Notes under the pieces: generated by a model
Told to the model about the DNA's origin: nothing
The model's input: the letters and a program-made list of their open reading frames with translations, nothing else
Database searches by the model: none
Source: Natronococcus sp. A-GB1
Lineage (GTDB): Archaea; Halobacteriota; Halobacteria; Halobacteriales; Natrialbaceae
DNA length: 64,000 nt
Assembly (NCBI RefSeq): GCF_029688845.1
Contig: NZ_JARUKW010000004.1
Span: 1 to 64,000, forward strand
Direction of reading: 5' to 3'
Part shown: positions 1 to 64,000 of the stretch, piece after piece
Layout: each line of letters starts with the position of its first letter
How positions within the stretch are numbered: the stretch's first letter is position 1
Made by a program: the position numbers and the translations under genes

Positions 1-1043
1 TCGAGGCGTTCGTCGACACCGCCCGCGATCCCGAGACGGACGACCTCATGGCACTGCCGCTGTTCCCGGACTACGGCTGCCTGTACTACAACAAGAACTA
101 CGCCCGCGACGCCGGCTACGACGACGACGACTTCGACGAGTGGGAGACCGAGCCGATGAGCTGGGAGGAGTGGGCCGAGATCACCGAAGAGATGGTCGAC
201 TCCTCGGACGCAGAGGTCGGACTGGCGACCCAGTTCGACATCTACGAGGGAACCTCCTGCTGCAGCTTCAACGAGGTCATGACCTCCTGGGGCGGCGCGT
301 ACTTCGGCGGCGAGGACAACCTCGGCGGTCCCGTCGGCGACCGTCCCGTTACCATCGACGAGGAGGAGTTCATCGACTCCCTCGCGATGATGCGAACGTT
401 TGTCGCGGACGAACAGGACGACGACACGCTCGAGGAGTACCCGACCGGGATCGCCCCGACCGACATCACCTCCTGGGACGAGGAGGGCGCCCGAGAGCCG
501 TTCTCGTCGGGCCAGGCCGCGATGTTGCGCAACTGGCCGTACATCGTTCCCGGGACGCTCGAGGGCGACGACTACCCCTTCGACGACGAGGACGACCTTG
601 GCGCGATGCCGATCCCCTACGCGGTCGAAGAGGACGAAGCCGCCCAACCCGGTGCCGGCGGAACGGCCTCCGCACAGGGCGGCTGGCACATCGGCCTCAA
701 CCCGAACTCCGAACGCGTCGAGGAAGCCGTGCAGGTCATGCAGGCGATGACCGAGGACGACTTCAACCTCGGGATGCTCGAGGTCGTCGCCTGGCTCCCG
801 CCGAAGCCCGACCTCTTCGACGACGAGGAGGCGACCGACGCCGACGAAGTTGGACCGATCGGTCACTACATGGAGACCCTGCGCGTCGCCGGCGAGAACG
901 CGATGCCCCGCCCCGTCACCGAGCAGTGGCCATCGCAGGCGGAGATCATCGCGGAGCAGCTCAACCAGGCCGTCGCCGGCGACGTGAGCCCCGAAGACGC
1001 CGCCGCTGATCTGCAGGAAGCGCTCGAAGAAAGCGAGTCGTAA
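1..1043 (+). CDS. Sugar ABC transporter substrate-binding protein (5' truncated)
   Basis: This is the extracellular solute-binding component of a CUT1-type carbohydrate importer; the binding protein delivers sugar to the permease pair encoded downstream. The reading frame is already open at base 3, so the start codon, signal peptide and lipobox lie outside the window. The visible part has the look of a family 1 solute-binding protein: an aromatic YYNKNYA segment, a WEEW segment, a conserved GGWHIGLNPNS stretch near residue 215 of the visible chain, and an acidic halophilic composition. The stop is 2 bases before the first permease, so all components are probably on one mRNA. The sugar cannot be named from sequence. 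Confidence 0.88.
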   Translation, partial: EAFVDTARDPETDDLMALPLFPDYGCLYYNKNYARDAGYDDDDFDEWETEPMSWEEWAEITEEMVDSSDAEVGLATQFDIYEGTSCCSFNEVMTSWGGAYFGGEDNLGGPVGDRPVTIDEEEFIDSLAMMRTFVADEQDDDTLEEYPTGIAPTDITSWDEEGAREPFSSGQAAMLRNWPYIVPGTLEGDDYPFDDEDDLGAMPIPYAVEEDEAAQPGAGGTASAQGGWHIGLNPNSERVEEAVQVMQAMTEDDFNLGMLEVVAWLPPKPDLFDDEEATDADEVGPIGHYMETLRVAGENAMPRPVTEQWPSQAEIIAEQLNQAVAGDVSPEDAAADLQEALEESES

Positions 1044-1045
1044 GC

Positions 1046-2065
1046 ATGAGCACGGAACAAGAGGCGGACACCGCAGACCGAGAATCTCGGCGCTCGGGAC
1101 CGCTGGTCGCGGTCACCCGGTGGCTCGAGAACCTCGGCGAAACCGCGTTCGCGTACCTGCTGTTGACGCCCGTGTTCGTCATCCTGGGTGCGATCGCGCT
1201 CTATCCGCTCCTGCGGACGTTCGAGCTGTCGATGTACGTTAACGTGCTGGGAACCGGCGACCCGGAGTTCGTCGGCCTCCAGAACTACGTCGATATGTTC
1301 ACCGGCGCCCGCGACCCCGACTTCCCCGGATCGACGATGTTTCTGCCCGACGTGAGCACGTCCTCGAGCTTCCCGTTCGTCCACGTCAGCGGCTGGTTCC
1401 GTAGCGCCCTGGTCGTGACGCTCGTGTTTACCATCGTGAGCGTCTTCTTCGAGACGGTCATCGGGTTCGGGCAGGCGCTGATCCTCGATCAGGAGTTCCG
1501 CGGCCGACGCCTCGTCCGCGTCGCCATCATCATCCCGTGGGCGATCCCGCTGGTCATCCAGGGGATGATCTTCTACCTGATGTTCCACCCGAGCACCGGG
1601 TTCCTGACGGAGTATCTCGCGAACGTCGGGATCCTCGCGCCGACGAACACGCTCAACGATCCGCTGAGCGCCCTGATCATTGTTACCATTGCCGACATCT
1701 GGAAGACGACGGCGTTCATGGCCCTGCTGATCCTAGCCGGCCTCCAGAGCGTCGACCGCAGCCTCTACGAGGTCGCGAGGGTCGCCGGCGCGAGCCGCTG
1801 GCAGCAGTTCAAGCTGATTACGCTGCCACTGGTTCTGCCCGCCGTCGCCATCGCCGTCCTCTTCCGGACGATCGACGCGATGCGGATCTACGGCCTGATC
1901 GACATCACCGCGAGCTGTACGGTCGTCCCGTCGCTGTCGTGTATGGTCGTCGAGACGTTCAACACGCACCGCGGACTCGCGTCGGCGATCGCGTTCGTAA
2001 CGGCGGGGATCATCGGCATCCTCGCGATGATCGTGATCTACAGACAGTACAAGGAGGGATTCTAA
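1046..2065 (+). CDS. Sugar ABC transporter permease, MalF type
   Basis: This is one of the two membrane subunits forming the sugar translocation path. The 339-residue chain starts with an acidic, charged tail of about 30 residues and then has about six hydrophobic segments. The cytoplasmic EAA loop that docks on the ATPase is visible at about residues 242-265 (EVARVAGASRWQQF). The long first extracytoplasmic loop between segments 1 and 2 is typical of MalF/UgpA-like subunits. It starts 2 bases after the binding-protein stop and ends 1 base before the second permease, consistent with translational coupling. Membership of the CUT1 family is clear; substrate specificity is not. Confidence 0.92.
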   Translation: MSTEQEADTADRESRRSGPLVAVTRWLENLGETAFAYLLLTPVFVILGAIALYPLLRTFELSMYVNVLGTGDPEFVGLQNYVDMFTGARDPDFPGSTMFLPDVSTSSSFPFVHVSGWFRSALVVTLVFTIVSVFFETVIGFGQALILDQEFRGRRLVRVAIIIPWAIPLVIQGMIFYLMFHPSTGFLTEYLANVGILAPTNTLNDPLSALIIVTIADIWKTTAFMALLILAGLQSVDRSLYEVARVAGASRWQQFKLITLPLVLPAVAIAVLFRTIDAMRIYGLIDITASCTVVPSLSCMVVETFNTHRGLASAIAFVTAGIIGILAMIVIYRQYKEGF

Positions 2066-2066
2066 G

Positions 2067-3065
2067 ATGGCTACGACAACCGAACAACGGTCCGACTCCG
2101 AGGACGCCGAGGACGGCGTTATCGCACAGTGGACCAAAGGCGTTATCGGAGACGACGAGAAGCGCGCTCGCCTCTACCGGGCACTGTTCTACGTGGCGTG
2201 TGGCTTCTTCCTCGTGACGACACTGTTCCCGTTCTACTGGCTACTGGTGCTGGCGCTGACGCCGAACAGCCAGATCCTGACCGGTGACTGGTCGCTTCCG
2301 GTTATCGGGATCGAGTTCCCACACCCACAGGGGTTCAACCCGCAGGCGTTCGTCGAGGTGTTTCAGCAGATTCCGTTCCACCTCTACGTGTTCAACAGCT
2401 TCGTGCTCGCGACGGTCACGACCATCATCGTCCTGCTGGTCGCGAGCCTCGCCGGCTACGTCTTCGGGCGGCTCGACTTCCCCGGGAAGGGGCCGCTCAT
2501 GCTCGGCGTGTTGATGGTCTCGTACTTCCCACCGGCGGCATTTCTGATCCCGCTGTTCGACGCGTTCCTCGGGAACGCCATCGTGGTTCCGTTCCTCGGG
2601 ATCGAGCTGTTCGAGCCGCCGCGGCTGGTGAACACGCCGGGGTCGATGATCATGCCCTTCAGCGCGCTGTTCCTGCCGCTGGCGATCTTCATCCTCACGA
2701 CCTTCTACGCCCAGATTCCCGACGGGCTCGAGGACGCCGCGAGGGTCGAGGGAACCACGCGCCTGGGTGCGCTGTTCCGGGTCATCATGCCCCTTTCGGC
2801 ACCCGGCGTCGCGACGGCGGCCGTCCTGACGTTCATCGCGGTATACAACGAGTACTTCTTCAGCTCGATCATGGCCCTGGAGAACGTCCCCGAGAACTGG
2901 TCGCCGCTCGTCGGCGGGATCCTGAGCTACCAGGACCAGTACACAACTGACTTCAACCTCATGGCGGCGGCGAGCATCGTCGGGGTCATCCCGATCCTGA
3001 TCCTCGTGATCGTCGCACAGGAACGAATCGTTAGCGGACTAACTGCGGGAGGACTCAAGGAATAA
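2067..3065 (+). CDS. Sugar ABC transporter permease, MalG type
   Basis: This is the second membrane subunit of the importer. It has 332 residues with an acidic N-terminal tail of about 40 residues and about six membrane segments. The EAA loop lies near residues 222-245 (EDAARVEGTTRLGALF), followed by the usual PLSAPGVATAAVLTF membrane segment. The ATG follows the MalF-type gene by 1 base and the stop is 1 base before the ATPase start. Together with the preceding permease it should form the heterodimeric channel energised by the ATPase that follows. Confidence 0.92.
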   Translation: MATTTEQRSDSEDAEDGVIAQWTKGVIGDDEKRARLYRALFYVACGFFLVTTLFPFYWLLVLALTPNSQILTGDWSLPVIGIEFPHPQGFNPQAFVEVFQQIPFHLYVFNSFVLATVTTIIVLLVASLAGYVFGRLDFPGKGPLMLGVLMVSYFPPAAFLIPLFDAFLGNAIVVPFLGIELFEPPRLVNTPGSMIMPFSALFLPLAIFILTTFYAQIPDGLEDAARVEGTTRLGALFRVIMPLSAPGVATAAVLTFIAVYNEYFFSSIMALENVPENWSPLVGGILSYQDQYTTDFNLMAAASIVGVIPILILVIVAQERIVSGLTAGGLKE

Positions 3066-3066
3066 C

Positions 3067-4263
3067 ATGGCACGCGTATCACTCAGCAACGTTACGAAGC
3101 GGTACGAAGACGTCGTCGCGGTCGACGAGATGAATCTCGACATCAAAGACGGGGAGTTCGTCTGTTTCGTCGGCCCCTCCGGTTGTGGCAAGTCGACGAC
3201 GATGGAGACGATCGCCGGCCTCACCAAACCGAGCGAGGGAACGATCCGGATCGGCGAGACCGACGTCACCAAGCTCCCGCCGAAGGACCGCGGGGTGTCG
3301 ATGGTCTTCCAGAACATCGCGCTGTTCCCGCACATGGACGTCTACGAGAACATCTCGTTCGGGCTCCGGCTGCGCAAGTACGACCAGGACGAGATCGATC
3401 GGCGGGTCGACAACGCCTCCGAGATCGTTCAGCTCGAGGGGATGCTCGACCGCGAGCCCAACGAGCTCTCGGGCGGCCAGCAACAGCGCGTCGCGATCGC
3501 CCGCGCGATCGTCCGCAATCCGGACGTCTTCCTGATGGACGAGCCGCTCGCGAACCTGGACGCCAAACTCCGGGTTCACATGCGAACCGAACTCCAGCGC
3601 CTGCACAAGCAGCTGGATACGACGATCATCTACGTCACCCACGACCAGGCCGAGGCGATGACGATGTCCGATCGGATCGCCGTCCTCAACGCGGGCCAGC
3701 TCCAGCAGATCGATCCGCCGCTGGTCTGTTACAACGAGCCCGCGAACCTGTTCGTCGCCGGCTTCATCGGTTCGCCGTCGATGAACTTCACCGATGGCGA
3801 ACTCGTCGACGGCGGACTGACGACCGAACACTACGACATCGAGTTCGACACGACCGAACTCGGAATCAGCCCCGGCGACGAGATCACGGCCGGCGTCCGC
3901 CCCGAGGACATCTACCTCACCAGAAACGAGGACGAGGTCGACTCCCCCTCCGAAGTGATCGAGGCGACGACGGACGTCCTCGAGCCGATGGGCGACGAGA
4001 TCTTCGTCTACCTCTCGCTGGACGGCACCAGCGGCTCCTCGATGACCAGCGACGAGGCCGCCGGCGCTTCGAACCAGCTGTTGATGAGCGTCGACCCCGA
4101 CACCGAGATCGACGAGGACGAGTCGGTCTCGATCGTGCTCGATCGCTCGAAGATCCACCTGTTCGACACCGCCTCGGGCGACGCGCTCGCACACGGCATC
4201 GTCGATCTCTCGGAGGCCGAGCGAACGAGGGCGGCGGCCGAATCGCGAGGGCAACATGAGTAG
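3067..4263 (+). CDS. Sugar ABC transporter ATP-binding protein, MalK/UgpC type
   Basis: This is the ATPase of the importer, acting as a homodimer on the cytoplasmic face. Walker A GPSGCGKST is at residues 36-44, the signature LSGGQQQR starts near residue 133, Walker B VFLMDEP near 154, the D-loop NLDAKL follows, and the switch histidine is in YVTHDQAEAM near 189. The C-terminal 150 residues form a TOBE/OB-fold regulatory region, as in MalK, carrying an acidic insertion with a Ser-rich stretch around residue 320-335. At 398 residues it has normal family length. The last 8 bases overlap the following small gene. In haloarchaea such ATPases can be shared by several sugar importers. Confidence 0.94.
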   Translation: MARVSLSNVTKRYEDVVAVDEMNLDIKDGEFVCFVGPSGCGKSTTMETIAGLTKPSEGTIRIGETDVTKLPPKDRGVSMVFQNIALFPHMDVYENISFGLRLRKYDQDEIDRRVDNASEIVQLEGMLDREPNELSGGQQQRVAIARAIVRNPDVFLMDEPLANLDAKLRVHMRTELQRLHKQLDTTIIYVTHDQAEAMTMSDRIAVLNAGQLQQIDPPLVCYNEPANLFVAGFIGSPSMNFTDGELVDGGLTTEHYDIEFDTTELGISPGDEITAGVRPEDIYLTRNEDEVDSPSEVIEATTDVLEPMGDEIFVYLSLDGTSGSSMTSDEAAGASNQLLMSVDPDTEIDEDESVSIVLDRSKIHLFDTASGDALAHGIVDLSEAERTRAAAESRGQHE

Positions 4264-4459
4264 TCTCGTTCCCGTCGTCTACTACGGGGGCTTTCTCGTG
4301 TTGTTCTTCTTCTGGATCTACGGGATCGTCTCGTTCGGTCTGGACGTCAAGAACAAGGTCATTCCCGGCATCAAACAGTATCGCCGCGGACGAAAGCGCC
4401 AGAAGGCAAAGCAGGAACGCGAGCAGGAACAGAACGAACAGGAACAGCAGCTGTACTGA
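4256..4459 (+). CDS. Small single-span membrane protein at end of sugar ABC operon
   Basis: The 67-residue product has one hydrophobic segment (about residues 5-28) followed by a strongly basic and then Gln/Glu-rich tail (RRGRKRQKAK, then repeated EQ pairs) likely to form a cytoplasmic helix. The ATG overlaps the ATPase gene by 8 bases, so it belongs to the operon and is probably translationally coupled. I do not recognise a named family. Its position suggests an accessory of the importer, such as a stabiliser of the permease-ATPase complex, but that is inference. The overlap and sensible membrane topology argue that it is a real gene. Confidence 0.7.
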   Translation: MSSLVPVVYYGGFLVLFFFWIYGIVSFGLDVKNKVIPGIKQYRRGRKRQKAKQEREQEQNEQEQQLY

Positions 4460-4589
4460 ACGACCGATCGAGCCCGTCTTCGGTCTCGGTCCGAACGGCA
4501 CCGAAAGCGCAAACGTCGAACCGCAACTTCTTCGGAAACCGTCGTTTCATAGCCCGTCTCTCCGCAATACACGAGCCTCACTTCACCCG

Positions 4590-4600
4590 GATTTATTGAC
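4590..4600 (+). promoter_or_regulatory. TATA box for the isomerase gene
   Basis: The sequence TTTATT at 4592-4597 sits 27-32 bases before the ATG at 4624, with no Shine-Dalgarno sequence between. This spacing is what a leaderless haloarchaeal transcript shows, so the isomerase gene probably has its own promoter rather than relying only on the ABC operon. Confidence 0.55.
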
Positions 4601-4623
4601 TCTCGCCCCGACCGTCCGCCCGT

Positions 4624-5592
4624 ATGGATATCGGCGTACACACCCCACCGCTCGCGGACGAATCGCTCGAGGGCGCCCTGGCGTACCTCTCGGATATCGG
4701 CGTCGACGCGATCGAACCCGGCGTCGGCGGCTTCCCGGGGGACGACCACCTCGCTCGCAAGGAGTACCTGGACGACGAGGACGCCCAGCTCGAACTCGAG
4801 GAGCTGCTCTCCGAGTTCGACATGCGTATCAGCGCGCTCGCGACGCACAACAATCCGCTGCATCCGGACGACGAGCGAGCCGACGAGGCCGACACGGAGC
4901 TCCGCGAGGCGATCGAGCTCGCCGACCAGCTCGACGTCGGGACCGTAACCTGTTTCTCCGGGCTTCCCGCGGGCGGCCCCGACGACGAGGTGCCAAACTG
5001 GATCACCGCACCGTGGCCGACCGAGCACGCCGACGCCCACGACTACCAGTGGGAGGTTGCCGTCGACTACTGGTCGGACCTCGCCGCGTACGCCGACGAC
5101 CACGACGTCGACCTCGCGATCGAGATGCATCCGAACATGCTCGTCTACGAACCACACGGGATGGCCCGCCTGCGCGAGGCGACGAACGAACGCGTCGGCG
5201 CGAACTTCGACCCCTCGCATCTGTACTGGCAGGATATCTCGATCACCGACGCGATTCGATACCTCGGTGAGCGCGACGCGATCCACCACTTCCACGCCAA
5301 GGACACGAAGGTCTACGAGGAGCAAGCCCGCGAAAAGGGCGTTCTCGACACGACGGCCTACGACGACGAGCAAAACCGCTCGTGGCTGTTCCGCTCGGTC
5401 GGCTACGGCCACGGCGAGGGCCACTGGAAGGACCTCGTCTCGACGCTACGGATGGTCGGTTACGACGGCGCGCTCAGCATCGAACACGAGGACTCGCTGA
5501 CGAGTTCCCGCGAGGGACTCGAGAAGGCGGTCGAAATCCTCGAGCGGGCTGTCTTCCGCGAACAGCCCGGCGAGGCGTACTGGGCCGAGTAG
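4624..5592 (+). CDS. Sugar phosphate isomerase/epimerase family TIM barrel
   Basis: This is a 322-residue member of the AP-endonuclease-2-like TIM-barrel superfamily (xylose isomerase-like), whose members interconvert ketoses, epimerise sugars or act on inositol derivatives using a divalent metal. Expected metal-ligand motifs are visible: an IEMHPN strand end near residue 175, NFDPSH near 201, HFHAKDTK near 222 and a terminal SIEHED near 287. Its place just after a sugar ABC importer suggests catabolism of the imported sugar. The C-terminal ILERAVFREQPGEAYW signature is notable because a decayed copy occurs at 7537-7575. The exact reaction cannot be assigned. Confidence 0.87.
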   Translation: MDIGVHTPPLADESLEGALAYLSDIGVDAIEPGVGGFPGDDHLARKEYLDDEDAQLELEELLSEFDMRISALATHNNPLHPDDERADEADTELREAIELADQLDVGTVTCFSGLPAGGPDDEVPNWITAPWPTEHADAHDYQWEVAVDYWSDLAAYADDHDVDLAIEMHPNMLVYEPHGMARLREATNERVGANFDPSHLYWQDISITDAIRYLGERDAIHHFHAKDTKVYEEQAREKGVLDTTAYDDEQNRSWLFRSVGYGHGEGHWKDLVSTLRMVGYDGALSIEHEDSLTSSREGLEKAVEILERAVFREQPGEAYWAE

Positions 5593-5644
5593 ATACCTCG
5601 CGATCGACCGTAGTGGTTCGAGACGCGTTCCGACCGCGTCGAAC

Positions 5645-6016
5645 TCACCCTCCGAACTCCTCGATTCGTTCGTGTACCTGCTCGCTCCACTCGTCGACCG
5701 CCCGGTGCATTCGCGATTTGGTCTCGGGGAGCGAGAGCGCGGTGTACTGGTAGACGTACCCGCCCCCTTCGAGCAGGCGTTGCGTACGTTCGACGAGCGC
5801 TTTCTCCTCGAGGGTCCCGAGCGAACGGCTCACGCTGCTTCGGTCGCGGTCGAGGTCCGTCGCCAACTCCGCCGTCGTACTTCCCGGCGCCTTCGACAGC
5901 GCGATGTACGTCCGGCTCTCGTGGGGTTGGATGCCGAACACGCACTCGAGCACTCGCTCGAACGCCGGCTCGTCGGCGAGCATGAGCGCCTCGAGATCCC
6001 GTTCTCCGTCGGTCAT
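5645..6016 (-). CDS. TrmB-like helix-turn-helix regulator
   Basis: This 123-residue protein contains a winged helix of the TrmB/MarR kind: GIQPHESRTYIAL, then TTAELATDLDRDRSSVSRSLGTLEEKALVER, then a beta wing (GGGYVYQYTA) and a C-terminal helix. It lacks the sugar-binding domain of full TrmB proteins. It converges on the isomerase gene with 52 bases between the two stops. Location next to a sugar importer suggests local control of sugar uptake, but short HTH proteins of this type occur in many haloarchaeal contexts, so the target is inferred only. Confidence 0.78.
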   Translation of the reverse strand: MTDGERDLEALMLADEPAFERVLECVFGIQPHESRTYIALSKAPGSTTAELATDLDRDRSSVSRSLGTLEEKALVERTQRLLEGGGYVYQYTALSLPETKSRMHRAVDEWSEQVHERIEEFGG

Positions 6017-6147
6017 AGGGGATACTGCGTGTCCGATCCAGTTAACGGTACGGTAGCCGGGGTCGAGCGGCCTCGAGAGCGGACCGGATCGGAGTCGGAC
6101 GGCGGCAGCGAACGTGGGAGGAACCTCCGTGAGCGTTACGAGGGAGC

Positions 6148-6426
6148 TCAGGCCGTGGTGCTCGCCGGCTCGGGCTCTCCCTCCGGGCGCTCGCGCCGCG
6201 CCAGGTGGTACCGCTCGAGACAGTCGCGAAGCTCGTCGGACGTGTCGTGCGTGAGGAGTTTCATCGGCGTATCACAGTAGTAGGTCCCGGCGTTCCGTCT
6301 AATGACGACGTCCATCGACTGACCGAGGATCGATAGTTCGATGACGACGCGGCCGCCACGTTCTAGCACAGCGAGGATCTCCGCGGCGGTCAGCTCCTTT
6401 CGTGAAACGCGTTTGATCTCTGTCAT
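6148..6426 (-). CDS. Small conserved-looking haloarchaeal protein, function unknown
   Basis: The 92-residue product begins MTEIKRVSRKELTAAEIL, followed by a predicted alpha-beta fold with alternating strands (GGRVVIELSILGQSMDVVIRR, GTYYCDTPMKLLTHDTSDEL) and a basic helix (CLERYHLARRER). It has no membrane segment and no catalytic signature that I recognise. The acidic-basic patterning and start context support a real gene. It stands alone between the TrmB-like regulator and a regulator/membrane pair. No function is proposed. Confidence 0.6.
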   Translation of the reverse strand: MTEIKRVSRKELTAAEILAVLERGGRVVIELSILGQSMDVVIRRNAGTYYCDTPMKLLTHDTSDELRDCLERYHLARRERPEGEPEPASTTA

Positions 6427-6696
6427 AGATAGGTCGTGTGGGCTCGGTGCGGTGGCCGTCGGTTCGGCGATCGAACGGGGTCGCTATCCGCCGGATCGAG
6501 CGCGCTCGTGGTATGTCGAAGGTCGCTTCGACTAATGAAGGTTGTTCAACGAGACGACAAACTTCCTTGCAACTCTCTCTAGAGTTTGCGCCGAATATCG
6601 CGTCCTCGTCGTACCGGGCGTTCGCCGGTCGGGTCCCGACCCCGCGGACTCGGAGCTTCTCGCGGGAAGTTCCGTCCGTTCGGACGGACGAGGACC

Positions 6697-7002
6697 TCAC
6701 TTGAGGGTGACGTAGACGAGCGAGACCAGCGCCAGGAACTGCAGTCCGCGAAGGACCAACATCACGCGGTGGACGATCGGCTCGTATCCGTACAGCATCG
6801 CCTCAGCGAAAAAGAAGTAGACTGCGACGAGGTTCTCGAGCAGTAGAACGAGGCTAAACAGTAACAACCCGAGGACGAGCGGCGTACGGAACCGGCGGTA
6901 GTTCTGGGCCCACACGTACGTCAACACGCCCAGCAGGATGAGGTTCCCTCCCGAGAGCGCGGTCGCGACCGTAACTTCCGTCGTAATTGCCATGTGACTC
7001 AC
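6697..7002 (-). CDS. Small three-span membrane protein coupled to an ArsR-like regulator
   Basis: The 101-residue product has three hydrophobic segments (about residues 10-30, 37-60 and 78-99) and ends with a short LK tail. A GTG start at 7002 overlaps the upstream regulator stop in a GTGA arrangement; an ATG 9 bases inside (6993) is the alternative. Haloarchaea often carry such a tiny membrane protein beside a winged-helix regulator, and a related arrangement recurs in this window at 30365-31392. The likely role is a membrane partner or sensor for the regulator, which is inference. Confidence 0.72.
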   Translation of the reverse strand: MSHMAITTEVTVATALSGGNLILLGVLTYVWAQNYRRFRTPLVLGLLLFSLVLLLENLVAVYFFFAEAMLYGYEPIVHRVMLVLRGLQFLALVSLVYVTLK

Positions 7003-7274
7003 TCAAGTTTGTCTGTAATCGACTCGAACGCGGCCTTGTGGCCCTCGAACTGCTCGGTCAGGAAGTAGAGTTTGCCGTACTCCTGGTTGCCCTCCTCGAC
7101 GACGTCGTGTTCCTCGAGCAGGTCGAGGTGGTACCGTACCGTATTGTACTCGACGCCGAGTTCGTCGGCCAACTGGTTTGCGTTTCGCGGCCGATCGTCG
7201 AGCTCCCGAATAATTCGTGCTCGATTTTCGCCCCCACGCGTGCCGGCAATGAGGTACCACAGCGCCTTTTCCAT
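6999..7274 (-). CDS. ArsR-type winged-helix regulator
   Basis: This 91-residue protein is essentially one winged helix: RARIIRELDDRPRNANQLADELGVEYNTVRYHLDLLEEHDVV, with the recognition helix in EYNTVRYHLDLLEE, and a short wing with GKLYFL. It belongs to the ArsR-like group of haloarchaeal regulators without visible metal-binding cysteines. It overlaps the downstream membrane-protein gene by 4 bases, so both are made from one message. It probably binds its own promoter, but no operator is obvious. Confidence 0.82.
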   Translation of the reverse strand: MEKALWYLIAGTRGGENRARIIRELDDRPRNANQLADELGVEYNTVRYHLDLLEEHDVVEEGNQEYGKLYFLTEQFEGHKAAFESITDKLE

Positions 7275-7536
7275 CCGAACGGTCTGGCGTTAGTGTGACT
7301 GTGCTAAATAGTTCACCCACTCGTACCCGAGGATCCGACAGCACCCACCGGAGCCGGGGTAGGAACACGTTAGAGACGGTTTCCGGGGCTTCCCGTGGAG
7401 AAAAGCCGCTGTCAACGGACCCGAGGGAACTGGTTACCATAGTGCGTCCGTTGGCATAGGATACCCGAAGGTGAACGTGTCGCTCCGGCGTGCACGCGGA
7501 TACACGACCGCCAAACGGCTTTGACGGTGGGTTCGT

Positions 7537-7575
7537 CCTCGAGCGGCCCGTCTTCCGCGAGCAGCCCGGCGAGGC
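7537..7575 (+). pseudogene. Relic of an isomerase/epimerase gene 3' end
   Basis: Thirty-nine bases here match 5539-5577 of the isomerase gene at 36 positions, in the same orientation, and would encode VLERPVFREQPGEA against ILERAVFREQPGEA. Upstream and downstream similarity fades quickly. This is far more than chance for unrelated intergenic DNA. The simplest reading is the remnant of a duplicated paralogue, or of a relative, that was otherwise deleted. Confidence 0.55.
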
Positions 7576-7683
7576 GACCGGGCTGAGTGACCGTTTCACC
7601 ATCCGTTCCTGCGCATCGACGGGACAGCCGTTCGAGCGCCAACGCCGTCTCCGACGGGTCCAACCATTGTCGCTCGCGCACAG

Positions 7684-7693
7684 ACCTTATCCG
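7684..7693 (+). promoter_or_regulatory. TATA-like element for the PAS histidine kinase
   Basis: CCTTATCC at 7685-7692 lies about 25 bases before the ATG at 7715, and no ribosome binding site is present. This supports a leaderless transcript and supports choosing 7715 instead of the upstream in-frame ATG at 7490. Confidence 0.5.
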
Positions 7694-7714
7694 CCGTGCA
7701 GATGTTGTGCATAT

Positions 7715-10054
7715 ATGAGCAAGCGGAGCGAGTCCGGAATGGCGTTCTGGGACGATGCGGCCGAAGACGAGGCCCATCAGCGGTACCGAACGCTTCTCCA
7801 CACGATCGGCGACGGGATCTTTCAGCTCGACGCCGAGGGCCGCTTCGTCGCGGTTAACGACGTTATCAGCGAGTTGACGGAGTACGAGTACGGCGAACTT
7901 CTGGGAGAGCGAATCACCGAGATCCTCGAAACCGACGGCACGGCGATCGAGCGCGAGATAGAGCGACTCCGGACGAACCCCGCCGAACAGAGCACGCTAC
8001 TCGAGATCCCCGTCCGGGCCGCCGACGAGAACCTGATACTCTGTGAAGTTCGAATAAACCCGTTCAACGAAGACGAGTCCCTTCGGGGCGCCGTCGGAAC
8101 CGTTCGCGAGCTCGCCGGCCGGAACCGAACGGAGCTGGACTGGCGCCAACAGCACCGCGACTTCGAGTACGAGGGGGAGAGCTACGAGATAACGCGCGAC
8201 CTACAGGAGAGCGAGGAGCGATTGCGTCTCGCGCTCCAGGCCGGCGATCTAGGTATGTGGGAGCTCGATCTCCAGACGCGGGATTCGCCCGTTCGATCGC
8301 CCCAGCACGATCGAATCTTCGGCTACGAGGGGGGCCGCGAGGAGTGGAGCTTCGAGATCTTTCTCGAGCACGTCCACCCGGACGACCGCGAGTTCGTCGA
8401 ACGCAGCTTCGAGAAGGCCTTCGAGACGGGAACGTGGGAGTTCGACTGTCGGATCGTTCGAGCCGACGGCGAGCGACGGTGGATCACGGCCCGGGGCGAG
8501 TTCTACTACAACACCGACGGCGAGCCGGTTCGTGCGATCGGGATCGTAGAGGACGTCACCGAGCAAAAGAAGAACGCGAAGGACCTCGAGGACGCGAAGT
8601 CGCGGCTCGAGGCCGCGACCGAAGCCGGTGCCGTCGGGACCTGGGAGTGGCACGTTCCCGAGAATCAGATGATCGTCGGCGCGTCGTTCGCCGACCAGTT
8701 CGGTGTCGATCCGGAGCAAGCACGGGAGGGAGTCCCGCTCGAGCAGTTCCTCTCCTCGATCCACGAGGCCGACCGCGACCGGGTCGTAGAGAGGATCGAG
8801 ACCGCGGTCGAGACCTGCGGGGAGTACGAGGCGGAGTACCGCGTTCGGAACGCCGACGGCGAACTCCGATGGGTGGTCGCTCGCGGCCACGTCGAGTGCG
8901 ACGAGGACGGGAACCCGCTGACGTTCCCCGGAACGCTCACCGATATCACCGAGCGAAAGCGAGCCGAGCTCGAGGCCGAAAACCAGTCGCGCCAGCTCGA
9001 AACGCTGTTTCAGGTGCTGCCCGTCGGCGCCGTCGTCGCCGACGGAGACGGTTCGCTGCTCAAGGCCAACGACGTCGCCAAGGAGATCTGGGGCGGCGAG
9101 GTGTTCGACGCGAAGTCTGTCGACGAGTACGACAAGTACTCCGCGGTGTGGGCCGACACGGGCGAACCCGTCGACCCCGAGGAGTGGACGATGGCCCAGG
9201 TACTTCGCGGCGAATCCGTCACGGAGCCGAACGTGTACGAGATCGATCCGTTCGACGGCGACGGTCGGATCATCATGGAGCACGGCGAACCGGTGAGAGA
9301 CGCCGACGGCGACGTGAGGCGAGCGATCGTGACGCTCACCGATATCACCGAGCGAAAGGAGTACGAGCGGAAGCTCAAGGAGTCGAACGAACGCCTCGAG
9401 CAGTTCGCCTACGCGGCCTCTCACGACCTCCAGGAACCGCTGCGAATGATTACGAGCTACCTCGAGTTGCTCGAGCGTCGGTACGGCGACGAGCTCGACG
9501 CGGACGGCGAGGAGTTCCTCGAGTTCGCCGTCGACGGCGCCGATCGGATGCGCGAGATGATCGACGCCCTGCTCGAGTATGCGCGGGTCGACACGAGAGA
9601 CCAGCCCTTCGAACCCGTCGAGCTGGACGCCGTGCTCGAGGACGTCCGCGAAACCCTTCGAATGAAGATCGACGAGAGCGAGGCCGAGATCGAAGCTGAA
9701 TCCCTTCCTCGCGTACGGGGTGATCCGGCACAGCTCCACCAGCTCCTCCAGAACCTGTTGTCGAACGCGATCGAATACGCCGGCGAGGGTTCGCCGCGGA
9801 TTCGGATCGAGACCGAGCAAACCGGCAGCTCCTGGGAGGTCGCGATCCACGACGAGGGGGTCGGTATCGACATCGACAAGCAAGCGCAGGTCTTCGACGT
9901 GTTCGAACGCCTCCACAGTCAGGAGGAACATCCCGGAACCGGGATCGGACTCGCCCTCTGCAAGCGAATCGTCGAGCGCCACGGCGGCGAGATCAGCGTG
10001 GAATCCGAACCCGGCGAGGGGGCGACGTTTGCGTTCACGCTCCCCGCGGCGTAG
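7715..10054 (+). CDS. Soluble histidine kinase with four PAS domains
   Basis: This is a 779-residue cytoplasmic sensor kinase without membrane segments. Four PAS units can be traced: residues about 30-135 (LLHTIGDGIFQLD), 170-285 (ALQAGDLGMWELD, with a PAC-type EDVTEQ end), 290-415 (AATEAGAVGTWEW, ending TDITERKRAE) and 425-550 (LFQVLPVGAVVADGDG, ending TDITERKEYE). The HisKA dimer helix carries SHDLQEPLRM with the phospho-acceptor His570. The HATPase domain shows the N box NLLSNAIEYA, G1 DEGVGID and G2 GTGIGLAL. A frame extension upstream to 7490 is rejected because it runs through the relic sequence. No response regulator is adjacent, as is usual in haloarchaea. Confidence 0.92.
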   Translation: MSKRSESGMAFWDDAAEDEAHQRYRTLLHTIGDGIFQLDAEGRFVAVNDVISELTEYEYGELLGERITEILETDGTAIEREIERLRTNPAEQSTLLEIPVRAADENLILCEVRINPFNEDESLRGAVGTVRELAGRNRTELDWRQQHRDFEYEGESYEITRDLQESEERLRLALQAGDLGMWELDLQTRDSPVRSPQHDRIFGYEGGREEWSFEIFLEHVHPDDREFVERSFEKAFETGTWEFDCRIVRADGERRWITARGEFYYNTDGEPVRAIGIVEDVTEQKKNAKDLEDAKSRLEAATEAGAVGTWEWHVPENQMIVGASFADQFGVDPEQAREGVPLEQFLSSIHEADRDRVVERIETAVETCGEYEAEYRVRNADGELRWVVARGHVECDEDGNPLTFPGTLTDITERKRAELEAENQSRQLETLFQVLPVGAVVADGDGSLLKANDVAKEIWGGEVFDAKSVDEYDKYSAVWADTGEPVDPEEWTMAQVLRGESVTEPNVYEIDPFDGDGRIIMEHGEPVRDADGDVRRAIVTLTDITERKEYERKLKESNERLEQFAYAASHDLQEPLRMITSYLELLERRYGDELDADGEEFLEFAVDGADRMREMIDALLEYARVDTRDQPFEPVELDAVLEDVRETLRMKIDESEAEIEAESLPRVRGDPAQLHQLLQNLLSNAIEYAGEGSPRIRIETEQTGSSWEVAIHDEGVGIDIDKQAQVFDVFERLHSQEEHPGTGIGLALCKRIVERHGGEISVESEPGEGATFAFTLPAA

Positions 10055-10157
10055 AACATCGTCTCGGTCCGTCTGTGCTGTGGATCGCAAAACCCGTGGG
10101 TTGAGCGCCAGAACCGAGCTGACAGTCCGGAACCTCGAAGCAGCTCGGACGGCCCCG

Positions 10158-11519
10158 TTACGCTACCGTTGCGCTTCGTCCTGCGGCCTCGATCGCCTCG
10201 AGGAAGATCCCGATTCCGAGTTCGATCTCGCGCTCGCTCGAGTCAAGCGGCGGGAGCAGTCGAATCGTCTTCTTCCCGCAGCCGAGGGTCAACAGTCCGC
10301 GGCGAAGCGACTCCTCGACGACCGCGCTGCGACGCTCGGGTGTGTCGAACTCGACGGCGAGCATAAGGCCCTTGCCCCGGACGTCGACGACGTGGGCGGG
10401 CGCGTCGTCACGAAGCAGTTCCTTCGCCTGCTCGCCGCGCTCGGTGGCGTTTTCGAGCAGGTCGTACTCGTCGATCGCCTCGAGGGTGAACGTCCCCATC
10501 ATCGAACCGAGCAGGTCGCCGCCGCCGAACGTCGAGCCCAGGCGGTTCTTTTCGGACGGGAAGATCTCCGAGCGAGAGACGGTCGCGCCGACGCGCAGCG
10601 CCTTCGCGGCAGAGATGACGTCGGGCTCGATCGGATAGTGATCGGAGGCCCAGATCTTTCCGGTACGGCCGATCCCGGCCTGGATCTCGTCGACGATCAG
10701 CGGAATGTCGTACTCCTCGGTGACGTCGGCTACCTCCTGCATGAACGCCTCACTGGGGAAGCGGTAACCGCCAACGCCCTGGATCGGCTCGAGGGTCAGG
10801 AAGGCGATCTCGTCGGGGTTGATGTGGCCGCCCTCAGGGGACAGCGAGTTGCGAAGCTGCGAGCCCTCGTTCGCGAAGAAACCACAGTCACAGCTGGCGG
10901 CGTCACAGCCACGATCGGCACAGAACGGAACCGTCTCGATCCCGCTGATCTCGGGGTAGTGGCGCGTGTAAACTTCCTTCGATTTGGTGATCGAGAGGGT
11001 ACCGAAGGTGCGCCCGTGGAAGCTGCCGGCGAAGGCGACGCCGTACTTCGCGGGCGCCCGGTAGTCGTGGGTGATCTTCATCGCGTTCTCCATCGACTCC
11101 GCGCCGGAGTTCGAGAGGAAGACCGTATCCATCCCGTACTGGCTCGAGACGTCGACCAGTTTCTCCATCAGGTGGCTCGAGCCCGGGACGTCTGACTCCT
11201 CGGGGGTCGGACCCGCGCCGAAGTACATGTCCTGCCCGGCGATCTTCATCGGTTCGACGAGATCGAACTCCCGCAGTTTACTGGTGAGCTTCTCGTTGTT
11301 GTAGCCAAGCGGCGCGGCGCCGATGTGACACGTGAAATCGAGCAATACGTTGCCGTCGACGTCGGTGACGAACGGTCCGTCGGCCTCGCGGGTGACATCC
11401 CAGACGAACTCGTGGGAGTACTCGCTGGGTGCCGCGTTCTCCCCGTGGAACTCGACCCACTCTCGGGCGTTGGGGCCGGGGAACGCCTCCACGTTCGGTT
11501 TGGCAGTGTCCCTATCCAT
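10158..11519 (-). CDS. Class III PLP-dependent aminotransferase with a cysteine cluster
   Basis: The 453-residue protein belongs to the class III (acetylornithine/4-aminobutyrate-type) aminotransferases. The PLP lysine is K306 in SAAKALRVGA, the pyridine-nitrogen aspartate is D277 in VDEIQAG, and NSGAESMENAMK near 137-148 binds the phosphate. An insertion contains C200, C205, C210 and C212 within 13 residues, which is unusual for the family. The ATG start has a TATA box at about -28 and no ribosome site, so the message is leaderless; a palindrome lies in the promoter. The neighbouring BCCT transporter suggests use of an imported amino-group compound, but the substrate is unknown. Confidence 0.88.
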   Translation of the reverse strand: MDRDTAKPNVEAFPGPNAREWVEFHGENAAPSEYSHEFVWDVTREADGPFVTDVDGNVLLDFTCHIGAAPLGYNNEKLTSKLREFDLVEPMKIAGQDMYFGAGPTPEESDVPGSSHLMEKLVDVSSQYGMDTVFLSNSGAESMENAMKITHDYRAPAKYGVAFAGSFHGRTFGTLSITKSKEVYTRHYPEISGIETVPFCADRGCDAASCDCGFFANEGSQLRNSLSPEGGHINPDEIAFLTLEPIQGVGGYRFPSEAFMQEVADVTEEYDIPLIVDEIQAGIGRTGKIWASDHYPIEPDVISAAKALRVGATVSRSEIFPSEKNRLGSTFGGGDLLGSMMGTFTLEAIDEYDLLENATERGEQAKELLRDDAPAHVVDVRGKGLMLAVEFDTPERRSAVVEESLRRGLLTLGCGKKTIRLLPPLDSSEREIELGIGIFLEAIEAAGRSATVA

Positions 11520-11531
11520 ACACAGATAATG

Positions 11532-11550
11532 TGTACGTCGTACATTAAAT
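11532..11550 (-). promoter_or_regulatory. TATA box and 13-base palindrome before the aminotransferase
   Basis: On the minus strand a TTTAATG element (11550-11544) is centred about 28 bases before the start codon. Directly downstream of it, between TATA and the predicted transcription start, is the palindrome TGTACGTCGTACA (11532-11544), perfect apart from its central base. This position is where an archaeal repressor blocks transcription, so I regard it as a candidate operator. Confidence 0.5.
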
Positions 11551-11646
11551 GTTGTTATAGATGGGGACGGGAGTTGGGGAACGAGAATCGGGACGTCACG
11601 GCAGCCGAGTCGGCCGAACGAAAAAGAGTCGTTCCGAGCGGCTCCG

Positions 11647-13281
11647 TCAGTCGTCGTCGCCCGGCTCCGCGGTCGTCGTCGGATCGTCCGACCGACGCTC
11701 CGTCGAGCCGACGATCACCGTCTCCTCCTGGAGCAACACGCGGCCGTTGGTGCCGCTCAGGTTCTTGATCAGCGATAGCATCGCGAGGAAACAGACGATC
11801 GCGAACGGCGCGCCGGTGATGACGACGGCCTGCTCGAGCGCGCCGGCGCCGCCCTCGCCGCCGAGGATCATCAGGATCGCGGCGGTCAGTCCGAGGACGA
11901 CGCCCCAGAAGACCCGGTTGATCGTCGACGGGGACTCCTTGCCGCCCGTGGTCATCATCGAGACCGCGAGCGTCGAGGAGTCCGCCGACGTGACGAAGAA
12001 CGTCGTCACGAGAACGAGGAACGCGACCATGAAGATCGCGCCGAGCGGGAGGGCGTCGAACAGGATGAATCCGGAGACCTCCGCCCCGACCTCACCCGCA
12101 ATAACCTCGCTGAAGTCCGCACCACCGGTGTCCTGCAGGAAGACGGCGGTACCGCCGACGAACGTAAACCACGGGACCGTCGCGGCGGAGGTCGCGACGA
12201 TCCCGGTGAAGGCGACCTCACGAATCGTCCGTCCCTTCGAGATCCGGGCGATAAACAGTCCGGCGAAGGGAGACCACGAGAGTGCCCAGGCCCAGTAGAA
12301 GACGGTCCAGCTCTCGACCCAGCCGGTACCGCCGTCGCCGGCGCCGGTGTAGAGGCTCATCGCGACGAAGTCGCTGATCATCCCGCCGATCGCCTGCGAC
12401 CCGAGCAACAGCAGGAACATCGACGGTCCGAGGATGAACGTCGCGAGCATGATCACAACGAACAGCCCCATGTTGAAGTTCGAAAGCCGGCGGATCCCCT
12501 TGTCGATCCCCAGCACCATCGAGATCGTAAACAGGATCGTCATCGTCGTCACGACGAGCAGGATGCCGGTGTCGCCGAAGCTCAACCCCCACTGGTACTC
12601 GAGACCGCTGACGAACTGGCTGCCGATGAACCCGAGCGAGGTCGCGACGCCGCCGATCGTCGCGAAGACGGCGAGGATGTCGACGACCTTGGCGACCGGT
12701 CCGTCTAAGTTCTCCTTCCCGATGATCGGCGTCAGCGCCGACGAGGCCCGCAGCGGGACCTTGTCGTAGTTGTACGCGAAGTAGCCGATCGCGATCCCCA
12801 TGATCGTAAACACCGCGAGCTGGGGCAAGGCCCAGTGGAACAGCGTCTGCTGGATTGCGAGCGGAATCGCCTCACTGCTTCCGCCCTCGACCCCGAACAG
12901 CGGATTCGGATCGTCGTAGTAGAACAACCCCTCGGTCGGTCCCCAGAACACGACGCCCGCGGCGAACCCGGCCGAGTACAGCATCGCAAAAAACGAGAGG
13001 AAGCTGTACTCGGGATCCGTGTCGCCGAGCTTGAGCTTGCCCCACGGGCCGATGATCAGATACAACAGGAAGACGACCACCAGGAACACGATCACCAGCA
13101 GTGCCCAGCTCATGTAGCTGAGCATCTCCCCGTGAACGGTCTCGATTCCGCCGGCGACGAAGCTTCGATCGACGAAGAAGGCGACGATGACGCCGACCGT
13201 GAGCAACGCGCCGAAGACGAAGACGACCGGATCGAGCTCGTCGAGGAATCGACCGATCATCCCCTGCTCGCCGTCACTCAC
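11647..13281 (-). CDS. BCCT family transporter (betaine/carnitine/choline type)
   Basis: This is a roughly 544-residue secondary transporter with twelve membrane segments. The family signature is visible in the middle (VFYWAWALSWSPFAG followed by GLFIARISKGRTIRE), whose tryptophans form the quaternary-amine site. In haloarchaea these carriers import compatible solutes such as glycine betaine. I chose the GTG at 13281 because GGAGGTGA (13295-13288) stands 6 bases before it; a GTG two codons upstream at 13287 is possible but too close to that site. A TATA-like ATATTTATGC at 13400-13391 implies an 85-base leader, which is unusual here since most genes are leaderless. Confidence 0.93.
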   Translation of the reverse strand: MSDGEQGMIGRFLDELDPVVFVFGALLTVGVIVAFFVDRSFVAGGIETVHGEMLSYMSWALLVIVFLVVVFLLYLIIGPWGKLKLGDTDPEYSFLSFFAMLYSAGFAAGVVFWGPTEGLFYYDDPNPLFGVEGGSSEAIPLAIQQTLFHWALPQLAVFTIMGIAIGYFAYNYDKVPLRASSALTPIIGKENLDGPVAKVVDILAVFATIGGVATSLGFIGSQFVSGLEYQWGLSFGDTGILLVVTTMTILFTISMVLGIDKGIRRLSNFNMGLFVVIMLATFILGPSMFLLLLGSQAIGGMISDFVAMSLYTGAGDGGTGWVESWTVFYWAWALSWSPFAGLFIARISKGRTIREVAFTGIVATSAATVPWFTFVGGTAVFLQDTGGADFSEVIAGEVGAEVSGFILFDALPLGAIFMVAFLVLVTTFFVTSADSSTLAVSMMTTGGKESPSTINRVFWGVVLGLTAAILMILGGEGGAGALEQAVVITGAPFAIVCFLAMLSLIKNLSGTNGRVLLQEETVIVGSTERRSDDPTTTAEPGDDD

Positions 13282-13287
13282 GAGCAC

Positions 13288-13670
13288 TCACCTCCGGCTC
13301 GAGAGCCGAGTGGCCGGTTCGATCCGCGTTGGTGCTCCCTCCCACTCACCGTGCACTGCGATGGCATACCGAACTAATCGATTGTATCTTGCATAAATAT
13401 TTCCTTTTCGTACCCGCCATACACAGATTGCGTTTATTATACGCCACTCACAGAAATCCCCCTCAACGGCATCCATAATCTAACATTCGGTCATAGTACA
13501 TAGAGATATCTTCAGTTCTTCACGACATAACGTTCAGTAGTCAACTCTATCGCTCGAAAGCCAGTCTCACCAAGCCAACCATCGGTCGTATCGAAAACGC
13601 GGCGCACTCACGAACTGTATTCGATCCGCACCCGGGTGCTTTCGCTCGAATCGCGGCCGAGCAGTGCCGA
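13288..13670. other. AT-richer intergenic region upstream of the BCCT gene
   Basis: This 383-base gap is clearly lower in GC than its surroundings. It holds the BCCT ribosome site (13288-13295) and a TATA-like element at 13391-13400 on the minus strand. The remainder (about 13420-13640) shows no open frame with haloarchaeal codon use and no repeat or RNA structure I can support. Confidence 0.55.
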
Positions 13671-14318
13671 TCAGTTCGTGAGCTCCTCGAGGTTTCGCTC
13701 GCGCACCGTTGCGCTCTCGTCGGTGCGCTCGGCGAACTCGTCGACGCGATCCTTGATGTCCTCGCGGGTCGCCTCCGGCGAGAAGGAGTCGGACATCGTC
13801 AGCAGTCGAACGAACGCCCTGAGTTCCTCGTCGGTGAGCTGGGCGAACTCCTCGTTCTCGAGCTTTTCGACGACCTCGTCGACGTCGATCTGGCCGACCG
13901 GCTCGACGCTGAACTCGACGTTGACCATTCGGTAGTTCGAGCCCGCGAGGCGCTGTTCGGCCTTGCCGACGCCCTCCGAGAGCATATCCTTGAACGGGGT
14001 GTGGTACCCCATCGTCCCGAGGTGGAGGAAGGCGAGCATGTCCGTGATCCCCTGGGTGTAGGCGTCCCGGTCCTCGTCGTCGGGATCGAACACCGTCTCT
14101 CGGTCGCGTTCCTCCAAGTACTCGAAGAGGATGCTGAAGTCGAGCACCGCGTTCCGGACCCGGCGTCGGATCCGATTTCGCTTCTGTTTCTTCGAGTGAT
14201 CAGTGTAGTCCGTCTTCCGGCCGAGCAGAAAGTCGCGGTCGGAGGGAGTGAGGATCCCGCGGGGTCGGTCCGAGTCGGCCGCGGTTCGAAGCGACTGCGG
14301 GACGTCATCCTGGCTCAT
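13671..14318 (-). CDS. Haloarchaeal protein of unknown function, charged and soluble
   Basis: From the ATG at 14318 the product has 215 residues. It begins MSQDDVPQSLRTAADS, has a basic patch (KKQKRNRIRRRVRNAV, about residues 45-60), a helix-rich central part (FSILFEYLEERDRETVF) and an acidic C-terminal third rich in EEL and DEVVEKLE helices. There is no membrane segment or enzyme motif. An in-frame ATG at 14363 would add 15 poor residues and was not chosen. It follows no recognisable operon. It looks like a conserved haloarchaeal regulator or structural protein, but no function can be named. Confidence 0.68.
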   Translation of the reverse strand: MSQDDVPQSLRTAADSDRPRGILTPSDRDFLLGRKTDYTDHSKKQKRNRIRRRVRNAVLDFSILFEYLEERDRETVFDPDDEDRDAYTQGITDMLAFLHLGTMGYHTPFKDMLSEGVGKAEQRLAGSNYRMVNVEFSVEPVGQIDVDEVVEKLENEEFAQLTDEELRAFVRLLTMSDSFSPEATREDIKDRVDEFAERTDESATVRERNLEELTN

Positions 14319-14406
14319 ACAGGCTACTGGTGGAGCGCGTGAATTAACGTTTCTGATCCACACAACATGATAGCAATCCTATAGCTCCCAGTGACCGGCG
14401 AGCGCG

Positions 14407-15687
14407 TCAGACAGGCCGGCGGGAGAGTTCGGTGATCGTCTCCGAGAGTACCCCGACGCCGATCTCGAGGCTCCGCTCGTCGACGTCGAACGTCGGCGTG
14501 TGGTGGTTGGTCGGGTGGTCGGTTCCGACGAGCAGATAGGAGGCGAGCCCGCCGCGATCCTGAACGCGGTTCATCAGGTAGGTGACGTCCTCGCTGACGC
14601 CGAACTCCGTCGAGGGGACCACCCGGTCGACCCCCTCAACCTCCCTGGCGACCGATCCGATCAGCTCGCGCAAGGCGGGGTGGCTGTCGGCGCGGGGCGA
14701 CTCGCTGATGACCCGCGGCGTGACGTCACAATCGTGCATCTCCGCGGCCGCGTACAGCACCCGCTCGAGTTCGGTCCGCATGTACTCCATCAGTCCCGTC
14801 GTCTCGCCGCGGACCTCCGCGTCGATCGTGATCTCTTCGGCGATGACGTTGCTCGCCGTCCCGCCCTCGATCCGACCGACGTTGACTCGAGTCTGACCGT
14901 CGCTATGGCGGGGGATCGCGTACGCGTTCTGGATCGCGGTCGCCGCGGCCTGCATCGCGTTCCCTCCCTCGTTGGGCGCCTTCCCCGCGTGGGCGCTCGC
15001 CCCCTCGAACGTCGCCGTCAGGTGGGCCATCGCCAGCGGCTTCTCGACGCCAGCGACGATCTCGCCGGTGGGATGGTCGAGGCCGACGTGGAGCGCCAGC
15101 AGGTAGTCGACGTCCTCGAGGTAGCCCCCCTGGGCCATCGCCTTCCCGCCACCCGAGATCTCCTCGGCGGGCTGGAAGAAGACCTTCAGCGTTCCCTCAA
15201 AACTACTCCCCGCGATCGCCTCGATCGTCCCCAGCGCCATCGCGATGTGCGCGTCGTGGCCGCAGGCGTGCATGTACCCCTCGTGTTCGGAGCGAAACCC
15301 CTCTGCAGCGGGTCGGTGCTCGGTCAGATCGGACTCGGCCATCGAGATCCCGTCCATGTCGACTCGCAGGCCGATCGTCGGCCCGTCGCCGCGCTCGAGG
15401 ACGCCGACCACGCCGGTGTGGCCGTCCGCCGTTCGCTCGAGGACGTCCTCTTGAACACCCGCCTCGCGGGCACGCTCGAGCCAGGGCTCGAGTTCGCTCG
15501 TGTCGGGTACCGCCATCCGCTGGTCGGTCGAGAGCGCCTCGCGACCGACGGCGATCTCGTCGACGTCGAGTCGCTCGAGCTCCGCGACGATTCGGGCCGT
15601 CGTTCGAAACTCGCGCCAGCCGGGTTCGGGATGGCGATGAAATGCTCGTCGGAGGTCGCGCAATCGGGTCCGCGCGTCGTAGGCCAT
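14407..15687 (-). CDS. M20D family amidohydrolase (carboxypeptidase-like)
   Basis: This 426-residue metallohydrolase belongs to the M20D group, which removes acyl groups from N-acyl amino acids or cleaves similar amides using two metal ions. The characteristic metal-binding stretch HACGHDAH lies at residues 140-147, the catalytic pair is in FQPAEEISGGG, and the C-terminal H in TNHHTPTFDVDE completes the site. The start at 15687 (MAYDARTRLRDLRRAFH) fits the family N-terminus; an in-frame start 66 bases upstream adds 22 residues unlike family members. It may liberate amino acids for the aminotransferases nearby, which is inference. Confidence 0.9.
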   Translation of the reverse strand: MAYDARTRLRDLRRAFHRHPEPGWREFRTTARIVAELERLDVDEIAVGREALSTDQRMAVPDTSELEPWLERAREAGVQEDVLERTADGHTGVVGVLERGDGPTIGLRVDMDGISMAESDLTEHRPAAEGFRSEHEGYMHACGHDAHIAMALGTIEAIAGSSFEGTLKVFFQPAEEISGGGKAMAQGGYLEDVDYLLALHVGLDHPTGEIVAGVEKPLAMAHLTATFEGASAHAGKAPNEGGNAMQAAATAIQNAYAIPRHSDGQTRVNVGRIEGGTASNVIAEEITIDAEVRGETTGLMEYMRTELERVLYAAAEMHDCDVTPRVISESPRADSHPALRELIGSVAREVEGVDRVVPSTEFGVSEDVTYLMNRVQDRGGLASYLLVGTDHPTNHHTPTFDVDERSLEIGVGVLSETITELSRRPV

Positions 15688-15926
15688 TCTTGCCGCTCGT
15701 AGGTGTGGAGGACACTTAATCATGATCAACATCGCCGTTCGGGCGTTGAACAAAGGGAGTGTGGTCCGCCCTACACTTTACAGCAAGCTGTAGCGGTCGC
15801 TGAAACGACGATTATACTACTCTTCAACGTCGGCTTGAACCGGTTGTGAGGGCCCGAATTCGTGTTTGGCGCCCACCAAATTCGGCCCGGGGTTTATTTT
15901 ATCGTCGTCCGACGGTTTTCATATCG

Positions 15927-16529
15927 ATGACATCCCTCCCCACGTGGATCGAGAATCGGATCGATCCGCCCCTCGAGAAAAAGCTCGCGCAACGACACGT
16001 CGTCGAGGTCATGCTCGAGGCCGAGCGACCGTTTTTCTCCATCCACCAGCTTCAGGCGCTGGTGGGGCCGACGGTGAGCAAGGAAACGGTACGAAACCGC
16101 CTCAACGAACTGCGCGAGATCGACGTCGTGGCCACCGAGACGTACCCGGAGACGATTACGCTCTACTATATCGACCACCCCGAATCGCGGTGGCCGCTCT
16201 CACCGGAAGGGAAACGCGCACTGGCCCGGGATTCCGCGCTCGATACCCTCTCGCTCGGCGATTTCCTACGCCTTCGGAACCCGGCCGGGATACGGACGCT
16301 GGTGCTGGCGGGGTTTCAGCTTTCCCTCGTGCTGTTCAGCGTCGGCGTCGTGACGTGGTTGTTCGGACTCGACGCGCCGGTCGACGCGACCTCGGATCTT
16401 GTCGCCGCCGCCGGGAACCTCTTGGTTGTCTGTCTGGTCCTCCTCGTCGCCGAACGAGTCGTCCGCGAACTTCGCGACGGCGATCACGGTAGCGGTTCCG
16501 TGACCGTCGATCGATTTACGCCGAAGTGA
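15927..16529 (+). CDS. Winged-helix protein with two C-terminal membrane segments
   Basis: From the ATG at 15927 the product has 200 residues. The first half is a winged helix (IHQLQALVGPTVSKETVRNRLNEL, wing with ETITLYYID). The second half has two hydrophobic helices (about residues 125-150 and 158-180) and a charged tail. This is a membrane-tethered DNA-binding architecture common in haloarchaea. An in-frame ATG at 15846 is less likely. It reads in the same direction as the DUF4870-type gene 52 bases downstream, so they may be co-transcribed. The target is unknown. Confidence 0.75.
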   Translation: MTSLPTWIENRIDPPLEKKLAQRHVVEVMLEAERPFFSIHQLQALVGPTVSKETVRNRLNELREIDVVATETYPETITLYYIDHPESRWPLSPEGKRALARDSALDTLSLGDFLRLRNPAGIRTLVLAGFQLSLVLFSVGVVTWLFGLDAPVDATSDLVAAAGNLLVVCLVLLVAERVVRELRDGDHGSGSVTVDRFTPK

Positions 16530-16581
16530 GTCGAGGCCCGAAAACCGATAGCCGATCCCCGAATCCACACACATCAAATCC

Positions 16582-17067
16582 ATGTCCACGAACCCATCAT
16601 CGACCGACTCGTCTTCGACCGCCCCCTCGAGGCAACCGGGGCCGGAGTTACTTGCGGAACGATCGATCCTCGGCATTTTCGTCCACCTCGTCGGCGCGAT
16701 ACCGCTCTGGGGTATCCTACTCTCCGGACTGTTGTATCGATTCTCGAGCCACGAATTTACGCGCGCCAACGCACGGATCGCGCTCAACTGGCAAACCCTC
16801 GTCACGAGCGCATGGATCGTCGCGTTCGTCGGTCTGTTCGGTCTCTCCGAACTCACCGATCAGGTCGCACTGCCCGGCGCGCTCGAGACGGTGCTCTCCC
16901 TGCCGGTGTTGGCGGCCGTTATCGCGACGTTCGTGCTCACCTGGTTGAACATCCTCTTTCCGGTGGTCGGAATGGGAAAGGCCGTCTTCGGCGATGCGTG
17001 GGAGTACCCGATGGTGCCCGATCTCGTTCGACTCGTCTCGGCACGGACGAGATTCGGATCAGAATAG
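16582..17067 (+). CDS. DUF4870-type membrane protein
   Basis: The 161-residue product has a Ser/Thr-rich N-terminus of about 28 residues and four hydrophobic segments. The pattern ERSILGIFVHLVGAIPLWG, then RFSSHEFTRANARIALNWQ, followed by two more spans matches the DUF4870/Tic20-like family, in which the HEF...NAR..LNWQ loop is conserved. These small four-helix membrane proteins have no established biochemical role. It ends 26 bases before the convergent RidA gene. Confidence 0.82.
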   Translation: MSTNPSSTDSSSTAPSRQPGPELLAERSILGIFVHLVGAIPLWGILLSGLLYRFSSHEFTRANARIALNWQTLVTSAWIVAFVGLFGLSELTDQVALPGALETVLSLPVLAAVIATFVLTWLNILFPVVGMGKAVFGDAWEYPMVPDLVRLVSARTRFGSE

Positions 17068-17092
17068 CGGACAGCGGCGAGTGCTCGAGGAC

Positions 17093-17482
17093 TCAGCCGA
17101 GGTAGGCGGTCGCGTCTATCTCGACCCGAACGTCCTCGGGCAGCCTCGAGACCTCGACGCAGACCCTGGCAGGCGGCTCCTCGCCGAACTTCGCTCCGTA
17201 GGCCTCGTTGACCTGCTCGTAGTCCGCGAGATCGGTGAGATAGACGGTGACCTTCACGACGTCTGCGAGGCCGTCGCCGCCGGCTTCGCTGACGACCGCG
17301 GCGATGTTCTCGAGGACGCGGTCCGTCTGAGCTTCGATGTCGCCGTCGACGGCCTCGTCCGTCTCGGGGTCGACGGGACCGTAGCCCGAGACGTGCAGCG
17401 TGTCCCCGGCACGGACGCCCTGAGAGTAGGGGTTGTCGTTTCTCGGTGCACCGTCCGTACTGATGGGTTCGGTGTCGGACAT
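17093..17482 (-). CDS. ridA: RidA family reactive enamine/imine deaminase
   Basis: This 129-residue protein belongs to the RidA/YjgF/UK114 family, trimeric enzymes that hydrolyse reactive 2-aminoacrylate and related imines released by PLP enzymes. The arginine and glutamate that position the substrate are present at R106 (PPARVCVEVSRLP) and E121 (VRVEIDATAYLG), matching the usual R105/E120 pair, and PYSQGVRAGDTLHVSG is typical. It begins 11 bases after the stop of the aminotransferase gene upstream on the same strand, so the pair is probably one operon, which fits detoxification of PLP intermediates. Confidence 0.9.
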   Translation of the reverse strand: MSDTEPISTDGAPRNDNPYSQGVRAGDTLHVSGYGPVDPETDEAVDGDIEAQTDRVLENIAAVVSEAGGDGLADVVKVTVYLTDLADYEQVNEAYGAKFGEEPPARVCVEVSRLPEDVRVEIDATAYLG

Positions 17483-17493
17483 CGGTCGGATCG

Positions 17494-18876
17494 TCAGGCG
17501 GTCTGTTTGGTCTCGGCCGTCGCGTGTTCGATCGCGTCAGCGATAACGTCGAGCGCCGTCTCCGCGAGCTCCTCGGTGAGCACGAGCGGCGGCAGCAGCC
17601 GGAGAACGTTGCCGTGGCGGCCGGCCGTCCAGACGAGCACGCCGTGTTCGAAGCAGTACTGCTGGATCTCGTCGACGAGGTCGTCCGCTGGCGCACCGTC
17701 GCTATCGACGAACTCGGCGCCGATGAACAGCCCCTGGCCGCGGACGTCGCCGAGGTGGTCGTTCCCGTCGGCGACCTCGCGGAGTCGGCCGCGGATCTGT
17801 TCGCCCAGCTCACGGGCGTGAGCAAGCAGGTCGTGGTCCTGGATGTACTCGATGGCACGGCTGCCGGCCCGCATTGCGACGACGTGGCCCCGGTAGGTAC
17901 CGGCGTGGTCGCCCGAGCCCCAGGTGTCGAGATCCTCGTGGTACATCGTCGCCGACAGCGGGAAGCCCACGCCGCCGAGCGCCTTCGCCGAGGTCATCAC
18001 GTCGGGCGTGACGTCGGCCCAGTCGTTGGCCCACCACTCGCCGGTGCGGCCGAACCCGCTCTGGATCTCGTCGAACATGAGCGTAATATCGTTGTCGTCG
18101 GCGAGGTCGCGAAGCCCCTGCAGGAACCCCTCCGGTGGCGTGACGACGCCGCCCTCGCCCTGGATCGGCTCGACGAAGATACCCGCAGGGTTCGCGAGTC
18201 CGCCGTAGGGATCCTCGAGGATCTCCTGGACCTCCTCGAGTGCGTGATCGACGGCCTCCTGTGGCGCCTTCCCCTGCTCGAACGGGTTGGGGTAGGGGGC
18301 GTGGACGACGTCGGGCAGCAGCGGCGAGTAGTGTTCCTTGAACCCTTTGTTGCCGGTGAGGCTCATCGCGCCGGGCGTCGCGCCGTGGTAGGCACCCCGG
18401 AACGCGATCAGGCCGTCGCCGCCGGTGTTGTACTTGGCGAGCTTGATCGAGGCTTCGACGGCGTCGCTGCCGGTCGGACCGCCGAAGACGACCTTCTGGT
18501 TGCCCTGCAGCCCCGAGGGGGCGATCTCGTCGAGCTTCTCGATCAGCTCGAGGCGGGCCTCGGTCGGGAAGTCGACCGTGTGCACGAGCTTGTCGGCCTG
18601 TTCGTGGACGGCCTCGAGCACGTAGGGGTTCGCGTGGCCGACGTTGAGCACGCCGATGCCCGCGAACATGTCGATGTAGGTGTTGCCGTCGACGTCGCGA
18701 ACCGTCGCGCCCGAGCCCTCCTCGAACGCGACCGGGATATCCTCGGGGTAGGCGACCGCGCTGCTGTCGATCTCGCGTTGCTTCTCGAGTAGCTCCCGCG
18801 AGCGCTGGCCGGGGACGCTGTCGACGTTCGGTGCCTCGTCGTAGTGGAGCTCGTCGATCGGTGGACTGCTCGTCAT
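17494..18876 (-). CDS. Class III aminotransferase, 4-aminobutyrate-type
   Basis: This 460-residue PLP enzyme belongs to the GABA/diaminobutyrate aminotransferase branch of class III. K298 in [11 protein letters not shown] carries PLP, D269 in [13 protein letters not shown] bonds the ring nitrogen, and [15 protein letters not shown] near 133-147 binds phosphate. The glutamate in EPIQGEGG is conserved. A TATA element at 18899-18908 is about 27 bases before the ATG, consistent with a leaderless transcript that continues into ridA. Substrate could be 4-aminobutyrate, diaminobutyrate or another omega-amine; sequence alone does not decide. Confidence 0.9.
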
Positions 18877-18898
18877 ACGTAGGGCCAGGTGGAACAGT

Positions 18899-18908
18899 GA
18901 TAAATAAT
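18899..18908 (-). promoter_or_regulatory. TATA box of the aminotransferase-ridA operon
   Basis: On the minus strand TTATTTATCA is centred about 27 bases before the ATG at 18876, the classical haloarchaeal leaderless spacing. The sequence further upstream is AT-rich. Confidence 0.55.
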
Positions 18909-19001
18909 TTGTCCACAGTAACTATAGAGGACGTACACAGAAATCGGTTCGAAAGCCGTCGGTCGGAGCGTGCAAACACCCATTGTTCGATAGGTAGTCA
19001 C

Positions 19002-19035
19002 TAGCAGTAGATAGTGGCACGGTTTCTTTATTCAG
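19002..19035 (+). repeat. Left copy of an imperfect inverted repeat
   Basis: This 34-base stretch pairs with 20932-20966 read on the opposite strand. The inner 17 bases, ACGGTTTCTTTATTCAG (19019-19035), are identical, and the outer 9 bases TAGCAGTAG are also identical, with an 8-9 base variable segment between. The two copies bracket the membrane protein and hydrolase genes. Confidence 0.6.
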
Positions 19036-19128
19036 TATCGTACCTGAAAGTGAAACAGGCGATTCGGCAACTACGTGTGCGCACGTAACGTTGTTATTCC
19101 TATCAGTTGTCGGTGATATTGACAAAGT

Positions 19129-19152
19129 CGTGCTGAATACAGCGCGCGAATG
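19129..19152 (+). repeat. Dispersed short repeat, copy 1
   Basis: CGTGCTGAATACAGCGCGCG here resembles CGTGCTGAACTCACAGCGCG at 19769 and, in inverted orientation, a segment at about 20830-20856 (CTGCTGAATATAGAGCGTGT when read on the minus strand). The recurrence near inverted repeats points to fragments of a mobile-element end. Confidence 0.4.
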
Positions 19153-19172
19153 TGCCAACCGAATCGATGCTT

Positions 19173-19673
19173 TCAGTCTTCGGGTAAGTCGTTCAGTAGG
19201 CCATATTTTGCTCGGTAGCAGACAGCCCCAACTGAAGATCCGACGCCGAGGCTGTGTGCTTTATCTCGATCATCGAAGTTGAGAAGCATCTGCCCGAGCC
19301 AGATCCCTACTATCAACCCCCACCGCCGAACGCGTGACCGGCGAATCGACCCGATATCTCGGTCGTACAGGATCCGATAGGCGACGGCACTCATAACACC
19401 GACGAGAAACCAATCCGTCCGCACGTTTGGTACCTCTTCGATCACTTCCGCTGCGAACGCCGTTTGTAGTTCCGTGGGATCAACATTCTGTTCGTCAACG
19501 TCATAACTCTCTTGCACACTTATTTCATCTAACGATTCATCTTGGCGTAATTGGTCAATCCGGGCTGACTCTCTACGGAGCAGAAGTATTAGTCCCACAA
19601 CTGTGAGATTCCCAAGAAGATCCAAGAGTGCATGGCTCCTTCGTGAGAACATGTCTGTGTTCAACACACCCAT
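19173..19673 (-). CDS. Membrane-associated protein of unknown function on a low-GC island
   Basis: The 166-residue product has a hydrophobic segment near the N-terminus (LLDLLGNLTVVGLILLL), a charged and acidic middle part with many Asp/Glu, and a second hydrophobic region (about residues 98-135, including WGLIVGIWLGQML). The codon use is clearly more AT-rich than in neighbours, suggesting transfer. I do not recognise a family. It lies inside the inverted-repeat-bounded segment together with the hydrolase that is read in the opposite direction. Confidence 0.55.
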   Translation of the reverse strand: MGVLNTDMFSRRSHALLDLLGNLTVVGLILLLRRESARIDQLRQDESLDEISVQESYDVDEQNVDPTELQTAFAAEVIEEVPNVRTDWFLVGVMSAVAYRILYDRDIGSIRRSRVRRWGLIVGIWLGQMLLNFDDRDKAHSLGVGSSVGAVCYRAKYGLLNDLPED

Positions 19674-19768
19674 TCTAATAAATCTCTAGAAGGTCGTTCA
19701 GCTACTGGTGAATAGATCCTCTGGATGTTGCACGACCATTCTACCAACTACTGGATAGGTTGAGCGAA

Positions 19769-19792
19769 GCGTGCTGAACTCACAGCGCGTAT
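19769..19792 (+). repeat. Dispersed short repeat, copy 2
   Basis: CGTGCTGAACTCACAGCGCG recurs in modified form at 19129 and inverted near 20830-20856. It sits in the AT-richer gap between the unknown membrane protein and the hydrolase and overlaps no plausible coding frame. Confidence 0.4.
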
Positions 19793-19927
19793 CTCGCACG
19801 AGCCGTGAGTAGAATAGAGCAGTCGAATCGGTCGGTACGGATGAACAACATAGCGTTCTCCGCACCAGCTTCGTAGTGTGTGGAGGATTCACATATCTTG
19901 GTAGCGTAGTCTTACGGCTGAGGTAGC

Positions 19928-20719
19928 ATGAAAACAGTCACATCAGCAGATGGCACGGCAATCGCATATGAACGAACGGGGAGCGGTCCACCGCTTGTGC
20001 TCGTCCACGGGACTCTCGTCAACCACACCTCGTGGGAGCCAAGCCGCCCCCGTTTCGAAGATCACTTCACGGTCTACGCGATGGATCGTCGGGGCCTTGG
20101 CGAGAGCGGCGACAACGACGAGTACGCGCTGGAACGCGAGGCTGAGGACGTGGGTGCGGTCGCCGAATCGATTGACGAACCTGTAGTCTTGCTCGGTCAC
20201 TCGTATGGCGCTCTCATCTCGCTGGAGGCGGCCTTTCGAACTGACAACTTGCGGACACTCGTTCTGTATGAACCACTGTTTCAAGTTGGCGCCCAGAAAC
20301 TCTACTCCGAAGACCTGCTCGCTGAAATGAAGGCCTTGCACGAAGCGGGCGAGAACGAGCGCCTGATCGTCCTGTTCTTCGAAGACATCCTCAAGTTGCC
20401 CCCAGCGGAAATCGATGCTCTTCGCTCGGACCCGATCTGGCAAGACTTCCTAGATGGGGCCCGAACAGTGTACCGTGAGACGCAAGCCGAAAACGAGTAC
20501 GAGTTCGATCCCGCCCGGTTTGCGGAGCTGACGACACCGACCATACTGGTGTCGGGAAGCGAGAGCTCCGAGGATTTCACAAATGCAACGGATGGACTCG
20601 ACGACGCGCTCCCGAACAGCCGAATCGTCACCCTCGACGGACAGGGACACGATGGGGCACTTTCCGCGCCAGATCTCTTCGTCGACGAGGTACACGCTGC
20701 GATCAGTGAATCAGACTGA
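19928..20719 (+). CDS. Alpha/beta hydrolase
   Basis: This 263-residue enzyme has a canonical alpha/beta-hydrolase fold: the oxyanion-hole motif LVHGTL at 25-30, MDRRGLGES at 52-60, the nucleophile elbow GHSYG with S92, an acid in the strand after TPTILVSGSES (about 212-220) and the catalytic H241 in GQGHDG. It is close to the haloperoxidase/epoxide hydrolase-like group, so it probably hydrolyses a small ester or related compound. It is bracketed by the inverted repeats and has no operon partner. The natural substrate cannot be inferred. Confidence 0.88.
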   Translation: MKTVTSADGTAIAYERTGSGPPLVLVHGTLVNHTSWEPSRPRFEDHFTVYAMDRRGLGESGDNDEYALEREAEDVGAVAESIDEPVVLLGHSYGALISLEAAFRTDNLRTLVLYEPLFQVGAQKLYSEDLLAEMKALHEAGENERLIVLFFEDILKLPPAEIDALRSDPIWQDFLDGARTVYRETQAENEYEFDPARFAELTTPTILVSGSESSEDFTNATDGLDDALPNSRIVTLDGQGHDGALSAPDLFVDEVHAAISESD

Positions 20720-21059
20720 CGGATCATCGCTCGGGCATCCTAGTGCCTCCGGCGGTTATTCGATATGTGTCCTCTCCCGAGCAGCAGATCCATACGGGTT
20801 GGGCTGAAGGCAATCGATATGGTGTGCTGGATACACGCTCTATATTCAGCAGGCATCTCCTGACAGCTATCGGATGGATGGCTGCGCCGGTACCTACTTG
20901 CCCTGTACGTAACGCGAGGTTCACGCCTTACGCTGAATAAAGAAACCGTATTACCAACTACTGCTACCGATGGGGAGCAGTGAGACAAACGGGCCGAAAG
21001 ACGTTGTCGAACCGCCGCAGGAACGGGGACGACGGGATCCCGTTCCGTCGACTCGAGGG
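20720..21059. other. Gap with mobile-element-like remnants
   Basis: The 340 bases between the hydrolase and the convergent carS gene contain no credible open frame. They hold the inverted repeat at 20932-20966 and a minus-strand copy of the dispersed repeat near 20830-20856. Downstream of 20966 only ordinary high-GC intergenic sequence is seen. Confidence 0.5.
20932..20966 (-). repeat. Right copy of an imperfect inverted repeat
   Basis: Read on the minus strand this matches 19002-19035: TAGCAGTAG at the outer side and ACGGTTTCTTTATTCAG (20948-20932) at the inner side are identical. With its partner it bounds a 1.96-kb segment. No transposase gene lies inside and no target duplication could be recognised. 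Confidence 0.6.
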
Positions 21060-21605
21060 TTACCAGGGCTCGTCCTTTAGGCCGAGCTGGTAGGCGATCA
21101 TGTTCGTCGTGATGTGCAGGATCGGCGTCAGCACGACGACGACAGCGATCACGCCCCACGTGAACACCTCGAAGAACCACTCGGTCGCGAGCAGCGCCGT
21201 CAGGGGCAACGAGACGACGACGAAATCGAGCTGATCGAGCCCGGGAAACATCGCGCCGCGCTCGCGCCCAGATCGACGTTTGAGAAACGAGGCCATAATG
21301 TCGCCGAGCATCGCCCCCGCGGCGAGGCCGACAGCCGCGAGCGGCGTAAACGCCGGGACGTCGATTCCGATCGCCGCGCTCACGTCGTCGGCGACGAGGG
21401 TCAGCGCACCTGCGAGGAGCACGCCCGCGAGGATCCCCGCGGCGGTTCCCCGCCAGGTCTTCCCGTCGCCGAGCACGCGCTTGTCGTCCCACGTCCGTCC
21501 ACCGTCGATCGGCCGACCACCGCCGGCCAGCACCGCGGCGTTGTTCGGAACGTAGGCCGGCAACATCGCCCAGAAGGCGACGACGATCGTCTCGAGTACT
21601 GCCAT
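21060..21605 (-). CDS. carS: CDP-archaeol synthase CarS
   Basis: This 181-residue integral membrane enzyme activates 2,3-di-O-geranylgeranylglyceryl phosphate with CTP to make CDP-archaeol for phospholipid synthesis. Five hydrophobic segments and the conserved loop PNNAAVLAGGGRPIDGG followed by TWDDKRVLGDGKTWRG are diagnostic. I start at the ATG at 21605 (MAVLETIVVAFWAML), which places the first membrane span at the N-terminus as in the family; an in-frame start at 21755 would add 50 residues running through the IS-end hairpin and is rejected. It is transcribed away from proline dehydrogenase. Confidence 0.92.
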   Translation of the reverse strand: MAVLETIVVAFWAMLPAYVPNNAAVLAGGGRPIDGGRTWDDKRVLGDGKTWRGTAAGILAGVLLAGALTLVADDVSAAIGIDVPAFTPLAAVGLAAGAMLGDIMASFLKRRSGRERGAMFPGLDQLDFVVVSLPLTALLATEWFFEVFTWGVIAVVVVLTPILHITTNMIAYQLGLKDEPW

Positions 21606-21685
21606 GTTCGGCGGGACGAACCCCCGCGTCTTAACCTGCTGTGGTTCGGCCCGACCCGTCGCGCCGTCGATAGCATCAATTTCAT

Positions 21686-21727
21686 TTGACATCCTCCCGC
21701 GCCTAAAGGCGCGGGTATTCTCCTTGC
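21686..21727 (-). mobile_element. Solo IS200/IS605-type right-end hairpin
   Basis: The sequence contains a perfect 8-bp stem with a 4-base loop (CCCGCGCC-TAAA-GGCGCGGG, 21696-21715). Read on the minus strand it is preceded by GAATA and followed by AGGATGTCAAA, the combination that closes many haloarchaeal tnpB-carrying IS200/IS605 (IS1341-type) elements and their PATE derivatives. No tnpA or tnpB frame is present on either side, so this is a solitary end or a very short non-autonomous copy. Confidence 0.65.
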
Positions 21728-21737
21728 TTTTTATAAG
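21728..21737 (+). promoter_or_regulatory. TATA box of proline dehydrogenase
   Basis: TTTTTATAAG is centred about 25 bases before the ATG at 21758 with no ribosome site, indicating a leaderless transcript. It begins 13 bases after the IS-end stem, so the mobile-element end occupies the upstream activator/BRE-proximal region. Confidence 0.6.
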
Positions 21738-21757
21738 CTCGGTGACGTAGCCCACGT

Positions 21758-22594
21758 ATGATGTTGCCAGTCGCGGGCCGGTTCGTCGCCGGGGAGGGAC
21801 CAGCCGAGGCTCTCGAGCACGTTCGTCAGCTGAACGACCGGAACGTGAAGGCGATCGTGAACCTGCTGGGGGAACACTACGACGACCGCGAGGCCGCCGA
21901 CGCCGACGCCCGGGAGTACCGCGAGCTCGTCGAGGACATCGCGCGGTCCGATCTCGAGGCGACGGTGTCGGTCAAACCCTCCCAGATCGGCCTCGATCTG
22001 GGCGAGGACGTCTTCCGGGAGAACCTCGAGGCGATCGTCGAAACCGCGGCCGAGCGCGGCGTGTTCGTCTGGATCGACATGGAGGACCACACGACGACCG
22101 ACGCGACCCTCGACGCCTACGAGGAACTGGCTCGAGAGCATGGTGGTGGGGTGGGCGTCTGCGTCCAGGCAAACCTCAAGCGGACCCGCGGAGACGTCGA
22201 ACGGCTCGCGGACGTCCCTGGAAAGGTTCGGTTCGTCAAGGGCGCCTACGACGAGCCGGTCGAGATCGCCTACAAGGGCAAAGAGGCCGTCAACCGGGAG
22301 TACGAGGCCCTGCTCGAGTACGCCTTCGAACAGTTCGAGGGCGGGATCGCGATCGGCAGCCACGATCCGGCGATGATCGACCGCGCGATCGAACTCCACG
22401 AGGAACACGGCACCGACTTCGAGATCCAGATGCTGATGGGCGTTCGGAACGACGCCCAGTTCGAGCTCGCCGAGGAGTACGAGGTCTACCAGTACGTCCC
22501 CTACGGCGACCGCTGGATGTCGTACTTCTACCGCCGGGCGATGGAACGCAAGGAGAACCTCTGGTTCGCGGTTCGAGCCGTCCTCGGCCGCTAA
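21758..22594 (+). CDS. Proline dehydrogenase family protein
   Basis: This 278-residue FAD-dependent TIM-barrel enzyme oxidises L-proline to 1-pyrroline-5-carboxylate and passes electrons to the membrane quinone pool. Diagnostic parts are SVKPSQIGLDLG near 71-82, WIDMEDHTTTDATL near 107-120, RFVKGAYDEP near 159-168 and the terminal YRRAMERKENLWF helix with the RRxxE-type substrate carboxylate clamp. It is short and monofunctional, as in archaea and Bacillus PutB/FadM-type proteins. The P5C dehydrogenase partner is not adjacent. Confidence 0.9.
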   Translation: MMLPVAGRFVAGEGPAEALEHVRQLNDRNVKAIVNLLGEHYDDREAADADAREYRELVEDIARSDLEATVSVKPSQIGLDLGEDVFRENLEAIVETAAERGVFVWIDMEDHTTTDATLDAYEELAREHGGGVGVCVQANLKRTRGDVERLADVPGKVRFVKGAYDEPVEIAYKGKEAVNREYEALLEYAFEQFEGGIAIGSHDPAMIDRAIELHEEHGTDFEIQMLMGVRNDAQFELAEEYEVYQYVPYGDRWMSYFYRRAMERKENLWFAVRAVLGR

Positions 22595-22633
22595 AGGAAA
22601 GGGCTCATTAGCCCCTAGTGTGAGGTGGCGTAC

Positions 22634-23356
22634 ATGGCTTCGTGGAAGCGGGATTTCGCAAGCGGGCTGATCGTCCTCGGCCCGATTCTCGTGACCCTCT
22701 ACGTTATCTACTGGCTCTACGGCCTCATCGCGGGGCTGACTCCGGGGCTCATCCTCGACGAGGCCGCGCTCCGGCCGCTGATCCCCGGCGACGGCGGCCA
22801 GGCCCAGCAGACCCGCGAGGAGGTCGCCCAGTTCCTCCGGGTGATCGTCGCCCTGACCGTCCTCGTGATCCTGACGTTCTCGGTCGGCTACCTCATGCGG
22901 ACGACTGTCGGCGGACTGGTCGAACGGCTGGTCGACAACGTCGCCAACCGGGTCCCTGTGATCCGGGTCGTCTACAACGCCTCGAAGATGGCCGCCGAGA
23001 CCGCCTTCGGCGAGCAGGACTCCCTGCAGAAACCGGTCAAACTCGAGACCTGGGAGGGGCTTCGAATGACCGCGTTCAAAACCGGGAAAGTAACCGAGGA
23101 CGGCCGCGAGGTGCTGTTCCTGCCGACGTCGCCGAACATCACGACCGGGTTCGTCATCGAGGTCGAGTCGAGTCGAATCACCGAACTCGACGAGGACGTC
23201 GAGGACGCCCTGACCCGCGTGCTGAGCGCCGGCTTCGGCGACTCGAAGCGCAACCGAGACATGGCCGCCGGCGTCTCGATCGACGTCGTCGACGAGGCGA
23301 CGACCGACGGCGGCGAGAGCGAACCCGACTCCGATCGGCGACGGCTCGAGGACTGA
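22634..23356 (+). CDS. DUF502 family membrane protein
   Basis: From the ATG at 22634 the product has 240 residues. It begins MASWKRDFASGLIVLGPILV with two membrane segments (about residues 10-32 and 70-92) and a soluble C-terminal part containing VPVIRVVYNASKMAAETAF and FLPTSPNITTGFVIEVE, the recognised DUF502 pattern. The family is widespread in archaea, bacteria and plants (LIKE COV), with no defined activity. An ATG 9 bases upstream is also possible. A 31-40 base gap after proline dehydrogenase would allow co-transcription. Confidence 0.88.
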   Translation: MASWKRDFASGLIVLGPILVTLYVIYWLYGLIAGLTPGLILDEAALRPLIPGDGGQAQQTREEVAQFLRVIVALTVLVILTFSVGYLMRTTVGGLVERLVDNVANRVPVIRVVYNASKMAAETAFGEQDSLQKPVKLETWEGLRMTAFKTGKVTEDGREVLFLPTSPNITTGFVIEVESSRITELDEDVEDALTRVLSAGFGDSKRNRDMAAGVSIDVVDEATTDGGESEPDSDRRRLED

Positions 23357-23448
23357 CTCCGAGCGGTAGCCGAGATCCACTCGACAACCGCCGCGCTTTC
23401 GACGGGGGAACCAGAACCTTTTGCATCGACGGTCCGCTCCAATCGACC

Positions 23449-23886
23449 ATGCAACGACGTGCAGTTCTCGCTGGCGTCTCGAGTCTCGTCGCCCTCGCCG
23501 GCTGTCTCTCCGACGACGAGATCGACGAACGGGGCGAGATCGAGATCCTGATCGACGACGAACCGGTGAACCTCTCGGAGGATCGGTACCAGGCCGAACA
23601 CGCCCCGAACCACTCGATCGACTTTCATCTCCACGAGACCAGCGACCAGTGGTACATGGAGGGCGAGGAGCGGGTCACGTTCGCCGAGGGGATCGACCTG
23701 CTGCCGTACTTCTCGTTCGAAACGGACGACGGCGACCACGTCCTCGAACACGACGGCGACGTCTACGACGAGGCCGACGCCGACACCGAGATGACGTTCC
23801 TGGTCGACGGCGAGTCCGTCGACCCGACGGAACACACGCTCGAGGACGGCGAGGAGATGATCCTCGAGGTATCGACCAGCGGGTGA
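23449..23886 (+). CDS. Small acidic secreted lipoprotein, function unknown
   Basis: The 145-residue product has a Tat/lipoprotein-like N-terminus: MQRRAVLAGVSSLVALAGC with the lipobox cysteine at residue 19. The mature part is acidic, about 35 percent Asp/Glu by eye, and is beta-strand rich (EIEILIDDEPVNLSEDRY, then TSDQWYMEGEERVTFAEGIDLLPYFSF). It is a haloarchaeal surface lipoprotein type of unknown role; the fold looks immunoglobulin-like. It is read in the same direction as its neighbours but with gaps of about 90 and 70 bases. Confidence 0.75.
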   Translation: MQRRAVLAGVSSLVALAGCLSDDEIDERGEIEILIDDEPVNLSEDRYQAEHAPNHSIDFHLHETSDQWYMEGEERVTFAEGIDLLPYFSFETDDGDHVLEHDGDVYDEADADTEMTFLVDGESVDPTEHTLEDGEEMILEVSTSG

Positions 23887-23955
23887 GGGCCGTCCTCGCC
23901 GGTGAGTTACGGCTCACTCGCCGGGGTTGATGACGGACCAGGTGCGAGTACGGGC

Positions 23956-24435
23956 ATGCCAACTATCGACGACACAGCGAAGGTAGTCGACTCCGAGGTC
24001 GGCCGGGCCGAGATCCGGGAGTTCGCGACGATCCACGACGCCGATATCGGCGACGGCTGTCGGCTCTACGAGCGAACATCGATCAAGAAATCACGGCTCG
24101 AGAGGGACGTCGACGTCAACGCGGGGACGTACGTCGAGAACGCCGAGATCGGACCCGGCGTACAGATCGGCCCGAACTGCAGCGTCGTCGGCGTCACCCA
24201 CGAGTTACGCGAGGACGGGATGGCGTTTCGCGACGACGTCCTCGAGCGGATCGTACTCGGCGCGGGTGCGTTCCTCGGCGCCGGCAGCGTGGTCGGTCCC
24301 GGACTCGAGATCGGCGAGGGGACAGTGGTGGCTGCGGGCGCGACCGTTACCGACGACATCGGTCCGCAAAAGGTCGTCCTCGGATCGCCGCCGACAGAGC
24401 GGATCGTTCCGCTGGACGAGTGGCTGGATCGGTGA
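23956..24435 (+). CDS. Hexapeptide-repeat acyltransferase-like protein
   Basis: From the ATG at 23956 the product has 159 residues and is almost entirely a left-handed beta-helix of hexapeptide repeats (IGPGVQIGPNCSVVG, VLGAGAFLGAGSVVGPGLEIGEGTVVAAGATV), the fold of acetyltransferases and gamma-carbonic anhydrase-like proteins. It ends with the familiar VVLGSPPTERIVP turn. These proteins trimerise. The catalytic histidine may be H75 in GVTHEL. The substrate is unknown. A start further upstream at 23902 is less likely since it adds a Gly-rich, atypical leader. Confidence 0.82.
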   Translation: MPTIDDTAKVVDSEVGRAEIREFATIHDADIGDGCRLYERTSIKKSRLERDVDVNAGTYVENAEIGPGVQIGPNCSVVGVTHELREDGMAFRDDVLERIVLGAGAFLGAGSVVGPGLEIGEGTVVAAGATVTDDIGPQKVVLGSPPTERIVPLDEWLDR

Positions 24436-24591
24436 ACACGGGGAACGGGTTCGGGGATGGTGATCGTCGGTCGGAAGCCGCTCGCGTCCAGTTCGTCTTC
24501 GTCGAGCGCTTGCTCGAGAAGTCGACGAAGCCCGGAACCGACGTCGTGCCCGCGGTAGGGTGCGAAAAGCGTAGAAGGAAACGCCGAGTCC

Positions 24592-25521
24592 TCAGACGTA
24601 CGTGAACCAGTCGTCGTACTCGTCGGTGCGCCGTTCGACGACCTCGAAGAACTTCGACTGGATATCCTCGGTGATCGGACCGCGGCCGCCGTCGCCGATG
24701 ACGACGTTGTCGACCTTCCGGATAGGCGTGACCTCGGCTGCGGAGCCAGTGAAGAACAGCTCGTCGGCGGTGTTGAGCTCGCCCCGCGAGATCGAGGCCC
24801 TGTCGTGGACGGTGTACCCCAGATCCTCCGCGAGCGTGATAACGGTTCGGCGGGTGATGCCGTCGAGAATCGACTCCGAGAGCCCGGGCGTGTAGATCTC
24901 GCCGTCTCGGACCATGAAGATGTTCTCACCGGGGCCCTCGGCGACGTCGCCCTCCTTGTTCAGCACGATCGCCTCGGCATACCCGTTCCGACGGGCCTCC
25001 TCGCCGGCCAGCAGGCTGTTGACGTACAGCCCCGTCGTCTTCGCGTTCGTCGGAATCTGGCTCGAGGCGTGTTTCCGCCACGAAGAAACCATCACCTCGA
25101 TCCCGTTCTCGAGGGCGTCCTCGCCGAGGTAGGCTCCCCACGGCCAGGCGGCGATCGCGATCCGCGTCGGGCAGTCGCCCGGCCCCACACCGAGGGTGTC
25201 GTAGCCGTAGAAGGCGATCGGACGGATGTAACAGGAGGCGAGATCCTGGCGTCGAATGAGCTCGATCGTCGCCTCGGTCAGCTCCTCGATATCGTGGTCG
25301 ATCTCCATCTCGTAGGGTTTGGCGGACTGGTAGAGCCGCTCGAGGTGTTCCTCCCAGCGGAAGATGGCGGGTCCCTCCTCGGTGTCGTAACAGCGCGCCC
25401 CCTCGAAGATCCCCGTGCCGTAGTGGAGTCCGTGTGTCAGGACGTGAATCTGCGCGTCGTCCCAGTCGACGAACTCTCCGTCCATCCAGATCGTGTCGAC
25501 GTCCATCTCGTCGAATCCCAT
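24592..25521 (-). CDS. ilvE: Branched-chain amino acid aminotransferase
   Basis: This 309-residue class IV PLP aminotransferase makes or degrades Leu, Ile and Val with 2-oxoglutarate/glutamate as partner. It aligns through its length with E. coli IlvE: WMDGEFVDWDDAQIHVLTHGLHYG at the N-terminus, the PLP lysine K161 in TNAKTTGLYVNSLL, GDVAEGPGENIFMVRDG, and the terminal SAAEVTPIRKVD. Length matches the family. The gene stands alone, with its start 73 bases from the convergent copper gene's stop. Confidence 0.93.
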   Translation of the reverse strand: MGFDEMDVDTIWMDGEFVDWDDAQIHVLTHGLHYGTGIFEGARCYDTEEGPAIFRWEEHLERLYQSAKPYEMEIDHDIEELTEATIELIRRQDLASCYIRPIAFYGYDTLGVGPGDCPTRIAIAAWPWGAYLGEDALENGIEVMVSSWRKHASSQIPTNAKTTGLYVNSLLAGEEARRNGYAEAIVLNKEGDVAEGPGENIFMVRDGEIYTPGLSESILDGITRRTVITLAEDLGYTVHDRASISRGELNTADELFFTGSAAEVTPIRKVDNVVIGDGGRGPITEDIQSKFFEVVERRTDEYDDWFTYV

Positions 25522-25594
25522 GATCGTAGGTGTTGAACACCACGGTACTAAGTGTTCGCTATTCGGGAAGCGAGGGAGGGGTGCCCTCGGGCGA

Positions 25595-27610
25595 TTAGTC
25601 TCGATCCCGAACCCGAAGGGCTTCGACGGTGACCGCGACGGTTCCGCCGACGGCGACTGCGACGGCGCCGAACTGGAGGAAGACGGCGAACGGCGAGTCG
25701 TCGTTCTCGCCGTCGTGATCGTGGGCGTCCTCGTGGTCGTGAGCGTCGTCCTCGTGATCGTGACCGTCGTCGCTGTCGTGATCGTGGTCGTGGTCTTCGT
25801 GGCCGTCGGGTGAGACGGCGATCACGTCGATCCACTCGCTCACGTACGAGCCGTCGGGCGCGCCGGTCACTCGCAGCTCCCAGCGACCGTCGTCGGCGAG
25901 GGGCTGGACCGTGGCGTACGCGCCGTCGTCAGTCTCCTCGAGTTCGACCTCGGTCTGGGTACCATCCTCGCTGCTTGCGAGCAACCGAACAGCCTGGTCC
26001 GAACTCATCGGCTCGCCGTCGTCGTCGAGGAACGCCACCTCGAAGACGATCGGCTCGTCAGCCTCGAGGACGAAGTAGTCGTCGCCCTCGGCCTCCTCCG
26101 CGGCCGGGAACGCGCTGATCTCGAGGATGCTATCGTCGTACTCGTGTTCGATCGTCGATTCGACGAGGTCGTCGTCCGCACCGGCGACGGCAGCCGTCGG
26201 TGCCGAGGTAAGCACGCCCGAGAGAAGCAACACGGCGGCGAGGACCGCCAGTTCGAGACGGATCGATCGGACGATCGTCCGGAGCCGGCTGTCCGCAGTC
26301 TCGACTCCGCCGTCCGCGCTCGTCGGCCACGAGGAGCTCGCCGAATCGGTGGCTCTCGACGACTCGAGCCGACGCAGCAGGACGAACCGTGTCACACCTC
26401 CAAGTCCGAGTGCGATCGCGATCAACGCGAGTTTCGCCACGAGCGTCAGTCCGTACACGGTGTCGACGAGGCCGTCCGCCTCGGGAACGTGCCAGGAGGC
26501 GAGGACGAACCCCGTTGCCACGACGAGGGTGACACCGCTCAGTGCAAGTATCGAGAATCGCCGAATCGTTCCGGTAACGAGCGCGGTTCGATCGGCGGGC
26601 GCGCCAGCCCGGGCCGCGGGGACGACGGCGAGCGCGAGCACCGCCAGCCCGCCGATCCAGAGCCCGGCGCCGACAATGTGGACGAAGTCGACGACCGTCC
26701 CCTGGAGGCGATCGATCGCCGTCGCCGAGTGGCTCGTCCAGGCGACCGTTCCCGCCAGGGCGAGGGCTCCAGCGAACGTGCCGGCGAGCGCGGGTCGACG
26801 GGCACCGCCTCGGATCCGCCAGACGACGACCGCAGTGACGAGCGCCGCGACAGCGAGCTGTACGAGCCAGGCCTGCCCGAGCGGCGTCTCGAGGAACTGC
26901 GAGACGGTATCGACCGAGAGCGGACCCAGGCTCGTGCTCCGGACGAGCCCGAGGGCGAGCGCGCTCGCGAGGGTGAGGACCGCAGCGCCGACGAGCAGCC
27001 GACCGACACGTCCGTCGAGGGCGGCTCGTCGCGAGCTACCGGCTCGAGCGAAAGCGGGCCCGGCGGCGACGGCTGCGGTCGCCGGGATCCCGACCAGTCC
27101 AACGATTCCGACGAGCAACAGGCCTTTGGCGCCCGCCTCGATCGGCGAGATAGACTCGTCGGTCTCGTCGTCCTCGTGGGACTCGAGCACCGCGTCGCGG
27201 TCGAGCGGTTCGTCACCGACGGCGAAGAAGAACGAGCCCGACGTGGTGTGGCCGTCGTCAGCGAGGACCTCCCACTCGACGGTGTACATCCCCTCCTCGT
27301 CGGCCGCGTCCTCGATCGGCACGTCGACGAGTTGCGTGTCGTCGGGATCGATCTCGGGTTCACCGCTGACGACCTCGCCGTCCGGCCCCTCGATGGTGAT
27401 ATCGGCGTTGACGACGCCGTCGCCCGAGAAGGTCAGCGTGACCTCGTCGGGCACCTCGTCGACCTGCTCGCCGTTCGCGGGGTCCGTCTCGCTGAGGTAG
27501 GCGTGGGCCGCGACCGGGGTTGCAAAACTCGCCAGCACCAACACTCCGACCAGGAGGACGACGACGGCGAGCGTCGCGGTCGAACGGGCGAACTGACGGC
27601 TTCCAGTCAT
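25595..27610 (-). CDS. CopC-CopD fusion copper protein with His-rich extension
   Basis: This 671-residue exported protein joins a CopC-like copper-binding domain to a CopD-like membrane domain. The signal peptide (about residues 1-35) would be cut so that H36 becomes the free N-terminus, and D119-G-H121 provides the other ligands of the CopC Cu(II) site. Eight or so membrane segments follow (about 160-440), then an extracytoplasmic region and a stretch at 603-638 with ten histidines in 36 residues, then a last membrane helix. Its ATG overlaps the stop of the upstream propeller gene by 4 bases. It should take part in copper (or other metal) uptake or delivery at the outer face. Confidence 0.88.
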   Translation of the reverse strand: MTGSRQFARSTATLAVVVLLVGVLVLASFATPVAAHAYLSETDPANGEQVDEVPDEVTLTFSGDGVVNADITIEGPDGEVVSGEPEIDPDDTQLVDVPIEDAADEEGMYTVEWEVLADDGHTTSGSFFFAVGDEPLDRDAVLESHEDDETDESISPIEAGAKGLLLVGIVGLVGIPATAAVAAGPAFARAGSSRRAALDGRVGRLLVGAAVLTLASALALGLVRSTSLGPLSVDTVSQFLETPLGQAWLVQLAVAALVTAVVVWRIRGGARRPALAGTFAGALALAGTVAWTSHSATAIDRLQGTVVDFVHIVGAGLWIGGLAVLALAVVPAARAGAPADRTALVTGTIRRFSILALSGVTLVVATGFVLASWHVPEADGLVDTVYGLTLVAKLALIAIALGLGGVTRFVLLRRLESSRATDSASSSWPTSADGGVETADSRLRTIVRSIRLELAVLAAVLLLSGVLTSAPTAAVAGADDDLVESTIEHEYDDSILEISAFPAAEEAEGDDYFVLEADEPIVFEVAFLDDDGEPMSSDQAVRLLASSEDGTQTEVELEETDDGAYATVQPLADDGRWELRVTGAPDGSYVSEWIDVIAVSPDGHEDHDHDHDSDDGHDHEDDAHDHEDAHDHDGENDDSPFAVFLQFGAVAVAVGGTVAVTVEALRVRDRD

Positions 27611-28833
27611 CGGTACCGGCCTGTGTATCCCGTCCCGGAATCGCCAACGTACTGGACGGTGTCGACGGGGGCGCCGACGTCGATCAGGTCGACTTCCTGC
27701 GCGGTCATCTCGACCACGGCGACCGCCTCGTCGACGTCCGCCGGCGTGACGAAGTACTCGTCCCCGGAGACGGCCATCCGGCTCCGGCCGTCGACGTCAC
27801 CTACGTCGAGTCGATCAACTTCCTCGAGCGTGTCTATGTCGACGACGGCGACGTCTCCCGACCCGGCGGTCGCAACGAAGGCGTCGGCGCCGTCGGGTCC
27901 GAACCGAACCGTCGAGGGGCCGCCGTCGATCTCGACGCTGCCGAGCACCTCGCTGTCCTCGTCCGAGACGTCGACGAAGTAGACGTCGTCGTCGACGATC
28001 GCGAGTCGATCCTCCTCGGGCGAGAGGAACATCCCGCCGGTGAAATCGAGTTCGTCGACCACCTCCTCTGTCTCTGTATCGACGACGGTCGTTCCGCCGA
28101 AGTACTCGGCGTACACGAGGTCGTTCTGCGGGCCGTAGGCCTTGTAGTGGGTACCGCCGCTGTCGCCGAACTCGATGAAGTCGCTTCGCTCGTAGCTCTC
28201 GAGATCGACGACGGCTATTCCGGGGTCGTTAACGTTCGTTGCGTAGCCGGTGTCGCCCATCTCTTCGTGATAGAGCAACTTGCCGTGGCCTTCGTCGTCG
28301 AGACCGACTTCGACGATTTCACTCACCTCAAGATCGTCGACGTCGATGACGTAGAACGCACCCTCGTCGTCGGCGTGGACCCAGATCTCGTCGTCGACCG
28401 GGTGGTACATGTGATTGATACCCGGACCGACGTCGATCGCAGCTTCGTGGGTACGCGTTTCGGTGTCGATGACGTGCACCTGATCGAGCGTCTCCTCCAC
28501 GGCGAAGATCAGCCCGTAATCGTGGGTGATCTGTGGCTCTGCCCACGATTCGTCGTCGAACTCCTCGGTGATCTCGTCGACGACGTCACCGTCGGCAGGG
28601 TCGAGGATCGAGATCCGATTAGGGGCGAACGCGTAGACGAGGCCGTCGCTGCCGACGGCCTCCGGTTCGTCGTCTCCGTTACCGCCGTTGTCGTCTGGGT
28701 CGGCGTCGTCAGCGTTTTCAGCGTCGTCGTCTGCAGCGCCGTCGGTATCATCCTCGAGACAGCCGGCGAGAGAAACAGTTGCAAATCCGCCGACAGCCCC
28801 GATAACCGTCCGTCGCTTCACAGGGCAGTTCAT
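27607..28833 (-). CDS. Beta-propeller lipoprotein, metallochaperone-like, copy 2
   Basis: The 408-residue product has a Tat-type lipoprotein leader (KRRTVIGAVGGFATVSLAGC, C25) followed by an Asp-rich linker and a repeated propeller domain of YVTN/six- or seven-blade type (blades such as AFAPNRISILDPADGDVV, VDVDDLEVSEIVEVGLDDE). Histidine-bearing turns are conserved between this copy and its neighbour (MYHPVDDEIWVH, HGKLLYHEEMG). Secreted propellers with this layout resemble the zinc chaperone AztD, but I cannot confirm this. It overlaps the CopC-CopD gene by 4 bases, tying it to metal handling. Confidence 0.78.
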   Translation of the reverse strand: MNCPVKRRTVIGAVGGFATVSLAGCLEDDTDGAADDDAENADDADPDDNGGNGDDEPEAVGSDGLVYAFAPNRISILDPADGDVVDEITEEFDDESWAEPQITHDYGLIFAVEETLDQVHVIDTETRTHEAAIDVGPGINHMYHPVDDEIWVHADDEGAFYVIDVDDLEVSEIVEVGLDDEGHGKLLYHEEMGDTGYATNVNDPGIAVVDLESYERSDFIEFGDSGGTHYKAYGPQNDLVYAEYFGGTTVVDTETEEVVDELDFTGGMFLSPEEDRLAIVDDDVYFVDVSDEDSEVLGSVEIDGGPSTVRFGPDGADAFVATAGSGDVAVVDIDTLEEVDRLDVGDVDGRSRMAVSGDEYFVTPADVDEAVAVVEMTAQEVDLIDVGAPVDTVQYVGDSGTGYTGRYR

Positions 28834-28934
28834 ACCCGACCTTTCGACGCTGTGGCTTACTCGATTCTGGTACGGTAGTCGAAAGTCGACACCTGTGGGT
28901 CAGTATCGCAAGAAACGGTCAGCCGGCCGACCAC

Positions 28935-30200
28935 TCACCTGAGTTTGCCGGTGTAGCCGACGCCGGAGTCGCCGACGTACTGCACCGTGTCGACGCCCTC
29001 CTCGACCTCGACGTGCTCGACGAGTTCCTGTGCGTCCATATCAACGATCGCGACGATTCCGTCGGCGTCCGCGGGGCTGACGAAGTAGTCGCCGCCGGCA
29101 ACGCCGGTTCGGTGGAGGTGGTCGGCGTCCTCAGGACGCTCGATATCGCCGATATCGACGGTCTCGACGACCTCGGCCGCTTCGACGTCGATGATCGACG
29201 CCTCGTCGGTCTGGGTGTTCGCCGTGAACGCGTAGACCGCGTCGTCGGCCTCGTGGTACCGGAGCGCGTCCGGATCGTCGCCGACCTCGACGACGCCGAG
29301 CTCCTCGCTGTCCTCGCTCGTCGCGTCGAGGAACCGGACATCGTCGCCGTCGAGCACGCCGAGAACCTCCTCGTCGGGGGTGAGGTACATTCCGCCAGCG
29401 AAGTCGAGCGTGTCGACGATCTCGTCGTCGTCGATGTCGACAACCACGGTTTCGTCGCTGAACTCGAAGTACGCGAGCCCCGTCTCCGGCGCGTAGGCCT
29501 TGTAGTGGGTTCCCTGTTCGTCATCGTCGGCGAACTCGATGAAATCGCTTCGTTCGTAGTTCTCGAGGTCGATCACCGGCGCGCCGGGGTCGTTGACGTT
29601 CGTCGCGTAGCCGACCGAACCCATGTTCTCGTGGTAGAGCAACTTCCCGTGGCCTTCCTCCTCGAGCCCCGACTCGACGATTTCGGTGACCTCGTGGGAG
29701 TCGGTATCGATGACGTAGAAGGTGCCCTCGTCGTCGCTGTGGGCCCACATCTCGTCGTCGTTAGGGTGGTACATGTGGGTCGCGTCCGGTCCGATATCGA
29801 CCTCGTCGACGATCTCGCGGGCCTCGGTGTCGATGACGAGCACCTGCGAGGGCGACTCCCTGATCACGTAGATCTCGCCGTAATCGGTCGTGATCCGCGG
29901 ATCGCCCCACCCTTCGTCGTCGAGGTCGTCGGTGATCTCGTCGACGACCTCGCCGTCTTCGGGATCGATGATCGCGATCGTGTTCGGCGCGAAGGCGTAG
30001 ATCAGCCCCTCGCTGTCGCCGTTCTCGGTCTCCGACTCCTCGTCGTCTCCGTTGTGGTCGTGATCGGGGTCATCGCCATCGTCGTCCGCGTCGTCGCCGT
30101 TTCCTTCGTCCTCGCCACCATCGTCGGCACAGCCGGCGACGGCCACGACGAATCCGCTTCCAGTTAGCTGTACAAGACGTCGTCGCGTAATGGAATCCAT
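28935..30200 (-). CDS. Beta-propeller lipoprotein, metallochaperone-like, copy 1
   Basis: From the ATG at 30200 the product has 421 residues, with lipobox cysteine C24 (VVAVAGC), an acidic linker containing a DHDHN motif (H47, H49) and a seven-blade-like YVTN propeller. Long stretches are nearly identical to the following gene (TNVNDPG, YERSDFIEF, HGKLLYHE, DDEGTFYVID), so the two arose by tandem duplication. A start at 30293 is rejected because it would precede the twin-arginine-like leader. The gap to the next gene is about 100 bases; the three genes probably form one operon. Confidence 0.78.
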   Translation of the reverse strand: MDSITRRRLVQLTGSGFVVAVAGCADDGGEDEGNGDDADDDGDDPDHDHNGDDEESETENGDSEGLIYAFAPNTIAIIDPEDGEVVDEITDDLDDEGWGDPRITTDYGEIYVIRESPSQVLVIDTEAREIVDEVDIGPDATHMYHPNDDEMWAHSDDEGTFYVIDTDSHEVTEIVESGLEEEGHGKLLYHENMGSVGYATNVNDPGAPVIDLENYERSDFIEFADDDEQGTHYKAYAPETGLAYFEFSDETVVVDIDDDEIVDTLDFAGGMYLTPDEEVLGVLDGDDVRFLDATSEDSEELGVVEVGDDPDALRYHEADDAVYAFTANTQTDEASIIDVEAAEVVETVDIGDIERPEDADHLHRTGVAGGDYFVSPADADGIVAIVDMDAQELVEHVEVEEGVDTVQYVGDSGVGYTGKLR

Positions 30201-30364
30201 ATTCGCCAGTTTGTCTACGGTCTTACCTTGCTTCTGGTGTGCGTCTCGAAAACCTGGTTCACCTCTCGAATTGTTATGTCGGGTGGATATCACGCCGCGG
30301 CCCTGTACGGTGCTCTCGAGTTCAGGAAAGTGAAATAATGCTCCTGGCAGAAACCGAGGCGACG

Positions 30365-30880
30365 CTACGCGCCCTCGAGCAGGTCGTCGACGAGCCGGGT
30401 GAACCGATCGAGCAGTCGATCCGGAACCGTTGGTTCGACCGTCGACAGCAACTCGGCGGTCCGTTCGGGGTTTGCCAATCGAAGGACGACCCGGTTGCGC
30501 TCGTCGTAGGTTTTCTCGACGACCTCCTGCTCGACCAGTCGGTCGAGGTGGTACTCGAGCGTGCTCCGGGCGATTCCGAGCGCGTCAGCGACCGCGCCCG
30601 GCCCCGTCGGCTCGTGTTCGATCAGGTGGACGACGATCTCACGGGCGGTTTCTCGCCGGAACAGTGCCAGCAGGGCCTGTTCGTGCTCGTCGTACTCGGG
30701 CGCGTAGTAGTGAGTTCGACCGTAGAACTCGTTGCGGACGAGCTCGCCGTCATCGATCAGGCGGCGAATGTGGTACTGAATCTGTCCTGGTGCGAACGCC
30801 GACTCTCTGACGAGCTCATTGAAGTGGATGCCAGCGTTGGCGTGGACGTGGGTTCTGATCTGCTGTCGCGTATCGGACAT
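30365..30880 (-). CDS. Double winged-helix transcriptional regulator
   Basis: From the ATG at 30880 the product has 171 residues with two winged helices: IRTHVHANAGIHFNELVRESAFAPGQIQYHIRRLIDDGEL at about 8-48 and IVVHLIEHEPTGPGAVADALGIARSTLEYHLDRL at about 82-116. No metal-binding cysteine is seen. The tandem HTH is a haloarchaeal IclR/ArsR-like arrangement. It stands immediately upstream of the propeller/CopCD operon in the same direction and divergent from a small membrane protein, so it is the most likely local regulator of that locus. Confidence 0.82.
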   Translation of the reverse strand: MSDTRQQIRTHVHANAGIHFNELVRESAFAPGQIQYHIRRLIDDGELVRNEFYGRTHYYAPEYDEHEQALLALFRRETAREIVVHLIEHEPTGPGAVADALGIARSTLEYHLDRLVEQEVVEKTYDERNRVVLRLANPERTAELLSTVEPTVPDRLLDRFTRLVDDLLEGA

Positions 30881-31041
30881 GTGAGACGAATCACCGAAAT
30901 TCCGGCCGAGCCGGCTGCTACCGCGGGCTAGCCGTCCAGTACTGATAACGGTTTCCGATCCCTTGCAGTGTCGAGGCGGCCGTGGCCCCTCCCGTGACCG
31001 AAGAGCATAGGTAACCTTCCGACCGACGTAGGAATACGGAG

Positions 31042-31392
31042 ATGCACCACACGAGCCCGTTCGAGCTCGGCTGGCTGGATCCACAGGTAGCTCCGGTTTT
31101 ACTCGCCGTGATCGTTCTGGCGGTGCTCTGTACGGCGGTACTGTTCTGTTGTGGCGTCGTCGCGTATCTGCGGCGGCGATCGACCCGGTATCTGTTGGTT
31201 ACGGTCGCTCTGGGCTTGCTTCTGATTCGATCGCTGGTCGGTCTCGGCACCGTCTTCGGAGTCGTCTCGATGTCCCTCCACCACCTCCTCGAGCACGGGA
31301 TCGACGTCTCGATCGCCGTGTTGATCCTGTATGCGGTCTACCGGAGCGGACCTGGAACCGAGCAGGCGCAGTTCGAAACCGACGGCGACTGA
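31042..31392 (+). CDS. Small membrane protein partnered with an HTH regulator
   Basis: The 116-residue product has three membrane segments (about residues 15-42, 48-72 and 82-103) and a short acidic tail. Histidines in SMSLHHLLEHGIDVS lie between the second and third segments. It is divergent from the double-HTH regulator with a 161-base shared promoter region. The arrangement is analogous to the HTH/membrane-protein pair at 6697-7274. No function is known; a membrane sensor partner is plausible. Confidence 0.7.
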   Translation: MHHTSPFELGWLDPQVAPVLLAVIVLAVLCTAVLFCCGVVAYLRRRSTRYLLVTVALGLLLIRSLVGLGTVFGVVSMSLHHLLEHGIDVSIAVLILYAVYRSGPGTEQAQFETDGD

Positions 31393-31401
31393 CGACCGCG
31401 A

Positions 31402-32094
31402 TCAGGCTAATCGCTCGAGAACGTCCCGACCCTCGAGGTAGACGTAGTCGTGGCGGTCGGCGTAGGCGCGGGCGTCGGCGGGGGTGAGCGCCTCGCCGGT
31501 CTGGTCGTCTAACATCTCGCAGACGACGACCGCGGGCGGGAGGTCGGCGGCACCGGCCAGGGCGAGGCCGAGTTCGGTGTGGCCCTCCCGCTGGGCGAGC
31601 AGGTCGGGAGCCGCTTTCAGCAGGTGGACATGACCGGGGACGCGGAACTCCGTCGCGAACTCCGTTGCAGCGGGCTCGGCCGCGGCCTCGCCCAGCGTCC
31701 GGATGGTCAGCGAGCGGTCGGCATCGGTGATCCCGGTGTAGGTGTCGCGATGGTTGACCGTCAGCGAGAACGACGAGCGCTCGTCGTAGCCGAGTTCGTG
31801 GTCGGCCGCGGCGGGGTGATCGATCTCCTCGGTGTAGAAGGGGAGGTCGAACGCCTCCGCGACCTCGTGGGCAAGGGCGACACAGACCAGCCCGCCGGCG
31901 TCGTTTCGCATGTGGGCGACGGCGTCGGACGTGACCGCGTCGGCGTGGTAGATAATGTCGGTCTCTCCCTCGCGGTCGGCCGCGTCGTGAACCAGTACCG
32001 GCTCGCCAGCCCGCAGCGACTCGAGGGCACGTTCGAACGCCGTCGGTGCCTGCGAACCCGCGCCGGCGTTCGCACTGGCGTGGCGCCCGGTCAT
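31402..32094 (-). CDS. ribB: 3,4-dihydroxy-2-butanone-4-phosphate synthase
   Basis: This 230-residue enzyme converts ribulose 5-phosphate to formate and 3,4-dihydroxy-2-butanone 4-phosphate, supplying the four-carbon unit of riboflavin. The signature [13 protein letters not shown] near 42-54 carries the acidic metal ligands, and [36 protein letters not shown] and [20 protein letters not shown] follow in family order. The start overlaps the stop of the riboflavin kinase/regulator gene by 4 bases (ATGA), so the two are coupled. Confidence 0.93.
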
Positions 32095-32798
32095 CGACGA
32101 TCACCCACGGAGACCGTCACGCGATCCCCGTCCTCGAGTTCCAGCGTTTCGCGGAGCTTCTCGGGGGCGATGACCTCGAGCTGGTCCTCGTCGTGGTGGG
32201 TCCGTTCGGGCGCGATAATGTGGGCTTCCTCGTAGCACCCGCCGTCGGTCGTCTCGACGGTCGCAGGGTGACAGACCGCGGGACCGTAGGTCCGGTCCTC
32301 GTCCTCCCAGCCGTCGATCGGCACCGGCTCGAGGGAGGCCATCGCGCTCCGGCGGCGAACGCTGTCCTCCCGGAGGTCGACGTTCAGCGTTCCGGGAAAC
32401 GGCTCGTAGCCGAGTCGGTCGGCGAACTGGCGTTTGTACCCCGACAGTGAGATGTAGTGGCGACCCTCGCCCATCCCGCTGGTGACGGTACCCTCGAGTT
32501 CGACCTCCAGGTCGCTCTCGAAGATGCGTCGGTAGTCCTCGTACTCGGCGTGGAGCGCCCGCTCGCCCGCGTCGGTTACCGCGACCCACTGCCCGTCGCT
32601 GACGGTATCGCGTTCGAGCAGGTCGGACGACTCGAGGCGCTGGAGCCGGCGCGAGGCCGTTTGGTTCGACGCCTCGAGTCGCTCCGCGAGGCGGGAACAG
32701 GAGATCTTGACGTCACCCTCGAGCCCCCCTTCAAGCGCGAGCAGCTTGAGAACGGCGAGTTCGTCGTGACCGACGGCGGACTCGGCTGACACTGACAT
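32091..32798 (-). CDS. rbkR: HTH-riboflavin kinase RbkR (CTP-dependent)
   Basis: From the ATG at 32798 the product has 235 residues. It has an N-terminal winged helix ([32 protein letters not shown]) fused to the DUF120 CTP-dependent riboflavin kinase domain ([33 protein letters not shown] and the terminal [19 protein letters not shown] barrel). In archaea this fusion both makes FMN and represses riboflavin genes. The 4-base overlap with ribB fits this. A start at 32825 would add nine residues before the conserved region. Confidence 0.92.
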
Positions 32799-32985
32799 AC
32801 CTATAACGTTCGTGGGGCCACTCAAAAGCGTATCGAATGTGGCATGCGTAACAGAACTGTGATGGGGTTGGCGGCCGTTTATTCGGTTCGTACTGAACGT
32901 CAGCCCGACGTCGGTAAAACACCTCCGGCTAACACCTTCGCCACCGGGGGCGCCAACGAGCCGACGGCACGGGACGACGGTCGGC

Positions 32986-34017
32986 TCAGTCGCCAGTCAC
33001 CGGGTCCCGCTCCCAGAACTCGCTTCCCTGCTCGAGTTTCGGCACCCACGTCTCCTCGTCCTTCGCGAGCAGCGCCACGCGCGACGGTGGAACGCCCCGC
33101 AGTTCGGTGAACTCGGGCATGTACTCCTGTACCCGCTCGGTGAAGTCGACGACCTCCTCGTGGTCGGGCATCGACGAGCGGTCGAGTCGCCCCTGCGAGT
33201 GGCCGACGTGCATGTACGCCTTCAGCTCGAGGAAGTCGGGGTCGGCCTGTTGGTAGAAGCCGGCGTACCAGTCGGGGTGGTGCATGTTCTCGCCCTTGAC
33301 GAGCGTCGTCCGCAGCACGGTTCGAGTTTCGTCCTTTTCGCGGAGGACGTCCATCGTCTCGAGCAGCCGATCCCAGGCGTCGTCCTCGACGGCCTTGACC
33401 ACCTGGTCGAAGGTGTGGCGCTCGGCAGCATCGACGCTGACGTACAGCTGTGTGGGATCGCACTCCCGGAGCACCTCGGGTCGGGTGCCATTAGAAACGA
33501 GGAACGTGGTGATATCCCGGTCGTGGAACGCCTCGAGCAGTTCCGGCAGGTAGGGATACAGCGTCGGCTCGCCGTCGAGCGAGATGGCGACGTGGCGCGG
33601 TTCCATCGCCTCCTCGAACACCTCACGGGGGACGTCGTCGTTGCCGCCAAAGCCCGACAGCAGCTTCTTCTGGAGGCGGATCGAGGCGTCGACGACCGCT
33701 TCCGGGTCGTCCCACTCGACGTCGCCCAGCTCGTAGGCGTGACCTCGGTGGTCGCGCCAGCAGAAGACACAACGCTCGTTGCACTTGACGACCGGCGTCA
33801 TCTGGATGCAGCGATGAGACTGAATCCCGTAGAAGACGTTCTTGTAACACCGTCCCTCACCCCGGAGAGCGTTCGCCGTCCAGCCGCAGGTCTGGGCCGC
33901 GGTGTGGTTCTCGCTGTGGTAGTTCGGGCTCGAGACCTGTGCAGGGGTGTCGTCGGCTCCCCCATCGTCGGCCTCGGCCGTTCCCGACCCGGTCGCGGGA
34001 TCCGCGGAGTCGCTCAT
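32986..34017 (-). CDS. taw1: 4-demethylwyosine synthase TYW1
   Basis: This 343-residue radical-SAM enzyme condenses N1-methylguanosine-37 of tRNA(Phe) with pyruvate to make 4-demethylwyosine. The radical-SAM cluster cysteines C79, C83 and C86 are in [11 protein letters not shown], and C44, C57 and C70 have the same spacing as the auxiliary cluster of Methanocaldococcus TYW1. The acidic N-terminal 25 residues are a haloarchaeal addition. It is monocistronic by spacing. Confidence 0.93.
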
Positions 34018-34124
34018 GTTGAACCCTCATTGCTCGGGCGCGGGCAAAAGCCGTGTGGTGTCTGCGCGCTCGCTCGAGACCCGGCGCGCCGTCGCCGACT
34101 CGACGAGCGAGGCCGCGAGTAACG

Positions 34125-34430
34125 CTACTTCTGGTGGGGCAACGTCCCGGGCTCGACCGGGTCGTCATCGCCCTCGTCGTCCTCACTGACGATCTCCCGT
34201 TCGAACGTGTAGAGTACGATTCCGGTGTTGGCGGTCATGATCACGCCCGTCATCGGCGCCGGAGCGAACAGGTACAGTCCTACCCCGAGCAGGAACGGGA
34301 CCGCCGCGATCGCGGCCCACAGCCGCGGCCGGGAGATCTCCTGGCCGATCGCGTCCCGGTGAACGAGCGCGAAGATCGCGGCCGTCGCGCTGAGACCGAA
34401 GGCCCCGACTGCGACGTCGAATCCGTCCAT
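34125..34430 (-). CDS. Small three-span membrane protein, unknown function
   Basis: The 101-residue product has three hydrophobic segments (about residues 4-24, 38-57 and 60-76) and an acidic tail (EREIVSEDDEGDDDPVEPG). No catalytic residues or family signature are recognised. Composition and topology resemble many small haloarchaeal membrane proteins. It lies between TYW1 (same strand) and the carboxymuconolactone decarboxylase-like gene. Confidence 0.65.
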   Translation of the reverse strand: MDGFDVAVGAFGLSATAAIFALVHRDAIGQEISRPRLWAAIAAVPFLLGVGLYLFAPAPMTGVIMTANTGIVLYTFEREIVSEDDEGDDDPVEPGTLPHQK

Positions 34431-34570
34431 ACCCGAGAGTCGGGGCGGTCGATAGAAAAGCGTTCTGCGACCGCTCGCTCGAGCCGGCTACCCGGGTACG
34501 CAACCCGGTTCCCACCGATCGGGTTCCGGCAGAACTATGTTGTCGATTCGGGCTAACGTCTCGCACACAG

Positions 34571-34879
34571 ATGGCCGATCAGATCGACGGTCCCAACGAA
34601 CTGCCGTCGACGGCGGGTGAGTTCGCAGACGACTACCCCGAAGTCTGGGAGGCGTACTCCGACCTCGGCGAGGCCTGCTCCGAGGCCGGCCCGATCGACG
34701 ACGAGACGAAGCGGCTCGTCAAACTGGCGCTCGCGATCGGCGCCCAGTCCGAGGGGGCCGTCCACTCCCACGTCCGGCGCGGACTCGACGAGGACGTCGA
34801 TTCCGAGGCGTTGAAACAGGTCGCGGCGCTCTCGATCCCGACGCTCGGGTTCCCGCAGGCGATGGCCGCGATCAGCTGA
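34571..34879 (+). CDS. Carboxymuconolactone decarboxylase/AhpD-like protein
   Basis: The 102-residue product shows the compact helical CMD fold: YSDLGEACSEAGPIDDETKRLVKLALAIGAQSEGAVHSHVRRGLD with conserved E and H of the family core. The usual CxxC redox pair of AhpD is absent (QSEGAV is in its place), so it is probably not a peroxidase-linked thiol reductant. Its function is unknown; homologues act as decarboxylases or hydroperoxidases. Confidence 0.8.
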   Translation: MADQIDGPNELPSTAGEFADDYPEVWEAYSDLGEACSEAGPIDDETKRLVKLALAIGAQSEGAVHSHVRRGLDEDVDSEALKQVAALSIPTLGFPQAMAAIS

Positions 34880-35025
34880 ATCGAGGATCTCACGGACGAG
34901 GACGAAGCCTAACGTAACGGACGACCGTTTTCCGCGTTCTCGTTCTTTCGCGACCGTGCTCGAGCGAAGCTGCGGGTAAAGAGATATGTACGCTGCGTTT
35001 GCACGTTCGCTCGAGAACGGATCGA

Positions 35026-36672
35026 ATGCTCGACGGCTGGCTCGACGACGGCGGGCGAATCGCTCGGATCGAGTGGCGACGACACGAGCGCGAGTTCGGA
35101 CGCTCGAGGGGCCGTCGGATCGGGCTGGTCCTGACGTACTGTGCGGTCGCCGTCGTCCTCGGTTCGGGTGCGTGGATCGTGGGCCGCGAGCTGGCTGTAA
35201 CGGAGACGGCACCCACCGCCGTCGGGTCGCTCGCGGCGACGCTCGCGTTCGGCTGGATCGTCGTCCGAAGCGCCTCGCTGACCCACAGACGCTTCGAGGG
35301 GCTGTCTCCCGACGCGTTGCTGACCGCAGTTCCTGTGCGGACCGCCGTCCTCGGGCTGGTATCGTTCGTGTGCGCTCGAGTCGGCGTCGCGATCGCGCTT
35401 CCGACAGTGGGCGTCGCCTCGGGGCTCGCGCTCGGTGCTGGAACACCGGCTCTCGCCCTCTCCACCGCCACCGCGATCGTGGCGCTCACCGTGTTGGCCG
35501 TCGCGGTCGGCGTTACGGGCAGGCTCGCGGGCTCGCTCGTCGGTCGACGGCTGGCCCGGGGCGGCCTGTACCGAGACCTGCTCGTCCTGTTCGGCTGGAT
35601 GCCGCTCGTGGCGCTGTGGTTCCTTCTCCGGGAACTGTCGGTGTCAGCTATTGAGCTGGGAGCGTGGCTCGAGTGGCTGCCGCTGGCGCTGCTGGTCGAT
35701 CTCGCGTTTCTGGGGGCCGGTGGGACTGCCGAGGTCGAACCGCTTCGCGCGCTGGCCGCGGTCGGCGCCGTCGCGGTCGTCGTTCCGGGGTTGCTGGGAC
35801 TGACGACTACCGTCGCCCGGCGTCTCTGGGTGACCGAACCCGTCGGCTCGGCGCGCTCGCCGACCTCGTTTCGCTCGCACTCGCGCTCGCTGGCCGGCGG
35901 CGGCCGACTGGAACGTCTACTAGATGACTTCGTTTCGCAACCGACGCTCACCGTCGCCCGGGAGCGGTTGCTCGCGGAGCGGCGCGCTCCTCGAGGACTG
36001 CTGTCGACGGGGTACGTCCTCCTGTTCGTCGCCCTGGTCGGACTGCCGGTGTTCGGCGCCCTGCTCGGAACCCCCGGCTTCCTGCTAGTGGTGTTCGGCC
36101 TCGGTGCAGCGGCGGGGATCGTCTTCACCGCCGAGGCGATCGGCAGCGCCTACCGCGTCCTCCCGATGCTGCTCACGACGGTCCGAGGACGGCAGTTCGT
36201 CGGGGGGCTGGTCCTCGCCAGTCTCGCTCTCGTCGTTCCGCTCGTCGCCGCCGTGGTCGTCCCGCTCGGGATCGTCAGCGACGCGAGCCTCGTCGAGACG
36301 CTCGGACTCGCGCTCACCGGGGTTGCGCTCTGTGCGTGTACCGCGACGGTCAACGCTGCGGTCGAGCTGGACGTCGACCGCGACGTTCTCGTGGCTGTCC
36401 CCGGCTTCTTCACCGACGGACCGCTGTACTCGGAACCGGGCTGGGGAGCGTTTTCGGGACTGGCGAAAACCATTGTGATCGTTTCGCTCGTCGCGCTCCC
36501 GGCGTTTCTCGGGAACGCCCGGTGGGTCTACGAACGGGTGTCCGCCCTCGGCGTACCGACCCTGGCCGTCCGCCTCGGCGCACTGTGCTGTACGATCGTC
36601 CTCGCGGTCGGCGTCTCGAGGATCGCGTTTCGGGTTGCCGTCGAGCGCTACCGCGACTACCGACTCGAGTAA
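35026..36672 (+). CDS. ABC-2-like exporter membrane protein, system A
   Basis: From the ATG at 35026 the product is about 548 residues with at least ten to twelve membrane segments. A charged start (MLDGWLDDGGRIARIEWRRHEREFGRSRG) precedes the first segment. The segments alternate with short polar loops, as in haloarchaeal ABC-2 permeases. It ends 2 bases before the ATPase gene, so the two form an export or membrane-protein-handling ABC pair. The transported substance is unknown. The convergent pair at 37577-40139 is its paralogue. Confidence 0.82.
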   Translation: MLDGWLDDGGRIARIEWRRHEREFGRSRGRRIGLVLTYCAVAVVLGSGAWIVGRELAVTETAPTAVGSLAATLAFGWIVVRSASLTHRRFEGLSPDALLTAVPVRTAVLGLVSFVCARVGVAIALPTVGVASGLALGAGTPALALSTATAIVALTVLAVAVGVTGRLAGSLVGRRLARGGLYRDLLVLFGWMPLVALWFLLRELSVSAIELGAWLEWLPLALLVDLAFLGAGGTAEVEPLRALAAVGAVAVVVPGLLGLTTTVARRLWVTEPVGSARSPTSFRSHSRSLAGGGRLERLLDDFVSQPTLTVARERLLAERRAPRGLLSTGYVLLFVALVGLPVFGALLGTPGFLLVVFGLGAAAGIVFTAEAIGSAYRVLPMLLTTVRGRQFVGGLVLASLALVVPLVAAVVVPLGIVSDASLVETLGLALTGVALCACTATVNAAVELDVDRDVLVAVPGFFTDGPLYSEPGWGAFSGLAKTIVIVSLVALPAFLGNARWVYERVSALGVPTLAVRLGALCCTIVLAVGVSRIAFRVAVERYRDYRLE

Positions 36673-36674
36673 CT

Positions 36675-37484
36675 ATGACACGGCAATCGAACGATGACCC
36701 CGGCGAGACGAGCGACGAATCCGACGACTCGGGCAACGAGCCGAACGGCGAACCCGCCATCGTCGCGAACGCCCTCACGAAGCGCTACGGCGACACGATC
36801 GCCGTCGACGACCTCACGCTTGAGGTCGAGCCGGGTTCGATCTACGGCTTCCTCGGTCCGAACGGCGCAGGCAAGACGACGACGATCCGACTGCTGACGG
36901 CGCTAACGCTCCCGACGAGCGGCTCCGGAACCGTCGCGGGCGTTCCGATCTCGAATCGAGAGGCACTGGTCGACCGCATCGGGTATCTTCCCGAGTCGCC
37001 GCCGATCGCCGAACAGCTCACGGCCCGCGAGCAACTCGAGTACTACGGCGGCCTCTGCGGGATGGACGCTTCGGCGATCGAAGAACGGCTGGACGAGCTG
37101 CTCGAGCGACTCGAGCTCGCCGCGGACGCCGACGACCGGATCGTCACGTACTCGAAGGGAATGCGCCAGAAGACGGGGCTCATCCAGGCGATCCTCTCCG
37201 ACCCCGACGTGGTCTTTCTGGACGAGCCGACCTCCGGGCTGGACCCGCGGGCCGTGCGCACGGTTCGAGAGCTGCTGACGGAGCTGGCGGCGAACGGGAC
37301 GACCGTCTTCCTCTCGACGCACGTCCTCCCCGTCGTCGAACGGATCGCTACCAACGTCGGGATCTGCTACGAGGGACGGCTCGTCGAGTCGGGGGCGCCC
37401 GAGGAGCTGCTCGAGCGCCTCGAGTCCGGGGCGGACTCGACGCTCGAGGACGTCTTTCTCGAGGTGACGAGCGACGCGAAGTGA
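36675..37484 (+). CDS. ABC-2-type transporter ATP-binding protein, system A
   Basis: The ATG at 36675, 2 bases after the permease stop, opens a 269-residue ATPase. An acidic N-terminal tail of about 30 residues precedes the domain. Walker A GPNGAGKTTT is near residues 61-70, the signature TYSKGMRQK near 156-164, Walker B VVFLDEPTSGLDPR near 178-191, and the switch histidine is in FLSTHVLP. This is the DrrA/CcmA-like branch that works with ABC-2 exporters. It is closely similar to the ATPase at 39312-40139. Confidence 0.9.
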   Translation: MTRQSNDDPGETSDESDDSGNEPNGEPAIVANALTKRYGDTIAVDDLTLEVEPGSIYGFLGPNGAGKTTTIRLLTALTLPTSGSGTVAGVPISNREALVDRIGYLPESPPIAEQLTAREQLEYYGGLCGMDASAIEERLDELLERLELAADADDRIVTYSKGMRQKTGLIQAILSDPDVVFLDEPTSGLDPRAVRTVRELLTELAANGTTVFLSTHVLPVVERIATNVGICYEGRLVESGAPEELLERLESGADSTLEDVFLEVTSDAK

Positions 37485-37576
37485 TCGTGGCCGGGCAACG
37501 AGCGAAAGAGCGGACGACTAGATGCAGCTGTTCGATCGTGTTTCGTGTCGCGACGCTGGGTGGTGATCGTGTGCTG

Positions 37577-39319
37577 TCAGTGCAGTTCGTGACCCTCGAA
37601 CCGTCGTACTGCGCCACGATAGGCGACCAAAGCGACCAGTAGCCCACCGGAAACCAGCAGCATGGAGAATCCACTCCGGAAGGCGCTAAGCGGGAGTCCC
37701 TGAATCGTTTCGCCAGCGTCAATCAGTGACGATGCGAGAGTAGTGAGCACTCCGCCGTCGGCGACCAGCCCGAGAACGACTCCCGGAACGTAACCGATCC
37801 CGGAGAGCGCCGTCCTCACCAACTCCGGTGTGGCTACCAGTCCAACCAGCGCCGCGCCGGGAAGCCACACCAGTACAACGTGAAGCGTGCCCGCGAGCAG
37901 CCGGGGTGGTCGTACTCCGTCGCTATTGCCGATTCGGATGGCACTATAGCGCGGAAGCCACATCCCGATCAAGGGTGCAAGTGCGGCCCCAACGACGGTA
38001 AGCAAGCATCCGATCAACGTCAGTGCTATCGCCGACGGAAGTCCGTATCCACCCACGAGTGCCGCCACGAGCGTGACGACGGCGACGACAGGTGCGAACA
38101 GCAGACTCGGAACCAGCTGCCCACGGACGAACGCTCGACTCGAGACGGCAGTCAGGGTCGCCGGCAGGACGGCTCCCTCATCACCGAGCGGGTTGAGACC
38201 GAACGCCGCACCGGCAACCCACCCCAGCAGTACGGCGCTGGCTGGTCCCAGTATCGCGAGTGGGCTGATCCCCTGTAGCACCACGTTCAGTAGCGCTGCG
38301 CCGCCACCGAACACTGGAATCAGCAACACGTTCAACCGCTGGGGTTCTCGCCGAGTCCGCAAAAGGGACCACTCGGCAGTATGCCGGGTCGGACCGGTGA
38401 TGAACGGGATACCGAGAGGACTGATGGCCCGCTCGAGGGCACGCTGGTCGTCCACTATGCGAGTGGGGGAAGCAGCGTCGGTATCCGAAACGGTGATCGG
38501 CTCGTCGAACCAGAACGAGGCGGAGATACGCTCGGCCAGCCAGCTCCCACCGACGAGGAGCACGCCAACCGTAACCACCCCACCGAGAGCGTGTGTCGAC
38601 GACCAGCCGATAGGTGTGCCGATCACCAGCAGATCCGCGACCCATCCAGTCGGGATCACCCCGAGCGTCGCCTGACTGATCGAAAACGGTAGCTGGGGCG
38701 TCTGGAACAGGAAGTAGATCCCGAAGAACAGCATCACGACCGTCCCACCCAACACGCCCTTGTGGCGAGCGACGAACGGGACGGTGGCCACGAGCCATGC
38801 AGCACTGTACCCCAGCACGCGCCCGGTCGTGACCGCGCTGGCGACGTAGAGACCACCCACCAGTGGGACGGCCAGCAGAAGCACTGGTGAGCCGAAGGTG
38901 TACACTCCGATACTGGCGATGAGGAGGCCGAGCGGGAGCGCATACGTCATCGTCCGCAGGGTCTCGGCGATAATGCCTCCAACGACGGCGGTTCTGGGTG
39001 AAACCGTCGTCAGCACGAACGCGTCGGCGACCGGTTTGCTGTGGCCTGCCGTCGTTCGCTGTGCGAGCATGAACACCGCGAACACCCAGAGCATGGCGAA
39101 CGTGCCTCTGACGACCTGGTTCATCGAGAACCCCGGGTCCGTTCCACGGAGTTCTGGCGCGGCCACGACGGCGAGTGCCCCGATGACGAGCGTCGGGAAC
39201 GCCACACCGGCAGCCATCAAGAGTAGCCGACCGGTATCGTCCCGAATCGCCCGGACAGAACGCCGGTAGTCGAACCAGCCCATCCGAACGGCATGTCCGA
39301 GCCAGCCCGATTCAGCCAT
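37577..39319 (-). CDS. ABC-2-like exporter membrane protein, system B
   Basis: From the ATG at 39319 the product has 580 residues with about twelve membrane segments, starting MAESGWLGHAVRMGWFDYRRSVRAIRDD. The start overlaps the upstream ATPase by 8 bases, tying the two together. An open frame continues 186 bases upstream inside the ATPase gene, but that is a shadow. It is a distant paralogue of the system-A permease. Codon use is somewhat less GC-biased than in system A, possibly reflecting separate acquisition. Confidence 0.82.
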   Translation of the reverse strand: MAESGWLGHAVRMGWFDYRRSVRAIRDDTGRLLLMAAGVAFPTLVIGALAVVAAPELRGTDPGFSMNQVVRGTFAMLWVFAVFMLAQRTTAGHSKPVADAFVLTTVSPRTAVVGGIIAETLRTMTYALPLGLLIASIGVYTFGSPVLLLAVPLVGGLYVASAVTTGRVLGYSAAWLVATVPFVARHKGVLGGTVVMLFFGIYFLFQTPQLPFSISQATLGVIPTGWVADLLVIGTPIGWSSTHALGGVVTVGVLLVGGSWLAERISASFWFDEPITVSDTDAASPTRIVDDQRALERAISPLGIPFITGPTRHTAEWSLLRTRREPQRLNVLLIPVFGGGAALLNVVLQGISPLAILGPASAVLLGWVAGAAFGLNPLGDEGAVLPATLTAVSSRAFVRGQLVPSLLFAPVVAVVTLVAALVGGYGLPSAIALTLIGCLLTVVGAALAPLIGMWLPRYSAIRIGNSDGVRPPRLLAGTLHVVLVWLPGAALVGLVATPELVRTALSGIGYVPGVVLGLVADGGVLTTLASSLIDAGETIQGLPLSAFRSGFSMLLVSGGLLVALVAYRGAVRRFEGHELH

Positions 39320-40139
39320 CGGTGTTCTCCTCGGCGACGCTCTGGGTGGCACTGTCGGCGGGGCTGGTCTCATCCTCGGTCTCGTCTCCGATACTGCGTT
39401 CGTCGGTCGTAAGCTCGAGGAACGCATCCTCCAGCGAGCGCGTCTCTCCGGTCTCTGCACGGTGTTCGAGAGCAGCGGGCGCCCCTTCTGCGACCAGCTC
39501 TCCATCGTAGAGGATTCCGACCGTGTCGGCGATCTCCTCGACGACGGGGAGGACGTGCGTCGAGAGGAAGACGGTCGTCCCCGCGTCGGCGAGATCCGTA
39601 ATCATCTCTCGGAGCGTCCGCGCAGCGCGTGGGTCCAGTCCGGACGTGGGTTCGTCGAGGAAAACGACGGTGGGTTCGTGGAGAACGGCCTGAATATAGG
39701 CGGTTTTCTGTCGCATTCCCTTCGAATACTCCCCGATCCGTGTGTCGGCATCTGCTGTGAGATCCAGTTCGTCGAGAAGCGTCTCGATTCGATCGCGTGT
39801 CGCTTCGGCAGGGAGATCACGGAGGCCAGCAGCGTATTCGAGCTGTTCGTACGCCGTCGCCTGGTCGTACAGTGGTGGTTCTTCGGGCAAGTATCCGATC
39901 TGTGTCCGAAGGTTGTCCCGATCCGTGATCGAGACGCCAGCGACGGAACCGGTTCCCCTGGTCGGTCGTGTCAGTCCAGTCAACAGCCGCATCGTCGTCG
40001 TCTTTCCCGCACCGTTTGGGCCGAGAAATCCGTAGACTGTTCCACTCGGAATCGCGAGATGTAAATCGGCAACAGCGGTCGTGTCTCCATATCGTTTTGT
40101 TAATCCTTCAGCGAAGATAGCAGACCGATCAGTCATCAA
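39312..40139 (-). CDS. ABC-2-type transporter ATP-binding protein, system B
   Basis: This 275-residue ATPase has Walker A GPNGAGKTTT near residues 38-47, signature EYSKGMRQK near 134-142, Walker B VVFLDEPTSGLDPR and FLSTHVLP, matching its counterpart at 36675-37484 throughout (KRYGDT, GTVYGFLGPNG, IGYLPEEPP). It differs by having an acidic C-terminal tail. The two ABC pairs converge, with stops 93 bases apart. A short lower-GC stretch precedes this gene (40140-40200). Confidence 0.9.
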   Translation of the reverse strand: MMTDRSAIFAEGLTKRYGDTTAVADLHLAIPSGTVYGFLGPNGAGKTTTMRLLTGLTRPTRGTGSVAGVSITDRDNLRTQIGYLPEEPPLYDQATAYEQLEYAAGLRDLPAEATRDRIETLLDELDLTADADTRIGEYSKGMRQKTAYIQAVLHEPTVVFLDEPTSGLDPRAARTLREMITDLADAGTTVFLSTHVLPVVEEIADTVGILYDGELVAEGAPAALEHRAETGETRSLEDAFLELTTDERSIGDETEDETSPADSATQSVAEENTDG

Positions 40140-40315
40140 TTAGTGTCTCTATACACACATCATAATTCTTGTCATCACGATATGTATTATAGCCGTCACG
40201 ATGGCGTAGGATCCAGTTTCGCGTTTTACTGCGGCTGACCGCTACGTCCCCGGCGAGACTGCGTTTCCGTTCTGGATCTCACTGCACGGACCGAAAACGG
40301 ACGCTCTCTCGCCAG

Positions 40316-40999
40316 TTATCGACTCCCGCGAACGCGCTCGAGTACCGACAGCGTCCCGTCGGCGTGAGCCTCCTCGAGCACCTCGTCTGCCGCCTCGGTC
40401 GCGGCCGTGTCGGCGTTGGCCACTGCGAAGCTCCGGCCGACGGCCTCGAACGTCGAGACGTCGTTGATCGAGTCGCCGACGGCGACGGCCGCCTCGAGGT
40501 CGAAGCCGACGTGGTCGGCGATGGTCTCGACGCCGTCGCCCTTGTTCGGATTCGTGTCCTTGACGTGGTAGGCGTAGCCGGTGTCGACGACCTCGAGGCC
40601 GTACTCGGCGGCGATCTCCCGGAGCGGTTCGATCGGTTGCTCGAGGTTGATCGCGACCTCGGTCTCGCGCCAGCGGTTGACGGTGTCCTCCTCGCCCCAC
40701 CCCAGCTCGTAGCCCGCGACCCGATACCGTTCGGCGACCGCCTGAGCGGCCTCCCGGTCGGCGGTGAAGAAGACGTCGTCGCCGGTGTAGACGACGCCGC
40801 CGTTCTCGGCGACGACGAGTTCGGGGACGCCGACGAAGTGACAGAGTGCGACGGGGTAGGGGAAGGCCTTCCCGGTGGCGATCACGACCGGGGCCTCCCA
40901 GTCGCGAATCGGGTCGAAGACGCGCGGGTCGATCCCCCACCGGTCGGGGCGGGTCAGGGTACCGTCGATATCGAGAACCAGCGGCGGGTCGGCGGTCAT
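40316..40999 (-). CDS. Phosphoglycolate phosphatase, archaeal HAD type
   Basis: This 227-residue HAD phosphatase hydrolyses 2-phosphoglycolate or a related sugar phosphate. The nucleophile D10 and acid D12 are in VLDIDGTLT, motif III lysine is in NPNKGDGVETIADHVG, and motif IV is GDSINDVSTFEAVG. The C2-type cap between motifs I and III identifies the archaeal PGPase/SPP-like group. It is monocistronic with a gap of about 115 bases before the glycerol locus genes. Confidence 0.9.
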   Translation of the reverse strand: MTADPPLVLDIDGTLTRPDRWGIDPRVFDPIRDWEAPVVIATGKAFPYPVALCHFVGVPELVVAENGGVVYTGDDVFFTADREAAQAVAERYRVAGYELGWGEEDTVNRWRETEVAINLEQPIEPLREIAAEYGLEVVDTGYAYHVKDTNPNKGDGVETIADHVGFDLEAAVAVGDSINDVSTFEAVGRSFAVANADTAATEAADEVLEEAHADGTLSVLERVRGSR

Positions 41000-41114
41000 G
41001 ACGGGACGTCGGGCCGCGGTCGCCTAAAGCGAACGGATCCGGACGAACGCGAGTAGGGTCGCTCGAGAGCGCGTCGAACGCGGCGATAAAACCGAAGGAA
41101 GGGTCAGCGAGCGA

Positions 41115-42233
41115 TCAGAGCCACGGGACCCAGACCGTCGTCGGGAAGACCCCCAGGACGTACAGGAGTGCAACGAGGAAGGTCCCGAAGACGATCGCCG
41201 CGGCGGGCGGGTCGACGTGGGTGTCGCCGTGAGCGAAGAACACCCGCTGGAAGAGCTCGCCGAACAGCGCGGCGATCACGCCGATGACGAGCCCGACGAT
41301 CAGGGCGACCTCGGTCCCGGTTCCCGCGAGCAACGCGCCGCTGTCGTAGGTGACTGGGGCGCCCTCCGCGATGCCGCCGTCGGCGGGGACGTACACCGCC
41401 AGCGCGGCGGTCGCTGCCGGCAGCGTGATGTGGTGGGTCACCGGGATCTTCTCGACGCCGCAGTTGAGGAAGACCAGCGACGCCGCGCTGATCCCGAACC
41501 CGAGGAACGCGCTGCCGGTCACGATCCCGACGTAGGCGCCGAGGATCCCGGCCGCGAGCCCGAGCATCGCGACGTGATCCCACTTGTACTGGTGAGGGAG
41601 CCACGGCTCGACCTTCAGGCGCTCCTTCTGTGGCGCCGCGGCGGCCGTCGGCTTCCCCTCCGCGCGGTCGGTCGCCTCGCCGCCGTCGGTCGCGGAGTCG
41701 CCGATGACGCGCATCTCCTCGCGCTCGAAGGGACCCATGTCGAGGATGTTCGCACCCCGGACCTTGCCGATGATGCTGTAGCCCAGAATCAGCCGGTGGG
41801 CAAAGGCCGAGAGGACGACCCCCATCGCAATGGGGTCGTAGGGCATGCCGAGTTCTGCCGAGAGCGTAACGAGCCAGTAGCCGAGGATACCGAACGCGCC
41901 GCCGACCGCCAGCACGTCGGGTTTCGTCCCAAGCGCGTAGGCGATATTCTTGGCCTCGTGGTAGTCGAAACCGGTGTCCATATACCCCCGCCGGGCGGCG
42001 TACGCCGTTGCCGCCACCCCACCGGCGAAGCTAATCGCCGGCGAGAACGGTGGGCCGAACGCGACCTGATCGGTGATCGCGGCCGCCTCGGGATCGACGA
42101 GCGTCGCGGCCTCCCCCGCGATCACCATGAAGCCCGTGAAAATAAACGCCGGCAGCGGGCCGAGCGCGGCGCCGAAAGCGCCCCCGCCGAACGCGGCGAT
42201 GATCTCGGCGAGATCGAGAAGCGCGTCAAGCAT
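41115..42233 (-). CDS. GlpX-like membrane protein of the haloarchaeal glycerol locus
   Basis: The 372-residue product has about nine hydrophobic segments. It begins MLDALLDLAEIIAAFGGGAFGAALGP and has a soluble loop with EMRVIGDSATDGGEATDRAEGKP. It starts 2 bases after glpK ends, so it is cotranscribed with glycerol kinase. In Haloferax volcanii a similarly placed membrane protein, called glpX there, follows glpK and has been proposed to take part in glycerol uptake; it is unrelated to bacterial GlpX phosphatase. Here no ptsH-like gene follows. Role as glycerol or related polyol channel is inference. Confidence 0.75.
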   Translation of the reverse strand: MLDALLDLAEIIAAFGGGAFGAALGPLPAFIFTGFMVIAGEAATLVDPEAAAITDQVAFGPPFSPAISFAGGVAATAYAARRGYMDTGFDYHEAKNIAYALGTKPDVLAVGGAFGILGYWLVTLSAELGMPYDPIAMGVVLSAFAHRLILGYSIIGKVRGANILDMGPFEREEMRVIGDSATDGGEATDRAEGKPTAAAAPQKERLKVEPWLPHQYKWDHVAMLGLAAGILGAYVGIVTGSAFLGFGISAASLVFLNCGVEKIPVTHHITLPAATAALAVYVPADGGIAEGAPVTYDSGALLAGTGTEVALIVGLVIGVIAALFGELFQRVFFAHGDTHVDPPAAAIVFGTFLVALLYVLGVFPTTVWVPWL

Positions 42234-42235
42234 GC

Positions 42236-43774
42236 TCAGTCACCGTCCCGGGCCCAGTCCCGCGCTCTATCGAGCGCGTCGCTCCAACGGTCGTACTTCC
42301 GGTTGGCCTCCTCACGGTCCATCTGCGAGTCGAACTCGCGGTCGATCTGCCAGTTGTCGCGCAGCCCTTCGATGTCCTCCCAGTACCCGACGGCCAGGCC
42401 GGCGGCGTAGGCCGAACCCAGCGCCGTCGTCTCGTCGACCTGCGGGCGGACGATCTTCGAGCCGATGATATCGGACTGGAGCTGACAGAGGTAGTTGTTC
42501 TTGACCGCGCCGCCGTCGACCCGGAGGCTCGTCATCTCGATGCCCGAGTCGGCCTCCATCGCCTCGGCGACGTCGCGGGTCTGGTAGGCGATCGACTCGA
42601 GGGTCGCCCGGACGACGTGCTCCCTGCGGGTACCCCGCGTCATCCCGACGATGGTGCCGCGAGCGCGCTGGTCCCAGTGCGGTGCACCGAGGCCGGTGAA
42701 GGCGGGCACGACGTAGACGCCGTCGGTCGAGTCGACGCTGCGGGCGAGTTCGGCGGTCTGGGCCGGGTTGTCAATCAGCGTGAGGTCCTCGAGCCACTCG
42801 ATGGCCGCCCCGGTGACGAAGATCGCTCCCTCGAGGGCGTACTGGACCGATTCGCCGGAGCGCTGGAAGCCGATCGTCGTCAGCAGTCCGTGGTCGCTCT
42901 CGACGGCCTCGTCGCCGGTGTTCATCAGGAAGAACGAGCCCGTTCCGTAGGTGTTCTTGGCCTCGCCGGCGTCGAAACAGGTCTGGCCGAACAGCGCGGC
43001 CTGCTGGTCACCCAGTGCCCCGGCGACGGGAATCTCTGCCTCGAGGAACCCCTCGGGATCGGTCGAGCCGTAGGTCGCATCGTCGCTCGAGGGGCGGACC
43101 TCCGGAAGCATCGCCTCCGGAATGTCGAACTCCTCGAGGAGCTCGTCGTCCCACTCGAGGTCGTGGATGTTGTACAGCATCGTCCGCGAGGCGTTGGTGA
43201 CCTCGGTAATGTGTTCGCCGGTGAGGTTGTAGATCAGCCAGCTGTCGATCGTCCCGAACAGGACGTCGCCCTCGGCCGCCCGGTCCTGGATGTCCGCGGG
43301 ACGGGCCCGCTCCATCTTGATCGGGTCGGCGTTCTCGAGGAGCCACTCGGCTTTCGTCGCCGAAAAGTAGGCGTCGGCCTCGAGTCCGGTCTTCTTGCGG
43401 ACGGTGTCGACGAGACCGTCCTCCTCGAGCTGTTCGACGCGGTCGGTCGTCCGCCGGTCCTGCCAGACGATCGCGTTGTGGACCGGCCGCCCCGATTCGG
43501 CGTCCCACAACAGCGTCGTCTCGCGCTGGTTCGTGACGCCGATAGCCTCGAGCTGGTCGGGGCTGATCCCTGCCTTGCCGAGCGCCGTCGTCACCACGCT
43601 CTTCGTGTTCTCCCAGATCTCCATCGGGTCGTGTTCGACCCATCCCGGCTCCGGATAGATCTGTTCGTGTTTCTCGTAGGCGTTGGCGACGACCTGCCCG
43701 CCGTGGTCGAACACCATAAACCGCGTTCCGGTCGTCCCCTGATCAACCGCGCCGACGTACGTCTGTGCTGTCAT
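42236..43774 (-). CDS. glpK: Glycerol kinase
   Basis: This 512-residue FGGY-family kinase phosphorylates glycerol to sn-glycerol 3-phosphate with ATP. GAVDQGTTGTRFMVF at 8-22 forms the phosphate loop, GVTNQRETTLLWD and the ATP-site GALGDQQAALFGQ are conserved, and GVYVVPAFTGLGAPHWD lies near the glycerol site. The length is normal. The promoter region shared with the divergent glpA gene holds a large dyad. Glycerol from Dunaliella is a major carbon source for haloarchaea. Confidence 0.95.
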   Translation of the reverse strand: MTAQTYVGAVDQGTTGTRFMVFDHGGQVVANAYEKHEQIYPEPGWVEHDPMEIWENTKSVVTTALGKAGISPDQLEAIGVTNQRETTLLWDAESGRPVHNAIVWQDRRTTDRVEQLEEDGLVDTVRKKTGLEADAYFSATKAEWLLENADPIKMERARPADIQDRAAEGDVLFGTIDSWLIYNLTGEHITEVTNASRTMLYNIHDLEWDDELLEEFDIPEAMLPEVRPSSDDATYGSTDPEGFLEAEIPVAGALGDQQAALFGQTCFDAGEAKNTYGTGSFFLMNTGDEAVESDHGLLTTIGFQRSGESVQYALEGAIFVTGAAIEWLEDLTLIDNPAQTAELARSVDSTDGVYVVPAFTGLGAPHWDQRARGTIVGMTRGTRREHVVRATLESIAYQTRDVAEAMEADSGIEMTSLRVDGGAVKNNYLCQLQSDIIGSKIVRPQVDETTALGSAYAAGLAVGYWEDIEGLRDNWQIDREFDSQMDREEANRKYDRWSDALDRARDWARDGD

Positions 43775-44083
43775 TCGTGGTCACCCCGGATCGTCCCGAG
43801 CGATGTCTTTACTGACGATCGCATCCTACTGGTAAACATTTCCTACGATCATTATAAACGTTACCGAAATAGTAGGATCGCTGTTACTAGGGAGGATGCG
43901 GATCGTGTTCGAACCGGTCGAAATATTTCGCTTTAGGTGCCCGAGCGTCGATCGTCCGGGAGATATTATTCGAAAAGCGAGAGTGTTCCGTTCCGAAGTC
44001 ATCAGCCGGCTAGCCGAACGTTACTGGCGGTTCTCTCCCGTCGATAAAATAAAGACGGACGAAAGCGATGTACGGACGAAGGG
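43775..44083. promoter_or_regulatory. Divergent promoter region of glpK and glpABC with a dyad
   Basis: This 309-base gap separates the two halves of the glycerol locus. ATCCTACT (43823-43830) and GGTAA (43831-43835) recur inverted as TTACC (43861-43865) and AGTAGGAT (43871-43878) around an AT-rich centre with TTTATAAT on the minus strand, a likely TATA box for glpK. On the plus strand ATAAAATAAA at 44044-44053 is suitably placed for the glpA transcript. The dyad is a candidate operator for a shared glycerol regulator. Confidence 0.5.
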
Positions 44084-45862
44084 ATGGCACACGACACCGA
44101 GGTTCTCGTACTCGGGGGCGGCTCGACCGGCTGTGGCATCGCCAGAGACCTGGCGATGCGCGGCCTCGAGGTCACGCTCGTCGAGCGAGGCAATCTGACC
44201 GACGGGACGACGGGCCGGATGCACGGCCTGCTACACAGCGGGGGACGATACGCGGTCTCGGATCAGGCCAGCGCGGTCGAATGTATCGAAGAGAACGAGA
44301 TCCTTCGGGAGATCGCCGGCCACTGCGTCGAGCTGACCGGCGGGCTGTTCGTCCAGCGCCCCGAGGACCCCGACGACTACTTTCGGGAGAAACTCGAGGG
44401 CTGTCGCGACTGCGACATTCCCGCGAGAGTTCTCTCGGGCCGAGAGGCCCGCGAGGTCGAACCATATCTCGCGAAAGACGTCAAGCGCGCGATTCAGGTG
44501 CCCGACGGAGCGGTCGATCCGTTCCGCCTGTGCGTCGCGAACGCGATCGACGCCGAGAACTACGGCGCCCGGATCGAGACCCACGCCGAAGTGATCGACC
44601 TGCTTCGAGACGGCGACGACATCTACGGCGTGACGGTGCGCCACGACTCCGGACCGGGCAAGCACACGCACAAGACGCCCGGAACGACCGAGGACATTAC
44701 CGCCGAGTACGTCGTCAACGCGACGGGCGCCTGGGCCGGCCAGATCGGCGCGATGGCCGACTTAGACGTCGAGGTCCGCCCCTCGAAGGGCGTGATGACG
44801 ATCATGAACGTCCGACAGGTCGACACGGTCATCAACCGCTGTCGGCCGAAGGGCGACGCCGACATCATCGTTCCCCACGAGACGACGGCGATTCTGGGCA
44901 CCACGGACGAAGAGGTCTCCGATCCCGACGACTACCCCGAGGAGAAGTGGGAGGTCGACATGATGATCGACACGCTCTCCGAGCTCGTGCCGATCCTCGA
45001 GGAGGCCCGAACGATCCGCTCGTTCTGGGGCGTCCGGCCCCTGTACGAGCCTCCAGGACGGGGGACGAAGGATCCCACCGACATCACGCGTGATTTCTTC
45101 CTGCTCGATCACGCAGAGCGCGACGGCGTCTCCGGGATGTCCAGTATCGTCGGCGGGAAGTTCACGACCTACCGGGCGATGGCCGAGGAGATCTCGAATC
45201 ACGTCTGTGACCAGCTCGGCGTTCGCGCCTCGTGTGCGACCGCCAAGGAGGCCCTGCCGGGCAGCGAGAACCTCGCCGTCCTCGAGGAAGGGATGGACGA
45301 CTTCGGGCTGCGCTCGCCGATCGCTCGCCGGAGCAAGCAACGTCTCGGGAGTCGGTCGCAGGAGGTCCTCGAGACGGACGACCCCAATCCAGTCGTCTGT
45401 CAGTGCGAGGGCGTCACGCGGGCCGAAGTGCAGGACGCGATCGAGCAGTCCGGCTCGGACCTCAATGCGGTCCGCATCCGGACCCGCGCGTCGATGGGTA
45501 ACTGTCAGGGCGGCTTCTGCTGTGCGAACATGGCCAACGAGCTCCATCCGGAGTACGACGAGGAAACGACCCGGGAAGCGCTCGACGAGCTGTTCCAGGA
45601 GCGCTGGAAGGGCGAACGTCACGCCCTCTGGGGGGAACAGCTCTCCCAGGCGATGCTCAACTACGCCCTGCACGCGACGACGATGAACCGGGACAACGAT
45701 CCCGCGAGCCGTACGGAGGGAGTCGACTACGGCGTGTTCGATTCGGGCGCACAGACCGCCTCGCCAGCACGCTCCGACGGCGGGAAGCGAACCGACGGTG
45801 GTGACCGAGCCGACGGTTCGCGATCCTCGTCAGATCTGAGATCTGACGGAGGTGAGCGCTGA
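44084..45862 (+). CDS. glpA: Glycerol-3-phosphate dehydrogenase subunit A
   Basis: This 592-residue FAD-linked subunit oxidises sn-glycerol 3-phosphate to dihydroxyacetone phosphate and passes electrons to the B and C subunits. GGGSTGCG at 11-18 is the FAD-binding loop. The C-terminal BFD-like domain has VCQCEG near 438 and GNCQGGFC near 472-480, giving four cysteines for a [2Fe-2S] cluster. The last 50 residues are a low-complexity Ser/Asp/Gly/Arg tail containing a DNA palindrome. The stop is 1 base before glpB. Confidence 0.93.
45828..45848 (+). repeat. Perfect 21-base palindrome before glpB
   Basis: The arms CGTCAGATCT (45828-45837) and AGATCTGACG (45839-45848) are exact reverse complements around a single central G. 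It lies in the low-complexity 3' end of glpA, 15 bases upstream of the glpB ATG at 45864. In RNA it would form a 10-bp hairpin with too small a loop to close fully; as DNA it is a good dyad. Confidence 0.6.
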
Positions 45863-45863
45863 G

Positions 45864-47150
45864 ATGGCGATCACCGACGACGTCCTCGTGATCGGTGGCG
45901 GGATCGCGGGCGCGACGGCGGCCCTCGCCGCTGCCGGGGAGGGCGCCGACGTCAGACTCGTCACCCACAAGCAGAGCACCCTCCGGAACGCCAGCGGGCT
46001 GATCGACGTACTGGGCTACACTCACGAGGGCGAGGGCCCGATCGTCGACCCGCTCGAGCGACTCGAGGAGCTCCCGAAGGGCCACCCCTACGAGCGAGTC
46101 GGCGCCGAGGCGGTCCGCGACGCGCTTTCGTTTTTCGACGCGGTCGCCGGCGACGCCTACGCCGGCAGCCACACCGACTCGAACGCGCTCGTGCCGACCC
46201 ACGGCGGCACCGTCAAACCCACGGCGCGATACCCCGTCTCGACGGCCGCCGGGCTGGCGAGCGACCCAAAGGATACGCTGCTGGTCGGCTTCGAGACGCT
46301 AACCGATTTCGACGCCCCGCTTGCGGCCTCCCACCTCGAGGCCGCGGGCGCGCCGTTTTCGGCCCGCGGCGTCACCCTGCAGTTCCCCGGGATCGTCCGG
46401 GATGACGCGAAGCTCACGCGGTACGCCCACTTGCTCGATCACGAGGAGTCCGTCTCGACGGGGTCGGGCGACCGATCCGCCCGCGAGGCCCTCGCCTCGA
46501 TCGTGAAACCGCACCTCGAGGGCGAGTCCCGCGTCGGTTTCCCCGCCCTCCTGGGTGACGAACACGCCGCCGAGGTCCGGGCCGATCTCGCCGAGTCGCT
46601 GGGCGCCGACGTCTTCGAGGTCCCGATGGGGCCACCGAGTTTGCCGGGGATGCGCCTCGAGGACCTGCTGTACGACGCGCTCGAAGACGCCGGCGTTCGC
46701 GTAACCTCGGGCGTGCCGGTGGTCGGCTACGAGATCGACGAAGCCGGCGCGATCGATCACGTACTCGTTGACCGCCACGGTCAGGAGATCCCCCACGAAG
46801 CGAGCCAGTACGTGCTCGCGACGGGCGGGCTCGTCGGCAAGGGCGTCCGCAGCGAGCGCGACCGGGTGTTCGAGCCGATCTTCGACTGTTACGTGCCACA
46901 CGCCGACGACCGCTACGACTGGTTCGTCAATGACGTCTTCGGCGAGCAACCGTACGCCCGCTTCGGGCTGGTTCCGGATCGGGAGCTGCGGCCCCTCGGC
47001 GCCGACGAAGAGCCCGAGTTTGCCAACCTGCGGGCGGCGGGGGCGGTGCTGGGCGGCTACGACTACGCGGCCGAGAAGTCGGGCGCCGGCGTCTCGCTTG
47101 CGACGGGGTACGTCGCTGGCGGTCGAGCCGGCGCGGAGGCGAGCGAATGA
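45864..47150 (+). CDS. glpB: Glycerol-3-phosphate dehydrogenase subunit B
   Basis: This 428-residue flavoprotein is the second subunit of the anaerobic-type glycerol-3-phosphate dehydrogenase complex, transferring electrons between GlpA and GlpC. VLVIGGGIAGATAA at 7-20 is the dinucleotide-binding loop, and NASGLIDVLGY and LPGMRLEDLLYDAL are family features. The start is the ATG at 45864, 1 base after the glpA stop; an alternative four codons upstream overlaps glpA. The gap to glpC is about 100 bases. Confidence 0.92.
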   Translation: MAITDDVLVIGGGIAGATAALAAAGEGADVRLVTHKQSTLRNASGLIDVLGYTHEGEGPIVDPLERLEELPKGHPYERVGAEAVRDALSFFDAVAGDAYAGSHTDSNALVPTHGGTVKPTARYPVSTAAGLASDPKDTLLVGFETLTDFDAPLAASHLEAAGAPFSARGVTLQFPGIVRDDAKLTRYAHLLDHEESVSTGSGDRSAREALASIVKPHLEGESRVGFPALLGDEHAAEVRADLAESLGADVFEVPMGPPSLPGMRLEDLLYDALEDAGVRVTSGVPVVGYEIDEAGAIDHVLVDRHGQEIPHEASQYVLATGGLVGKGVRSERDRVFEPIFDCYVPHADDRYDWFVNDVFGEQPYARFGLVPDRELRPLGADEEPEFANLRAAGAVLGGYDYAAEKSGAGVSLATGYVAGGRAGAEASE

Positions 47151-47250
47151 CGGCGACCGCGGCGGCGAGGACAGTGACGACAGCCGACCCGAGCGTCTCG
47201 AGGAGCGCGGACGACGCGAACGAACGAAACCGACCGACACTGGTGATTCG

Positions 47251-48603
47251 ATGAGTGACGCAGAACAGCCGATGGACGATCACGTACCGGGCGAGGAACA
47301 GGGATTCGAGCCGATCGAGGTGTTTCCCGAGGCCGAGGATATGGACCTTCGGCCGGGCGCCGACAACTGTTACAAGTGCTCGACCTGCGACACGAACTGT
47401 CCCGTCGCCGAGGTCGACGACGAGTTCCCCGGACCGAAGTTCCAGGGCCCCGAGCAGTGGCGGCTCAAACGCCAGGAGGACCACGACATCGACGAATCGG
47501 TGATGAAGTGTTCGAACTGCATGCGCTGTGACAGCGCCTGCCCCTCCGAGGTGCCCCTCTCCCAGATGCACAACACGGCGCGAGCCGAGTACGTCGAGGA
47601 GAACATGAGCAAGCTCTCCCGGGAGTACTGGCGCAACCGGATGCTCTCGAACTACCGGAAGCTCGCGCCGCTGGCGGCGACGTTCCCGCGGACCGCCAAC
47701 TTCGTGATGGGGCTCTCGGCCACCCAGTGGATGGGCGAGAAGGTGATGGGAATCGCGAGCGAGCGCGAGTTTCCCGAGTTCGCCACCCAGACCTTCAGAG
47801 CGTGGTGGACCGAACGCGGCGGCAACGACACCTCGAGGGAGCGAGCGCGGGCGGCGCGAGCGAGACGCGGCGAGGAGACCGAAAATCCCCACAAGCGGAT
47901 CGCCTACTTCCACGGCTGTTACTCGAACTACAACACACCGGAGGTCGCGAAGGCGCTCGTCCGGGTCTACGAACACCTCGGCTACGCGGTGATGGTCCCC
48001 GAGCAGTCCTGTTCCGGGACGCCGATGTTCGCCAACGGGATGCTCGAGGATGCCCGCCGAGCGGCCGAGACCAACGTCCGTGAACTCGCCGACGCGATCG
48101 AGAACGGCGCCGATATCGTCGCCTCCTGTAGCTCGTGTTCGATGTCGATCCGCCAGGAGTACCCCGAGCTGTTCGACTTCGAGGGCACCGAGGGCGTCGC
48201 TGCCAACACCTGGGACGCCGTCGAATATCTCCGGGTCCACGAGGATCTGAAAGACGAACTCGAGGGCACCGCTGTCGACGCCGAGTTCGCCTACCACGCG
48301 CCCTGTCACGCCCGCAACCAGGGACTCGACGGCCAGACCGTCGAGGTGCTGAGCGCGATCGACGGGATCGACGTCGAGGACGTCGGCGACTCCTGTTCGG
48401 GCATCTCCGGGACGTACGGCTGGAAGGAGGAGAACTACGAAACCTCCATGAAGATCGGCGAGGAGATGTTCGAGCACATGGAGGACGCGGAAGCGACGAC
48501 CGGGCTCACGGAGTGTCCGACCTGTTCGATGCAGATGGGCCACGGCACCGGCTACGAGATCACCCACACCCTCGAGGTCCTCGAGGCCGCGCTCGTCGAC
48601 TGA
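47251..48603 (+). CDS. glpC: Glycerol-3-phosphate dehydrogenase subunit C
   Basis: This 450-residue iron-sulfur subunit anchors the complex and delivers electrons to the quinone pool. Two 4Fe-4S motifs appear near the N-terminus (CYKCSTCDTNCP near 42-53 and CSNCMRCDSACP near 87-98), then two CCG domains: HGCYSNYNTPEV with EQSCSG and SCSSCSMS, and APCHARNQG with SCSGISG and TECPTCSMQ. A longer open frame reaches back into glpB but is out of register with gene order; the ATG at 47251 is preferred. Its stop overlaps the next start. Confidence 0.92.
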   Translation: MSDAEQPMDDHVPGEEQGFEPIEVFPEAEDMDLRPGADNCYKCSTCDTNCPVAEVDDEFPGPKFQGPEQWRLKRQEDHDIDESVMKCSNCMRCDSACPSEVPLSQMHNTARAEYVEENMSKLSREYWRNRMLSNYRKLAPLAATFPRTANFVMGLSATQWMGEKVMGIASEREFPEFATQTFRAWWTERGGNDTSRERARAARARRGEETENPHKRIAYFHGCYSNYNTPEVAKALVRVYEHLGYAVMVPEQSCSGTPMFANGMLEDARRAAETNVRELADAIENGADIVASCSSCSMSIRQEYPELFDFEGTEGVAANTWDAVEYLRVHEDLKDELEGTAVDAEFAYHAPCHARNQGLDGQTVEVLSAIDGIDVEDVGDSCSGISGTYGWKEENYETSMKIGEEMFEHMEDAEATTGLTECPTCSMQMGHGTGYEITHTLEVLEAALVD

Positions 48604-49763
48604 TGAACCTCGAGGAGCGCATCGCCAGACGACGATCCGCGCACCGAACGAGCGCGTTCGTCGTCAACCGTAACCACCTCAGTCCGGTCGTCCACCGCGC
48701 GGAACCAGTAGGACGAGGCCCCGTGCTCGAGCAGCTTCTGGACGCGCTCGAGCCGGTGTTCGACGACGAATTACCCGAGTCGGCCGCACTCGTCGGGCCG
48801 GCGGGAGCCGGCACGTCTGCGATCGTGACGGCGCTGTTCGACGCGCTGAACGAACGGCTCGGCGAGCCGACCCGAACGATCGGCACGACGACCCGGGCCG
48901 GCAGCCCCGGGACGATGACGTGGTTCGTCTATGTCGACACCCGCCGCGTCGGAAGCCCCTTCGCGTTCTACCGGACCGTGCTCTCGATGATCTCCCAGAA
49001 CTCGGTCCCCGAGAGCGGCGTCGGGACCGACGACCTGCGGGAGCGACTCCGTAGCCAACTCTCGCGACCGGACCGGGGGGCCGTCGTTGCCGTCGATCAC
49101 CACGACGAGCCCGAGACGCTCTCGTACGATCGTGTTCGCGAACTCGTCGAACCGGTAAGCGAGAACGTCGCGACGCTCGCCGTCGGCCAGCACGAGCCAG
49201 CGGACTGGCGCGGGACGACGGTGACGGTCCCGGCCTACCGTCATCACGAACTCGTCGACGTCCTCACCGATCGAACGTCGACGGGGCTAACGGCGGGCGC
49301 GCTCGATCACGAAACCGTCCGCGAGATCGCGATCTGGGCCGACGGCAACGCCCACGACGCCCTCGCGGCGCTGTTCGGCGCCGCGGTGCTGGCCGGCGAG
49401 GACGACGCGGATCGGATCGAGCGCTCTCACCTCGAGCGGGCGATGGACGACGTTCCCGATGCCGGCGTCCACGTCGACCGGGCGCTCTCGCTGTCGGAGA
49501 CGCGCCAGCGGGTGCTGTGTGACCTGATCGCCGTCGACGCGGCCGATAGGCCTATCCGCGAGGTCGCAACCGAAATCGCGGATCGGTCGGGGCTGACCGC
49601 CGGAACGGTCAAGCGATTCCTGTACGAACTCGCCGATCGGGGCGTCATCGAACGACTGCCGTTGCCGACGACCGGGAGCGGGCGCCGTCCGAGCACGGTG
49701 GTTCCCCGGTTTCCGACGATCGCGTTCCGAGCGCTGGCCGCGACCGACGGCGAGTCGTCGTGA
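48603..49763 (+). CDS. Orc1/Cdc6-like AAA+ protein with degenerate Walker motifs
   Basis: This 386-residue protein looks like an Orc1/Cdc6 relative: an N-terminal RxxxRRSAHRTSAF helix, an AAA+ core and a C-terminal winged helix (VLCDLIAVDAADRPIREVATEIADRSGLTAGTVKRFL). The Walker A loop is GPAGAGTS (65-72), with threonine where the essential lysine should be, and the Walker B region AVVAVDHHDE lacks the usual DE pair. ATP hydrolysis is therefore unlikely. Its ATG overlaps the glpC TGA (TGATG), so it is read with the glycerol operon. It could be a DNA-binding regulator derived from an initiator. Confidence 0.75.
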   Translation: MNLEERIARRRSAHRTSAFVVNRNHLSPVVHRAEPVGRGPVLEQLLDALEPVFDDELPESAALVGPAGAGTSAIVTALFDALNERLGEPTRTIGTTTRAGSPGTMTWFVYVDTRRVGSPFAFYRTVLSMISQNSVPESGVGTDDLRERLRSQLSRPDRGAVVAVDHHDEPETLSYDRVRELVEPVSENVATLAVGQHEPADWRGTTVTVPAYRHHELVDVLTDRTSTGLTAGALDHETVREIAIWADGNAHDALAALFGAAVLAGEDDADRIERSHLERAMDDVPDAGVHVDRALSLSETRQRVLCDLIAVDAADRPIREVATEIADRSGLTAGTVKRFLYELADRGVIERLPLPTTGSGRRPSTVVPRFPTIAFRALAATDGESS

Positions 49764-49881
49764 GCAACTCCGTCGGATAGCGGGGTCAGCAGGGTCGCAG
49801 CGGGACACGTCCGACGATCGCGTCGATGGCGAGCACGTAGCGAAGGAGCTTCTCACTCGAGCCAACGGAAAAGGGGCGAAG

Positions 49882-52872
49882 TCAGTCCGCGAGTCCGGCC
49901 GCAGTCGGGACGAGCGAGCCGGCGGTATCGTCGTCGGCGTCCTCGTCGTTATCGTCGGCGTCAGCGGTGCCGTCGTCATCGTTCTCGTCGACGTCAGCGG
50001 TGTCGGCGTCCTCACCATCGTCGGCGGTGTCGACGTCATTGTCCTCGGCAGCGCCCGCATCGTCAGCGCCGTTCTCGGTATCATCGGTTTCGTCATCGGC
50101 TGCGGTATCGTCGGTGTCCTCGAGTTCCGTCTCCTCGAGGTCGACTTCGACGGTGTCACCCTCGATGACCGCGCTCTCGGAAACCTCGAGGGCGCCCTGC
50201 TGGGGCGTCTCGCCCTCGACGGTCACGGTGTAGTCGTCGACGGCCTCGACGGCGCTCTCGGTGTAGCCGTCCTCGACGTCGAGTTCGTCGTCGGTCGCGT
50301 ACGGCACCGTCAGCTCGAACTCGCCGTCCTCGTCGACCTCGGCGTCCTGCTCGTAGGTAAACGTGCCGCGGTCGACGCCGGAGTCGAGCTCGAGTTCGGC
50401 GGTCACCGCCGTCCCCTCGTCGGCGTCGGCGGTGCCGGCGATCGTCGCACCCTCGACGCGTTCGTAGGTCTTGACGCCCGCACCCTCGCGCTCGTCGATG
50501 TACTCGACCTCGACGTCGGGGCTCTGCTCGAACTGCGAGAGCTGGATCTCCGTCTGCTGGTCGAGGGGCTGGTTGATCGCGACCTGGTGCTGGCCGGTCT
50601 CGTCGGTGAGCACCTGGTCGGTCTCGGGATCAATCAGCGCGTAGCTGACGAACCCGGCCGTGCGCTGGTCGTTCTCGTGGACGAGCCGATAGTTCTCCAT
50701 CCCCGCGGCGTCGTCGAAGTAGAGACCCGCGACCATCGTCTCCTCGTAGGGGACCTCGAGGCGCTCGTCGACGTCCTCGCGGTCGATCTCCTCGCCGGGC
50801 TCGACGTCGGGCGTGACGTAGTGGTCGTAGTCGGGACCCGACCAGGCGGTCATCGCGCTGAACTTCCCGCCCGCCATCTGGTCGTCGATCATCACGTACC
50901 GCATCTGCTCGTCGGCGTCGTCGTCGACCGCCGCCTCGAGCTCTTCGAGCGGACGGACGTTGTCGTCGTCGTCCAGTGGGTCCTCGCCGGCCGCGATCGC
51001 CTCGAGGATCAGCTCGGCCTCCCGTTCCGACTCGGCGGTCAGGAACGCCGAGGCGGTCTCGGCGTTCTGCTGGAACGGGTTCGAGTGGGGGATCCGCTCG
51101 GCCTGGGTCGTGATCAGGTGGCCGTAGTCCCACCAGGACATCACGCCGTAGGCGCCGTCGGGATAGTCGAAGTCCCCGCCGTCGGGGTAGTCGTAGCTGC
51201 CGTAGTACTCGAGTTCGTCGGCGTAGTCGGCGCCGCCGTAGTTACCCGGCTCGGGCGTGTTCGACTCGAGCCAGTGGGTCGACTCCTCCCAGACCATCGC
51301 GTCGGGGTGTGGCCCGGTGGCCTCGCCGCGGTCGACCGCGGTGTCGCCGTCGGCGGCGACGACGGGCAACAGCGGCGCGAACAGGAGCAGAACGACCACG
51401 AGCAGGATGATGAGCTGGTAAGTTTCGACTCCCTCGAGCGAGCGCGCGCCGCGCTGGAGGTCGAGGTCGAACAGCCGTAGGACGTCGGCGACGAAGACGG
51501 CGTTGACCACGGCGACCGCGAGCACGAGGTAGTACGAGAAGCGGATCTGGGTTGCGGACATGCTGATCAGGAACAGCGACCAGACGAGGATCAGCGTGTA
51601 CTCCGCGCGGTACTCGCGGCCGAACAGCGGTCGGACGACCAGCAGCGCGAGTCCGGCGAGCATCGTGTAGAAGGCGGTGCCGAACTCGCCGAAGACGTGG
51701 GCCGTGAAGTCGTCGGGCGGCTGGGCCTCCTGGATCGTCAGCGTCCCCGCATCGGGGTCGAGCGGGATGAGCCGTCCAGTGAGGTTTCCGATGAGCGTGT
51801 CGTAGAAGTCAGGCAAGACGAGCCACATGACCGCGAACGCGCCGACGATCAGCGCGGCGATCGCGCCCGGGTAGATTCGGCGATCGATCCCGCGGGCATC
51901 CCACTGGCGGGCGAACCAGGCCATAAACAGACAGCCGGCGGCGACCAGCGCGGCGGTGCCCGGCTGGAGGTAGCCGAAGCTCGTGACGCTCGTGCCGGGC
52001 TCCTCGATCAGGAGGGCGGTCGCGACCGCGGTCACGCCGAGCGAGACGGCGCCGACGAACGCGACGTGATCGGGGGAGATCCCACGGACGTAGTCGAGAC
52101 AGAGCTGGACCGCGAAGAAAACGCCGAAGATCCCGATCAGGACGACGCCGGGCGGCCAGACCCAGATGTACAGCGCGAGCGCGACCCCCGCCAGCGCGGC
52201 GTAGATCGTCGGTTGTCGGAGCGCGTCCCAGTTCTTGTCGGCGACGAGTTCGTAGATCGGCTGCTCGCGCTCGGCGACCCGCAGTGCGGCCATCATCGCG
52301 AGGACGGCGATCGCCATGAACAGCACCTCTGCGACGTGGTGTTGAAGCTGACCCGCGGTGGTTCGCGTGAGGAACTGGCCGGGCGCGAGCGCCAGCAGGA
52401 CGACGGCGACGAGTCCGCCGACGGTCCCGCCCAGCCGTCGGCCGAGATAGAAGACGGGGACCGCGACCAGCGCCGCCATCGCCGGCACCGAGAGCAGCGA
52501 GACGGTGTAGAGCGTGCTCGAGGAGGGATCCCCGAGACCGACGATCATCGCGGCGGTGACGATCAGCTGGTCGAAGAGGGTCCCGAACTGACCGACGTAG
52601 TTGCCCGTCGGGAACCCGGTCCAGACCTCGTACGGCATCGTCCAAGGGTAGTTCTCGGCGGTCCACTGGATCGTCCGCCAGTGATACCAGGAGTCGACGC
52701 CCGCGAGCGCGGGGGTGCCGTCATCGGTGACGAAGGCCTCGTATGACTGCGTCCGAACCCAGAACATAAACAGCATCACAGCCCCGACGACCGGGACGTG
52801 GTACCACTCCGCCCACGAGCCGAGGACGGACGATTCCGTCCGCTCCTCGGCTCGCTCGGTCTCCGTACTCAT
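49882..52872 (-). CDS. aglB: Oligosaccharyltransferase AglB
   Basis: This 996-residue membrane enzyme transfers lipid-linked glycans to Asn of Asn-X-Ser/Thr in surface proteins such as the S-layer. About 13 N-terminal membrane segments (to about residue 480) include the metal-binding loop LAGVDSWYHWR. The acceptor-serine pocket motif WWDYG is at about residues 578-582 in the extracytoplasmic domain, and a beta-sandwich region follows. The C-terminal 90 residues are extraordinarily acidic and Asp/Thr-rich (TADVDENDDDGTADADDNDE), then a short hydrophobic end. The neighbouring transferase genes are its glycan assembly partners. Confidence 0.94.
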   Translation of the reverse strand: MSTETERAEERTESSVLGSWAEWYHVPVVGAVMLFMFWVRTQSYEAFVTDDGTPALAGVDSWYHWRTIQWTAENYPWTMPYEVWTGFPTGNYVGQFGTLFDQLIVTAAMIVGLGDPSSSTLYTVSLLSVPAMAALVAVPVFYLGRRLGGTVGGLVAVVLLALAPGQFLTRTTAGQLQHHVAEVLFMAIAVLAMMAALRVAEREQPIYELVADKNWDALRQPTIYAALAGVALALYIWVWPPGVVLIGIFGVFFAVQLCLDYVRGISPDHVAFVGAVSLGVTAVATALLIEEPGTSVTSFGYLQPGTAALVAAGCLFMAWFARQWDARGIDRRIYPGAIAALIVGAFAVMWLVLPDFYDTLIGNLTGRLIPLDPDAGTLTIQEAQPPDDFTAHVFGEFGTAFYTMLAGLALLVVRPLFGREYRAEYTLILVWSLFLISMSATQIRFSYYLVLAVAVVNAVFVADVLRLFDLDLQRGARSLEGVETYQLIILLVVVLLLFAPLLPVVAADGDTAVDRGEATGPHPDAMVWEESTHWLESNTPEPGNYGGADYADELEYYGSYDYPDGGDFDYPDGAYGVMSWWDYGHLITTQAERIPHSNPFQQNAETASAFLTAESEREAELILEAIAAGEDPLDDDDNVRPLEELEAAVDDDADEQMRYVMIDDQMAGGKFSAMTAWSGPDYDHYVTPDVEPGEEIDREDVDERLEVPYEETMVAGLYFDDAAGMENYRLVHENDQRTAGFVSYALIDPETDQVLTDETGQHQVAINQPLDQQTEIQLSQFEQSPDVEVEYIDEREGAGVKTYERVEGATIAGTADADEGTAVTAELELDSGVDRGTFTYEQDAEVDEDGEFELTVPYATDDELDVEDGYTESAVEAVDDYTVTVEGETPQQGALEVSESAVIEGDTVEVDLEETELEDTDDTAADDETDDTENGADDAGAAEDNDVDTADDGEDADTADVDENDDDGTADADDNDEDADDDTAGSLVPTAAGLAD

Positions 52873-53017
52873 TAGGTTTCACGAGAGGGAAGCCACGAAT
52901 AAGCTTTCTCATACCACCCAGATTATTTTACATTCATATTCAGTGGATAGTTCTACTCGATCGGGGTCCGAGACCGACGACAAAGTTTATTCTCCCCTCA
53001 TCGAAACGGGTCTCCCG

Positions 53018-53977
53018 ATGAAGGTCTCCGCCGTCGTCTGTACGTACGCGATGGAGCGCTACGACGTCTTCTTGGAGTGTGTCGACAGCGTTCTCGCACA
53101 GACGTACGACGACCTCGAGGTCGTCGTCGTCGTCGACGGCAACGAGGCCGTCTACGAGCGCGTCCGCGAGGAGTACGGGGACCACGAGGACGTCGTCCTC
53201 CACTGCAACGACGAGAACCGGGGGATCTCCTACAGCCGCACGCGGGGCGCCGAGATCGCCAGCGGCGAGGTCGTCGCGTTCATCGACGACGACGCGGTCG
53301 CCGAGCCCGACTGGATTGCGGAGTTGGCCCGGGTCTACGAGGAGACCGACGCCATCGCGGTCGGGGGGCACGCGAAACCCGACTGGGTGGCCGAGAAACC
53401 CGACTTCTTCCCCGCGGAGTTCTACTGGCTCGTCGGCTGCGACGAGCGGGGGATGGGCGAACACATGGCGGAACTGCGCAACACCTACGGCTCGAACATC
53501 TCCTTTCGCCGGGACGTCTTCCTCGAGGTCGGCGGCTACGACGAGAACACGGGCCGGAAGGGCGACCGCCACATCCAGGCCCACGAGGCCCCGGTCTGTA
53601 TCCGTATGGCCAACAGGTACGGCAAGGGCGTGATCTACAACACCGACGCCGTCGTCAACCACAAGCTGTTCGAGTACCGCGGCGACTTCCGATGGCTCGT
53701 CTTCCGCTCGTTCTGGCAGGGGTACTCGAAACGGATCATGGACCTCCTGTTGCCCGAAGCCGCGGGCGACAAAAACGAGTATCTCCGACAGCTTATGCTC
53801 GAGTTCGTCCCCTCGCGGCTCCGGGACCTTGGACGTGAACCCTCGAGCGCGAAGGTTAAACAGCTGGTCGCAATCTTCGTCTTCACCGCAGCGGTCGGTT
53901 TCGGCTACCTGTACGGACTCGTGCAGTCCGACGACGCGCTCGTTCGCGAGGAGCTCGAAGACGCGTCGGCCGCCTGA
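53018..53977 (+). CDS. aglG: Family 2 glycosyltransferase, AglG-like
   Basis: From the ATG at 53018 the product has 319 residues. It has a GT-A fold glycosyltransferase domain (MKVSAVVCTYAMERYDVFLE, NRGISYSRTRGAE, and the metal motif DDDA near 91-94) and ends with a membrane segment LVAIFVFTAAVGFGYLYGL. This layout matches AglG, which adds a hexuronic acid to the dolichol-linked glycan in Haloferax. It is divergent from aglB across about 145 bases. The sugar added here is not certain. Confidence 0.85.
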   Translation: MKVSAVVCTYAMERYDVFLECVDSVLAQTYDDLEVVVVVDGNEAVYERVREEYGDHEDVVLHCNDENRGISYSRTRGAEIASGEVVAFIDDDAVAEPDWIAELARVYEETDAIAVGGHAKPDWVAEKPDFFPAEFYWLVGCDERGMGEHMAELRNTYGSNISFRRDVFLEVGGYDENTGRKGDRHIQAHEAPVCIRMANRYGKGVIYNTDAVVNHKLFEYRGDFRWLVFRSFWQGYSKRIMDLLLPEAAGDKNEYLRQLMLEFVPSRLRDLGREPSSAKVKQLVAIFVFTAAVGFGYLYGLVQSDDALVREELEDASAA

Positions 53978-54088
53978 GCGGGCTCGAGCCACGTCGATCG
54001 ACGAGAAGTGCGGAGCCACGGGAATCCGCGGTCGAACGGACCGAGAGACGCCCGAAAGCATTTGCGGGAAAACGGGAAACGACACCCG

Positions 54089-54649
54089 ATGGATCGTCGT
54101 ACGTTCCTTGGTTCCGGTGGTGTCGCCGTCGTCGCGCTCGGTGCGGGCTGTTCGTCGTTGGCCGGGTGGAACGATCCCGAACCGGTTCGCCTCGGCGGGG
54201 TCTCGCTACACAGCGCGGATACGGAGTCGTCACACCGGTTCGACGCCGAGGTGTTGCGGGACGGGGACGTCGTCCACGCCTCCACACACGAGATCCGGGC
54301 CACGCGCGAACTCGACGGCGGCGGTCAGCGCAACTACGGGGCGCTCGTGGACTGTGAATGGGGGAGTTCGCGAGGCGACTACGCGGTACGCGTCCGGGTG
54401 GACGGCGGCGACTGGGAGACGGAGTCCGTTCCGGAGCTGGTCGAAGCGAGTGAGCTGGACGACACTGCGTCCTCGTCGACGCAACGTACGATTCGTCGAC
54501 CTGGATCCGCCTCGAGGAGGCCTACGACGACGGCGACCCCGATCACGTATGCGAGTTCGCGACCAGACATCACAGGAGAGAGAGATCGCTCGCCGCTGTC
54601 ACCGTCGTCTGCCCTCATCTGCCGTCGCGCACCCGATCGCTCGTTCTGA
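54089..54649 (+). CDS. Haloarchaeal surface lipoprotein, probable C-terminal frameshift
   Basis: The start at 54089 gives a lipoprotein leader (MDRRTFLGSGGVAVVALGAGC, C21) and a beta-rich mature part (RLGGVSLHSADTESSHRFDAEVL, GDYAVRVRVDGGDW) typical of small haloarchaeal surface proteins. After about residue 125 (54464) the frame becomes Arg/Ser/Thr-rich with no acidic bias, while the next frame reads CVLVDATYDSSTWIRLEEAY and retains haloarchaeal composition. A single missing base near 54462-54466 would restore it. So the gene is either damaged or contains a sequencing error. The restored frame would run to about 54774 and overlap the HNH gene on the other strand. Confidence 0.62.
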   Translation: MDRRTFLGSGGVAVVALGAGCSSLAGWNDPEPVRLGGVSLHSADTESSHRFDAEVLRDGDVVHASTHEIRATRELDGGGQRNYGALVDCEWGSSRGDYAVRVRVDGGDWETESVPELVEASELDDTASSSTQRTIRRPGSASRRPTTTATPITYASSRPDITGERDRSPLSPSSALICRRAPDRSF

Positions 54650-54920
54650 CCTGGATCTCGAGCTTGTTCGTTCCCCTGATCCAGTCGACGTACCCCTGCA
54701 GGCGGTCCGCGGATCGCAGCGCCTCGATCGTGTCGTACGACTCGCGGAGCTCCTCGTTCGTGAACAGGGCGTGAATCTGTTTGTGACAGGGCCGGCAGAG
54801 CATCACCGTCGGGCTCGTGGCCCGTTCCTCGGGGCGGAGGTGGTGTTCCTGGACAACCTGAGGATCGTCGATCCGCTCGTCGGGGACGACTCGTCGACAG
54901 AGCGCACACGTCGTCGGCAT
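54615..54920 (-). CDS. HNH endonuclease-like protein
   Basis: From the ATG at 54920 the product has 101 residues with a zinc-bound HNH/ββα-metal pattern: CALCRRVVPD (C5, C8), the EHHLRPEER catalytic region with paired histidines, and MLCRPCHKQIHALFTNEEL carrying the second CxxC and the HNH-type histidine. Standing alone it is the short HNH type found in haloarchaea near mobile or variable loci. A start upstream at 55079 gives an unlikely Arg/Thr-rich leader. Confidence 0.75.
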   Translation of the reverse strand: MPTTCALCRRVVPDERIDDPQVVQEHHLRPEERATSPTVMLCRPCHKQIHALFTNEELRESYDTIEALRSADRLQGYVDWIRGTNKLEIQVRTSDRVRDGR

Positions 54921-55072
54921 CGACCTGAATAGGGGTTCGTCGAGCAAAACGCCTCGGGTCGTTTTCGTCGTGTCCGCTCGAGCGCCTTCGGAGGCTCCTC
55001 GAGTCTTCACCCCCTCAGCCGATCTCGCGCCGACTTCGGAACGCTTGAGACGACCCGTTAGAAACACCGACC

Positions 55073-56230
55073 GTGACACGCGCCAGACTGTTCGCCTCTC
55101 TCTGCGGACTCGTCTTTCTGGTGAATCTCGCCAGGATCGTCTTCGCGCCGCTGCTGGACGTCTTCATCGCCGAGTTCGGGATCGGCGAGGCGACCGCCGG
55201 CCTCATCGTGACCCTCGCCTGGGTCGGCAGCGCCTCGCCCCGATTGCCGACCGGGTGGATCCTCACGAAGGTTCCCCGTCACCACGTCGTCCTCGTGTCG
55301 GGGCTCGTCCTCGCAGGCTCCTCGGCGCTCGCCGCGACCGCGACGACGGTCGAACACCTCATGATCGGGGCCTTCCTGATGGGGATCGCCTCCGGGATCT
55401 ACTTCGTCTCGGCGAACCCGCTGTTGAGCGAACTGTATCCGACGCGCATCGGTCGGATCATCGGCATCCACGGCGCCGCCAGCCAGGTCGCCGCGGTGAT
55501 CGCCGCACCGTTCGTCGCGCTCACGCTACTCGTCGACTGGCGGCTCTCGCTGTGGGCGATCGCCGTCGGCGCAGCGCTGACGACGGGCTACACGTGGGTC
55601 GCGGCGAGAGACGCCGAGCTACCGGCTGCGGGAGACGCCGACCGCGACTTCGTCGCCGGCGCGCTCTCGGAGTGGAAGCTGATCGTCACCGCGCTGGCGA
55701 TCGTCGGCGCGGCGTCGTTCGTCTGGCAGGGGCTGTTCAACTTCTACGAGCTGTACATGCAATCGAAGGGGCTCTCGAGCTGGGCGTCCGGAATGATGCT
55801 GACGATCATCTTCGCCGCAGGCGTCCCCGCCTTCTTCTTTGGCGGCGACCTGGCCGACAGGTTCCCACACGTTCCGTACCTGCTCGGGATCGTCGGCGCG
55901 TTCGCCGCGAGCCTCCTCGTGTTGACCCAGGTGGAGGGGCTGATCGGACTGATCGTCCTCTCGACGGTTGTCGGCCTCATCATCCACGCCCTCTTTCCCG
56001 CCATCGACACCTACCTCCTCGACACGCTGCCGGACTCGACGCGGGGCAGCGCCTACGCCGTCTTCAGTTCCACGTGGATGCTGACACAGGCGCTCGGTTC
56101 GTCAGCCGTCGGCTCGCTCGTCGAGCGAGGGTACGCCTACGACACCGTGTTCGCGAGCGCCGCGGTCGTTCTCGGCGTAATGGTCGCCGTCCTCGTTCTC
56201 GTCGAGCGCACGGGCCGGCTGCCGGGGTAG
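55073..56230 (+). CDS. MFS transporter
   Basis: The GTG at 55073 opens a 385-residue protein with twelve membrane segments of the major facilitator superfamily. The cytoplasmic loop motif after segment 2 is recognisable (GSASPRLPTGWILTKVPRHHV), and the second half has GGDLADRFPHVPYL. The substrate is unknown. Its stop is 5 bases before the stop of the convergent glycosyltransferase, so the genes are tightly packed. A role in exporting or importing a precursor for the glycan cluster is only contextual. Confidence 0.87.
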   Translation: MTRARLFASLCGLVFLVNLARIVFAPLLDVFIAEFGIGEATAGLIVTLAWVGSASPRLPTGWILTKVPRHHVVLVSGLVLAGSSALAATATTVEHLMIGAFLMGIASGIYFVSANPLLSELYPTRIGRIIGIHGAASQVAAVIAAPFVALTLLVDWRLSLWAIAVGAALTTGYTWVAARDAELPAAGDADRDFVAGALSEWKLIVTALAIVGAASFVWQGLFNFYELYMQSKGLSSWASGMMLTIIFAAGVPAFFFGGDLADRFPHVPYLLGIVGAFAASLLVLTQVEGLIGLIVLSTVVGLIIHALFPAIDTYLLDTLPDSTRGSAYAVFSSTWMLTQALGSSAVGSLVERGYAYDTVFASAAVVLGVMVAVLVLVERTGRLPG

Positions 56231-56235
56231 GTCCG

Positions 56236-57132
56236 CTACTCCGCGAGTAGAGGGATCGATCCGCCCGCCTCGTGTCCTCGTTTCCCGGCGAGGTACTCGC
56301 GGTAGTAGCCGATCCCGCGAACGCCCGTCAGCGCGGTCTCGAGTGCGCCGAAGGCCAGCCGTTTCCGCCGCTCGAGGTCGGAATCGGGCTGTTTGACGCC
56401 GGAAGGACGGGGCGGGATTCCGGGCGTCCCGTACCGATTCGGATGGTAGCGCTGGAGCTGGCAGAGCCCCTGCCCGACGCGGAGATCCTTCCGGACGAGC
56501 GCACGAATCGACTCGCGGACGGGGTGGTGCATGGTGACGTCGGCAGCGAAGTGGAGGTCGTACTCCGCCCCGTCGACCCGGTTACCGAACTCCTTGTCGC
56601 CCCCGGAGGTCAGTCGGTGATCGAAGAGGCCGACGTCGGCGAAGACCTCGCGGCGGACGAACAGACAGCACGTCGGCACAAAGCGCTGGTGCTCGAGGTA
56701 GTGACCGACCGGAAAGCCGGAGTGGTGGTCGTAGCGGGCGGCGAGCGAGGGGTTGTCGGGAACCTCGAGTTCGACGTTACAACCCATGTAGTCGGCGTCC
56801 GCGGCCCGGAAGGCGTCGAGGGCGTCCTCGAGCCACCCCTCGGGAACGGTCATATCGGCGTCAACGAACGCGAGAATCTCTCCGTCGCTGTGCCGAACGC
56901 CCGCGTTGCGGGCGGCGTAGGAGGACTGGATCTCGTCTTCGAGCAGGACGGTTCCCTCGAGCCGATCCGCGACGTAGCGCTCGGCGCGCTCGTGGGTGCC
57001 GTCGGTCGAGCCGTTGTCGACGACGACGTGCTCCCGGTCGATCTCCGTCGAGAGAGCCGCGAGCGAGTCGACCGTCTCGCGGAGTCCCGGGAAGTCGTTG
57101 TAGACGGGCGTGATGATCGAGACGGTCGTCAT
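56236..57132 (-). CDS. Family 2 glycosyltransferase
   Basis: This 298-residue GT-A enzyme starts MTTVSIITPVYNDFPGLRETVDSL, has the nucleotide-binding VVDNGSTDGTHE, the metal-binding FVDADMTVPEGWLEDAL near 90-106 and HPVRESIRALVRKDLRVGQGL in the C-terminal part. It is soluble. It converges on the MFS gene and diverges from the next glycosyltransferase with 60 bases between starts. Donor and acceptor sugars are unknown. Confidence 0.88.
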   Translation of the reverse strand: MTTVSIITPVYNDFPGLRETVDSLAALSTEIDREHVVVDNGSTDGTHERAERYVADRLEGTVLLEDEIQSSYAARNAGVRHSDGEILAFVDADMTVPEGWLEDALDAFRAADADYMGCNVELEVPDNPSLAARYDHHSGFPVGHYLEHQRFVPTCCLFVRREVFADVGLFDHRLTSGGDKEFGNRVDGAEYDLHFAADVTMHHPVRESIRALVRKDLRVGQGLCQLQRYHPNRYGTPGIPPRPSGVKQPDSDLERRKRLAFGALETALTGVRGIGYYREYLAGKRGHEAGGSIPLLAE

Positions 57133-57192
57133 CGGGTTCGTTTAGCGGTACGGTCTCTCGAGCAAAAGGACTTTGATTTCGGCGGCGAGAGG

Positions 57193-58122
57193 ATGGCCAA
57201 CGAAATGCCCGCGGTCAGCATCGTCATCCCGACGTACAACCGCGCGTCGGTCGTCGGCCGGGCGATCGACAGCGCGCTCGCACAGACGGTCGACGACCTC
57301 GAGGTGATCGTCGTCGACGACGGCTCGACCGACGGGACCGACGCGGTCGTCGGCTCGTACGACGACGACCGGTTGGTGTACCTCCAGACTGGGACAAACG
57401 GTGGGGCGAACGCGGCACGGAACCGCGGGATCGAACGCGCGAGCGGCGAGTTCGTCTCCTTTCTGGACTCCGACGACGAACTGGTGCCGACCCACGTCGC
57501 CCGCGTGCTCGAGACCTTCCAGAAAAGTTCGGAGCAGGTCCGCGGCGTCTACACTTCCTACCGGAAGCGCCGAGACGGCGCGGTCTACGACGTTATCCAG
57601 GCACAGAAACGGGTCACCCTCGAGGACCTCGGGCGGGGCAACCCAGTCGGAAGTTTCTCCGCAACGACGTTTCGTGCCTCGGCGTTCGACGACGTCGGCC
57701 CCCTCGACGAGGAGCTGCCCGCCGTCCAGGACTACGAGTTCTACCTGCGCCTGCTGGCGGCGGACGAGGGCGCCGAGATCAGAGGCGTCCCCGAGGTGCT
57801 CCTGGACCGTCACATCGACGGCGAGCGGATCGGAACGGATCCGGAGCGGAAGCTCGAGGGATACTGCCGGGTACTCGAGGGACACGGCGAACACGTCGGC
57901 CGACAACGGCGGGCCGAGTTCGCGGCGAACGTCGCGATCATCTACGCCGAGAGCGGACGACGGGAACCGGCGGCCGCCTACCTCAGGCACGCGCTGGCGA
58001 TCGATCCCGGATCCGTCCGGTACGCCGTCTATTACTGGGCCGCAAGCGTTAGCTGCGGTGCATTGCTTGGCGTCCTCGAGGCGAAGCGCCGGCTCGCGGT
58101 GTTCGCGAACCGACACCACTGA
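57193..58122 (+). CDS. Family 2 glycosyltransferase
   Basis: From the ATG at 57193 the product has 309 residues. It has VSIVIPTYNRASVVGRAIDSALAQ, VVDDGSTDGTDAVV, GANAARNRGIERASGEFVSFLDSDDELVP (metal motif DSDD) and a helical C-terminus (ESGRREPAAAYLRHALAIDPGS) resembling a TPR-like region. Frames reaching further upstream on this strand are shadows of the opposite gene. It is the third glycosyltransferase of the cluster. Confidence 0.9.
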   Translation: MANEMPAVSIVIPTYNRASVVGRAIDSALAQTVDDLEVIVVDDGSTDGTDAVVGSYDDDRLVYLQTGTNGGANAARNRGIERASGEFVSFLDSDDELVPTHVARVLETFQKSSEQVRGVYTSYRKRRDGAVYDVIQAQKRVTLEDLGRGNPVGSFSATTFRASAFDDVGPLDEELPAVQDYEFYLRLLAADEGAEIRGVPEVLLDRHIDGERIGTDPERKLEGYCRVLEGHGEHVGRQRRAEFAANVAIIYAESGRREPAAAYLRHALAIDPGSVRYAVYYWAASVSCGALLGVLEAKRRLAVFANRHH

Positions 58123-58143
58123 GGGAGCGACCGCTCGTCGCGG

Positions 58144-58860
58144 CTACGGCGGCGAGCGCTCGCCAGGAAAGAGCAGCTTCCGGTGGCGAACCGTGATCAG
58201 TACGGGTACCGACTCGAGGTCGAGCAGCTTCGCGATCGCCAGCCGGTGGCGGCCGTTCTCGTGCCACCGGAGTTCGCCGTTCCGGCCGAGGTAGACGATG
58301 ATCTCGTTCAGCGGGTGACCGCCGAGTTCGCGCTGGCTCGAGTACCCTGCCGTCGCGATCGTCTCGTAGAGGTCGTCGAAGCGCTCGAGCTTGTGCACCA
58401 GCTTCCGTTCGCTCCAGTTCGAGTCCGGAGAGCGGCGGTGACGGTCGACGAACTCGGTCTCGATCCAGGGGACGCCCTCGAGAAAGCGCTCCTCGAAGAG
58501 CCGGTACTCCGAGAGGTCGGTGAACGGAACCGTCGGTCGGTCCCATTCGCCCCCGCGGACGGCACCGATCCCGTCCCGCCCCTGGGCCGGGACGTTCGGC
58601 CGTTCGAAGTGTGAGTCGTCGGTCTCGTCGGGGACGAGTTCGCCGACGACGTACTCTATCTCGGCGGGATCGACCCAGGTCAGCTCGAGCGGATCGGCGT
58701 CGACGTGTCGGTTCCGAAGCTCGAGTTCGCGGGTTTTGACGGCTCCGTACGCCGCGGAGCGCTCGAGGCGCCACCGGAGGTGGGCGGTCGCCTCGTCGGC
58801 GACGGCGCGAACGCCGTCTCGCCGCCAAATTTCTTTCACCTGCTCGAGCAGATAGGACAT
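58144..58860 (-). CDS. ParB/Srx-like protein in glycosylation cluster, copy 1
   Basis: From the ATG at 58860 the product has 238 residues. The first half is helical and basic (WRRDGVRAVADEATAHLRWRLERSAAYGAVKTRELEL), followed by the module PTVPFTDLSEYRLFEERFLEGVPWIETEF and, near residues 195-225, GELRWHENGRHRLAIAKLLDLESVPVLITVRH. The GxHRLAIAKLLDL...VPV core matches the ParB N-terminal/sulfiredoxin fold. Two relatives are directly adjacent (58914-59840 and 60004-60890). I do not know its activity; known members of this fold include DNA-partition CTPases and free-serine kinases. Confidence 0.72.
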   Translation of the reverse strand: MSYLLEQVKEIWRRDGVRAVADEATAHLRWRLERSAAYGAVKTRELELRNRHVDADPLELTWVDPAEIEYVVGELVPDETDDSHFERPNVPAQGRDGIGAVRGGEWDRPTVPFTDLSEYRLFEERFLEGVPWIETEFVDRHRRSPDSNWSERKLVHKLERFDDLYETIATAGYSSQRELGGHPLNEIIVYLGRNGELRWHENGRHRLAIAKLLDLESVPVLITVRHRKLLFPGERSPP

Positions 58861-58913
58861 ATCCGAAGGTTCCGAGCAGCGGTAGTTAACCGTGCTGGCT
58901 CGGTGCGTGTCGG

Positions 58914-59840
58914 CTACCGGCGGGGTACCGGGACGTCGTCGTCTTCGGAATCGTCCGTTTGCGACGCCTCGCGATCCGGACGGTCCGTCGGTTCGATCGT
59001 CGACGCCCGCCAGTGTTCGGGGACGACGTCCTGGAGATCCGGATGCTCGAGGTGGGCTCTCGCCCGGTCGCCCAACTCCTCGGGTGACGAGGCCGCGCGG
59101 ATCTCGTCTCTGACCGCCTGCCAGTCGGCGTGTCTGACCCGCACCGTCACCGGGATCTCCTCGAGGTCGAGCAGCTTCGCGATCGCGAGTCGGTGGAAGC
59201 CCGCACCCTTTTTGACCAGTTCGCCGTCGCGGTAGACGTTGACGCCGATCTCCTGGACGACCGGGTGGACCGCGTCGGTGTTCTCCCCGCGAGGATCGGC
59301 GTCGCCGTCGGCCAGCAGCTCCCGCTGTGAGCGGTACCCCTCCTCGGCCATCGACTCGTAGAGGTCGTCGATCCGCTCGAAGTAGGCCTCGAGTTCCGCC
59401 TCCGTCGTACACCGCCAGTACGGATCACCCCGCTCGAGCCGGTCGCGGTACTCGGTGTAGAGCTCCGTCTCCGCCCAGTCGACGCCCTCGAGGAACCGGG
59501 CCTCGAGCGACCGGTAGACGGTCGTCTGTTCGAACCGTCCCTCGGGCTCGTCCCAGTCGCCGTCGAGAACGCGTCCAAGCCGCCACGGGTCGTCGCTCCC
59601 GTGGTAGTACTCGATCTCGTCGGGATCGATCCCGATCGGTCGGGCCGGGTTCGCGTCACTCATGCTGGACAGCAGCCGGCTGCGGACATCGAACGCGAAC
59701 TCGAGTGCCCACACCGGGAGCCGCTGAACGAGTTCCTGCCGCCAGACGGTCGTCGTCCAGACGAACCGTACGGAACGCCACAGCAGGGACAGAACGCCGT
59801 CCTCGCGGAGTATTCGACTCGATCTGTGTACGAGGCTCAC
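58914..59840 (-). CDS. ParB/Srx-like protein in glycosylation cluster, copy 2
   Basis: This 308-residue protein shares the architecture of its neighbours: a helical, basic N-terminus (LLWRSVRFVWTTTVWRQELVQRLPVW), GRVLDGDWDEPEGRFEQTTVYRSLEARFLEGVDWAETELYTEY, the helix LYESMAEEGYRSQRELL, and the core GELVKKGAGFHRLAIAKLLDLEEIPVTVRVRH near 225-250, then a helical tail with EELGDRARAHLEHPDL. The C-terminal 30 residues are acidic. It is on the same strand as copy 1 and divergent from copy 3. Its role is not known. Confidence 0.72.
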   Translation of the reverse strand: MSLVHRSSRILREDGVLSLLWRSVRFVWTTTVWRQELVQRLPVWALEFAFDVRSRLLSSMSDANPARPIGIDPDEIEYYHGSDDPWRLGRVLDGDWDEPEGRFEQTTVYRSLEARFLEGVDWAETELYTEYRDRLERGDPYWRCTTEAELEAYFERIDDLYESMAEEGYRSQRELLADGDADPRGENTDAVHPVVQEIGVNVYRDGELVKKGAGFHRLAIAKLLDLEEIPVTVRVRHADWQAVRDEIRAASSPEELGDRARAHLEHPDLQDVVPEHWRASTIEPTDRPDREASQTDDSEDDDVPVPRR

Positions 59841-60003
59841 TCTACCGATTTCCTCACGTATTAGTAAGTAAGTCCTTCAGTTAAATCACCGGATCCAACG
59901 TGAACGCCGTCCTCGCCGAAGTTTTTTGACTGGATCGATCGCGCTCGACGTACAGGGAACGGGAGTCACCGGGAACCTCAGCGGTTCCGAGGCCGACTAC
60001 CAG

Positions 60004-60890
60004 ATGCTCTTTCTCGCTGCACTGACCGCATCGTGGCGGAAGTTGCTGGTTTTCTACCGGCTCGGAGGAGTTTCCAGGGCGCTCGGCCGAACCCTCGAGT
60101 ACCTGTACGAGAGCGCGTTCGGCTACTGGTGGGCGATCCGTCACCGGAGGGCGGCCGGCGAGCCGACGGCGTCGGATCTCCCGGCGATCGTCGAGATCGA
60201 TCCCACCGATCTTCGGTACCAGTCGCGGTTCGGAAAGGCACACTTCCCGACGAAGGACGGCGATACCGAACGCTCACCGGTACACGACGAACCGATCGTC
60301 GGAGTGATCGACGGCCGCTGGGATCGGTTTCGAACCGAGTGGACCGAGACGCGGATCCACCGCTCGCTCGAGGCCCGGTTCCTCGAGGGCGAGTCCTGGG
60401 AGCGGACGGCCAAGTACCGGTACGCTGCCTGCAAGATCGAGAACGGCCTCGAGGACTGGCGGTCATCGACGATCGATGAACTCCAGCGCCGGTGTGACGA
60501 CCTCGACACCCTCTACGAGTCGATGGCCGAGGAGGGGTACGTCTCCCAGACCGAACTGCTCGAGCGCGGGGACGACGGGATAGAGACCGGAAGCGCCGCG
60601 ACGAAGTCGATCCTGGGACCGAGTTCCCCCAGGAGACGCGCGTCGGAATCGGCCGGAACGGCGAGATCATTCGGTTCAGCGCCGGCAAACATCGGCTGTC
60701 GATCGCGAAGCTGCTCGACCTCGAGACGGTGCCCGTCATCGTCGTTCGCCACGAACGCTGGGCGACGATCCGCGAGCGCTTCGCGGCGGCGGACTCCCTC
60801 GAGGCGCTTCCGGCGGAGTATCGCGAGTTCGCGAACCACCCCGATCTCCGCGTGGTCGCGGGTGACATTCGCCCTCGAGTGTCGGAGTAG
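60004..60890 (+). pseudogene. ParB/Srx-like protein copy 3, frameshifted
   Basis: The start at 60004 gives the family N-terminus and the conserved RSLEARFLEGESWERTAKYRY and LYESMAEEGYVSQTELLERG. Around 60570-60600 the frame is lost: the same frame goes on as Ser/Arg-rich, atypical sequence, whereas the -1/+2 frame reads DEVDPGTEFPQETRVGIG and then RNGEIIRFSAGKHRLSIAKL, continuing to a TAG at 60888-60890 with GDIRPRVSE. That second frame carries the ParB/Srx core. One indel explains it. The gene is a pseudogene or the base call is wrong. Confidence 0.72.
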
Positions 60891-61001
60891 CACGCGGATC
60901 GGACGCGTCTCGAGTTGCCACGGGTTCGTTGCGACAGCCATCTTTCCGCGCCGCGTCACACGTACACAAACTATTTGGTAATTCGTGGAGACTGTTCGGA
61001 C

Positions 61002-61733
61002 ATGCAAGCAGTCGTACTGGCCGCTGGAGAGGGGACTCGCCTCCGGCCGCTCACCGAGGACAAACCCAAGGCGCTCGTCGAGGTCGACGGGAAGCCGCTC
61101 GTCGAGGACGTCTTCGACAACTTGCTCGAGATCGGCGTCACCGAACTCGTCGTCGTCGTCGGCTACCAGAAAGAGCAACTCATCGAGCGCTACGGTGACG
61201 CCTACGAGGGCGTGCCGATCACCTACGCCCACCAGCGCGAGCAGCTCGGGCTCGCTCACGCGATTCTGCAGGCCGAGCCCCACGTCGACGACGACTTCGT
61301 CCTTATGCTCGGGGACAACGTCTTCCGGGGGAACCTCGGGGACGTAATCAAGCGCCAGCACGAGGAGCGCGCGGACGCAGCCTTTCTCGTCGAGGAGGTA
61401 CCCTACGAGGAGGCCTCCCGGTACGGGGTGCTCGACACCAACGGGTACGGCGAGATCGTCGAGGTCGTCGAGAAACCCGAGGAACCGCCGTCGAACCTCG
61501 TGATGACCGGCTTCTACACGTTCACGCCCGCGATCTTCCACGCCTGTCACCTCGTCCAACCCTCCGACCGCGGCGAGTACGAACTGCCCGACGCGATCGA
61601 TCTCCTCATCCAGTCTGGACGGACGATCGACGCCATTCGCATGGACGGCTGGCGGATCGACGTCGGCTACCCGGAGGATCGGGAGAAAGCCGAACAACGC
61701 GTGCGGGAAGCCGAGACACCGATTCCGGTGTAG
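61002..61733 (+). CDS. aglF: Sugar nucleotidyltransferase, AglF-like
   Basis: This 243-residue enzyme joins a nucleoside triphosphate to a sugar 1-phosphate to make the activated sugar for glycan assembly. The nucleotide loop VLAAGEGTRLRPLTEDKPK at 5-23, the metal-binding LMLGDNVF near 103-110, VVEKPEEPPSN and the terminal RIDVGYPEDREKAEQ are typical of glucose-1-phosphate thymidylyl/uridylyltransferases, and AglF in Haloferax is the closest named role. Specificity cannot be fixed from sequence. Confidence 0.88.
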   Translation: MQAVVLAAGEGTRLRPLTEDKPKALVEVDGKPLVEDVFDNLLEIGVTELVVVVGYQKEQLIERYGDAYEGVPITYAHQREQLGLAHAILQAEPHVDDDFVLMLGDNVFRGNLGDVIKRQHEERADAAFLVEEVPYEEASRYGVLDTNGYGEIVEVVEKPEEPPSNLVMTGFYTFTPAIFHACHLVQPSDRGEYELPDAIDLLIQSGRTIDAIRMDGWRIDVGYPEDREKAEQRVREAETPIPV

Positions 61734-61870
61734 TTGCCGGCTGGTTCTCGAGCGGGTCACCGGCTAGTTCGTCCTCGAGAGAACGACAACTATCGCTCGC
61801 AGACCGAACGAATCCCCCCGGAGTTCGGACGACGGTCGGAACGCGACCGAGGTTGGTTCGGGGACGGACA

Positions 61871-61896
61871 CCCCCACACCGGATTTCAGATGAAAT
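61871..61896 (-). repeat. Origin recognition box 1
   Basis: On the minus strand the core TTTCATCTGAAATCCGGTGT is intact and is followed by a GGGGG tract. It is the outermost box on the left and is oriented opposite to the cluster next to orc1. Confidence 0.8.
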
Positions 61897-62024
61897 CGGT
61901 CGGAGGTCGGGAGGGGGTGGGGTGGCGACGACTCCGACTCGATCGAACCTGAGAAGGTCTAAGGAGTGCAGAGAGTGCTAGACACAACCTACGGATATCT
62001 ACAGGAGTTTCGTCCAAAACGGCT

Positions 62025-62165
62025 TCTGGCCTTTATTATATACTTTACTCTAGTGGTAATCTAGTAGTAGTAGTGTAGTGGGACAATCCCGGACCAACCG
62101 TTCTGTGTCGGGTTTCTGAAATGGAACGGCGATTCTTCTTCGTTGTTTATACCTTATCCCTCCGT
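62025..62165. other. AT-rich stretch, candidate DNA unwinding element
   Basis: This is the most AT-rich part of the origin gap, with CTTTATTATATACTTTACTC at 62031-62050 and TTGTTTATACCTTATCC near 62144-62160. It lies between box 1 and box 2, both in minus orientation. Assignment as unwinding element is by composition and position only. Confidence 0.55.
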
Positions 62166-62254
62166 GTCCGGAAGCGAACTCGGATCGAGGGACTCTAGGC
62201 GTCGAAGTCGTCGGTGGCACGGGGTGTTCACGTCTCGAGTTCGTTCTTCGATCC

Positions 62255-62276
62255 GACACCGGATTTCAGATGATAT
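62255..62276 (-). repeat. Origin recognition box 2
   Basis: On the minus strand it reads ATATCATCTGAAATCCGGTG, one base different in the left arm from the consensus core. It lacks a clear G-tract. Confidence 0.75.
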
Positions 62277-62424
62277 CGCCGATTCACAGGCTGTATCATC
62301 CGCGAACGGAGATCCAGAACCGCTCGAGGCAAGCACGGGTTGCGATCGGCTCCCGAAGATCTACCCCACATCGAACCGTCGATCGACCGTTACGACCCCT
62401 TCCCACCACCCCCTTCTTCGCGGC

Positions 62425-62452
62425 ATTTCATCTGAAATCCGGTGTGGGTGGG
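62425..62452 (+). repeat. Origin recognition box 3
   Basis: ATTTCATCTGAAATCCGGTG with a GTGGGTGGG tail, a full-match copy in plus orientation. It is 62 bases from box 4, about six helical turns. Confidence 0.82.
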
Positions 62453-62486
62453 AGTAGTTGCCCGAGATCCGCCCCGGCTTCGCAGC

Positions 62487-62516
62487 ATTTCATCTGAAAT
62501 CCGGTGTGGGTGGGGG
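62487..62516 (+). repeat. Origin recognition box 4
   Basis: ATTTCATCTGAAATCCGGTG with a GTGGGTGGGGG tail, the longest G-string of the set. It is identical in the core to box 3. Confidence 0.82.
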
Positions 62517-62541
62517 CGCACCGACTCCCTCCTGTCCGGGA

Positions 62542-62564
62542 ATTCATCTGAAATCCGGTGTGTG
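62542..62564 (+). repeat. Origin recognition box 5
   Basis: ATTCATCTGAAATCCGGTGT with a short GTG end and no G-tract. It lies 55 bases after box 4. Confidence 0.78.
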
Positions 62565-62652
62565 ACTCGCGACCAGGGTTCGGGCCACTTCGGTTTCGAC
62601 GCGAACTCGGCGCGAGCGACCCCCGTTCGCGGAGGGAAAGAGCTAAGGAAAA

Positions 62653-62674
62653 ATCATCTGAAAGACGGTGTATG
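62653..62674 (+). repeat. Degenerate origin recognition box 6 at the orc1 start
   Basis: ATCATCTGAAAGACGGTGTA keeps the CATCTGAAA and CGGTGT parts of the core but differs in two bases (AGA for ATC). It overlaps the orc1 transcription/translation start at 62672, so it may serve autoregulation rather than origin firing. Confidence 0.65.
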
Positions 62675-64000
62675 CCTTTGCACGCGGAGGGAACGGGGAC
62701 GCTCGGCGAGTACGCCGCCGAGCACGGCGCAGTCGCCCACTCCCGCTCCAAGTCTCGCGACGATCCGCTCTCGGTCCTGGACGAGGAAGATCGGATCTTC
62801 GCGAACGAGGATCTGCTCCGGATCGACCACGTCCCCGACCAGAACAAGATCGTCGGCCGGAACAACCAGATCGAGACCGTTGCCCGACGGCTCAAGCCGA
62901 CGATCACCGGCGGAACGGGCAAGGGGACGCTCCTGCTTGGAAAGTCGGGCTCCGGGAAGACGCTGGTCACCCGCTACGTCAGCCGCGAGGTCGTCGGCCG
63001 CGGCCTCGAGAACGACGTCCGGATCGGCCGAGCGGTCATCGACTGCGCCCAGCGCCGCTCGGAGGTACAGACGGTCATCCACCTCGCGAAGAGTCTGAAC
63101 GAACCCGAGAAGACGGGGATCACGATCCCCCACTCCGGGATCGCAACGGGGGCGTACTACGATCGGCTCTGGTCGGTCATCGACGAACTGTACGACGCGA
63201 TCATCGTCGTCCTGGACGAGATCGATCGGCTCGCCCCGCCCGACGACGTCGAGAACGTCCCGCCCGAGGAGGCCGACGACAGCAAACTCCTCATGCAACT
63301 CTCGCGAGCGGGCGAGGAGAACGACGTCGACGCAAGTATTACGGTGATCGGAATCAGCAACGACCTGAAGTACGGAGATCGACTCGACACTCGCGTCGAG
63401 AGTTCGTTCTCGCCCGACGAGATCGTCTTCCCGGCCTACGACGCGAACCAGCTCGGGGACATCCTCGAGCGCCGACGCGACGCCTACCGCGAGAACGTGC
63501 TGACCGACGACGTCATCCCGCTGTGCTCGGCCTTTTCGGCCCAGGAACACGGTGACGCGCGCCGGGCGATCGATCTCTTCCGGCTCGCGGGCGAGGTCGC
63601 CAGGGACAACGACGCCGCCCAGGTCACGGAGAGCCACGTCCGAGTCGCAAACGACGACGCCGAAGTGACCCGGATCCAGGATCTCATCAGGGGGTGTCCC
63701 ACGCAGGCGAAGATCGCGATCGCGGCGCTTGCGACGATGGACGAGTTCTCCGAGCGCTCGGCGTTCAAGGCTACCGAGATGTACCGCGTCTACCGCGCGT
63801 TCGCCGAGGCGATCGACGCCAACGTCCTCGGCAAGAAACGGATCACTGACCAGCTCCGGGAGTACGAAACCTTGAAGATCATCAACATGACCAGGACCAG
63901 CGACGGCTACCGCGAGGGCACCTACCTCCAGCTCTCCCTCCTCGACGACTCGAGTCTCCTGCTCCAGACGATCGGTCTCGACGAGCGGTGTGCGAATATC
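62672..64000 (+). CDS. orc1: Orc1/Cdc6 replication initiator (3' truncated)
   Basis: This is the origin-binding initiator ATPase; 443 residues are visible before the window ends. GKSGSGKT at 90-97 is a complete Walker A motif, VVLDEID near 179-185 is an intact Walker B, sensor 1 is in TVIGISNDL near 328, and DARRAIDLFRLAG near 290 is the sensor-2 region. The C-terminal part begins the winged-helix domain that binds the boxes. The ATG at 62672 is preceded by a weak AT-rich element and the degenerate box. It is directly downstream of the predicted origin. Confidence 0.94.
   Translation, partial: MPLHAEGTGTLGEYAAEHGAVAHSRSKSRDDPLSVLDEEDRIFANEDLLRIDHVPDQNKIVGRNNQIETVARRLKPTITGGTGKGTLLLGKSGSGKTLVTRYVSREVVGRGLENDVRIGRAVIDCAQRRSEVQTVIHLAKSLNEPEKTGITIPHSGIATGAYYDRLWSVIDELYDAIIVVLDEIDRLAPPDDVENVPPEEADDSKLLMQLSRAGEENDVDASITVIGISNDLKYGDRLDTRVESSFSPDEIVFPAYDANQLGDILERRRDAYRENVLTDDVIPLCSAFSAQEHGDARRAIDLFRLAGEVARDNDAAQVTESHVRVANDDAEVTRIQDLIRGCPTQAKIAIAALATMDEFSERSAFKATEMYRVYRAFAEAIDANVLGKKRITDQLREYETLKIINMTRTSDGYREGTYLQLSLLDDSSLLLQTIGLDERCANI

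Follow-up and report, generated by a model that had tools for sequence, protein, structure and literature searches.

The locus examined here, carried on a window of 64,000 nucleotides from Natronococcus sp. A-GB1, raises the question of what exported beta-propeller lipoproteins do beside a CopC-CopD fusion, and for which metal. Little is known, to our knowledge, of how archaea take up copper, and the earliest descriptions of CopC and CopD come from resistance operons. An earlier sequence-only reading took the propellers for AztD-like metallochaperones handing copper or zinc to the membrane CopD domain. We favour an extracytoplasmic copper-acquisition module, to which we assign a probability of roughly 0.55. 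The parts of the locus are as follows:

23397 to 23416, plus strand: promoter element of the small lipoprotein, TTTCGACGGGGGAACCAGAA; also found before the L060 and L081 homologues
23449 to 23886, plus strand: small His-containing lipoprotein, 145 aa, a probable co-regulated accessory (promoter element at matching distance)
25595 to 27610, minus strand: CopC-CopD-(FixH/YtkA-like Ig)-His-rich-TM membrane protein (CopCD), 671 aa (Pfam, conservation, AF2 model)
27607 to 28833, minus strand: propeller lipoprotein 2, 408 aa, the 3' bases of which overlap the copCD start by 4 bp
28865 to 28884, minus strand: promoter element of propeller 2/copCD, TTTCGACTACCGTACCAGAA; kept by homologues, with its end 32 bp upstream of the start codon
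28935 to 30200, minus strand: propeller lipoprotein 1, 421 aa, with Tat signal and lipobox C24 (AF2: 8-bladed)
30232 to 30251, minus strand: promoter element of propeller 1, TTTCGAGACGCACACCAGAA; kept by homologues, with its end 32 bp upstream of the start codon
30365 to 30880, minus strand: HVO_0163-type double winged-helix regulator, membership uncertain (Pfam HTH_HVO_0163_N 5e-35)
31042 to 31392, plus strand: DUF7471 small membrane protein, membership uncertain (Pfam 1e-33)

This layout bears out the earlier description of two tandem, closely similar propeller lipoproteins (53% identical, each with an RR signal and a lipobox), the second overlapping the CopC-CopD gene by four bases, with a winged-helix regulator and a small membrane protein adjoining. 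The promoter element and the small lipoprotein had both been missed, and the element is new here. A DNA match at 13729-13921 (69%) was considered as a third propeller and rejected, as it is not another propeller.

Across 62 loci drawn from several families of haloarchaea, propeller and CopCD genes lie side by side in 59, and the pairing is therefore not a matter of chance. Among 20 genomes with a full-length CopCD, 19 also carry a propeller, and in the remaining one the CopCD gene runs off the contig. What is conserved is a single propeller with CopCD; tandem propellers are rare (4/62 loci, one of these a remnant) and gene order varies, copCD coming first in L091, L095, L109, L111, L113 and L115. 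A phylum search with one propeller (E<=1e-20) had seemed to confine the family to its own genome, but the sample included few relatives, and later, wider searches showed the family to be widespread. No propeller associated with CopC and CopD, and no propeller acting as a copper metallochaperone, turned up in literature searches, in agreement with the earlier impression of novelty; the pair looks like an undescribed two-gene unit of haloarchaea with an exported, histidine-bearing propeller.

The membrane partner matches CopC (PF04234; E 4e-21, 76.2 bits against a cut-off of 23.3) and CopD (PF05425; E 4e-18, 66.1 bits against a cut-off of 32.1, its homologues matching too). The Cu(II) ligand set noted previously (H36 with D119 and H121) is present and invariant in 59/59 CopCD homologues, the mature N-terminus being predicted at H36. 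With its N-terminal His and DxH Cu(II) ligands the CopC part has the features of class C0-1; it matches 9c14 (YcnJ CopC) and 5icu, and the H/D/H triad is a Cu(II) site in relatives of known structure. The ten histidines reported earlier were found in a His-rich stretch preceding the last helix. An Ig-like domain lies at about 483-600 (strands at 483-599 in the AF2 model, pLDDT 79.8), its scores for FixH (1e-4) and YtkA (0.02) both falling just below the Pfam cut-offs.

This architecture recalls YcnKJI of Bacillus subtilis, where a CopC(C0-1)-CopD-YtkA-like membrane protein with a His/Asp Cu(II) site in CopC likewise has an adjacent exported partner. YcnJ exchanges Cu(II) with YcnI, and CopC-CopD-YtkA relatives help cells to grow when copper is limiting (PMC12154828). 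The two systems differ, however, in that partner (YcnI, a cupredoxin-like DUF1775 protein, as opposed to an 8-bladed propeller lipoprotein), in the His-rich tail of CopCD, in the regulator and in the distinct promoter element found here.

In 63 of 65 propeller homologues the RR falls among the first 15 residues, and the lipobox Cys is the only conserved Cys. The AF2 model of propeller 1 is 8-bladed (pLDDT 92.2), and the near-invariant columns inside its blades, 16 in number, all fall in blades 3-5. H142, H154, H184 and H232 are kept in all 66 propeller members, including the most divergent (L120, in which 11 His are inserted directly before H232), and propeller 2 keeps the equivalents of H142/H154/H184/H190/H232. 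In the model and alignment, H142, H184 and H232 occupy strand A, the innermost, of blades 3-5, one per blade; judging from these strand positions they may meet in the pore. E150, W152, D156, K186 and R364 are also invariant. By sequence profile the closest relatives are YVTN/YncE propellers (e.g. the archaeal surface-layer protein 1l0q, E 2e-16), although YncE has 7 blades rather than 8 and no three-blade cluster of invariant His has been described for that type.

How AztD-like are these propellers, then? AztD, part of the AztABCD systems of Paracoccus and Citrobacter, is reported as the first propeller to take part in metal transfer; it binds zinc at site 1 through three pore histidines (H124/H167/H218) and hands it over from site 2 (PMC6689063). 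Both it and the haloarchaeal proteins are exported 8-bladed propellers adjoining a metal importer, and the model matches AztD 6n01 end to end in Foldseek (E 3e-13) and 6ck1 in VIA-align (Z 27.1, 321 residues, 3.2 A). Three apparently pore-side His on three consecutive blades are similarly spaced (42/48 for H142/H184/H232, 43/51 for AztD site 1), though sequence gives no support for this alignment register. The profile search suggested earlier, on the other hand, fails for both propellers: the AztD model NF038015 has no match in their own genome at E<=0.001, is not listed for the two window propellers at E<=1, and is not among the families shown for 41 propeller members at E<=10. Site 2 (an HGxHxD hairpin plus a C-terminal His) is absent, the C-terminus being no conserved His, and the Cys214/Cys231 disulfide has no counterpart. 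Profile-profile alignment, tried as evidence of kinship, gave weak matches out of blade register. In a circular-register test against AztD the native register ranked only 15th (full) or 23rd (His masked) of 63, and no special sequence kinship is therefore claimed; as far as sequence can tell, AztD is not singled out from other propellers. The fold, and apparently the placing of the His triad on the same three blades, thus remain of the proposed likeness, but not the profile, site 2 or sequence kinship, and the usual partner here is CopC-CopD rather than an ABC transporter.

The promoter element, TTTCGANNNNYGNACCAKAA, lies about 33 bp upstream of the start of both propellers and of the small lipoprotein (23449). 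The 62 loci contain 68 sites, 60 before propellers and four before copCD, and no site of a reversed-control element. Elsewhere the element precedes genes for SCO1-SenC, DUF7350/P19-like and SafE/DsbD_2 proteins, as well as for a 4Fe-4S membrane protein and His-rich membrane proteins. Its presence before SCO1, P19-like and SafE genes favours copper. For the copies linked to CopCD, copper is the likelier metal, ahead of zinc. The element also yields a list of candidate co-regulated genes, unannotated lipoproteins included, and opens the question to tests in laboratory haloarchaea amenable to genetics.

Zinc is possible for some copies, since the paralogue L114, which lacks CopCD but has the same His set and promoter element, adjoins ZnuA/AztC-like and ZigA-like genes, a further likeness to AztABCD. 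L117 lies near a znu operon, and COG0523 GTPases occur at L091 and L095. We tentatively suggest, with rather less confidence than the copper module, a wider haloarchaeal metal-acquisition regulon, marked out by this undescribed element, in which an 8-bladed propeller metallochaperone would be paired with CopC-CopD for copper in most copies or, in at least one paralogue, with a ZnuA/AztC-like system for zinc. On that reading the propeller would be the first of its fold to serve as a copper metallochaperone.

Linkage, co-occurrence, the three-blade His, the CopC Cu(II) ligands and the shared element together lend good support to metal handling between propeller and CopCD. This part of the metallochaperone proposal stands; that the propellers bind a metal, which metal it is, its transfer, the direction in which it travels and the signal sensed we infer. 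In the copper-acquisition module the propeller would be exported by the Tat route, sit as a lipoprotein on the membrane's outer face and bind Cu(II) through H142/H184/H232, helped by H154, H190 and H145. It would pass Cu(II) to the CopC domain (the H36 amino terminus, D119 and H121) of the co-transcribed CopC-CopD-YtkA-like protein, the CopD domain of which would import copper. The propeller would thereby play YcnI to the haloarchaeal YcnJ, replacing the DUF1775 domain. As the element is common to propellers, small lipoprotein, SCO1, P19-like and SafE genes, the module is probably turned on and off according to the need for copper. It looks like a new way of catching and importing scarce copper; if true, it would extend the AztD idea to copper and offer haloarchaea an import route open to testing.

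We consider it unlikely that the propeller is instead a copper enzyme akin to thiocyanate dehydrogenase or lactonase-type NosZ that obtains its copper from CopCD. Invariant E150, W152, D156 and K186 exceed the needs of a plain metal site and could mark an enzyme, K186, R364, W152 and E150 suggesting a pocket. Foldseek lists thiocyanate dehydrogenase (8yu5, 8z75), itself a copper-binding propeller encoded between copC and copD in the haloalkaliphile Thioalkalivibrio, and the L-NosZ profile weakly matches 26 of 41 propeller members. These matches (NF052460) are however partial, with 23.3 bits for propeller 2 and 29.8 for L114 against a cut-off of 700 bits; thiocyanate dehydrogenase has a multinuclear copper centre and separate copC and copD genes, and its family is not matched by the propellers here. 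The invariant His are confined to three blades, the propeller has no conserved electron-transfer partner next to it, and the ZnuA/ZigA-linked paralogue does not fit.

That the module as a whole handles zinc or another divalent metal, an AztD-like zinc chaperone delivering to CopCD as uptake partner, seems improbable: the His triad, apparently placed as in AztD, and the L114, L117, L091 and L095 neighbourhoods speak for it, but the last two also have CopCD, 59/62 copies adjoin a CopC-CopD whose triad binds Cu(II) in relatives of solved structure, the element also precedes SCO1 and SafE genes, and three Znu loci of the same genome lie away from the propeller locus. Copper resistance, with propellers and His-rich CopCD tail holding excess copper outside the cell and no import, would suit the resistance operons from which CopC/CopD were first known, that tail and the His insertion of L120, yet is very unlikely: the propeller loci show neither a conserved efflux ATPase nor a conserved multicopper oxidase, CopC-CopD-YtkA relatives aid growth under copper limitation, and SCO1- and P19-like genes carry the element upstream.

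We no longer count the regulator and DUF7471 among the proven parts, because both occur without propeller/CopCD and, in the window, no element precedes the regulator gene (30365-30880). They are general haloarchaeal neighbours not specific to the system: the HVO_0163-type regulator is present without propeller/CopCD, DUF7471 is found in 90 of 117 genomes, and a ribB-DUF7471-HTH-ilvE order occurs without them in L171 and L176. The small lipoprotein is also encoded in propeller-free genomes, and only co-regulation is therefore claimed for it; in Natronococcus-like relatives, and also in G276 and G287, it lies near propeller/CopCD, and in L060 and L081 the element stands 33 bp before its homologue.

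The gene layout proposed in the sequence-only reading was borne out, including its coordinates, the 4-bp overlap between propeller 2 and CopCD, and the similarity of the two propellers (53% identical). The source is a Natronococcus-like haloarchaeon; among named relatives, N. amylolyticus came closest in the searches, with 91% identity in the propeller. In the window, a shared promoter element precedes propeller 1, propeller 2 and the lipoprotein gene at 23449:

23397-23886, plus strand, promoter element and small lipoprotein gene (23449-23886), the element 33 bp before the start
25595-27610, minus strand, CopCD, a CopC-CopD fusion
27607-28833, minus strand, propeller 2, overlapping CopCD by 4 bp
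28935-30200, minus strand, propeller 1
30365-30880, minus strand, HVO_0163-type regulator
31042-31392, plus strand, DUF7471

The propellers and CopCD are best read as a propeller to CopC-CopD copper import module, of which we infer the metal, the transfer and its direction. Outside the cell, the lipoprotein propeller would collect Cu(II) and hand it to CopC-CopD, which would import it, and the shared element would control the module. The individual parts are of known kinds; neither the propeller/CopCD combination nor the element was found in the literature searched.

Both domains of CopCD score above Pfam cut-offs, and H36, D119 and H121, which form the Cu(II) site in CopC of class C0-1, are invariant in all 59 CopCD homologues. 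The CopD domain is followed by an Ig-like region (in the model) with sub-threshold FixH/YtkA matches, then a His-rich tail and the last helix. The CopC part matches the structures of YcnJ, whose domain layout CopCD appears to share, and of other CopC proteins. The CopC domain of YcnJ exchanges Cu(II) with YcnI, and YcnJ aids growth when copper is limiting (PMC12154828).

The propeller is adjoined by a CopCD gene in 59 of the 62 loci with flanking DNA. As the two remain adjacent while gene order differs (copCD comes first in L091, L095, L109, L111, L113 and L115), the pairing itself is retained. Profile searches found the propeller in 49/125 genomes of Natronococcus's own family and 48/392 of the order, ten of which belong to other families. 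It is found in 19 of 20 genomes with a full-length CopCD; in the remaining one the CopCD gene reaches the contig end. Tandem propellers occur in only four of the 62 loci, one being a remnant. On a Natrinema zhouii plasmid, a propeller copy annotated as hypothetical protein adjoins a CopC protein.

The element, TTTCGA-N4-YG-N-ACCAKAA, lies 5' of propeller starts, ACCAKAA preceding 50/64 propellers, usually by 37-42 bp. In about a dozen loci two copies stand as a direct repeat with a period of exactly 20 bp (among them the propeller promoters of L053, L062, L081, L082, L083, L088, L089, L092 and L097). Because it was derived from these same loci, the fair test is the reversed control together with sites at other genes. 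With at most one mismatch, 921 kb of locus DNA holds 68 sites, against none for the reversed pattern; 60 are 5' of a propeller, most of them at a distance of 32-34 or 52-56 bp, and four are 5' of copCD. Of the other four, two end 33 bp 5' of the small lipoprotein gene. The window has three sites where 0.4 would be expected, and 61 genomes of the family hold 130 sites against seven for the control. In forty stretches picked non-randomly from the 61-genome list, a gene begins 38-47 bases from ACCAKAA at 25 of 41 sites. Genes following the element encode SCO1-SenC (SCO1 is a copper chaperone), DUF7350/P19-like lipoproteins, SafE/DsbD_2, a 4Fe-4S membrane protein and membrane proteins with long His-rich loops; some have no evident link to metal. 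As a group, they point to copper trafficking. Among the membrane proteins whose genes follow the element are those of L262 (1330-2010), L278 (1413-2021) and L286; in the first two, both fully read, a YADWH motif is followed by very long His-rich loops, and the L262 protein has a weak ZIP match.

The propeller is eight-bladed in its AlphaFold2 model (pLDDT 92). H142, H154, H184, H190 and H232 (propeller 1 numbering) are invariant in 65 aligned propellers, H145 being retained in 54. Blades 3, 4 and 5 hold all 16 in-blade columns conserved above 98.5%, and connecting loops carry R364 and a few invariant glycines. The most divergent propeller, L120, which has its own adjoining CopCD, keeps H142, H154, H184 and H232, lacks H145 and H190, and has an 11-His insertion directly before H232.

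According to the model's strand list, H142, H184 and H232 begin the innermost strands of blades 3, 4 and 5 respectively. In the zinc metallochaperone AztD the pore (site 1) ligands are H124, H167 and H218, site 2 uses the blade 2 hairpin directly before H124, and zinc passes to AztC from site 2 (PMC6689063). Judging from strand positions, the same three blades appear to carry the triad in both proteins, with spacings of 42/48 in the propeller and 43/51 in AztD, where the triad is invariant in 12/12 bacterial AztD and AztD-like sequences. AztD is among many propellers matched by Foldseek (E 3e-13), and VIA-align superposes the model on it end to end (Z 27.1, 321 residues, 3.2 A), with cd1 nitrite reductase scoring higher (Z 30.4); the closest solved structure by sequence is a YVTN surface-layer protein. 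Compared as profiles, the propellers and the bacterial AztD/AztD-like set matched weakly and out of register; in a circular-register test the native register gained no added support. The propeller may thus work in an AztD-like way, as the sequence-only reading had it; since the AztD family model gives no match to the propellers and site 2 is absent from them, we do not call it an AztD.

Two propellers without an adjoining CopCD are complete enough to judge. One, a paralogue in L114 (G276 C10, 2536-11703) that also carries the element, lies in an Azt-like zinc locus with a ZnuA-type binding protein (best NCBIfam match AztC), two COG0523 GTPases (one was tested and best matches ZigA, below its cut-off), NikR-like genes and a His-rich lipoprotein. 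The other, in L118, adjoins a DUF7350/P19-like protein. In L117 a znu operon is close by, and COG0523 genes adjoin propeller and CopCD in L091 and L095. These contexts suggest that the propeller family may serve more than one metal.

DUF7471, present in 90/117 haloarchaeal genomes, is next to an HVO_0163-type regulator in almost every locus read, with or without a propeller, and this pairing extends across haloarchaea. Some relatives have the order ribB-DUF7471-HTH-ilvE with no propeller or CopCD in between. In several families the pair adjoins the propeller/CopCD unit where ribB and ilvE are missing, so a functional tie to that unit is possible. By eye, both DUF7471 copies compared (window 31042-31392 and L157) have an HHxLEHxxD motif inside a membrane helix.

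On a Paracoccus sp. AK26 plasmid (L127, 6900-8408), a DUF305 domain is fused to a YncE-type propeller in a copper-resistance island.

The small lipoprotein at 23449 (FHLHE...QWYMEG) matched no Pfam family. Its homologues lie beside CopCD in one genome (G287) and near a propeller in another (G276), and occur too in genomes lacking propeller and CopCD.
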